Positions 1 through 33,576 of a DNA stretch of 33,576 nucleotides are shown piece after piece. A model generated the notes under the pieces. That model did no database searches. It was not told the DNA's origin and worked only from the letters and a program-made list of their open reading frames with translations. Source of the stretch: Clostridiaceae bacterium (GTDB lineage Bacteria; Bacillota; Clostridia; Acetivibrionales; DUMC01); contig DUMC01000190.1 in NCBI GenBank assembly GCA_012840075.1, forward strand, positions 1 to 33,576, in the 5' to 3' direction. The position numbers were made by a program, and so were the translations under genes. Position 1 is the first letter of the stretch; every line of letters starts with the position of its first letter.

Positions 1-1
1 T

Positions 2-61
2 AAAGATTATGGAGTACCATTTGAAAATATCATAAAAGCCATAAATGAAGGGTTATTATAA
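2..61 (+). CDS. 3' end of an unidentified gene (partial)
   Basis: An open frame enters from the left edge and reads KDYGVPFENIIKAINEGLL then TAA. The stop lies in the loop of the following terminator hairpin. The composition looks like real protein, but 19 residues are too few to assign a family. As part of a repeated sequence it may be the C-terminus of a transposase or another element-borne protein; that is inference only. The same fragment occurs at the right edge on the minus strand. Confidence 0.5.
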   Translation, partial: KDYGVPFENIIKAINEGLL

Positions 62-77
62 AATACCCTTCATTTTT
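43..77 (+). terminator. Rho-independent terminator of the edge gene
   Basis: An 11-bp perfect stem (AAATGAAGGGT, 43-53, with ACCCTTCATTT, 65-75) closes an 11-nt loop containing the stop codon of the edge gene, followed by a T run to 77. The mirror copy is at 33500-33534. Confidence 0.8.
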
Positions 78-360
78 GTGTATTGGGAATTATACCCTCC
101 ACCATTAAATTAGAAGAGCCAAATAAAAATGATGGCTACTTAGAGCTTGTTCTTTTTTAATTTTAAGCTTTCCGTTTTCTATCCTCGTTAAAGGTAACAT
201 ATTCATTTTTTATAAAACTTCTATTTCTATTGAAATTTCAACATTTCTTAGCTGTGTTTTCTTTTAATCAATACTACTGACTCAGCCGTAAAGTTCTAAC
301 AATCAAGCTTCGTCTTCTTCTCACTTTCTTGTGAACTTCTGGCATGAGACGTACATCTAC

Positions 361-399
361 TTACTTCGTAAGCAGTGTTACGACTTCAACATGCTCCGA
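361..399 (-). pseudogene. Possible remnant of an RlmD-type methyltransferase C-terminus
   Basis: On the minus strand a short frame ends ...SEHVEVVTLLTK-stop. This resembles the last residues of RumA/RlmD family methyltransferases, where a HVExVVLL-type motif sits near the C-terminus (the intact gene at 905-2281 ends HVECVVLMSRVNK). No other RlmD motif is readable upstream; the sequence changes into the HsdS-like remnant on the other strand. Dozen-residue similarity is weak evidence, so this is only a suggestion that a second copy once lay here. Confidence 0.3.
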
Positions 400-637
400 A
401 GCGAAATCGTAACTGCTCAATTTGAAAGGTTTTGTAGTGGTTCTGGATACCCAGCAATTAATAAAGAAAATGATGTACTTCGCGTTCTAGTTCCAGAAGT
501 TAATATAGATGAGCAAAAAAAATATTCTTTCCAAAATAAGATCAAAACTTCAGCTTGCAAAAAGCATGGGAGACGAAGCAGAAGAAATATGGCATAAAGC
601 CATACATAGGTTTGAAAGTTTAGTTGTCAAGGACTGA
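390..637 (+). pseudogene. HsdS-like specificity subunit, C-terminal remnant with frameshift
   Basis: The frame from about 390 reads LRSEIVTAQFERFCSGSGYP, AINKENDVLRVLVPEV and NIDEQKK. This is the pattern seen at the end of type I restriction HsdS target-recognition domains and related methylases (a G-x-x-YPAINK-type element, a V-L-x-I/V-P strand, then an E/D-E-Q-K helix). After the run of eight A at 515-522 this frame degenerates. The +1 frame instead continues NILSKIRSKLQLAKSMGD and then EAEEIWHKAIHRFESLVVKD to TGA at 635-637, a plausible coiled C-terminus. A one-base indel in the A run would therefore restore one protein. The N-terminal part is missing and no hsdM/hsdR is present, so it is a broken fragment. 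Family assignment is by motif only. Confidence 0.5.
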
Positions 638-809
638 AAATATATAATTTTTTATTGTAAAAAGTAATTTTTATTAAGATAAAAATACCTTACATCAAAA
701 ACTTCACATCTATCCTGTCTCCACAACCCCTACAAAAATAAACGTTATCTAACCTGTCAACTCAACCCTATCACTTTCAGGGCAGTTGATATGTTACCGC
801 AAACAATAA

Positions 810-886
810 AAATAAGGGTTTCCCGATAAGAGAACCTCTGGCCAATCAGCCACGAGAAGCGCTCAATGTCTGGAAACCCTTTATTT
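810..886 (-). terminator. Long-stem hairpin downstream of rlmD
   Basis: AAATAAGGGTTTCC (810-823) pairs with GGAAACCCTTTATTT (872-886) through a 14-bp stem with one bulged base. The interior of about 48 nt can itself fold (CTCTGGC with GCCACGAG around CAATCA). On the minus strand the right arm is followed by TTATTTTTATTG. It begins 18 bases past the rlmD stop, so it could act as a terminator. The long structured interior is unusual for a simple terminator, and a repetitive extragenic element is an alternative. Confidence 0.6.
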
Positions 887-904
887 GTAGGCATTTTCAG
901 CCTT

Positions 905-2281
905 CTATTTATTCACCCTTGACATCAAGACGACACACTCAACATGAGGCGTCTGCGGAAACATATCTACCGGTTGGGCTTTCACTGCTTTATATCCTCT
1001 CTCCTCCAGGTACGCCAAATCCCTTGCCAGTGTAGCAGGATTGCATGAAACATATACAACCCTCTCCGGCTGCATTTGAACAATTGTGTCCAGCAATACA
1101 GCGTCACATCCTTTTCGCGGTGGGTCAACCACTATTACATCAGCTCGAACTCCCTGCTCATATAGCCTTGGTACCACTTCTGCTACATCGCCTGCTATAA
1201 ACTCAGCATTCTTTACATTATTAATCTCAGCGTTCTTTCTTGCATCTTTTACAGCGTCCTCCACCACTTCAACACCATAAACTTTTGCTGCCTTTTGAGC
1301 CATGAACAGGGCAATAGTTCCCGTCCCGCAGTATAAATCAAAAACGGTTTCCTTTCCGGTAAGCTCCGCAAAATCCAATGCCTTATTATACAAAACTTCG
1401 GCTTGTATGGAATTCACCTGGAAAAATGACAGGGGTGATATATTAAACCTGAAGTTGCCAATATAATCAGTTATTGTATCCGATCCGTATATTTTAATGT
1501 TTTTCTCCCCAAGTATAACGTTCGTTTTCTGAGTGTTTATATTCAGTACGATACTCTTAATTCCGTTAACTTTCTTCACTAATTCGTCCACAAGTCTTCT
1601 TTTCTTTGGGAGATCCTTACCGTTTATAACAATAACTACCATTATTTCCCCTGTTTTAAAACCTTTCCTTATCATTAAATGCCGCACAAGACCTTTATGA
1701 GCTACCTCATCATAAACTTCGATTTTATTGTTTTTAATAAAATTGCGGAATATTTCACGTATTTTATCACATACAGGGTCCTGGATTCTGCACTCTTCAT
1801 AATCAATAATATCATGGCTTCTCTTCGCATAAAAACCTATCTGTATTTCACCCTTTTTCATCCCTACCGGAAGCTGGACCTTGTTCCTGTAATTAAAAGG
1901 CTTCTTCATGCCTATTATATCCTGTACTATAATTTCATCTATCTTACCAATCCTTTTTAAAGTTTCCTTAACCAAGTTGGTTTTGTATTCTAGCTGAGCC
2001 TCGTAGTCAATGTGCTGTAAGCTGCACCCTCCACACCTCTTGTAATCCGCACAGAAAGGTTCCACCCTGCTTTTTGAAGGTGTGATTATTTTTTCAATTT
2101 TTCCTACTGCATAATTTTTAGCTACTTTTATAATTTTTACTTCAATCTTTTCTCCAATCACTCCGCCTTCAACAAAAACGGCAAAATTGTTGATGCGACC
2201 TACACCTTGTCCTTCATGATTTAAATCGGTAATTTCAACAATATAATTCTTATTTTTTTTAACTGCTTCCATATCAACCAT
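905..2281 (-). CDS. rlmD: 23S rRNA (uracil-C5)-methyltransferase, RlmD/RumA family
   Basis: SAM-dependent enzyme expected to convert a uridine of 23S rRNA to 5-methyluridine, in the cytoplasm. At 458 residues it has the normal family length. Visible in order: an N-terminal TRAM domain (about 10-66); iron-sulfur cysteines C77, C83, C86 and C164; the SAM-binding loop DLYCGTGT (315-321); DPPRKG (386-391); catalytic nucleophile C413 in VSCNPAT; and a C-terminal HVECVVL. Gram-positive bacteria often use one RlmCD enzyme for two uridines, so site specificity is not fixed here. The start has AAAGGAG about 15 bases upstream, rather far; M4 is an alternative start. It is divergent from the M23 peptidase gene across about 470 AT-rich bases. 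Confidence 0.93.
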   Translation of the reverse strand: MVDMEAVKKNKNYIVEITDLNHEGQGVGRINNFAVFVEGGVIGEKIEVKIIKVAKNYAVGKIEKIITPSKSRVEPFCADYKRCGGCSLQHIDYEAQLEYKTNLVKETLKRIGKIDEIIVQDIIGMKKPFNYRNKVQLPVGMKKGEIQIGFYAKRSHDIIDYEECRIQDPVCDKIREIFRNFIKNNKIEVYDEVAHKGLVRHLMIRKGFKTGEIMVVIVINGKDLPKKRRLVDELVKKVNGIKSIVLNINTQKTNVILGEKNIKIYGSDTITDYIGNFRFNISPLSFFQVNSIQAEVLYNKALDFAELTGKETVFDLYCGTGTIALFMAQKAAKVYGVEVVEDAVKDARKNAEINNVKNAEFIAGDVAEVVPRLYEQGVRADVIVVDPPRKGCDAVLLDTIVQMQPERVVYVSCNPATLARDLAYLEERGYKAVKAQPVDMFPQTPHVECVVLMSRVNK

Positions 2282-2334
2282 TATATTGCTACAATTCTCC
2301 TTTGTCTTTATTATTAAATCTAACCTAACCCTTA

Positions 2335-2455
2335 TTATAAAGCATTATTAATAAGTATTATTTAAGTATTATTAATGAATATTACTAATAAGCATTATTA
2401 ACATCATTATTAATATTAAGACGCATCATTAACAAGCATTATTAGTTATTTTAAA
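2335..2455. repeat. Degenerate ATTATTAA-rich repeats in the rlmD/M23 intergenic region
   Basis: Successive variants of AGCATTATTAA (also AGTATTATTAA and AATATTACTAA) recur about every 13-25 bases. They lie in the 473-base gap between the divergent rlmD and M23 genes. The tract is not coding. A bent or easily melted upstream DNA segment, or decayed short repeats, are both possible. The rest of the gap (2500-2754) shows no gene and no riboswitch I could recognise. Confidence 0.55.
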
Positions 2456-2468
2456 AATTTACGGCATT

Positions 2469-2498
2469 TTGTCAAAATATGATACCCAAAATTATACT
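2469..2498 (+). promoter_or_regulatory. Candidate sigma-A promoter for the M23-bactofilin pair
   Basis: TTGTCA (2469-2474) and TATACT (2493-2498) are separated by 18 bases. This would give a leader of about 250 nt before the ATG at 2755. A second TATAAT-like element at 2506-2511 lacks a matched -35. The call is by motif only. Confidence 0.4.
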
Positions 2499-2754
2499 TT
2501 TCTGATATAATATAATCTAAATTTAATATTATTGTAACATGAATTTAATATTGTATCATTAACTTTAAAAAATTGGCTTTACCTAAAATAAATAATCACA
2601 TTATTGGAAATAATTATAACTTAAGGGAAAGTAAACGCAAAGCTTGATAAAATCGATGCACAAAGAAAATACAAGTGAAAATCCGATAAATAATACAAAG
2701 AAGATAACTTAAATTGAGATCGGAGAAAAAATACGAATTGAGGATGGAAGATAT

Positions 2755-4152
2755 ATGATTGATAATATTATAAACAAGGATAACGATTTGTTTGATAAGT
2801 TTAGCGGTAAAGTATCAATCAATTATAACCAAGACAGCAAAAGTAGTAATGATAAAAGCAGCAGAAGCAGTAATAATATTAGGAATAACAACAGTTATAT
2901 GGAAAGCATCAGCATAAGCAGTAGCGAAATCACGAGTGAAGATATTAGACACAGCCGTAATAATAACATTACGAATATCTATGATATCAGCTATCCTGAC
3001 GGCATAAAAATCGACGATACCGAATTTAGAAGAACCAATGGAAAAACTTCTTCCAAAGTATATTTTGGTAAAAACAAAAATATTAGAGTAAACTTAAGAA
3101 AGTATGGAAGGAAGAATCTGATCAAAGTGCCGGCAAAATTCAGCACAGCTAACCCTTTCAATCGTATAAAACAAGTGAGCTTATCATCATTTAAGCGAAA
3201 GAAGCATCATGAGGGCAGAGTTTTATCAAAAAAAGATGTAATATGTAACGGTAAAAGTTTTTCTGTTACTTTCGTGCCTTTATCCCCGGGTAAAATTAAA
3301 ACTTTCAGGATAAGCAATTTTCACATAAAATTTGCTGTGTTATGGGTACTGTTTTTAATAGTTACAACTTATTCATTATCAACTTTTATTATCACATATA
3401 ACGAAAACAAAATGTTAAAAGCAAGCATGGATGCAATCACCGCCAAGGCTGCAGAACAAATTGCCTTACTGAGTGAAAAATACGATAAAATATCGGAACT
3501 ACTTGAGGAGGGCGAAAAGACCAACATCGACATTACGGTGCTTTCTGCGAAATACAGAGAAATAATTGAAAAATATGTTGATGGTAGAATCAGTGGTTCA
3601 ATAGCCAGTCGTTCAGGAAACAGGACGGATAGTACATTTATAAAAGATGTTAAAGAATTAAATAACATTTTAAACGAACTGTCACAAATTAATGCTTCCA
3701 AAGAAGAGCTGATGGTTGATTTAAGTGATGTTGAAGAGAAATTGAGAAACTATCTTGATTCTCTTCCTACCCAATGGCCTGTTAATGCCAGAATATCCTC
3801 ACGTTTTGGTACAAGAAGGGATCCTTTTACGGGGAGAAGGGCTTTTCATAACGGAATCGACCTGGCAGCTAACTATGGGGCAAGTATAAAAGCCGCCGGA
3901 GCGGGCAAAGTCATTTACGTTGGCTCATATAACGGATTAGGACTTACTGTAATCATTGATCATGGAAACGGTATTAAAACAGTTTATGGACATACTTCAA
4001 AAATTCTAGTAAAAAAAGGTGAAACAGTTACAAAGGATACTGTCATTGCAAAAGTCGGAAGCAGCGGAAGAAGTACGGGATCCCACTTGCATCTTGAGAT
4101 TTGGGTAAACGATATTCCCGTAGATCCCCTAATTTACTTGGAGAGCCAATAA
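2755..4152 (+). CDS. Membrane-anchored M23 (LytM) murein endopeptidase with long cytoplasmic tail
   Basis: Predicted zinc DD-endopeptidase that cuts peptidoglycan crosslinks outside the membrane. The 465 residues show: a Ser/Asn-rich low-complexity N-terminus (about 23-75); a basic region (105-160); one membrane segment (about 193-214); a coiled coil (about 220-335); and an M23 domain (340-460). The zinc and catalytic set is complete: H365 and D369 in HNGIDL, H413 in YGHTSK, and H444/H446 in HLHLEIW. The topology puts about 190 residues in the cytoplasm, unusual for the family and a possible docking site for the bactofilin encoded 175 bases downstream. M23-bactofilin pairs are known in other bacteria (Helicobacter Csd1/CcmA; LmdC/BacA), where the filament localises the hydrolase. 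Cell-shape control is therefore inferred. Confidence 0.9.
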   Translation: MIDNIINKDNDLFDKFSGKVSINYNQDSKSSNDKSSRSSNNIRNNNSYMESISISSSEITSEDIRHSRNNNITNIYDISYPDGIKIDDTEFRRTNGKTSSKVYFGKNKNIRVNLRKYGRKNLIKVPAKFSTANPFNRIKQVSLSSFKRKKHHEGRVLSKKDVICNGKSFSVTFVPLSPGKIKTFRISNFHIKFAVLWVLFLIVTTYSLSTFIITYNENKMLKASMDAITAKAAEQIALLSEKYDKISELLEEGEKTNIDITVLSAKYREIIEKYVDGRISGSIASRSGNRTDSTFIKDVKELNNILNELSQINASKEELMVDLSDVEEKLRNYLDSLPTQWPVNARISSRFGTRRDPFTGRRAFHNGIDLAANYGASIKAAGAGKVIYVGSYNGLGLTVIIDHGNGIKTVYGHTSKILVKKGETVTKDTVIAKVGSSGRSTGSHLHLEIWVNDIPVDPLIYLESQ

Positions 4153-4327
4153 TGCCCGGACACTTAGAAAATCAATAATATTTGAGATATTTAGAAAACA
4201 AATAATATATCAAAATATCCGGTACCGCAGCAATACCGATCTGAAAGGCAATAGCAAACAAAAATTTACATGAGAACTTATAGAACTTGCATAGGACTTA
4301 TATAACTTGCATAGGAGGATGAACATA

Positions 4328-4741
4328 ATGTTGAGAAAAAAAAGTTCTACTTCATCAATCACTTTCAAAACATTAATTGGAGAAGGTACTGTCCTGGAAG
4401 GCGATATTAAGTGTAATGGTGCATTAAGAATTGATGGTACGGTTAACGGCAATATAAACTCGGAAAATGACATATTTCTCGGAGAGAATGCGCACGTTAA
4501 AGGAAATTTGTATGGAGATTCCATATATGTTTCGGGAAAAGTTGAAGGAAATATTTATTCAAAATCGTCCATCCATTTATTCTCTACAGCAAATATACAA
4601 GGCGATATAGAAGCATTCAGCATCGTAACGGACGAAGGTGCAATTTTTAACGGTAAATGCAGCATTCTTACATCCGACAAAGAAAAATTTAATGGTAAGA
4701 AATTACAAAAGAATAATATTCAAAATGAAGCAAATGTTTAA
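4328..4741 (+). CDS. Bactofilin (DUF583 family cytoskeletal protein)
   Basis: A 137-residue protein whose middle is a run of short beta-helix turns with a repeating G-x-[IL/V]-x-G pattern: GTVLEGDIKCNG, GTVNGNINSE, VKGNLYGDS, VEGNIYSKS, IQGDIEAFS. This is diagnostic of bactofilins, which polymerise without nucleotide into non-polar filaments at the membrane and recruit cell-wall enzymes. Start: the perfect AGGAGG at 4313-4318 is nine bases before the ATG at 4328. A TTG at 4307 would place that SD inside the gene and is rejected. It probably shares a transcript with the M23 gene upstream. The stop is only two bases from the convergent yunB stop, with no terminator between them. Confidence 0.92.
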   Translation: MLRKKSSTSSITFKTLIGEGTVLEGDIKCNGALRIDGTVNGNINSENDIFLGENAHVKGNLYGDSIYVSGKVEGNIYSKSSIHLFSTANIQGDIEAFSIVTDEGAIFNGKCSILTSDKEKFNGKKLQKNNIQNEANV

Positions 4742-4743
4742 CA

Positions 4744-5454
4744 TCATTTATCGCGGTCGCTTTTGTAATATATAGCCGGAACTTTGCCCACAATGATTGT
4801 CTCTGCAATTGGAACTGTAGTTATAATATTGCATGTATTTTTTATAAAAGCTGTTTTTATCAAAATATCAGTTTTAATCTCAAGCAGCAGCCGATGTTTT
4901 GTTTGATTTATCCCGGCATCAGTAAATTCAGATATAAAATTAGTTTCAACGGCACCATTCTGGGTGATATAAAAATATATGCCGGGTCCTGTGTTATACA
5001 GTATGGTTTTTCCCAATAGTGAGCCAAGAGGAACCTTCACAAATATCTTGTCTTTGGAATTCAGTTTTTTCTGAATATCAGTAGCTATCCTGGAAGATAA
5101 AATATTAATCTCTCTGGTATTTGTAGTAATTGCCTCTATTTCACCGTATTCATTTTTGCTGATTGTCACAAGCTCATTATAGCTTGTTCCGGAAGAAAAA
5201 GCATTTTGTATTACATCATTTATTATAACATTTATAACGGCTCTGGCCCTGTATTCAGATACATTTGCCATATAAGGCAGGACAGTCTTTTCAGCATATT
5301 TTACGGCAATCACGAATAATATAATACCAGCAAGAAATCGTATATATGTACGTGCCCTGGATTCTCTTCTTGAGACCCTGGGAATCCTGGGTTTTTTATA
5401 TTTTCTGACATATCTCAAACGCCTATAAATCATTGTGTTTCTAAGCTCTATCAA
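4744..5454 (-). CDS. yunB: Sporulation protein YunB
   Basis: A 236-residue protein with a very basic N-terminus (residues 10-38), one membrane segment (about 39-58) and an extracytoplasmic domain reading VSEYRARAVINVIINDVI, EYGEIEAITTNTREIN and ILYNTGPGIYFYITQNGAVE. These are typical of YunB, a sigma-E-controlled mother-cell protein needed for normal spore formation in Bacillus; its biochemical role is unknown. Start: TTG at 5454 lies seven bases after AGG of AAAGGTGA, better placed than the ATG at residue 8 (5433). It runs opposite to its neighbours and divergently from the class A PBP gene. Confidence 0.87.
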   Translation of the reverse strand: MIELRNTMIYRRLRYVRKYKKPRIPRVSRRESRARTYIRFLAGIILFVIAVKYAEKTVLPYMANVSEYRARAVINVIINDVIQNAFSSGTSYNELVTISKNEYGEIEAITTNTREINILSSRIATDIQKKLNSKDKIFVKVPLGSLLGKTILYNTGPGIYFYITQNGAVETNFISEFTDAGINQTKHRLLLEIKTDILIKTAFIKNTCNIITTVPIAETIIVGKVPAIYYKSDRDK

Positions 5455-5678
5455 AGTATCACCTTTAAAATAATAATGACATTTCTAAAGGCATTATATG
5501 AAAATACTTCTTTCTTGGTTACAATATTGAAAAACATTTTAGCAATCCGTACCGGGCAATAATTTATCTGTGGCAATGATGTTAACTGTAGTAATAATGG
5601 CAATAATTCTACTGTAGTAATACTTAGTAGTAATAAAAGGCATGATAACAAAATTTAATAGTTTGGAATTGACTTTTA

Positions 5679-5716
5679 TGCTATAATTGTTAAAGACCAT
5701 GATAAAATTTCATGGT
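5679..5716 (+). promoter_or_regulatory. Extended -10 promoter with hairpin at the transcript start, PBP1 gene
   Basis: TGCTATAAT (5679-5687) is a perfect extended -10 element with no good -35. Transcription would start near 5694. Immediately there, ACCATGA (5696-5702) and TCATGGT (5710-5716) form a 7-bp stem with a TAAAATT loop. That could be an operator or a 5' mRNA-stabilising hairpin. The rest of the 411-base gap between yunB and the PBP gene (5455-5865) shows no convincing gene; a 66-codon minus-strand frame lacks an SD. Confidence 0.45.
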
Positions 5717-5865
5717 ATGATAACATTATTTAAGATTTTATGAAAAAAGAAATTAAATATTTTATAAAAATAACAGGATCGAGCCTAAAATATCTGCGAA
5801 TATATATATGGAGATATCCGCTTTGCACATTGCAATCGTATAGTCTGAAAAATGGGGAGAGATTT

Positions 5866-8607
5866 ATGATTAATGATAAAACACATAATTTAAATGAGCC
5901 TTTGAAAAAGGCAAATACCCGTAAAAGGCTCAGGCGGATTAAAAAGGCTGATAAAAAAGCTGGTAAAAAGATTGGTAAAAATGCTGACAAGAACACCAAG
6001 GACAAAGCCGTTAATTCGTCTAAAGAACCTGGAAAAATTAAAAAGATTATAAAAAAACTAAAACTTAAAACCGTAGGTAAATTTATCCTAACTACGTTAA
6101 AAATACTGATAATATTGTTTGTTGCTCTGGGTTGTGCTGCTGCAGGTGCGTTGGGGGGCGCAATGATAGGCTTCATTCAAACTGCAGAACCATTAACAAA
6201 AGAGCAACTTGTTATAAAAAATGAAACCTCCTATATATATGATTCCGAAGGTAACACAATCGCTATGCTTACCGGAAGAGAAAATCAAAACAGAGATACG
6301 GTTTTTTATAAGGATACACCTGAGTATCTAAGGAAAGCTTTTATTGCCATTGAAGATGAAAGATTTGAAAGCCATATTGGAATCGATATTAAGCGAATTG
6401 CAAGTGCAATAGTGGATATGTTCAGGACCGGTGGAGAAGGTCATGGTGGAAGTACGATTACACAGCAGGTAGTTCGCGCTATTACCGGAAGGACTGAAAG
6501 AACCATCAAAAGAAAGGTTCAAGAATGGTATCTTGCAATAAAACTGGAAAGAATGATGGAAAAATGGCAGATTCTCGAGTTGTATATGAACCTGATATAT
6601 ATGGGCAATGGCTGCTATGGGGTACAATCTGCTTCAAAATTATATTTCGGTAAGGATGTAAAAGACCTTTCTCTCGCAGAATGTGCACTTTTGGCAGGTA
6701 TTACAAACAGTCCTTCAAATTATGATCCTTTTAACACGTACAATGAACATGGAAGAGAAAATGCAATTAAACGTCAAAGAATAATTTTAAAGAAGATGCT
6801 CGATTTAGGGTTTATTGATCAGAATGAATATGAACAGGCTATTAACGAAGAGCTTAAATTTGCCAATAAGAGCGACTATATTGAAGAGATCACCGTACAA
6901 AGTTACTTTGTAGATTATGTCATAAACGAAGTTGCAGAAGATTTAATGGAAGAAAAGGGTATGTCGCGGCAAATGGCTTTAACAACTATATACAGTAACG
7001 GAGTATTGATTTACACCACTATGGATCCTAATATCCAGGAAGCCATGGACGAGGTATTTCTTGATGATAATTACTTTCATAAAAATGAAAAGGTTAACCA
7101 GCATCCTCAGGCAGGTATGGTTATTATAGATCCGAATACCGGACATATACTCGCAATGAGAGGCGGATATGGCGAAAAGACTGCAAGCAACACATTGAAC
7201 AGGGCAACTCAAATTGAAAGGCCGGCCGGTTCCAGCTTTAAACCTATAGCAGTGTTCGCGCCTGCTGTTGACAGAAGGCTTATAACTGCTGCTACGGTAT
7301 TTGATGATGCACCCGTGTATTTTTTGGGATTGGACAAAGGAAGATATCCTCTAAATTACAGCAGAACTTACGAAGGATTAATGACTACACGTTATGCTAT
7401 TAAAAGGTCAATAAATGTCCCGGCAGCCAGAGTATATATGGAATATCTCAAAAATCCGAATATTACACTTGAATATCTCAGAAGAGCCGGCATTGACAGA
7501 AATCAAAAGAATTTATCAATAGCATTGGGCGGTCTTGAGCAAGGTGTCAGCCCACTGCTGATGGCAGCAGCATATGTACCTTTTGCAAATAGAGGAATAT
7601 ATTATGACCCGGTAAGTTATACAAAAGTAACTGATAAAGACGGAAATATTATTCTTGAAAAGAAACCTGCTTACAATACAGTATATGATGAAGCCACAGC
7701 ATTTGTTATGACGGATATGCTAAAAGACGTTTGCAGACCTTCCAGAAGACCAAATGAAGCAGGGGGAACAGCAGCAAGACTTGGAACTATAAGGAATGCG
7801 AAAAACCAAATCATACCTACAGCAGGTAAGACCGGAACCACTGATGATGATAAAGACAGGTGGTTTATCGGTTATTCAAAATACTACGTTGGTGCTGTTT
7901 GGTATGGTTATGACTATCCTGCACCCATTGAAGGAGTGCCGAATAATGAAAATCCGGCTGCCATGATATGGAACGCAGTGATGACAAAGATACACAGTGA
8001 CAAAGAACCGCTAGACTGGACTCCTCCTTCCGGTGTAGTCAAGAAAACAATATGTGTTTATTCAGGCAAGATTGCAACGGAAGCATGCACGCGTGATCCA
8101 AGAGGCAGTGCGGCTTTTGAAGAGTATTTCATAAAAGGTACAGAACCTGCTGATGATGATTATTGTGATGTTCATATAGTAGCCAAAGTTTGCAAAGATT
8201 CAACTGATATATGGGGACGCAATCTATTGGCAGGTTCAAATTGTCCTGAATCATCTATTGTAGAAAAAGTGCTCATCGCAAGACCCGTACCATTCAGACC
8301 GCAAAAACCCGGAGACCCTTATCCTCAAGACTGGATATATGAATATCCTGCAGGAGAATACTGTACTTTGCACGGTGGTAAACCGTTAAGTACTACTAAT
8401 ACGTCTTCAAATGTAAATAAAACCGGCAGCAATACTAATGTTAATGCAGACACTGCCACAACCGGTACCGGTACAGCTCATACCGACACTTCCACCGGCA
8501 CCGGTGCCGCCACCGGCACTCCAACCGGCACAGGCACCACCGATACAGCCACTAACACCGGCACCACTACTAACATCAACATCATCGACGATTTTCCATT
8601 TGATTAA
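5866..8607 (+). CDS. Class A penicillin-binding protein 1 (transglycosylase/transpeptidase)
   Basis: Bifunctional wall synthase that polymerises lipid II and crosslinks the strands, anchored in the membrane. Start at 5866 because GGGGAG ends six bases before it; the longer frame from 5740 has no SD. The product is 913 residues. In order: a Lys-rich cytoplasmic tail; a membrane segment (about 72-104); the GT51 domain with catalytic E163 in EDERF and GGSTITQQ (194-201); and the transpeptidase with S456 in SSFK, S515-I-N517 and K655-T-G-T. The C-terminus is a Thr/Gly-rich tail of about 70 residues (TGTGT-type runs) encoded by ACCGGCAC-like repeats, more GC-rich than the neighbourhood. It probably spans the wall as a flexible linker. 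Convergent with the class B PBP gene. Confidence 0.95.
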   Translation: MINDKTHNLNEPLKKANTRKRLRRIKKADKKAGKKIGKNADKNTKDKAVNSSKEPGKIKKIIKKLKLKTVGKFILTTLKILIILFVALGCAAAGALGGAMIGFIQTAEPLTKEQLVIKNETSYIYDSEGNTIAMLTGRENQNRDTVFYKDTPEYLRKAFIAIEDERFESHIGIDIKRIASAIVDMFRTGGEGHGGSTITQQVVRAITGRTERTIKRKVQEWYLAIKLERMMEKWQILELYMNLIYMGNGCYGVQSASKLYFGKDVKDLSLAECALLAGITNSPSNYDPFNTYNEHGRENAIKRQRIILKKMLDLGFIDQNEYEQAINEELKFANKSDYIEEITVQSYFVDYVINEVAEDLMEEKGMSRQMALTTIYSNGVLIYTTMDPNIQEAMDEVFLDDNYFHKNEKVNQHPQAGMVIIDPNTGHILAMRGGYGEKTASNTLNRATQIERPAGSSFKPIAVFAPAVDRRLITAATVFDDAPVYFLGLDKGRYPLNYSRTYEGLMTTRYAIKRSINVPAARVYMEYLKNPNITLEYLRRAGIDRNQKNLSIALGGLEQGVSPLLMAAAYVPFANRGIYYDPVSYTKVTDKDGNIILEKKPAYNTVYDEATAFVMTDMLKDVCRPSRRPNEAGGTAARLGTIRNAKNQIIPTAGKTGTTDDDKDRWFIGYSKYYVGAVWYGYDYPAPIEGVPNNENPAAMIWNAVMTKIHSDKEPLDWTPPSGVVKKTICVYSGKIATEACTRDPRGSAAFEEYFIKGTEPADDDYCDVHIVAKVCKDSTDIWGRNLLAGSNCPESSIVEKVLIARPVPFRPQKPGDPYPQDWIYEYPAGEYCTLHGGKPLSTTNTSSNVNKTGSNTNVNADTATTGTGTAHTDTSTGTGAATGTPTGTGTTDTATNTGTTTNINIIDDFPFD

Positions 8608-8645
8608 TAAGTGCTACTTACACCAACTTAGTCAATAATTTCACT

Positions 8646-8693
8646 TTCGATTTATCAATGATTAATGGCTTCGATTTATGAATGATTAATGAC
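8646..8693. repeat. Two-copy 24-bp tandem repeat
   Basis: TTCGATTTATCAATGATTAA (start of unit 1, 8646-8669) is followed directly by a second 24-base unit (8670-8693) differing at a few positions. A partial third copy, GCGATTAATGAATC, follows at about 8707. It lies between the two convergent PBP genes and is non-coding. Confidence 0.7.
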
Positions 8694-8829
8694 AAAATAC
8701 TACTAGCGATTAATGAATCAGCAGTACTTATGACATGTTGATTGTTGATGATAAACTGAATGATTATAAATATTTTTAATATAAAAATATTTATTAGAAA
8801 CATTTATAAAAATAAACCAAAATTATTAA

Positions 8830-8863
8830 AACACCCCAATCATAATGTAATGGTTGGGGTGTT
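8830..8863. terminator. Bidirectional terminator between the two PBP genes
   Basis: AACACCCCAATCAT (8830-8843) pairs with ATGGTTGGGGTGTT (8850-8863) over 14 bp with one G-U pair and a 6-nt loop. On the minus strand it is followed by TTTTAATAATTTT. It starts four bases past the stop of the minus-strand PBP gene and serves the plus-strand PBP gene from the other side. Confidence 0.85.
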
Positions 8864-8867
8864 ATAT

Positions 8868-11138
8868 TTACGGAACAAATACCGGTACTCCCTGGGCAGT
8901 TTCGTCGGTATAATCATCAGGACTGTGTAATTTCAAATACTCCGTGATTATTTCTCTTGCTATAGGTGCAGCATAGGAACCATATATACCATGTTCTATA
9001 ACAACTGCTACAGCAATTTGTGGGGTACTCCCCGGCCCTGCGGGTGCATAACAAATAAAAACTCCATTATCAGATTCTCCTTCTCTATAAGCTTCAGCCG
9101 TACCTGTTTTAGCTCCAACCTTATACGGCAGGTCCCTGAATACATTAACTGCCGTACCGTCTTCAGAATTTGCAACTGCAAGCATACCCTGCTGCACTGC
9201 TTCCATGGTTTCGGGTTTTACAGGAAGCTGTTCGTATTCAATTTCAGTTTCTTTGACAATAGTACCGTCATTTTTGGTTATATACTTTATCAAGTGCGGT
9301 TTATATTTCTTCCCACCGTTTGCTATAGTAGCTACATAATTTGCCAATTGCAAAGGTGTATATTCATGATATAGCTGTCCAATGGAAGAAGACGCTGTAT
9401 CAGCTTTTCCCCATACATAAGGGGAAATCTTTGCTTTATACTCCTTGTTTGATCTTATACCTTCAATTTCTCCGGGAAGCTCAATACCGGTTTTTTCTCC
9501 AAGTCCAAAGGATTTCGCCCATTTATCAATAATATCTATACCTGTCATAACTCCTACTTCGTGGAAAAAGATATTACAAGAAGTAGCAAGAGCAGTAGCG
9601 AAATTAATCCATCCATGAGCTCCTAATCCGTGCCTCCATTCCATGCAAGTAAATCTCATACCATCGTAATATACATAACCTCTGTCAAGAATCCTGGTCT
9701 GGGGCGTAATAATCCCTTCTTCCAGTGCGGCTATGCCAACTACAGGTTTAAAAGTTGAACCGGGAGCGTATCTACCTGATATAGCCCTATTAAATTCAGA
9801 AGTAATGTGGGCTTTTGCAGGATCATTTAAATCTATGATCGCTTGTTGTGCTTCTTTATCTTCAGGTCCTGCAAGAAAAATTGCAGGGTCATATCCAGGA
9901 TGGCTTGCCATTGCAAGTATTTCACCGTTATTTACATCAATTGCCACAACAGCACCTGCAAAAGCGTCATGGTGATTGTTAGGTACATTTAAATTTCTTA
10001 TTTCTTCAATTCTCCTTTTAAGTACTTCTACTGCAATCTTTTGAAGGTCCATATCTAAAGTAAGAACTACATTATTGCCTGGTACGGCAGGTGTTTCTTC
10101 AATAACCCTGCTAATATTTCTTCTTACATCCACTTCTACTTTTTTGTAACCCGGCGTACCTCTGAGTTCTCTTTCCGCTGAATACTCAATTCCTGTTTTA
10201 CCTATAATGTCATTAATACCATATCCTTCATTTTTCAACCTATTGTATGTTTCCGCATCAATACCCCTTACATATCCGATAACGTGGCAAGCTAAATCAG
10301 CATTGTTGTAAACTCTTATATATTCGTTATCTATGGAAACACCTTTAAAAACGTGATTTCTTTCTTCAATTTCTGCAACTGTTTCCACCGAAACATCCTT
10401 TGCCAAAACAACGGGGTTATAAGATGAATAGTTTCTTATTTCATATCTCATAACCATTATCTTATATGTTTCCTCATCCGTATATTTTTCATCAATTTTA
10501 TATCGTTTCTTCACAGCTTCAAAAAATGCTCTCACATTTTTTGGATCATCAAAATCGATGACCTTTGTATTATCGGTCTCATCAGTATTGTCATTACCAC
10601 CTTCGTCATCACCGGTATCTTGATTGTTATTGCTGTTATTACTATCTTCGCTGCCATTTCCGTAGTCTCCTTTATTTTGAATATATTTAAATTCAACTTC
10701 AATTTTATTCTCAGCAAGCCATTTTAGAAATGCTTCCGTTGACCTCCTTGCCTCTGATCCGAAAGCAAATGGTTCAAATGTTAAATACCTTGTAAAACTT
10801 TTATTGAAGTTATCACCGTTTTTTTCAAAAATCTCGTACAGCTCCAATAGCATCTTGTTCAATTCTTGTTCATCAAGCCGTGCATTTACAATGTTTACAT
10901 TATATCCCACTCGATTAACAGCAATCGGCACACCGTTTCGATCATATATATTGCCCCTGGCTGCCGGAATTTTTTTGTTTAACAAGATCTTATACTGTGA
11001 GTTTTCATAATACTCTTCGCCGTGTATAATCTGCCAGTCAACCAGCTTATATACTATCGCTATTGCTGCAATCATAATAAACATCATGATGATGTTATAC
11101 CTGTCTTTAAAAAATTTCTTAATAGAACTCTCGTTCAC
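8868..11138 (-). CDS. Class B penicillin-binding protein 2 (elongation-type transpeptidase)
   Basis: Monofunctional transpeptidase expected to work with a RodA-type polymerase and MreBCD in side-wall synthesis. 756 residues: membrane anchor (about 13-33); the conserved RGNIYDRNGVPIAVN pedestal start (61-75); a dimerisation domain to about 350; then the transpeptidase with S461-TFK, S520-C-N and K677-TGT. An Asn/Asp/Gly-rich insertion (about 155-195) interrupts the pedestal and explains part of the extra length. Start: GTG at 11138 with GGGGGTGA just upstream. In many clostridia this gene sits between mreD and minC; here those two adjoin without it, about 14 kb away. A SpoVD-like sporulation role is less likely, as no PASTA domain is visible. 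Confidence 0.92.
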   Translation of the reverse strand: MNESSIKKFFKDRYNIIMMFIMIAAIAIVYKLVDWQIIHGEEYYENSQYKILLNKKIPAARGNIYDRNGVPIAVNRVGYNVNIVNARLDEQELNKMLLELYEIFEKNGDNFNKSFTRYLTFEPFAFGSEARRSTEAFLKWLAENKIEVEFKYIQNKGDYGNGSEDSNNSNNNQDTGDDEGGNDNTDETDNTKVIDFDDPKNVRAFFEAVKKRYKIDEKYTDEETYKIMVMRYEIRNYSSYNPVVLAKDVSVETVAEIEERNHVFKGVSIDNEYIRVYNNADLACHVIGYVRGIDAETYNRLKNEGYGINDIIGKTGIEYSAERELRGTPGYKKVEVDVRRNISRVIEETPAVPGNNVVLTLDMDLQKIAVEVLKRRIEEIRNLNVPNNHHDAFAGAVVAIDVNNGEILAMASHPGYDPAIFLAGPEDKEAQQAIIDLNDPAKAHITSEFNRAISGRYAPGSTFKPVVGIAALEEGIITPQTRILDRGYVYYDGMRFTCMEWRHGLGAHGWINFATALATSCNIFFHEVGVMTGIDIIDKWAKSFGLGEKTGIELPGEIEGIRSNKEYKAKISPYVWGKADTASSSIGQLYHEYTPLQLANYVATIANGGKKYKPHLIKYITKNDGTIVKETEIEYEQLPVKPETMEAVQQGMLAVANSEDGTAVNVFRDLPYKVGAKTGTAEAYREGESDNGVFICYAPAGPGSTPQIAVAVVIEHGIYGSYAAPIAREIITEYLKLHSPDDYTDETAQGVPVFVP

Positions 11139-11232
11139 AAATTCACCCCCGTTCTCTCACTGTGCTACAAATCATATCATTCTGCTAAAGTGCAATTTTT
11201 ACCAGCATGACAGGTTATATTACTCAGCCAGG

Positions 11233-11364
11233 TTATTTCATCCAGCCAGGCCATAAATCACGAATAAACTTCTTCAGCTTCAGTCTCCTTTTTTCATCAA
11301 CATCCGTTTCAGTTTCAGTCTCCTTTTTCACCTGCATCAGCTTCAGTTTTCTACTTGGTTTCAT
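11233..11364 (-). CDS. Possible 43-residue charged ORF upstream of PBP2 gene
   Basis: Minus-strand ATG frame starting MKPSRKLKLMQVKKETETE and ending KKFIRDLWPGWMK. It is Lys/Glu-rich and encoded by an internally repeated DNA segment (two CAG-TTTCAGTCTCC-type copies). The SD is weak and the G-ending codons (CTG, AAG, GTG) differ from neighbouring genes, so it may be a chance frame in repeats or a decayed insert. The remainder of 11139-11585 shows no other gene. Confidence 0.2.
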   Translation of the reverse strand: MKPSRKLKLMQVKKETETETDVDEKRRLKLKKFIRDLWPGWMK

Positions 11365-11585
11365 CAACTTAACTTTCTTCTTGCAGGTACATATAACAAA
11401 TTAAGTATACAAAATTAGCGGAGTTTTATCAACAAGTCATTGTTTCCATAACACTAACTATTTTCCCATGTATATGAGCGAAAAATAACAAAGTCTAATT
11501 GAATTTATCCAAACAATAATATACAATGGACCTTGTAAGGTAATTGGAACAAAACAAATAAAAATAGAGTCTTTCTTTTTAGGCT

Positions 11586-11810
11586 TGGTTAATTGTTATG
11601 CAATGCATCCTGGTTAATTATCCCTCAACGTATATTGGTTAATTATCATGCAATGCATCCTGGTTAGCTATGCTGAAATAATTTATTTTGGCTAATTATC
11701 GTGTAGTGCATCTTGGTTGGCTATCATGCAATGTATGTTGATTAATTATTGTGCAATGCATCATGGTTAACTACCGCACAATGCATCCTTAATTACCGAT
11801 AATGTATTTA
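11586..11810. repeat. Array of about eight degenerate 25-bp tandem repeats
   Basis: Units start at 11586, 11611, 11636, 11661, 11689, 11714, 11739 and 11764. All are 25 bases except the fourth (28), and a partial ninth runs to about 11810. The consensus opens TGGTTAATTATCATGCAATG and ends CATCC; units 1 and 3 differ at two bases, others are more diverged. There are no unique spacers between units, so it is not CRISPR. It lies in the 775-base gap between the divergent PBP2 and femAB genes. Confidence 0.85.
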
Positions 11811-11913
11811 ACAGGCAATAAAATGGGCAATACTTATGACAGGCGGTATTTTTAATAAAAATTGAATAAATATCCTTTAATGCAAATATGTTTTACACAG
11901 GGAGGAAAATAAA

Positions 11914-13167
11914 TTGAATTATAACAGCAAAAATAATACGGGCATTATGTCCGGCAGTAATATAAACAGCGATACAAACAATAATATAAACAATAATACA
12001 AGCAATAACACAAGCAACAATATAAACAACAGCAATACAAGCAGCGATGCAAGCAATCCAAGCATCAATAAAAGCAATACAAGTAGCAATAAAAGCAACA
12101 ATACAAATAACAATAAAAGTTTTATATACGAATACGAGGAATTTGTAAAAAGCCATCCAAAAGGGCATTTTATGCAATCTATAAAATGGGCTAAAGTTAA
12201 ATCAAATTGGATAAATGAAATTATAACGGTTAGAGATGAAAATAACCGAATTAAAGGTTCCATGAGCCTTTTAATACGTAAAGTCCCATTTTTAAACCGA
12301 ACTATAATGTATTCACCAAGAGGGCCGGTGTGTGATATTTACGATGTCGAAACTTTTAAATCTCTAATTGAAAAAGCCAAAGAATTGGCAGTTAAATACA
12401 AAAGTTATGTTTTAAAGCTAGACCCGGATATTGAAATTCAAGATACGGAATTCTGTAAAATAGTAAAGCAGCTTGGTTTTAAAACAAAAAATGATTCTGA
12501 AAATTTCGAGAGTATTCAGCCTCGCTTTGTTTTCAGGTTAGATATAAAAGGTAAAACTGAAGAAGAAGTGTTGAAAAATTTTAGTCAAAAAACAAGGTAT
12601 AACATACGGTTAGCCATAAAAAGAGGCGTAACTGTAAGAATAGGTTCAAAAGAGGATATACCTGAATTTCATAAAATAATGTATGAAACAGGAGTAAGGG
12701 ATAAATTTGTTATAAGAGATACTTCATATTTTGAAACTTTGCTTGATGCTTTAGGTGAAAATGCAAGGCTTTATTTAGCATATTATAACGGCAAGCTGAT
12801 TGCCGGTACCATTGCTATACTTTATGGGAACAAATGCTGGTATCTATATGGTGCAAGCAGCAACGAACACAGGAATGTTATGCCTAACTATCTTTTGCAA
12901 TGGGAAATGATAAAATGGGCTATCGAATCGGGATGCGATATATACGATTTTAGAGGAGTTTCGGGAAATCTTGACGAATCCCATCCTTTATATGGTTTGT
13001 ACCGCTTTAAAAAAGGTTTTAGGGGAAAATTTACTGAATTTATAGGAGAATTGGATTATGTATTCAATCCGATTACATATAAGCTCGTTGAAAAAAGTGA
13101 AATAGCTTTTCGCGAATTAAGAAGGCAATTATTTGTATTGAAAGCGAAAATTGCGAAGGAAAAATAA
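11914..13167 (+). CDS. FemAB-family peptidoglycan aminoacyltransferase
   Basis: Predicted enzyme adding an amino acid from aminoacyl-tRNA to the lipid II stem peptide, or a related GNAT-fold acyltransfer. 417 residues. The first 67 or so are an Asn/Ser/Thr-rich low-complexity tail encoded by AAC/AAT/AGC triplets. The FemAB fold follows: HFMQSIKWAKVKSNW (about 84-98), YSPRGPVCD, FSQKTRYNIRLAIKRGV, AGTIAILYGNKCWYLYGASS, then YLLQWEMIKWAI, YDFRGVSG and LYGLYRFKKGF, the last three being family hallmarks. Start: TTG at 11914 with GGGAGG eight bases upstream; there is no later ATG with an SD before the domain. It is followed by a racemase gene, which suggests joint bridge or stem modification. The amino acid used cannot be read from sequence. 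Confidence 0.88.
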   Translation: MNYNSKNNTGIMSGSNINSDTNNNINNNTSNNTSNNINNSNTSSDASNPSINKSNTSSNKSNNTNNNKSFIYEYEEFVKSHPKGHFMQSIKWAKVKSNWINEIITVRDENNRIKGSMSLLIRKVPFLNRTIMYSPRGPVCDIYDVETFKSLIEKAKELAVKYKSYVLKLDPDIEIQDTEFCKIVKQLGFKTKNDSENFESIQPRFVFRLDIKGKTEEEVLKNFSQKTRYNIRLAIKRGVTVRIGSKEDIPEFHKIMYETGVRDKFVIRDTSYFETLLDALGENARLYLAYYNGKLIAGTIAILYGNKCWYLYGASSNEHRNVMPNYLLQWEMIKWAIESGCDIYDFRGVSGNLDESHPLYGLYRFKKGFRGKFTEFIGELDYVFNPITYKLVEKSEIAFRELRRQLFVLKAKIAKEK

Positions 13168-13185
13168 TTTAAAGGTGACAACTTA

Positions 13186-13224
13186 ATGGAAAAACAATCA
13201 AAGGAAAAGGTGGCAATTTGCTAA
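13186..13224 (+). CDS. 12-codon mini-ORF coupled to the racemase start
   Basis: ATG after AAAGGTGA (13171-13178) opens the frame MEKQSKEKVAIC, whose TAA overlaps the downstream ATG as TAATG (13222-13226). The SD of the racemase (AAGGTGG, 13207-13213) lies inside this mini-ORF. The arrangement is what one expects of translational coupling. No ribosome profiling or conservation is available here to support it. Confidence 0.35.
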   Translation: MEKQSKEKVAIC

Positions 13225-14378
13225 TGAATAAATTAATTATTGAAACGAATAAACTAAAGAAAAACATTGAAATAATTAAGAGTTTAACTGAAGCTGAAAT
13301 AATTGCAGTAGTAAAAGGAAATGGGTATGGACTTGGATTTTTGGAATATACCCGTTTTTTATCTGAAAACGGTATTAATTTATTTGCCGTTTCAGATATA
13401 AGCGATGCCGTTTTATTATCCCAGAATGGATTTAGAGAAAATGTAATGCTGCTGTCTCCCCCCTATAACGAAGAAGAAGCTGAGCTCATTATATCTAATA
13501 AGATAATATGTACTATAGATTCTATTGCATCGGCTTCTTTAGTAGATAAAACTGCAGCTAAATTGAATGCAATAGCAAAAGTACATGTTGAAATCGATAC
13601 CGGTTTTGGCAGGTTTGGTTTTCTTGCTGAGGTTAATAGAAATAATTTTAGCGTTAATGATAATTTTAATTATTTCAGCGTCAATGGTGATAATTTTAAT
13701 TATATAGAAGATGCCTGCACCTATCTCAGTTCACTATCTAATATTGAAATCGAAGGCACATACACTCATCTTTCATCCTCTTTTTCCAAGAAAACCAGAT
13801 ATATCAAAGTACAATATGATAAATTTCAAAAAGCTGTTGAATTAATGAAAACAAAAGGTTTAAACCCAGGTAAGCTTCATATATGTAATTCTTCAGCTTT
13901 CTTAAGGTTTCCTTATATGCATATGGATGCCGTAAGAATCGGTTCTGCTTTTCTCGGACGTATACCTATGGAAAATTCATTTGGGTTGCAAAAAATAGGC
14001 TATTTAAAATCCAACATAGTTGAGGCTAGAAAACTGCCGCCCGGTCATAATGTAGGTTATGCAAATACATTTACAACAAAAAGAATAACAAAGGTCGGAA
14101 TTATACCTGTAGGATATATGCATGGATTTGGCATTGAAAAATCAAGAGATACTTTCAGGTTTATTGACGTTTTGAGATATGTCTATAATGATTTAAAATC
14201 TTTTAACAAGAAAATTCTTGTAAAAGTCAATGGCAATTACGCACCTGTGATAGGCCGTATTTGCATGTACCATACAATTGTTGATTTAACAAATATTAAT
14301 GCTACAACAGGCGACGAAGTTGTATTGGATATCAATCCCCTCTACATCCCAAAGGAAATTAAACGTGAGTATGTTTAA
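13224..14378 (+). CDS. Alanine racemase-family PLP enzyme
   Basis: Predicted amino-acid racemase making a D-amino acid for the cell wall. The fold-type III pattern is clear: PLP-binding lysine K31 in VVKGNGYGLG; VHVEIDTGFGRFGF; THLSSS; LHICNSSAFLRFP; DAVRIGSAFLGR; NVGYANTF (tyrosine of the usual GYG element kept); VGIIPVGYMHGFG; GRICMYHTIVDLT. In most alanine racemases the last motif reads CMD; here Y replaces D. KGNGYGLG also differs from the common KANAYGHG, so substrate may not be alanine. A tandem duplication (13646-13703) encodes a repeated FSVN-x-NFNY insert. Start: ATG at 13224, ten bases from AAGGTGG; TTG at 13218 is an alternative. Downstream of femAB; its 3' end overlaps proB by 20 bases. 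Confidence 0.85.
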   Translation: MNKLIIETNKLKKNIEIIKSLTEAEIIAVVKGNGYGLGFLEYTRFLSENGINLFAVSDISDAVLLSQNGFRENVMLLSPPYNEEEAELIISNKIICTIDSIASASLVDKTAAKLNAIAKVHVEIDTGFGRFGFLAEVNRNNFSVNDNFNYFSVNGDNFNYIEDACTYLSSLSNIEIEGTYTHLSSSFSKKTRYIKVQYDKFQKAVELMKTKGLNPGKLHICNSSAFLRFPYMHMDAVRIGSAFLGRIPMENSFGLQKIGYLKSNIVEARKLPPGHNVGYANTFTTKRITKVGIIPVGYMHGFGIEKSRDTFRFIDVLRYVYNDLKSFNKKILVKVNGNYAPVIGRICMYHTIVDLTNINATTGDEVVLDINPLYIPKEIKREYV

Positions 14379-15243
14379 TGTAATTTTGTACGTTTAATGT
14401 AATTTTACCAACAAAAAAAGTACCTACATCCAGTCCATTTATTATATCCATGATAATACTAGGCTCTTTCCCGTTTGCCAATACCATATCAATACCTTCT
14501 TTTGTAACTTCCTTAGCTGCTAATATTTTTGTGATCATGCCGCCTGTTCCCTGTTCACTTCCTACACCTCCGGCACAATTTTCAATTTCCGGGGTTATTT
14601 CATATACAATGGGTATTTTATGAGAATTTTTATTTTTTCTAGGGTCACAGTCATATAAACCGTCAATATCAGATAATATTATCAATAAATCTGCTTTAAC
14701 CAGTATTGCTACAATTGCCGAAAGCGTATCGTTGTCTCCGAAGACTAAGTTATCCCCGTTTTCACCGCCTAATTCCTTAACACATACGGAATCGTTCTCA
14801 TTTACTATAGGAACAATTCCTTTTTCTAACAAAGTTTCAAAAGTGTTTATAACATTTCTCCTTCTGTATTCATCCTCAACTACGTCCCTCGTCAAGAGTA
14901 TTTGACCTACTATATGCCCATATTCGGAAAAAAATTTACTATATATATGCATCAATTCGCACTGTCCTACGGCTGCTACCGCTTGTTTTTCACGTATGGT
15001 CTTCGGTCTTTCCTTAAGCTTTAACTTCCCAACACCTACTCCTATAGCGCCCGATGTTACAAGTATGACTTCCTTGCCTTGGTTCACCAAATCCGATAAA
15101 ACCATTGAAAGCTTATCAATCCTAGACAGATTGATATTGCCGGTATCATAAGTTAAAGTGGATGTGCCGACTTTTACAACTATTCTTTTGGCATTTTTCA
15201 ACCTTTGCCTAAGTTTATTACTTTCATTATTATCGACCGTCAC
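14359..15243 (-). CDS. proB: Glutamate 5-kinase
   Basis: First enzyme of proline synthesis: ATP plus glutamate gives gamma-glutamyl phosphate. 294 residues forming only the amino-acid kinase domain; the PUA domain of the longer form is absent, as in many Firmicutes. Motifs: VVKVGTSTLT (22-31), LVTSGAIGVGVGKL (61-74), VNENDSV, FGDNDTLSA, LIILSDIDGLYDCDPR and GTGGMITKI. Start: GTG at 15243 with AAAGGAGG eight bases upstream. The C-terminus (LNVQNYIKHTHV) runs through a 19-bp duplication into the end of the racemase gene on the other strand. No proA is adjacent; the nearest same-strand neighbour is the UPF0280 gene, 92 bases upstream. Confidence 0.93.
   Translation of the reverse strand: MTVDNNESNKLRQRLKNAKRIVVKVGTSTLTYDTGNINLSRIDKLSMVLSDLVNQGKEVILVTSGAIGVGVGKLKLKERPKTIREKQAVAAVGQCELMHIYSKFFSEYGHIVGQILLTRDVVEDEYRRRNVINTFETLLEKGIVPIVNENDSVCVKELGGENGDNLVFGDNDTLSAIVAILVKADLLIILSDIDGLYDCDPRKNKNSHKIPIVYEITPEIENCAGGVGSEQGTGGMITKILAAKEVTKEGIDMVLANGKEPSIIMDIINGLDVGTFFVGKITLNVQNYIKHTHV
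14373..14406. repeat. 15-bp direct repeat, period 19, at the racemase/proB 3' overlap
   Basis: GTTTAATGTAATTTT occurs at 14373-14387 and 14392-14406. The first copy contains the racemase stop. Read on the minus strand, both copies are translated as the end of ProB. The 19-base period is not a multiple of three. Confidence 0.8.
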
Positions 15244-15335
15244 AAAATGACCTCCTTTTTTTAGGTTCTATGCCCACCGTTTATGTCTATCATTCTATGT
15301 TTATCTATGGGATCAAACTTGAAAATCTGTTTAGA

Positions 15336-16268
15336 TTAAAACTTAGTCAGTTCTATCTCTCCCCAGGCTCCGATTTTATCTTCAATAATTATTACAGCTC
15401 CAAACACTCCGTCAATTGTTGAGGCATAATTAAGGGCGAACTCAATATCCCTGGGAGTCTTTACCTTGTTTGCCGTGGAAGTTGCCACGGCATCTGCAAG
15501 GAAAGCATCCCTGGCAGCGATCACTACTGCATCGGCTTTGCCAAAGCTCAAAGAATGCCCCACCGTTCCTGAAGATGTGCAGACTCCGGCCGGTGTTTGT
15601 TCCGGTTGGATTTTTAAAGCAAGCTTCTGACTTAAAGGGGAATTACCTGCATATATCCCTATTTTTCTAACGGAATCCGTCTTTATAAAAATATCTCCCC
15701 CATTTTCAATAACAACTTCTTTGCTGTACTTCAAAAGCTCATATCCGGTCAATTCCGCTATTGCACCGGCTACTGCTGCCATAGGACCGACATCTGCTTT
15801 TTTAGCTGCTTCACACATTTTTTGCACAATAAAAGCCGCCCTAGGTTTAGGTGTAATCGGAACCAAGCTGGTTAGAAACTCAGGATGTATTTTTATATAA
15901 TCCTGTATCTGCTGCCTGTATCTTCTTACAGCTCGTAATGCGGAACGGAATACAACCGTATTTTCGATCGAGCTGATAGAGCCGTATCCAACGTTACCAA
16001 AACCCTTTCCGCTGCTATTGTTGTTTTCATTGTTGCTTTCATTGTTGTTTTGATTGCTGTTTTCATTGCTGCTGCTTTCAGCAGAACGGATGTTTTTGAT
16101 AATGGGTCCGTTCTCGGTGTTATTGTTATTCTCGGTGCTGCAGTTATTTTCAAACCCTAAGCTATCTTCACACACCCCAATACTTAAATCCGTCTCATAA
16201 ACGCATATATTGAAAAATTTAAGATTTTCTCCTTTAAATAATTCTCTATAAAATCTTTTTTCATACAT
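15336..16268 (-). CDS. UPF0280/COG2122 (ApbE-like) protein of homocysteine synthesis
   Basis: Homologue of the third component of the methanogen homocysteine pathway (COG2122; MA1715 type), required with COG1900 and NIL-ferredoxin proteins to make homocysteine from aspartate semialdehyde and sulfide; its exact role is unsettled. 310 residues with the family core ADVGPMAAVAGAIAE, VVIENGGDIFIKTD, PAGVCTSSGTVGHSLSFG and ADAVVIAARDAFLADAVATS. An Asn/Ser/Glu-rich insertion (about 45-95) sits between beta strands near the N-terminus and differs from compact homologues. Start: ATG at 16268, where AAGGAA is well spaced; the TTG at 16283 would bury that SD. It is 208 bases downstream of the ferredoxin gene on the same strand, so probably in one operon. 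Confidence 0.85.
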   Translation of the reverse strand: MYEKRFYRELFKGENLKFFNICVYETDLSIGVCEDSLGFENNCSTENNNNTENGPIIKNIRSAESSSNENSNQNNNESNNENNNSSGKGFGNVGYGSISSIENTVVFRSALRAVRRYRQQIQDYIKIHPEFLTSLVPITPKPRAAFIVQKMCEAAKKADVGPMAAVAGAIAELTGYELLKYSKEVVIENGGDIFIKTDSVRKIGIYAGNSPLSQKLALKIQPEQTPAGVCTSSGTVGHSLSFGKADAVVIAARDAFLADAVATSTANKVKTPRDIEFALNYASTIDGVFGAVIIIEDKIGAWGEIELTKF

Positions 16269-16302
16269 AAGTATTTCCTTCAATATTTCTCTATTTCTTC
16301 CA

Positions 16303-16322
16303 AATTCCTCTTTTGAGGAATT
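16303..16322. promoter_or_regulatory. Perfect 8-bp palindrome ahead of the UPF0280 gene
   Basis: AATTCCTC (16303-16310), a TTTT loop and GAGGAATT (16315-16322) lie 34 bases upstream of the chosen start. There is no T run, so an operator or mRNA-processing hairpin is likelier than a terminator. Confidence 0.4.
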
Positions 16323-16394
16323 AATCGTTTTTAGGATGTGTATAACTAAATTCCCTTTAAAGTGTATCTCTAATATTCTTTAATTGCTTACCTC

Positions 16395-16452
16395 TCTTAA
16401 AAGCGCATTGTTCTTAAAAGAGCATTGTTTACACTTCTTTAAAGGGCATTAT
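16395..16452. repeat. Three imperfect 17-bp direct repeats
   Basis: TCTTAAAAGCGCATTGT, TCTTAAAAGAGCATTGT and TCTTTAAAGGGCATTAT follow one another in the gap between the ferredoxin and UPF0280 genes. The first two are adjacent. They are non-coding and of unknown role. Confidence 0.6.
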
Positions 16453-16476
16453 TTCCGAATTTCCCGGCTATTACTG

Positions 16477-16896
16477 TTAGATAATATCACCGTTTTTTAC
16501 ACTCATTACTCGGAGGGGACATGCTTTTACACATAATTCACATACAAGGCATTTTTCCTTGTCAAAAGTCAAGCTCCAATCCGATTTATCCATTTTTAAG
16601 GCTCCGGACGGACATACTGCAGTGCATGTGCCGCAATGAACGCAGCTTTCCTCTTTCCATATAATCGATTTGTTGAAAACCGCATACTCAGCTCCTATTT
16701 GTCTTACATACTTCAATCCGGCTTCAATATCTTTCTCTTCTCCTTCTATATCAACTACAAGCGTTCCAACTTTATTAAGGCTTACATCAGCGTTTAAAAT
16801 GTTTACCATCAGGTTGTAATTCTTTATTAAATGGTATGCCAATGGTATAGCTATCTTGTTTGCCGGAAAATACATTGTTACTTTAATCTTTTTCAT
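16477..16896 (-). CDS. NIL-domain ferredoxin of homocysteine synthesis
   Basis: Partner of the COG1900 protein; in Methanosarcina the equivalent pair (MA1821/MA1822) is needed for homocysteine formation, the ferredoxin part presumably supplying electrons for sulfur transfer. 139 residues: NIL domain (about 1-75), then two 4Fe-4S motifs, C85-x2-C88-x2-C91-x3-C95-P and C116-x2-C119-x2-C122-x3-C126-P, all eight cysteines present. Start: GGAGGGGG six bases before the ATG. The start codon overlaps the end of the COG1900 gene by 14 bases, a clear sign of coupled translation. NIL domains also occur in methionine transporters, but the fusion to ferredoxin and this neighbour point to the sulfur pathway. 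Confidence 0.9.
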   Translation of the reverse strand: MKKIKVTMYFPANKIAIPLAYHLIKNYNLMVNILNADVSLNKVGTLVVDIEGEEKDIEAGLKYVRQIGAEYAVFNKSIIWKEESCVHCGTCTAVCPSGALKMDKSDWSLTFDKEKCLVCELCVKACPLRVMSVKNGDII

Positions 16897-18070
16897 TTTG
16901 TACCCCCTCCGTCCTATTCCTTATTTCCAGCTTATTTACAGTATTGGTAAGAGGTAGTGATGCTACAGGCTGTGTCAGTAAAAATTCACCTTTTAATATC
17001 CATTCCTTTAATACATTGGCTATTTCCCTTGCTTTTTTGATACTTGACAGTGGTGCAGTAGGTACTGTCTTACCGTTTAGTTCAATACTTCCGCTCATAA
17101 GTTCTTCATAAGAAACTCTTTTAAGAACAGGTCTGGGACCTGATGAAACGCTATAATCAATTACATTTGTATAAATATCTTTATTTCTTACTGCCGTTTT
17201 TTCTGCCATATCTTCATCAATAATAGGTATAGGTATGCCTACTCCGATAAATATGGATACTCCGTATTGCTGGTAAACGGCTGCCCTTACATACTTTGTA
17301 CTCATTTGCTTTAAATCACCGATAAGCGCCAAAGTCCCTGCAGGACCCATCGGTACTCCGTTTTCTCCTCTTTTTTGTTCAGGATTATGCTGAGTACCTT
17401 CCCAGACAACATACCCTTGGGCTCCTCCAAAAAATATTCGGGTACCGATACCTATAGTTCTGTAAAGCGGATCGTTTAACAGAGGACTCAACTGACCTGA
17501 TGTTGAATATGTTACATTTCCGCATCTGGGTAAAAGAGTTCCCATATAAGTATACATAATCTTGTTAGAACTATTTGTAGCTGCGTTATAATTCTGGTAA
17601 GCATTTCTAGGGTTAAACATAAAAGCTTGATTTATGTTATTTTTATTAATATAAGTTGATATTTCTTTTCTGGGATAACAATGAGTTCCATATGATTCAG
17701 CAACTAAGTGTATATCTTTGCCGGCTATTAAATCCTCAATTACATGAGCCCCACCATATTCCATGCCTCTGGATTCGGAAAGCTCTGTAGCACCTATATA
17801 TGCATCTACGGCAGCTAATCCGGCAAAAGCAGGAACATCATTAAGCCAAACCTTGGTCATTTTTATCGGCGGATCTGAATGCCCAAAATTTATAAACGCA
17901 CCTGAAGAACACATAGGTCCAAAAGTTCCCGTCGTAACTACATCCACTTCTTTAGCGGCTTGTTTAACACCTTTTTCTTCAACTATATCGATCATTTCTT
18001 CAGCCGTCAAAACTACAGCTTTACCGGCTCTTACTTTTTCGTTGATTTCTTCAATAGTTTTGTAACTCAT
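16883..18070 (-). CDS. L-aspartate semialdehyde sulfurtransferase-type protein (COG1900/DUF39)
   Basis: Central protein of the aspartate-semialdehyde route to homocysteine, first described in methanogens, which incorporates sulfide without O-acyl-homoserine. 395 residues, full length. C54 (in FGPMCSSGAFINFGHSDP) and C131 (in SYGTHCYPRKEIS) match in position the two cysteines I recall as functionally important in the methanogen homologue. Other blocks are YGGAHVIEDLIAG, RNAYQNYNAATN, GTRIFFGGAQGYVVWEGTQH and GVGIPIPIIDEDMA. No CBS domain is fused. The SD is modest (AAAGGGA). First gene of the three-gene cluster. The 92-base upstream segment (18071-18163) shows no SAM or T-box motif that I could recognise. 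Confidence 0.9.
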   Translation of the reverse strand: MSYKTIEEINEKVRAGKAVVLTAEEMIDIVEEKGVKQAAKEVDVVTTGTFGPMCSSGAFINFGHSDPPIKMTKVWLNDVPAFAGLAAVDAYIGATELSESRGMEYGGAHVIEDLIAGKDIHLVAESYGTHCYPRKEISTYINKNNINQAFMFNPRNAYQNYNAATNSSNKIMYTYMGTLLPRCGNVTYSTSGQLSPLLNDPLYRTIGIGTRIFFGGAQGYVVWEGTQHNPEQKRGENGVPMGPAGTLALIGDLKQMSTKYVRAAVYQQYGVSIFIGVGIPIPIIDEDMAEKTAVRNKDIYTNVIDYSVSSGPRPVLKRVSYEELMSGSIELNGKTVPTAPLSSIKKAREIANVLKEWILKGEFLLTQPVASLPLTNTVNKLEIRNRTEGVQNEKD

Positions 18071-18187
18071 TTGACATCTTTCCCTTTACAAGTTAATTTC
18101 AAATAATATACTATAAGACATTCTATCTCTTTAACTTTATATTATAAGGTTATATGTATATAAATGCAATATGAGAATATCAAGAAA

Positions 18188-18732
18188 GACATGGGGACGG
18201 TTCTTTTGTCCGAGACTGAGAAAGACATGGGGAAAGACATGGGGACGGTTCTGGCGTCTGCTGGAGACAGGGGGACGGTTCTAGCGTCTGCTGGAGACAG
18301 GGGGACGGTTCTAGCGTCTACTGAAAAGACAAAGAGGCGGTTCCACAGACAAAGAAAGATAAAGGGACGGTTCTAGTGTCTGTTGGAAGTGAAAAAAGAC
18401 AAGAAAAAACAAGGAGACAGTTCCCATAATAGACGGAGGGACGGTTCCCATGTCTGCTAAGCGGAAATAACTTCCCTAAATCTGGAAATAACTTCTTTAA
18501 ATCTTTCAGTTTGCAGACAAAAGAACCATTTCCCCATTTTCCCTATCTACCCGAGAACTGTCCCTATGTTTATTTTAAGACAAAAGAACCGTCTCCATAT
18601 CTAATCCAGACAAAAGAACTGTCTCCTTGTCTAACCTAACTTAGACAGAACAGAAGAACCGTCCCCTTGTCTATACCCAAAAGAACCGTCCCCTTGTCTA
18701 TAAATCTATACCCAGACAAGAGAACCGTCCCC
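18188..18732. repeat. REP-like cluster of GGGGACGGTTCT elements in two opposed arms
   Basis: Forward cores: 18193, 18241, 18271, 18301, 18335 (degenerate), 18364, 18413 (degenerate) and 18438. Reverse-complement cores (AGAACCGTCCCC and variants): 18522, 18554, 18585, 18615, 18655, 18682 and 18721. Three forward units are exact-length 30-bp tandem copies (18241-18330). Cores are usually flanked by GACA and TGTC. The two arms could pair as one large imperfect hairpin around the centre (about 18455-18510). The cluster fills the gap between the deacetylase stop and the COG1900 start. No gene is present; a 70-codon plus-strand frame merely translates the repeats. Similar GGGGACGGTTCT elements are familiar from other Firmicutes genomes. 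Confidence 0.93.
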
Positions 18733-18736
18733 CTGT

Positions 18737-19897
18737 CTATAAATCAAACGGTCTTATTTCATACCCCTGGGCTTTAATATCCTTAATAATTCTGTCCAGT
18801 GCATCTGCGTTATCTTTGGATACGGCGTGAAGCAGCATAACAGCACCGTTGTGTAGGTTAGCCATTACTTTGTTATATGCATAATCTGCTCCTCTGATTT
18901 TGTCAGCATACCAATCGTCATAAGCAAAACTCCAGAATATGGTTTTATATCCAAGCTGTTGAGCCGCAGCCAGTACTCTCTCGCTGTATTCTCCCGACGG
19001 TGGTCTCATATATTTGGTTCTTACGCCGAATTTTTCGTAAAGTTTATCGTCGAGACCAAGAAGCTCTTGTTCTAGTTTTTCATAATCGACATCCGGCAGA
19101 CTCGGATGGGATATGCTATGGTTACCTATCTGGTGCCCTTCATCCAACATTCTTTGGATCAATTCAGGATTTCTGTCGATATATGAACCTGTAACAAAAA
19201 ATATCGTTTTTACGTCATTTTCTTTAAGCACATCAAGGATTTTAGGCGTATAACCATTCTCATAACCTTCGTCAAATGTAAGATATATAACTTTCTTAGA
19301 AGTGTCGCCTACATAAATTCCATCATATTTATCAATCATTTCCTTGATGTTGGAATTTATCTCAGGAGTTTTGTGCTCACTGTTAAGCTTTATCCACCAA
19401 GAATATTTTGTATTGTCCAGTTTATTAAGGGCTTCCACATCAAGCTTTTCAACATTAGGCTCTTTCGGATTAACAGGTAATTCCTCTTTATCCTGGGTTG
19501 TTTCTTCGTTATCACCTTCAGGCTTTTTATCTTCGCCATTTGCTTGTCCATTATTACCGTTGCCTTTATTAGCATTATCACCAACGTTGTTATTATCAGG
19601 TTTTTCATCCCCGGTTTCATTATCATTTGCAGATTGGGTATCTTCATTATCGTTGTTAGTTACATCTTCCATATCAGTTGTCTGATTCTGATTATTCTCT
19701 CCTACAGTTCCATTGTTTCTTGTATAAAGTAAATATGAAACCGTAAAGCCAATAGTAAAAAAAACCAGAGCAATTAGAATAAAAATACCGAGTCCTCTTG
19801 CTGATGTTTTTCTTTTGATCTTCTTTCTGGATTTATTACCGTTGGTTTTACCGTTTAAGTTCTTATTCCTGTTTCCATTCTTGTGGTTGCTTGCCAT
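18737..19897 (-). CDS. Membrane-anchored polysaccharide deacetylase, PdaA-like
   Basis: Predicted peptidoglycan N-acetylmuramic acid or N-acetylglucosamine deacetylase. 386 residues: basic Asn-rich cytoplasmic tail; membrane segment (about 36-57); a 90-residue Asn/Glu/Asp-rich linker (60-150); then a NodB domain. Motif 1 is TFDEG (207-211), with E in place of the usual second D, as in PdaA, the spore delta-lactam enzyme. H260-x3-H264 bind metal, R298 lies in RPPSGEYS, and H357 in LLHAVS. The family resemblance and nearby spoIVF genes suggest a spore-cortex role, but vegetative wall modification is possible. Start: AAAGGA about eight bases upstream. The REP-like cluster begins five bases after the stop and may serve as 3' UTR. 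Confidence 0.9.
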   Translation of the reverse strand: MASNHKNGNRNKNLNGKTNGNKSRKKIKRKTSARGLGIFILIALVFFTIGFTVSYLLYTRNNGTVGENNQNQTTDMEDVTNNDNEDTQSANDNETGDEKPDNNNVGDNANKGNGNNGQANGEDKKPEGDNEETTQDKEELPVNPKEPNVEKLDVEALNKLDNTKYSWWIKLNSEHKTPEINSNIKEMIDKYDGIYVGDTSKKVIYLTFDEGYENGYTPKILDVLKENDVKTIFFVTGSYIDRNPELIQRMLDEGHQIGNHSISHPSLPDVDYEKLEQELLGLDDKLYEKFGVRTKYMRPPSGEYSERVLAAAQQLGYKTIFWSFAYDDWYADKIRGADYAYNKVMANLHNGAVMLLHAVSKDNADALDRIIKDIKAQGYEIRPFDL

Positions 19898-20011
19898 TTA
19901 CACTCATCCTTTATTCTTTTGTTTTCTAATTGTTCTTTTTCTTATTGTAAAATATTCCTATTTTGATTATAACACGCTGTGTTTTAAATTATAACATATT
20001 TTCTTAAAATT

Positions 20012-21133
20012 CTACAATTTATTCTTTATAAACTCTTCAAATGTAATATCATTGTCATATTTAATAAGCCCCTCTATTATATCCTGTTCTGTCAAAGTAT
20101 GAATAAGCTTGAATTCATCATCAAGGATGTGTATTACATGGAAGTTATCAAAATCCATATACTTTAAAATATCCCCAAGTGAAATATTTTTCAATGCAAC
20201 TATTGTTCTCACCGGATATACACCCTTTTTCAATATTCTTGATCGCCTGAACAATAATTGTTTAAGGTTCATAAAAACTGCCTCCCATTTCACAGATTTC
20301 ATCAAATAAGCTAGATATATGCTAATTATTAAAATATTAAAGTTATGATGCAAATATGATTGAATTATTCCGACACCAAAAGTCAAACAAAAAAAAGTAT
20401 AAGATATTATTTTTATATATTTCATCGTAATGTATATTCCTTTTTGTTTCGCTAATATTTCGAAAAAAATCCTTCCACCGTCTAAAGGGAAAATAGGCAG
20501 CAAATTGAAAATTGCCAAATATACATTTATTTGATAAAACAAACTCAGAATATAAATGCCTTTCTTTCCGATTATCTCGGAACTTACCTTCTCAATCATC
20601 CCGGAACTTATAATATGAGAACAACTAAAAGTTAATATAAACAAAATTATATTAGCCAGCGGGCCACTCAGATGCATAAAGATTTTTTCTTTCAAACTTG
20701 CATTTGCATCATCTATAACAGCAGTTAAGCCTGCAGGTAACACTACTATATTATATATTTTCATATTGAAAAGCTTTCCAAAATAAATATGTATTGCTTC
20801 ATGAATCGATATGGATATGAATGCAAATAAATACTGCACTCCGAAATTTGTAATCACTGCCAATATAGCTGTTAGTAAAAATGAAAGGTGGACTTTTATG
20901 GAAAATACAGGCTTATCAATCAAAACGGATTTTTTAACGGATTTGTTTGCAATCACGTAGGATTTATCCTCATTGGATTCGCTATTATCTGACTTTTTAT
21001 TAATATTACTGCCGGATTTATTATTAGGCTTTGATTTAATATTAGATTTTGATTTCTTATAAGTACCAGATTTATTATTTTTATTAACCGGTTTAAACTT
21101 ATTACATTTAAACTCATTGTTCAACATCAACAT
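20012..21133 (-). CDS. spoIVFB: SpoIVFB-type intramembrane metalloprotease (M50)
   Basis: Site-2 protease expected to cleave pro-sigma-K in the mother cell during sporulation. Numbered from the longest frame (TTG at 21175): Asn/Lys/Ser-rich tail (about 30-80); membrane core with zinc motif HEAIH (125-129); the second catalytic motif NLLPIFPLDGGR (224-235); further membrane helices; and a CBS-like C-terminal domain (about 325-387), as in SpoIVFB, where it senses ATP. The start is unclear: ATG codons at 21133 and 21127 lie within the end of spoIVFA, but none has a good SD, so coupling to spoIVFA translation is likely. The long polar N-terminal tail is not typical of Bacillus SpoIVFB. Directly downstream of, and overlapping, spoIVFA. 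Confidence 0.9.
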   Translation of the reverse strand: MLMLNNEFKCNKFKPVNKNNKSGTYKKSKSNIKSKPNNKSGSNINKKSDNSESNEDKSYVIANKSVKKSVLIDKPVFSIKVHLSFLLTAILAVITNFGVQYLFAFISISIHEAIHIYFGKLFNMKIYNIVVLPAGLTAVIDDANASLKEKIFMHLSGPLANIILFILTFSCSHIISSGMIEKVSSEIIGKKGIYILSLFYQINVYLAIFNLLPIFPLDGGRIFFEILAKQKGIYITMKYIKIISYTFFCLTFGVGIIQSYLHHNFNILIISIYLAYLMKSVKWEAVFMNLKQLLFRRSRILKKGVYPVRTIVALKNISLGDILKYMDFDNFHVIHILDDEFKLIHTLTEQDIIEGLIKYDNDITFEEFIKNKL

Positions 21134-22040
21134 ACAATGCCGGATCCAGAGCTTCTCCATTCTTCCATATTTCAAAATGCAAGTGTGTTCCTGTAGAATA
21201 ACCTGTATCTCCTACTTCAGCAATAATGTCTCCCTGATTTACTTTATTCCCTTCTATCTGATAAATTTTCGAACAATGGGCATATACCGTTATAGTTCCG
21301 TCCGGATGTTTTATTTTTATGTTCTTACCGTACATTTTATCCTCTGTAATTTCTAAAACTTCACCATCTGCTGCCGCCTGTACTAAAGTTCCTTTTTCCG
21401 TATCAATATCCAACCCGTAATGAAATTTACTAGTTTGAGTGATAGGGTCTATACGTGGACCAAATGGTGAAGAAATCTCCCCTTTTACCGGTGCAATAAA
21501 TTTTATAGGAGAATTGTCAGAAACTCCGGAACTGCCTAATTCACCGGAATTATTTATATCGCTAAGAGTAATGAAATCGGTAGAATCGTTTTGATTAATT
21601 GACATATTTTCCGTGATAACTGGTATATTTTCCATGATATTTGGCATGCTTTCCACATTTCCGGAAATATTTGACATATTTCCCAAATCACTCGAAGTAT
21701 TTGACGAAGTATTTTGCATGTTTTTTGAATCATTTGAGAAGATGCTTGTTATATTTCCGTTAAGAAGCTCATAAACTATACTGCTTGTTTTGTTAATTAC
21801 CGCATTTATGTCAATATCTTGTTGTAGAATCAATCTAATATTATCACTCAGGTAGTTTGTCACTGAAGTATCGATACTTTCAATAGTAAAAAGCAATATG
21901 AAAATGAATATTGATATCACTGTTTGTTTTGCGATAATTTCTTTTATCGAGAACCTTTCCCTGATTTTAGCATAAGCTTTTCTTTTTTTATAGTAAGCAT
22001 TGCTTCTTCCATACCTTGTCCGCAGTAACGTATTTTCCAC
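21114..22040 (-). CDS. spoIVFA: SpoIVFA-like M23 membrane protein
   Basis: By position, and by partnership with SpoIVFB, this is SpoIVFA, the regulator that holds SpoIVFB inactive until forespore signalling. 308 residues: basic cytoplasmic tail; membrane helix (about 40-54); an Asn/Ser/Met-rich linker (100-165) with repeated N-M-x-N-I motifs; then an M23 domain (180-305). The full zinc set is present: H207/D211 in HYGLDID, H255 in YAHCSK, H286/H288 in HLHFEIW. It may therefore be an active endopeptidase, whereas the Bacillus protein is generally regarded as non-catalytic. Start: GTG at 22040 with AGGTG seven bases upstream; that SD lies in a potential 13-bp RNA stem. Confidence 0.87.
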   Translation of the reverse strand: MENTLLRTRYGRSNAYYKKRKAYAKIRERFSIKEIIAKQTVISIFIFILLFTIESIDTSVTNYLSDNIRLILQQDIDINAVINKTSSIVYELLNGNITSIFSNDSKNMQNTSSNTSSDLGNMSNISGNVESMPNIMENIPVITENMSINQNDSTDFITLSDINNSGELGSSGVSDNSPIKFIAPVKGEISSPFGPRIDPITQTSKFHYGLDIDTEKGTLVQAAADGEVLEITEDKMYGKNIKIKHPDGTITVYAHCSKIYQIEGNKVNQGDIIAEVGDTGYSTGTHLHFEIWKNGEALDPALYVDVEQ

Positions 22041-22167
22041 AAACCTACACCTGCCTTAAGAACAATATATTGCTAGTATAGAAATAGTACAGTAAAGTAT
22101 AGAAAGTCATTATTATTTGTCTTATGTTACACATCTAATATTATTTATATTGTACAAGTGTAGGTTT
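22041..22167 (-). promoter_or_regulatory. Possible RNA stem masking the spoIVFA ribosome-binding site
   Basis: In minus-strand RNA, AAACCTACACTTG (22167-22155) can pair with CAGGTGTAGGTTT (22053-22041) over 13 continuous base pairs, one of them G-U. The second arm contains the spoIVFA SD and abuts its GTG start. A transcript started upstream of 22167 would hide the SD; one started inside the roughly 100-base loop would not. I could not identify a confident sigma-E promoter in the loop. Confidence 0.45.
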
Positions 22168-22400
22168 TATGAATAGAAACTGCAACTATACGAAAATAGA
22201 AACTGACTACTACACAAAAAGCAGAATACACAATCATCATCCAAAAAGTCGAACAACCATTCAAAGGTAAAAATCACCATCCAAAAAGTAAAAAGCACCT
22301 TCAGAAATGAAAAGAGAATTGAAAATAGTTGAAAAAGAATTGAGCAATAATTAAATTAAGAAAATCAATAATTAAGAAAATAATTCCAAGCAATTTAATC

Positions 22401-22460
22401 TTAACCAAAAAGAATGTAAAAGAATTGAAAATAAAATTTCCAAATTGCAATAATATACAT
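22401..22460 (-). CDS. Possible 19-residue hydrophobic peptide with strong SD
   Basis: AAGGAGG (22476-22470) lies nine bases before an ATG opening MYIIAIWKFYFQFFYILFG then TAA. The SD sits in a small hairpin (GAGAT-TCC / GGA-ATCTC). The peptide is almost wholly hydrophobic and aromatic, as small membrane peptides and type I toxins are, but AT-rich DNA gives such frames by chance. An overlapping 83-codon frame (22301-22552) has no SD. Nothing else is recognisable in the 552-base gap between mgsA and spoIVFA except short A-rich repeats. Confidence 0.25.
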   Translation of the reverse strand: MYIIAIWKFYFQFFYILFG

Positions 22461-22592
22461 CCGAGATGTCCTCCTTGGATATCTCTTATCACCACGGATA
22501 TACCTGCAAACCCTAATGACTTAAGATTGCCTTTATCGTTATTTATCATCAATATTAAAATTGCTTTACTATTTACTAATTATTTTATTTCA

Positions 22593-22991
22593 TTATTTGT
22601 TAATGAGATTTCTCCAATCCAGGTCTCCGCGTTCAAGACCTTTAATCAAAATCTCGGCTGTTGCAATATTAGTAGCTATTGGAATATTGTGTATATCACA
22701 AAGCCTGACTATTGAGTTTACATCAGGTTCATACTCCTGTGATGAGAACGGATCGCGGAAAAATATTACCATATCTATTTCATTGCACGCTATCCTTGCA
22801 CCTATTTGTTGAGCTCCTCCCATTGGTCCCGGAAAAAATTTGTGGACATTCAAGTTAGTAGCTTCACTAATAAGTGCACCGGTTGTTCCCGTTGCATATA
22901 GTGTATGATTTTGAAATATTGACTTGTATGCTATGCAAAAATCCACCATTAATTCTTTCTTTTTATCATGAGCTATTAATGCAATATTCAT
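22593..22991 (-). CDS. mgsA: Methylglyoxal synthase
   Basis: Converts dihydroxyacetone phosphate to methylglyoxal and phosphate, a cytosolic glycolytic bypass. 132 residues, the usual short form. Visible motifs: [10 protein letters not shown] at the N-terminus; the phosphate-binding LYATGTTG; the [15 protein letters not shown] block; [10 protein letters not shown] with the catalytic-region Asp; and the final domain [18 protein letters not shown] is close to the ATG. It sits 36 bases after minE. The mgsA position next to minCDE recurs in clostridia, and the functional link to division is unclear. Confidence 0.95.
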
Positions 22992-23027
22992 AGTTCTATC
23001 ACCAATTAAAAATTTTCAACCTCCTGC

Positions 23028-23312
23028 CTATTTCGTTTTTGTTTTTACATTTTTGATAGGTATATTAGCAATGAGTGCAGGTACGATACCCTGCCCGTCC
23101 TCACTCTGGGTTCTGGTCAACTGTATCTCAAGCTCGCTTTCATCAATTTCTATATAATTAGTTATAACCTTTATTATCTCGCTTTTAATCATTTCCAGAA
23201 ATTGAGGAGATACGTTAGCCCTATCATGAATAAGCACCAACTTCAGGCGGTCCTTGGCTACTTCTTTTGATGGTTTCGTTTTTCCAAAAAAATTCATAAT
23301 ACTCTGTAACAT
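23028..23312 (-). CDS. minE: Cell division topological specificity factor MinE
   Basis: Stimulates MinD ATPase and drives Min pole-to-pole oscillation, so that MinC inhibition is lowest at mid-cell. 94 residues: an N-terminal membrane/MinD-binding part (MLQSIMNFFGKTKPSKEVAK), the DRLKLVLIHDRANVSPQFLE contact helix/strand, then the dimerisation domain ending VPALIANIPIKN. SD AGGAG is seven bases from the ATG. Directly after minD (18 bases). Presence of MinE, not DivIVA, as the neighbour implies an oscillating system of the kind found in some clostridia. Confidence 0.95.
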   Translation of the reverse strand: MLQSIMNFFGKTKPSKEVAKDRLKLVLIHDRANVSPQFLEMIKSEIIKVITNYIEIDESELEIQLTRTQSEDGQGIVPALIANIPIKNVKTKTK

Positions 23313-23330
23313 ATTATTTCTCCTTATCGG

Positions 23331-24131
23331 CTAGTTTTTTATTCCTAAAAATTTTTTAAGTTTAAGCATGAATCCTTCATCATGTCCTTCCAGGTCCAAT
23401 AAAGGCACGTCTTCTCCCAATATTCTCCGGGCTATATTATTGTAAGCTTGTCCGGCCAGCGATTTCCCGTCTGTTATTACAGGTTCCCCCCTGTTAGTTG
23501 AAATAACAATTTTCTCATCATCCGGGACAATTCCTATTATGTCAACAGCTAAAATATCCTTAACATCTTCAATACTCATCATTTCGCCTCGTCTGACCAT
23601 ATCGTTTCTAATTCTGTTGATTAACAATCTGGGATTTCTCAATTCTTTGGCCTCCAATAATCCGATCACCCTATCTGCATCTCTTACTGCAGAAACTTCC
23701 GGAGTAGTAACTACAATAGCTCTGTCAGCAGCAACTACAGCATTATTAAAACCTTGCTCAATTCCTGCAGGACAATCAATTAAAACAAAATCGAACTCTT
23801 TTCTCAAATCATTACATAGCTTAATCATTTGTTCAGGTTTTACTGCTGTTTTATCCCTGGTTTGAGCAGCAGGTAAAAGATATAGTCCATCAAATCTCTT
23901 ATCTTTTACAAGGGCATTCCTCAGCTTGCATCTTCCTTCAACCACATCAACCAAGTCAAAAACAATCCTGTTTTCTAAGCCTAAAACAAGATCCAGATTT
24001 CTCAAACCGATATCCGCATCAACTAATGCAACTTTCTTATTACGCATTGCAAGACCTACACCGACATTAGCCGTAGTAGTCGTTTTCCCAACTCCGCCTT
24101 TTCCCGAAGTTATAACAATTACTTCTCCCAT
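23331..24131 (-). CDS. minD: Septum site-determining ATPase MinD
   Basis: ParA-family ATPase that binds the membrane as an ATP dimer and recruits MinC. 266 residues with deviant Walker A GKGGVGKTTTTANVG (10-24), switch I region DADIGLRNLDLVLG, Walker B-like FVLIDCPAGIE, and a C-terminal amphipathic membrane-targeting helix (FMLKLKKFLGIKN). SD GGGGG upstream of the ATG. Part of the minC-minD-minE run; the 105-base gap to minC shows no terminator. Confidence 0.97.
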   Translation of the reverse strand: MGEVIVITSGKGGVGKTTTTANVGVGLAMRNKKVALVDADIGLRNLDLVLGLENRIVFDLVDVVEGRCKLRNALVKDKRFDGLYLLPAAQTRDKTAVKPEQMIKLCNDLRKEFDFVLIDCPAGIEQGFNNAVVAADRAIVVTTPEVSAVRDADRVIGLLEAKELRNPRLLINRIRNDMVRRGEMMSIEDVKDILAVDIIGIVPDDEKIVISTNRGEPVITDGKSLAGQAYNNIARRILGEDVPLLDLEGHDEGFMLKLKKFLGIKN

Positions 24132-24236
24132 AAAAAATTACCCCCTAAATATGTATCTGTCTGAAAAAACTATATATCTATTTTAAAGAAATGTCAATTA
24201 ATACGTTATTATATTACCGGCTGCTCTCCCGGAAAA

Positions 24237-24959
24237 CTATTTCTGCGGCAAAAAACTTTCTATAAATATCATATTGTCTTTAACAAAAGCAATTTCAGGT
24301 ACTGAAGGGCTTTCATACTTCTGCTCGTCGGGAGGGCGGGTTATTATATTTGCTATTCTCAACTGGACAGGCTGCAAGCTTAATGATGCAACAATAGCTT
24401 TATCATTACCGTACATTCCTGCATGTACAGTCCCTCTTAACCATCCCATCACAATTATATTTCCGCCGGCTTGAATCTCTGCCCCCGGATTTACGTCACC
24501 CAAAATAACAATGTTACCGTCATAACTTATTAGTTGCCCTGAACGAACAGTTCCTCTGTAAAATTTAGTTATTCCTTCTTCTTCCCTGCTATGTAAAATG
24601 GATTTAATGTCGTTGCTATATGTCTCTTTCCTCATGTCATACTTAATGAAGCCATTTTCCTTAATCGTGTTTTCTTCTTTTATATCGGTATTAAAACCCA
24701 AATTATTAGTCTCTTCTTCAAAACTGCTAATAGTTGTCTCAGTTTTTTGAGTCATTAATTCGCATATGATTTTTATTTCTTCTTCCGATAACTTTCGCCC
24801 ACGATATTTTACTCCAAGGGAAGCACCTTTAAAAAAATTGCCTGCTGAAATCAGTTTCTTATTAATCTCATTATATATTTCATCAAACTCCAGCTCTTTG
24901 TTCATTATTATGATCAAGCCATCCTTTGTTGCCTTAAAAATCACCCCATTGTCTGACAT
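24237..24959 (-). CDS. minC: Septum site-determining protein MinC
   Basis: Inhibitor of FtsZ assembly away from mid-cell. 240 residues: N-terminal FtsZ-interacting domain (about 1-100), a short linker, and the C-terminal beta-helix with FYRGTVRSGQLISYDGN, IVILGDVNPGAEIQAGGNI and VMGWLRGTVHAG, then PVQLRIANIITRPP, the MinD-binding face. It follows mreD directly, with a 74-base gap; the pbp2 gene often found between them is absent. A G5 tract 13-17 bases before the ATG is a weak SD. Confidence 0.94.
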   Translation of the reverse strand: MSDNGVIFKATKDGLIIIMNKELEFDEIYNEINKKLISAGNFFKGASLGVKYRGRKLSEEEIKIICELMTQKTETTISSFEEETNNLGFNTDIKEENTIKENGFIKYDMRKETYSNDIKSILHSREEEGITKFYRGTVRSGQLISYDGNIVILGDVNPGAEIQAGGNIIVMGWLRGTVHAGMYGNDKAIVASLSLQPVQLRIANIITRPPDEQKYESPSVPEIAFVKDNMIFIESFLPQK

Positions 24960-25033
24960 TTCTTAAAAAACCCCCATGCTTTTTTATATGATGAAAAACT
25001 TGACTTATAACGACAATAACAAGATTAAATTAT

Positions 25034-25552
25034 CTATATAAAATTAAATTTTCTGTATATTTTAACTACAAGCATATGAATTATCACGGATAAACCGGTA
25101 TTGTACAAAGCTTCTACAAGAAGAATCTCTTTAAATATGTAAAGTATGTCATCTATTTGCTGGCCTAATTTGCTAATGAGATAAACTCCCAGCTCATAAA
25201 AGAAAGTTAAAAAAAAGGTAAAAAATACGGCAACTATTACACTTTCTTTCTGAACCCTTCTGTTAGCCATGCCTGCAATAATTCCGGTGTACATCCCTAA
25301 CAGAGCATAAAAACCTAAATATTTTCCTGCAAGTATGTCATAAACCAACCCCGCAAATAAGCCTACTACGCCACCTCCTACACTGCCCTCCAATATGGAG
25401 GCACAAATAACATATACCAATATGATATTGGGCTTCACATTTCTAATTTCAATATAGTTAACAAGCGTAGTCTGCAGCAGCATTATAACTACGATACTTA
25501 CTGTATTTACTAAGAATTTATATCTTAGAACTCCTTTTCTTTTAGCTATCAT
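25034..25552 (-). CDS. mreD: Rod shape-determining protein MreD
   Basis: Integral membrane component of the elongation complex. 172 residues with four to five predicted membrane helices: VNTVSIVVIMLLQTTLVNYI, NIILVYVICASILEGSVGG, GVVGLFAGLVYDILAGKYLG, IVAVFFTFFLTFFYELGVYL and the C-terminal segment. The PNIILV...G-x2-GLFAGLVYD pattern is typical of MreD. Its ATG overlaps the end of mreC by 11 bases, so translation is probably coupled. Confidence 0.93.
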   Translation of the reverse strand: MIAKRKGVLRYKFLVNTVSIVVIMLLQTTLVNYIEIRNVKPNIILVYVICASILEGSVGGGVVGLFAGLVYDILAGKYLGFYALLGMYTGIIAGMANRRVQKESVIVAVFFTFFLTFFYELGVYLISKLGQQIDDILYIFKEILLVEALYNTGLSVIIHMLVVKIYRKFNFI

Positions 25553-26390
25553 TTTTTCTTTTTAGTACAAATACCTCCTGAAGCCCCTTAAAATCTACCT
25601 CGGGTTGAATTATAGCATTTCTTTCCAATTCATTATTTGATTCCCTTATCTCTTTTACTCTTCCTATAATAATGCCTTTCGGGTACACGCCTCCTAAACC
25701 GGAAGTTTCAATTACATCGCCAACCGCTACATCTACATTTATTGTTATGTAATTGATGCTGCACAAACCTTCTTCTTTCAATAACAAATCTCCTCTAACT
25801 ATAACATGGCCTCCGCCGCTCTTTACTACCCAGCCGCTTACCGTACTGTTTTCATCTATTATAGACATCACTTTTGATGAATTGTTATCGACGCTTATAA
25901 TCCTTCCTACAAGTCCGTTTGTGCTTGAAACCACTGGATAGTCTACTTCAACACCGTCTCTTGAACCGATATCAATTTTAAAAACATAAAACCAATTTCC
26001 GGGCTCTTTGGCAATTACGTTAGCTCCGATAACTTCATAATCCTCAAATTTGTCTTTTAAATTCAGCGCTTGCTTTAATTCTTCAATCTTGTCTTTATAA
26101 CTTTTTAGTTCCCTATTTTCTTTTTCAAGTTCGTTTATTTTAATCTTTAAAATTTCATTTTCTTCTTTCAGGTTCTTTATTTCCTTAAATAAAGTAAAAA
26201 AATCTTCAACTCTTTGTCCTGCATTAGTTAAAAACTCTTGTATCGGGGAAAGAGGAACACTTATAACATTCCTAATTCCCGTAAAACTATCTGCTTTGTT
26301 CATTGAAATTCTTATTACTACAATCAGAACTACAGTTGCCAAAATCAGGTTAAAATATTTATTTTTTAAAAAGCTCAATAAGCGATTCAA
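25542..26390 (-). CDS. mreC: Rod shape-determining protein MreC
   Basis: Bitopic scaffold linking MreB with the wall-synthesis enzymes. 282 residues: short cytoplasmic N-terminus, membrane segment (about 14-30), coiled coil (about 64-112) rich in Glu/Lys, then the beta-domain pair with VIGANVIAKEPGNWFYVFKI, DIGSRDGVEVDYPVVSSTNG and LVGRIISVDNNSSKVMSIID. Start: TTG at 26390 with GGAG nine bases upstream. Separated from mreB by 242 unusually AT-rich bases, although on the same strand. Confidence 0.94.
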   Translation of the reverse strand: MNRLLSFLKNKYFNLILATVVLIVVIRISMNKADSFTGIRNVISVPLSPIQEFLTNAGQRVEDFFTLFKEIKNLKEENEILKIKINELEKENRELKSYKDKIEELKQALNLKDKFEDYEVIGANVIAKEPGNWFYVFKIDIGSRDGVEVDYPVVSSTNGLVGRIISVDNNSSKVMSIIDENSTVSGWVVKSGGGHVIVRGDLLLKEEGLCSINYITINVDVAVGDVIETSGLGGVYPKGIIIGRVKEIRESNNELERNAIIQPEVDFKGLQEVFVLKRKNDS

Positions 26391-26632
26391 GGCTTATTTC
26401 TCCATTTCACTTTAAATCAACACAAAATTTCTAAAACTCTTACAAATTTTCGTTTTAATTTTCCACTCATACAAACCTTCATTTATTAAATAATTAAAAA
26501 TTTATTTAAACTTCATTTATTTGAATTATTTAACTTCATTTATTTAAACCTTCATCTATTTATTAAATTATTTAAGTATTTAAACCTTTATTTATTTACT
26601 TAATCTATCTCTTTTTTAATTTATATCTTTAT
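26391..26632. repeat. Low-complexity TTCATTTATTTAAA repeats between mreB and mreC
   Basis: The gap is made of variants of TTCATTTATTTAAA and TATTTAAA, recurring about every 20-30 bases (CTTCATTTATTTGAATT, CTTCATTTATTTAAACC, CTTCATCTATTTATT, CTTTATTTATTTACTT). No terminator with a clear stem, and no gene. Confidence 0.6.
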
Positions 26633-27655
26633 CTATTTAAACTTCCTTTGTGATATTAAAACTTTTTTCAAAGTTTCAATATCTTCTAAAACTTTAGCTG
26701 TGCCTAAAGCTACACAATCAAGGGGATTCTCGGCAACATAAACCGGCATCCCGGTTTCTTCCATAATTAATTTGTCGAGACCGTTTAGCAAAGCTCCCCC
26801 GCCTGTAAGCATAATTCCTCTGTCTACAATATCGGAAGCAAGTTCTGGAGGGGTTCTTTCCAATGTATATTTAATCGCATCTACAATTGCACCTATTGGG
26901 TCTTTCAGTGCCTCCATTATTTCGGTAGAAGTAATCTCGATATTTTTAGGAAGACCGGTTATCAGGTCTCTTCCTCTGATTGTCATGGATTGCTCAGATA
27001 GCTTCGGATATGCAGAGCCTATTGTAATTTTGATTTCCTCTGCCGTCCTCTCTCCTATCATTAAATTATATTCTTTTTTAATATAATTAACAATACTTTC
27101 ATCAAAATCATCCCCTGCAATCCTTAAAGACCGGCTTGTAACAATACCTCCCAGTGAAATTACAGCTACCTCGCTGGTACCTCCCCCAATATCCACAACC
27201 ATACTTCCCACAGGTTCATCTACCGGCAGGTTTGCACCTATTGCAGCCGCCATCGGTTCTTCAATAAGCCCCACTTCTCTTGCCCCTGCTTGGTATGTAG
27301 CATCCTCCACTGCTCTCTTTTCTACTTCTGTAACACCTGAAGGTACGCAAATAATAACTCTGGGTTTTGATATTATACTTGAAGAAGTAGCTTTCTTTAT
27401 AAAATATTTCAACATGCTAAGAGTAATATCATAGTCAGCAATAACCCCATCTTTCATTGGCCTAATGGCTATGATATCACCTGGAGTTCTTCCTATCATC
27501 TCCTTTGCAGCATCACCAACTGCGATTATTGCATTTGTCTTTTTATTTATGGCAACAACTGAAGGTTCCCTTATCACTATTCCTTTTCCTTTTACATGAA
27601 CCAATGTGTTTGCCGTCCCTAAATCAATTCCTATATCCTTTCCAAACCAACCCAT
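26633..27655 (-). CDS. mreB: Rod shape-determining actin homologue MreB
   Basis: Bacterial actin that directs side-wall synthesis. 340 residues, standard length. ATPase motifs: phosphate 1 [19 protein letters not shown] (7-25), connecting and phosphate 2 [18 protein letters not shown], adenosine motif [16 protein letters not shown], plus [13 protein letters not shown] and [18 protein letters not shown] lies 9-10 bases before the ATG. 43 bases after radC. Mbl, the paralogue, cannot be strictly excluded, but its position ahead of mreCD supports MreB. Confidence 0.97.
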
Positions 27656-27698
27656 TCTTTTTTCCTCCGCTTCATTACACTTAAGCCTTCATTTGTAA

Positions 27699-28397
27699 TT
27701 ATAAAATTCCTCTTTCTTTTAAACTTACATATATACCATTTCCAATTATTATATGATCTAGTACTCTTATGCCCAAAATTTCTCCTGCATTCACAAGTTT
27801 TCTTGTAGTGTTAATATCTTCTATACTAGGTTCGGGATCACCGCTAGGGTGATTATGTACAAAAATAATGGATGAGCACCCTGATTTTACAGCTTCCGAA
27901 AATACCTCACGAGGATGTACTATAGATGCATTCAAACTCCCTACTGAAACATTCGCCTGCTTTATAAGATGATTTTTCGTGTTTAATAACAAGACTTTAA
28001 ACACTTCCTTTTTCAAATGGCGCATTTCTTCCATCAGGAGTTTGCTAACGTCATTAGCTGATCTGATTGTAATCTTTCTGTTACTGCTGTATGTGGAAGC
28101 AATACGCTTCGAAAGTTCCATAACTGCTTTTATTTGTATTGCTTTTACTCTGCCAATGCCATTAATTGCTCTTAACTGCTCAAGCGAAAAATCATGTAAA
28201 GCTGCTATTCCCTTCCCTTCTTCATCCTTTGCAAGTATACGCTGGGCTAGAGCTACTGAAGTCTCATTTTTCGTTCCCGTCTTTATTATTATCGCTAAAA
28301 GCTCCGCATCTGATAACATCTCTGCCCCATATTTTTCAAGCTTCTCATATGGTCTTTCATTTAACGGAAGATCCTTTATTTTTAATCTTTCAGCCAT
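27699..28397 (-). CDS. radC: RadC/MPN (JAMM) family protein
   Basis: Despite the name its function is unproven; it carries a predicted metalloprotease-like JAMM fold. 232 residues: N-terminal helix-hairpin-helix region (LEQLRAINGIGRVKAIQIKA) and C-terminal MPN domain with the motif VHNHPSGDPEPSIEDI, which contains the HxHx7SxxD metal-binding set. First gene of the radC-mreBCD-minCDE group, a conserved arrangement in Firmicutes. A candidate promoter lies upstream, inside a 31-bp inverted repeat. Confidence 0.95.
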   Translation of the reverse strand: MAERLKIKDLPLNERPYEKLEKYGAEMLSDAELLAIIIKTGTKNETSVALAQRILAKDEEGKGIAALHDFSLEQLRAINGIGRVKAIQIKAVMELSKRIASTYSSNRKITIRSANDVSKLLMEEMRHLKKEVFKVLLLNTKNHLIKQANVSVGSLNASIVHPREVFSEAVKSGCSSIIFVHNHPSGDPEPSIEDINTTRKLVNAGEILGIRVLDHIIIGNGIYVSLKERGIL

Positions 28398-28426
28398 ATA
28401 TTTATTACCCCCGTGGTTTTTGATCG

Positions 28427-28579
28427 CAAGTTAATACAAAATAATACAAAAACCCGAGGATAATAAGTTACTTAACAGTAATATTATAAGCTTTATTACA
28501 ACTATTTATCAAGTTATAATTTTTTTACAATAATTTTGTCATAAAAAGTCGGGCCATTGTATTAAATTGTATTAACTTG
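28427..28579. repeat. 31-bp imperfect inverted repeat enclosing the radC promoter
   Basis: 28427-28457 and the reverse complement of 28549-28579 match at 26 of 31 positions. The outer 13 bases (CAAGTTAATACAA) are identical, and the inner ends are both CCCGA. The enclosed 91 bases contain the radC promoter. No target-site duplication is evident. The rest of the 244-base gap to maf is AT-rich with no gene. Confidence 0.75.
28483..28512 (-). promoter_or_regulatory. Sigma-A promoter of the radC-mreBCD-minCDE cluster
   Basis: On the minus strand TTGATA (28512-28507) and TATAAT (28488-28483) are separated by 18 bases, about 85 bases before the radC start. A small palindrome, TTACTGTTAAGTAA, follows the -10. 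Confidence 0.6.
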
Positions 28580-28641
28580 AATTATATATCATTAATGTAA
28601 ATATATGTATAATATTAGTATTAATTATACCACACATCTTA

Positions 28642-29235
28642 TTAAAATTCCTCTTTTTTACAAAATTTTTTTAACATCTTTTTTAACAAAAATATAGGAA
28701 GCCCTACTACGTTTGAATAACAACCGTTGATTCTTTCTACAAAAAGTGCTCCTTTCCCTTGTATAGCATATGCGCCGGCTTTTCCCATTGCTTCTCCTGA
28801 ATTTATATACTCCCAAATTTCATCATCATCAATATAACCAAAATAAACATCGGTTTTTTCATAATCTGCCAAATAAAATCCTGAGGCTGCGTCCACAAGG
28901 GCAACTCCCGTAATAACCTGATGGCGCCTACCACTTAGGCTTTTTAACATTTCATATGCATGTTGGGCATTCGTAGGTTTGCCGTATATTTTTCCGTCAA
29001 TAACAACTATTGTATCAGCTCCTAAAACCAATCCTTTTTTTACTCTTTCCGCCACATCTTTTGCCTTAGTTAAAGCCAAAGTTTTAGTTTTTTCATGAGG
29101 TTCTCCTTCCAGCTCAATTTTATCTTCATCAACCTTACTGGGGATTATTATAAATTTCATTCCAATCTGTTCCAACAATTCTTTTCTTCTCGGCGAAGCC
29201 GAAGCCAAAATCAACTCATTTTCTAAATAATTCAT
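28642..29235 (-). CDS. maf: Maf family nucleotide pyrophosphatase
   Basis: Hydrolyses non-canonical or pyrimidine nucleoside triphosphates; in Bacillus, overproduction affects septation. 197 residues with the hallmark ASPRRKELLEQIG (12-24), KVDED, GADTIVVIDGKIYGKP, LSGRRHQVITGVAL and GKAGAYAIQGKGA. SD AAGGAGAG seven bases before the ATG. Stands upstream of radC, the conserved position. The 244-base gap and separate radC promoter suggest it is not strictly co-transcribed with the mre genes. Confidence 0.96.
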   Translation of the reverse strand: MNYLENELILASASPRRKELLEQIGMKFIIIPSKVDEDKIELEGEPHEKTKTLALTKAKDVAERVKKGLVLGADTIVVIDGKIYGKPTNAQHAYEMLKSLSGRRHQVITGVALVDAASGFYLADYEKTDVYFGYIDDDEIWEYINSGEAMGKAGAYAIQGKGALFVERINGCYSNVVGLPIFLLKKMLKKFCKKEEF

Positions 29236-29377
29236 AGCGTCTCTCCTTAATTTAGCTAACTAAATTAATAGTACATCCGTATTTCTAAACTTATTAATAA
29301 ATTCATACCTAAATTTGCGCTGCTGAAGTGAAACATTAGATGCAGAAATCGTTTTACCATAATTTATTATGTACACA

Positions 29378-29650
29378 TCAAGTTACAAAATACAATAATA
29401 CTCCTGAAATTATACCAACTACACTTCCTAAATTGACTCTAATAGCTAAATTTAGTCCGAACCTCAGGAAATTAGTATCAATAAGGGGATTATAGTTTAG
29501 TGAAAACAGCTCTCTATAGCCGTTAACTCCGCCAAGTGCAATCCATTCCATCCCCTTAAATTGAGACAATATTTCTCCAAGAATTCCACACACAACAGCC
29601 CCCGTAAACACAAAAACGAATAGTGTCTTGAGACTTCTGTTTCTTCGCAT
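29378..29650 (-). CDS. Small membrane protein, DUF4321 family
   Basis: 90 residues: basic N-terminus, a first membrane helix (about 8-26, LFVFVFTGAVVCGILGEIL), a polar middle containing NYNPLIDTNFLRFGL, and a second membrane helix at the C-terminus (VGIISGVLLYFV). This matches the clostridial DUF4321 family, usually found beside maf and the mre genes; function unknown. AGGAGG lies eight bases before the ATG. About 140 bases upstream of maf. Confidence 0.75.
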   Translation of the reverse strand: MRRNRSLKTLFVFVFTGAVVCGILGEILSQFKGMEWIALGGVNGYRELFSLNYNPLIDTNFLRFGLNLAIRVNLGSVVGIISGVLLYFVT

Positions 29651-29927
29651 AAGAAAACCTCCTAATCCTTAGTTATTGGGACATGCACGCAAATACAATA
29701 ATAAAATCATTAACTATAAAATTATATCGTAATCTTAAAAATAAAATTAATCATGAGCTGCACCCCATTTGTATTATACTTAAATTTATTATTATTTCCA
29801 AATATCCCCCGGTTTTCGATCATTAAGAAAAAAACGGTGCATTCACTTCAATTCTCGATAAAGAGCGTTTTTGTATCAAATACACCCCCCTATAAATTTT
29901 AGACTTCTCTTTTTAACATTTTAGAAG

Positions 29928-29933
29928 TATAAT
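29928..29933 (+). promoter_or_regulatory. Candidate -10 element for mecA
   Basis: TATAAT, 51 bases before the mecA ATG, flanked by an ACTTCT/AGAAGT inverted repeat (29903-29927). The -35 position reads TTCTCT, a poor match. The rest of the 334-base gap between the divergent DUF4321 and mecA genes shows no gene. Confidence 0.35.
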
Positions 29934-29984
29934 ATAACTATAGGCGGGATGATTCCGCACAATGGGGACAAGGAGGTTGAGAGA

Positions 29985-30617
29985 ATGAAATTTGAGAGAA
30001 TAAGTGAAAATGTAATTAAAATTACTGTATCACCACGTGACCTAGCAGAAAGGAATATTGATATACAGTCCCTTACGTATAATTCTGCAGCAGCACAAGA
30101 ACTATTCTGGGAAATGATGGAACAAGCGGAAAATAAATATGGCTTTGACTTTTCAAATTCGCATATTGTCCTGGAGCCTATGGAAGATATAAGAAAAGGT
30201 TTTATAATTACGGTCACTAAAATAGATATAGATGAAGATCCCGACTTCGAATTCTTGCACAATTTCCTGGTAAACAAATTCAGGAAATCTGATTATAGAG
30301 TTAAGAAGAAAACCCGTAAGATTCTCGTACCTGCAAGAATCCTTTACTCCTTCAAATCTCTGGATGATGTTGTGGAGTTTGCAAAGATTTTAAAACCGGA
30401 ATTTGAAGGAGAGAGTTATCTCTATAAATTGAATAACACTTATTATTTATTGCTAAGAAGTTTAAAACCTTTCAATTACAACAGAGTTGAACACCTACTT
30501 AATGAATACGGAAGAAAAATATCTAATATTTCGTTCTTAGAAGGTTATCTTAACGAATATGGGGAGTTGCTGATTGAAAAGAAAGCGTTGAAAATATTGA
30601 AAACTTATTTGGGGTGA
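29985..30617 (+). CDS. mecA: Adaptor protein MecA
   Basis: Substrate adaptor that delivers proteins to the ClpC/ClpP protease. 210 residues. The N-terminal substrate-binding domain begins MKFERISENVIKITVSPRDL with AERNIDIQSL, close to the MecA consensus; the C-terminal ClpC-binding domain includes FKSLDDVVEFAKIL, SYLYKLNNTYYLLL and LNEYGELLIEKKALK. Start: ATG at 29985 with AGGAGG eight bases upstream; the in-frame start at 29949 has none. In Bacillus it targets ComK; in this organism the substrate is unknown. Convergent with lon. Confidence 0.93.
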   Translation: MKFERISENVIKITVSPRDLAERNIDIQSLTYNSAAAQELFWEMMEQAENKYGFDFSNSHIVLEPMEDIRKGFIITVTKIDIDEDPDFEFLHNFLVNKFRKSDYRVKKKTRKILVPARILYSFKSLDDVVEFAKILKPEFEGESYLYKLNNTYYLLLRSLKPFNYNRVEHLLNEYGRKISNISFLEGYLNEYGELLIEKKALKILKTYLG

Positions 30618-30623
30618 TAAGGT

Positions 30624-30656
30624 AAGGGGACACACCTCTTCGAGGAATGTCCCCTT
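30624..30656. terminator. Bidirectional terminator between mecA and lon
   Basis: AAGGGGACA (30624-30632) pairs with TGTCCCCTT (30648-30656); an inner CCTC/GAGG stem closes a 3-nt loop. It begins seven bases after the mecA stop and ends two bases before the lon stop. T-rich sequence follows on the plus strand (ATTTATTG). Confidence 0.85.
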
Positions 30657-30658
30657 AT

Positions 30659-33133
30659 TTATTGCTCAATTATAGATCCTCTGTTTTCAACATTCTCTAT
30701 CAGATTACTATTCTCAACATTCTCAATCAAAGCTTGCTGCTCGGTAATTACCAAGCTATTTTCATTTTTACCGATGTTTTTGTATGTCTGTTTTTCTTTC
30801 TTTGGTTTAACCAGAGCTGTATTTATAACAGTATCCATATTTGAAGCATAGACAAATTTCAAATCTTTCCTGATGTGTTCCGGTATTTCTTCCACATCCT
30901 TTTTATTGTCAACAGGCACAATAATTGTATCTATTCCTGCCCTGTGTGCTGCCAGAACTTTTTCCTTCAACCCTCCGATGGGCAAAACTCTTCCCCTGAG
31001 AGTAATTTCTCCTGTCATTGCCACATTCCTTTTTACAGGAATATTCAAAAGTGCAGACAATAAAGCCGTTGCCAATGTTATGCCTGCAGACGGTCCGTCT
31101 TTCGGCACTGCACCTTCAGGTATGTGGATATGAATATCATATTCATTATAAAAGTTCTTTTTCAGTCCGAACTCGTTTGCTTTTGATCTAATATAGCTCA
31201 TAGCTGCTTTTGCAGACTCTTTCATAACATCTCCAAGCTGTCCCGTTAATTCTAACTTTCCTTTTCCAGGCATAACATTAACTTCAATTGATAAGGTATC
31301 TCCTCCTACCGGTGTCCATGCTAAACCTCTCGCTATTCCTACTTCGTCTTTTTCATTTGCCTTATCATATCTATATTTCTTTTTGCCTAAAAACTTTTCA
31401 AGATTAGATTGCGTAACCCTCACTACTTTTTTGTCTTCATCTGCTATAATTTTTGCAGCTTTACGGCAAATCGTCCCTATTTCTCTTTCAAGGTTTCTTA
31501 CACCTGCTTCTCTCGTGTAGCAGACTATAATGTCTTTAATAGCATTATCATTAATGGAAAGATTCTTTCTTTCAAGCCCATGCGCTTTTATTTGCTTCGG
31601 TATAAGATGCCTCTTTGCAATATGAAATTTCTCTTCTTCTGTATAACCCGGTATTGATATTACTTCCATTCTATCCAGCAAAGGTCTTGGTATGGTTTCA
31701 AGGTTGTTTGCCGTAGTAATGAACATAACATCTGAAAGATCATAAGGTACTTCCAAATAGTGATCCCTGAAAGCAAAATTCTGTTCGCTGTCAAGTACCT
31801 CCAGCAGTGCTGCGGCAGGATCTCCTCTTATATCGCTGCTCAGCTTATCAATTTCATCAAGCAAAATCAATGGATTAATAGTCCCTGCTTGTTTCATTGC
31901 AGCAATTATTCTGCCGGGCATTGCACCTACATATGTCCTTCTATGACCCCTGATTTCAGCTTCATCCCTTACTCCTCCAAGAGACATTCTTACATACTTT
32001 CTATTAACTGCTCTTGCTATGGATTTTGCAATAGATGTCTTTCCTACTCCGGGAGGACCTACAAGGCATATTATCGGACCTTTTAGATCATTTTTAAGTT
32101 TTCTTATAGCAAGGTATTCCAAGATCCTTTCCTTAACTTTTTCCAAGCCGTAATGATCTTCGTTCAATATTTTTTCGGCCCGTTTTAAATCAATAATTTC
32201 TTCTGTTTTCTTGTCCCACGGAAGATCAAAGAGCCAGTCCAAATAAGTCCTTATAACTCCTACTTCCGCTGAAGCGGGATGCATTTTGGACATCCTGTTA
32301 AGTTCCTTGTCAATTTTTTGTTTTACCTCTTCAGGGAAGTTTATATTCTTCATTTTTTGCCTGTATTCTTCAACTTCCGCTTCTGTACCTTCTTTATCTC
32401 CCAGTTCGCTTTGTATTGCTTTCATTTGTTCTTTTAAATAATATTCCTTTTGAGCTTTATCAATTTGCTGCTTTACCTTCATGCTAATATCTTTTTCTAT
32501 TTCCAAAATTTCATTTTCCCTCACAAGTATTGTTAAGAGTTTCTCCATTCTGGCATCAACTTCAAATTCGCTTAATATTTCTTGCTTTTGCTCGACTTTT
32601 AAGAACATGCTGGATGCAATCATATCGCAGATCTGTCCCGGATCTTCCAATTCTGCAATTGCTATGAACATTTCAGGAGATATTCTACCTGACAGCTTTG
32701 AATACTCCTCAAAAGCTTGCATTATTTTCCTTTTTAAAGCTTCTTTGACAGCTTTTGAACTTTTTCCAGGCAAGGAAGGTTTTTCTACTACTTCTACCAT
32801 GAAAAAAGGTTCTTCTTGCGTAAACTCGATTATTTCCGCTCTTGCAACACCTTCAATCAAAACCCTTATATTATTACCAGGAAGCTTTACAAGCTGTTTA
32901 ACTCTGGATATTGTTCCTATATTGTAAATTTCATTTGAAGCAGGTGAATCATTTTTAGCATCCTTTTGTGCAACAAGAAAAATAAGTTGATTATTAAGCA
33001 TAGCTTGGTCAAGAGCTTTTATCGATTTTTCCCTGCCTACATCAAAATGCATGATTACCTGCGGAAATATTGTCAAACCTCTCAAAGGCAATAACGGCAA
33101 TTCATGTGTTTTTTCTATATCAATATTTGACAT
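30659..33133 (-). CDS. lon: ATP-dependent protease Lon
   Basis: Cytosolic hexameric AAA+ protease for damaged and regulatory proteins. 824 residues from the ATG at 33133, chosen because AGGGG sits ten bases upstream; TTG at 33142 is less likely. Domains: N-terminal LAN domain (from LPLLPLRG), central coiled coil, Walker A GPPGVGKTS (359-367), Walker B LILLDEID, and protease domain with catalytic S682 in PKDGPSAG and K725 in GGLKEK. The last 45 residues, beyond the normal end, are a polar tail with a repeated (L)IENVEN motif. Not adjacent to clpX or a LonB gene in this window. Confidence 0.97.
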   Translation of the reverse strand: MSNIDIEKTHELPLLPLRGLTIFPQVIMHFDVGREKSIKALDQAMLNNQLIFLVAQKDAKNDSPASNEIYNIGTISRVKQLVKLPGNNIRVLIEGVARAEIIEFTQEEPFFMVEVVEKPSLPGKSSKAVKEALKRKIMQAFEEYSKLSGRISPEMFIAIAELEDPGQICDMIASSMFLKVEQKQEILSEFEVDARMEKLLTILVRENEILEIEKDISMKVKQQIDKAQKEYYLKEQMKAIQSELGDKEGTEAEVEEYRQKMKNINFPEEVKQKIDKELNRMSKMHPASAEVGVIRTYLDWLFDLPWDKKTEEIIDLKRAEKILNEDHYGLEKVKERILEYLAIRKLKNDLKGPIICLVGPPGVGKTSIAKSIARAVNRKYVRMSLGGVRDEAEIRGHRRTYVGAMPGRIIAAMKQAGTINPLILLDEIDKLSSDIRGDPAAALLEVLDSEQNFAFRDHYLEVPYDLSDVMFITTANNLETIPRPLLDRMEVISIPGYTEEEKFHIAKRHLIPKQIKAHGLERKNLSINDNAIKDIIVCYTREAGVRNLEREIGTICRKAAKIIADEDKKVVRVTQSNLEKFLGKKKYRYDKANEKDEVGIARGLAWTPVGGDTLSIEVNVMPGKGKLELTGQLGDVMKESAKAAMSYIRSKANEFGLKKNFYNEYDIHIHIPEGAVPKDGPSAGITLATALLSALLNIPVKRNVAMTGEITLRGRVLPIGGLKEKVLAAHRAGIDTIIVPVDNKKDVEEIPEHIRKDLKFVYASNMDTVINTALVKPKKEKQTYKNIGKNENSLVITEQQALIENVENSNLIENVENRGSIIEQ

Positions 33134-33142
33134 TTTGACCAA

Positions 33143-33449
33143 CCCCTAAATCAATAATAATAAGCACAATTTAACCAAAAACTAACAATGTTTACATGAA
33201 ATAATAACAATTAATTTAAAATAAAAACAGTTAATTTAAAATAATAAAACTAATTATAACAAGTATAATAAAAATTTTACATAAACAATAGAAATATCAT
33301 TCATATATCTGTATATTGCATCTTATTCAATATATAAACCGGGTTTACATAATATTCTTCTATCAGTTAACATTATACATGTAATATCTATTAATATCAA
33401 ATGTTATATTTAACAGATAAGTCAAGTTTTTCATCATATTATGTATTTC
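33143..33449. other. AT-rich region upstream of lon, no gene seen
   Basis: Contains a tandem pair ACAATTAATTTAAAATAA / ACAGTTAATTTAAAATAA (about 33207-33243). TATAAT-like sequences on the minus strand (near 33255) could belong to the lon promoter, but no well-spaced -35 is clear. No HrcA CIRCE element was seen. Confidence 0.5.
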
Positions 33450-33499
33450 TTTATTTGGCTCTTCTAATTTAATGGTGGAGGGTATAATTCCCAATACAC

Positions 33500-33534
33500 A
33501 AAAATGAAGGGTATTTTATAATAACCCTTCATTT
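33500..33534 (-). terminator. Terminator in the right terminal repeat
   Basis: Mirror of the left copy: an 11-bp stem (33502-33512 with 33524-33534) followed on the minus strand by a T run. It ends the edge gene fragment. Confidence 0.8.
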
Positions 33535-33575
33535 ATGGCTTTTATGATATTTTCAAATGGTACTCCATAATCTTT
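33516..33575 (-). CDS. 3' end of the same unidentified gene (partial)
   Basis: Minus-strand frame entering from the right edge and ending ...ENIIKAINEGLL-stop, identical to the fragment at 2-61. Both gene copies point into the window. Confidence 0.5.
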   Translation of the reverse strand, partial: KDYGVPFENIIKAINEGLL

Positions 33576-33576
33576 A

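Follow-up and report, generated by a model that had tools for sequence, protein, structure and literature searches.

A dense block of short repeats stands between two genes of a Clostridiaceae bacterium, with one arm of forward copies facing another arm of reverse copies, and this raises the question of what the repeated element is and how so many copies came to stand in one place. The window analysed here is a stretch of 33,576 nucleotides (positions 1 to 33,576 of contig DUMC01000190.1, assembly GCA_012840075.1). The array is very probably a local pile-up of a REP-like non-autonomous element, founded by means of a Y1/HUH transposase of the TIRYT kind that would be encoded elsewhere in the genome.

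Structure of the repeat array

A full-unit scan has shown that the array consists of 15 units of one 25-nt repeat at positions 18187–18738, 8 forward and 7 reverse (Table 1), in agreement with the original prediction of about fifteen elements with eight forward cores opposed to seven reverse ones, the coordinates of which hold. The repeat unit has the form AGACA-N-GGGGACGGTTCT-NN-TGTCT. Eleven units of the array are clean, with at most 3 mismatches at the 22 informative positions, and four are decayed, with 6, 6, 7 and 8 mismatches. The exact core GGGGACGGTTCT is found in the array four times in the forward orientation (18193, 18241, 18271 and 18301) and three times in the reverse orientation (18655, 18682 and 18721). 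When up to 2 mismatches are allowed, there are 13 cores in the window, 12 of them in the array and 1 outside, compared with an expectation of 0.68 per shuffled window, and 13 or more are reached in 0 of 100 shuffles. As a random control for the full unit, ten Markov-1 windows yielded 1 match with 6 mismatches, 6 with 7 mismatches and 43 with 8 mismatches, and none lower. Since random windows give such matches, the units at 18327 and 18407 (7 and 8 mismatches) are counted only for their position in the array.

The left arm has a period of 30 bp, and the right arm has a period of 39 bp that includes a near copy of the end of the deacetylase gene (GATTTATAGACA). Three forward copies, F2 to F4, had been described as an exact 30-bp tandem, and this is true of their spacing, which is exactly 30 bp, but not of their sequences, the second and the third being 93% and 87% identical, respectively, to the first over 30 nt. 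The 21-bp direct duplication at the centre of the array, at 18463–18504, has no relation to the 25-nt unit. The minus strand of 18180–18745, folded as RNA, gives −233.8 kcal/mol with a z score of −8.4. An Rfam scan of 17900–18900 with E up to 1 gives 0 matches, and a terminator search in the array finds 1 terminator-like site, compared with a mean of 0.9 in shuffles. Other AT-rich intergenic tandem repeats are present in the window at 11584–11773, 26500–26640 and 33199–33255.

Table 1. Units of the array and the two genes beside it (positions in the window)
Feature	Position	Strand	Remarks
Whole array, 8 forward facing 7 reverse units	18187..18738		Between deacetylase 3′ end and upstream region of HcyBio gene
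F1	18187..18211	+	1 mismatch to AGACANGGGGACGGTTCTNNTGTCT
F2	18235..18259	+	1 mismatch; first of 30-bp-spaced trio
F3	18265..18289	+	1 mismatch
F4	18295..18319	+	1 mismatch
F5	18327..18351	+	Decayed, 7 mismatches; included for array position
F6	18357..18381	+	2 mismatches
F7	18407..18431	+	Decayed, 8 mismatches; included for array position
F8	18431..18455	+	3 mismatches
Centre between arms, 21-bp direct duplication	18463..18504
R1	18515..18539	-	Decayed, 6 mismatches
R2	18547..18571	-	Decayed, 6 mismatches
R3	18578..18602	-	2 mismatches
R4	18608..18632	-	2 mismatches
R5	18648..18672	-	2 mismatches
R6	18675..18699	-	2 mismatches
R7	18714..18738	-	Perfect; overlaps deacetylase stop codon
Polysaccharide deacetylase gene	18737..19897	-	PF01522, E=4.7e-41; reverse units in sense orientation, directly past stop
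HcyBio gene (PF01837)	16883..18070	-	Downstream of array

The repeat family in the source genome

The source genome (193 contigs) contains 162 exact cores, 72 forward and 90 reverse, and 113 perfect 25-nt units, and the reversed-sequence control gives 0 for both, so the repeat is a dispersed family and not a local oddity. The array in the window is therefore far from being the sole cluster in the genome, a finding that the original prediction had named as its refutation. Such pile-ups are common in the source genome. Alignment of 80 flanked exact cores from 26 source-genome loci and the window has shown that the AGACA arm is conserved in 78–79 of the 80 copies at each position and the TGTCT arm in 63–75. 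A constant GTAG sequence was sought 5′ of the stem in these 80 copies and was not found, the positions there being variable. Both orientations are present in 18 of 30 source-genome clusters (29 from loci among the first 100 of the 162 core positions listed, and the window), and in all 18 the forward cores lie to the left of the reverse cores. With a looser definition of the unit, 29 of 31 clusters have the forward-then-reverse order, and the 2 exceptions rest on weak units with 7–8 mismatches.

With simple open reading frames of at least 90 codons as gene calls, the 3′ end of a sense gene lies within 60 nt of 40 of the 80 exact cores (6 of these cores being placed a little ahead of the stop), 7 cores are near an antisense 3′ end ahead, 9 are near an antisense start behind, and 0 of the 80 lie within 60 nt before the start of a sense gene. 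The end of the stop codon lies 5–6 nt before the start of the core in 9 of the 40 cores near sense gene ends. The first bases of the element overlap a stop codon (TAGACA, TGAGACA or TAAGACA) at L066, L069, L072, L078, L079, L005 and L011 and at 18737–18739 in the window. A model in which the arrays grow outward, with the oldest copies in the centre, is not supported: rho is 0.007 over 69 units of 10 two-armed clusters, and within-cluster permutations were as low in 187 of 2000. The window array by itself does look like an older-centre pattern.

The same site in relatives

The HcyBio gene was found in 5 of the 8 relatives queried. Two of them (L228 and L229), which belong to the same family as the source, have the deacetylase and HcyBio genes in identical order and orientation, and the core, sought with up to 1 mismatch, is absent from both fetched stretches. 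The array is thus missing from the syntenic site of these two same-family genomes. The other three HcyBio-bearing relatives have no core nearby, and no deacetylase gene in the fetched stretch either. In L228 (740–1141) and L229 (666–1076), an opposite-strand frame of about 135 amino acids occupies the gap where the window has the array; a Pfam scan of the L228 frame with E up to 0.001 gave nothing.

Unit R7 overlaps the stop codon of the deacetylase gene (TAG, 18737–18739). Since L229 also has TAG at this stop without having the element, the element need not have created the stop codon. The 30-bp period of the left arm and the 39-bp period of the right arm, the latter with its copy of the gene end, point to local duplication after a single insertion, and the pile-up looks like the product of local tandem duplication around one insertion.

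A transposase clade carrying the core

Among 60 genomes, the source and 59 relatives, 41 contain the core and 45 have a Y1 match. Sixty loci of the relatives (L086–L145) were chosen by hand among the listed Y1 matches with a RAYT-like score, excluding IS200-like loci and most G027 copies. L137, which lacks an HUH frame, and L116, with 194 aa, were then dropped, so that 59 of 61 loci were kept for a tree. The tree of these 59 Y1 proteins has two parts, separated with 100% SH-aLRT support: a short clade (29 proteins) and a long clade (30 proteins). All 16 rows labelled GGTTCT are in the short clade and none is in the long clade. Among the short-clade proteins, 9 changes of the GGTTCT label have to be assumed, so that core and protein are not in lockstep; the shuffled mean is 14.3 changes, and 0 of 500 shuffles are as low. 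The label is thus clustered there, but it does not have a single origin.

A recurrent layout is observed at the Y1 loci of the relatives, in which a core in the orientation of the gene lies mostly 20–125 nt before the start and an inverted core mostly 5–16 nt past the stop. A core in the right orientation is present within 220 bp at 17 of the 29 short-clade loci (34 right-way cores and 0 wrong-way), a proportion that is biased upward because the first six loci were chosen for adjoining core positions, and an exact core is present within 220 bp at 0 of the 30 long-clade loci. A set of titled loci, the best 80 of at least 556, was ranked by similarity alone, to an alignment containing those six core-chosen loci, and seems to overlap the relatives' loci in at least three genomes. 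Right-way cores lie within 220 bp at 39 of these best 80 loci (64 right-way cores, and 3 wrong-way in 3 loci), and the core flanks both sides of the gene within 200 bp at 14; 41 of the 80 have no exact core in place, some of them having GGTTCC, AGGTTC or GGGGTT. The same best 80 include loci of Geosporobacter, Thermoanaerobacter, Desulfosporosinus, Syntrophomonas, Alkaliphilus and Bacillus. The central idea of the original prediction, that a REP-associated transposase has expanded REP-like elements, is therefore supported in the main, but the elements are not canonical REPs, since the GTAG foot is missing and the constant tag lies between the stem arms.

The short-clade transposases are Y1 (HUH) proteins of about 250–290 aa. 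Four full-length proteins of the clade were scanned, and all four match PF01797 (E from 1.5e-17 to 2.5e-13); N59, H60, H62 and Y112 are invariant in 23 of 23 rows. The HTH matches are all below the Pfam cut-offs, the best being HTH_19 with E=0.0022. A structural model of the L149 protein of Geosporobacter ferrireducens (mean pLDDT 87) has five C-terminal helices and matches TnpA-REP 4er8 with a Foldseek E of 1.7e-7 and a Z of 17.8 (rmsd 2.8, 161 aligned), and the structure-match rows (VIA) mostly span model residues 2–170. The long-clade proteins, of about 300–325 aa, have inverted ends of their own, GGGGACGCTTCT and GGGGACATTTCT, at L131, L133, L143, L132, L103 and L095, and these ends apparently belong to a parallel element family. 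The cores of the long clade read GCTTCT, ATTTCT, ATTCCT and similar.

Transposases of the source genome

As originally stated, no such transposase is encoded in the window. The source genome has one intact Y1_Tnp gene, C124, the product of which has 314 aa and belongs to the long clade; two further Y1 matches are short frames with stops. C124 was considered as the cognate enzyme and rejected, because it is of the other clade and is adjoined by ATTTCT-type cores instead of a GGTTCT core. A further reason for the rejection is that no more than 7 exact copies of the long-clade end GGGGACATTTCT are present in the source genome. Besides C124, a short-clade protein query gives a weak match (E=0.009) at the end of contig C79. 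The frame there encodes 130 aa, the C-terminal half of such a protein; it runs off the contig without a break, and core units follow its stop on the 3′ side. This fragment is 45% identical over 128 residues to a protein of Geosporobacter ferrireducens, and its three best hits in the set of 59 tree proteins belong to the short clade (E from 2.9e-34 to 4.7e-28); scanned by itself, it has no Pfam match above cut-off. An intact short-clade transposase was sought in the 193 contigs of the source assembly and was not found, the catalytic half being absent from the assembly. The search of the genome for TnpA-REP genes, which had been put forward as a check, has thus brought to light a C-terminal half gene beside the core, but the sole intact Y1 gene is of the long clade.

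Hairpin structure of the element

The stem was analysed with one exact-core element per transposase, that nearest the gene, after 4 of 55 loci had been removed at 90% identity or more. Positions −2 to −6 are paired with positions 14 to 18 in 190 of 255 cells (51 transposases), compared with 91 ± 8 paired cells, and a maximum of 123 in 5000, when the 3′ flanks are permuted. The pair −7/19 is also above chance (31 of 51 vs 13), the pair −1/13 is slightly so (26 vs 20, with 34 of 1000 as high), and the pair −8/20 and those further out are not above chance in the 51 loci. Stems such as AGACA/TGTCT, GAAGCA/TGCTTC, GAACA/TGTTC, GCAAGT/ACTTGC and TAATCA/TGATTA are seen. Since the flanking positions covary as a stem, the core lies between the stem arms, in the would-be loop, and the constant tag thus appears to sit in the hairpin loop and not at the foot. 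The constancy of the core in this set comes partly from selection, as the elements were chosen by exact core; other transposase loci carry GGTTCC, AGGTTC, AGGTAC or GGGGTT after GGGGAC.

The covariation is observed between genomes; within the source genome, the pairs of the AGACA/TGTCT stem and those beyond it do not covary. Energy models do not favour the hairpin of a single unit, which is weak (−3.6 to 0 kcal/mol as DNA); only 1 of 4 window units folded as DNA is predicted to form the covarying stem, two of which were trimmed one base off. Two inverted pairs fold with −35.7 and −31.9 kcal/mol.

Relationship between stem and transposase

Transposase distance is correlated with stem difference over 50 proteins (r=0.28, with 0 of 2000 permutations as high), and its correlation with the sequence just outside the stem is r=−0.01; L212, which contains N letters, was left out of this correlation and of the nearest-neighbour check. 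The C-terminal part of the protein remains informative after the N-terminal part has been taken into account (r=0.196, 0 of 2000), and the converse does not hold (r=0.03, 478 of 2000), in Mantel tests that may be misled if the two parts differ in rate. When 45 random C-terminal columns are compared with 45 random variable N-terminal columns, the mean difference in r is 0.078, and the difference is 0 or less in 4% of 300 draws. At the level of sequence correlation, therefore, the stem tracks the transposase, and it tracks the C-terminal part best. The six of the 50 proteins that are nearest to the C79 fragment have the stems AAGACA, AAGACA, GGGACA, CAGACA, AAGACA and GAGACA. Stems ending in AGACA, which is the stem of the source genome, occur with 6 of the 50 proteins overall, and five of them are among these top six, the proteins of which are mutually related.

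A survey of 391 genomes of the class, the source included, found at least one core in 142; in 121 the alignment is matched with E of 1e-20 or lower, with at most 6 candidates scored per genome. With the source excluded, 43 genomes have at least 10 copies, and 29 of these have a match at E<1e-60, compared with 44 of 347 genomes with fewer copies; the Fisher value of 4.6e-14 overstates the independence of the genomes because the species are related. The remaining 14 of the 43 high-copy genomes are without a match at E<1e-60, and one of them has 214 copies. Eight of these genomes have 20 or more copies, namely G359, G223, G139, G421, G207, G068, G158 and G105, with 20–214 exact cores. In such genomes the transposase may have been lost, may be unassembled or may be more divergent.

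Origin of the array

These observations lead to a plausible sequence of events. The founding copy, probably an inverted pair, would have been inserted at the stop codon of the deacetylase gene. The enzyme responsible would be a TIRYT-type Y1/HUH single-strand transposase (subclass 2.1 TnpA-REP), the gene of which would lie at another place in the genome. The single-stranded unit would fold into a 6-bp hairpin, displaying the 12-nt core in its loop. We infer a division of labour in binding, in which the HUH domain would recognise the core and the C-terminal, putatively HTH-like region would largely recognise the stem, and cleavage and transposition would proceed by nicking and transfer of single strands, as in the families cited below. 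The two arms would then have grown mainly by local tandem duplication with periods of 30 bp and 39 bp, one of which seems to have taken part of the end of the gene with it, and the inner copies would have decayed. Neither a transposition event nor a polymorphism was seen in the present analysis.

A rather unlikely alternative is that this genome now has only a dead copy of the cognate transposase, so that the array would be a relic and its repeats would change only by replication slippage and recombination. It would be in keeping with the finding of only the C-terminal half of a short-clade gene, with the 30-bp and 39-bp tandem periods and the decayed units in the middle of the array, and with the finding that some high-copy genomes lack a match at E<1e-60. 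However, the C79 half gene runs open to the contig end and so is cut by the assembly and not by a stop, and 113 units are still perfect. It is doubtful, and more so than a relic, that the host retains the units for a function of its own, as hairpins at the 3′ ends of mRNAs or as transcription barriers, as has been claimed for the REPs of E. coli. Half of the 80 cores lie close to the 3′ end of a sense gene and none shortly before a sense start, and both the array and the two inverted pairs folded have strong predicted folds, but the placement at 3′ ends is also expected if insertions elsewhere have been purged, and the terminator-like sites in the array are about as many as in shuffles. In addition, two same-family genomes keep the syntenic genes without the array, and across genomes the stem follows the transposase. 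The structure in the 3′ untranslated region probably has little selected role.

An inverted arrangement would also be expected of miniature elements of a DDE transposase or of a recognition site of a phage or plasmid. Such an origin is highly improbable, because Y1 genes have the same core at their ends, oriented as required, and the covarying 6-bp stem suits a folded single strand. An artefact of assembly or collapse has, if anything, an even smaller chance of being the explanation. Contigs C65 and C121 have exact cores no more than 20 bases from their starts. The assembly is thus broken at the element in some cases, and the lengths of arrays may be in error, but the unit is found in many unrelated places, with differing flanks, and is also present in single-contig genomes such as G035 (18 copies).

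Comparison with known repeat systems

Compared with the published descriptions of the known classes, the elements fit best the TIRYT/TIRtron type (subclass 2.1 TnpA-REP), an assignment made from sequence features. Di Nocera et al. (2013) describe TIRtrons/TIRYTs, some of them with GGGGWSAS ends, and some of these repeats occur as multi-copy dimers and clusters (PMC3733652). The subclass 2.1 TnpA-REP proteins, which have C-terminal HTH parts, are probably the same as the TIRYTs, and neither automatic nor manual searches are reported to have found REP-like sequences beside their genes (Quentin et al. 2018, PMC6006769). As in these published descriptions, a Y1 HUH transposase with a long, possibly HTH-like C-terminal part is encoded between inverted repeats that start with GGGG, and the repeats form multi-copy clusters. 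In contrast, the core GGGGACGG departs from the GGGGWSAS motif in having G, not A, at position 7. Some other loci among the best 80 of at least 556 titled ones read GGGGACAG at the core, and GGGGWSAS is described as shared by 'some TIRs' only, so that it is not strictly defining (PMC3733652). A further difference from the class as described is that more than 100 copies are present in some genomes and that the ends have REP-like covarying stems.

Classical REPs have GTAG at the foot of the stem (Nunvar 2010, PMC2817692), and the bases of the loop matter for cleavage in some of them (PMC8266576). The present elements resemble the GTAG REPs and REPtrons described there in combining a palindrome of variable stem with a constant unpaired motif, in the inverted copies that flank a Y1 gene, in co-evolution with the transposase and in high copy number (PMC2817692). 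The palindromic stem is likewise kept by compensatory change (190 of 255 cells vs 91, 51 loci). Unlike the 4-nt foot 5′ of the stem in the GTAG REPs as described, however, the constant motif here is a 12-nt stretch between the stem arms. REPINs, in the account of Bertels and Rainey (2011, PMC3116915), share the inverted pairs that form long hairpins and the ordered clusters that arise by tandem repetition together with flanks, whereas the mixed clusters of the source genome are head-to-head and are not tandem pairs. CGTC REPs are also short palindromic repeats, and the complement of the core contains CGTC, but in the published account CGTC stands at one end and has no transposase (PMC3733652), whereas here it is inside the core and a transposase is associated.

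A literature search with the core or its 11-letter part on either strand matched only papers on other subjects, as judged by title and abstract, and found no description of the repeat in the texts covered; an earlier mention elsewhere is possible. If the short-clade transposases are of subclass 2.1, the repeat supplies a partner element for a group published as having none, and its stem gives a statistical hint of what the HTH tail, of unassigned use, reads. Recognition in this transposase group would become directly testable with a protein pair and oligonucleotides. The family would also account for repeat pile-ups that otherwise resemble regulatory or assembly oddities. It is conceivable, though short of probable, that these REP-like mobile hairpins are a class of their own, widespread and frequent in Clostridia, with the loop as constant recognition tag and the stem as a changeable 'address'. 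The HUH domain would then read the loop core GGGGACGGTTCT and the C-terminal HTH-like region the stem, new families would arise by paired changes in HTH and stem, and in the part of the family with a −35 box at the upstream end the enzyme would be its own repressor.

An exact TTGACA sequence (−35 box) follows the core directly in 12 of 40 upstream elements, compared with 1 of 34 downstream elements and 0 of 80 dispersed elements of the source genome, suggesting that the transposase could repress its own promoter through the −35 box at the upstream element. Some of the elements counted come from close relatives. Examples of this overlap at short-clade transposase genes are L149 (2438–2480), L140 and L087.
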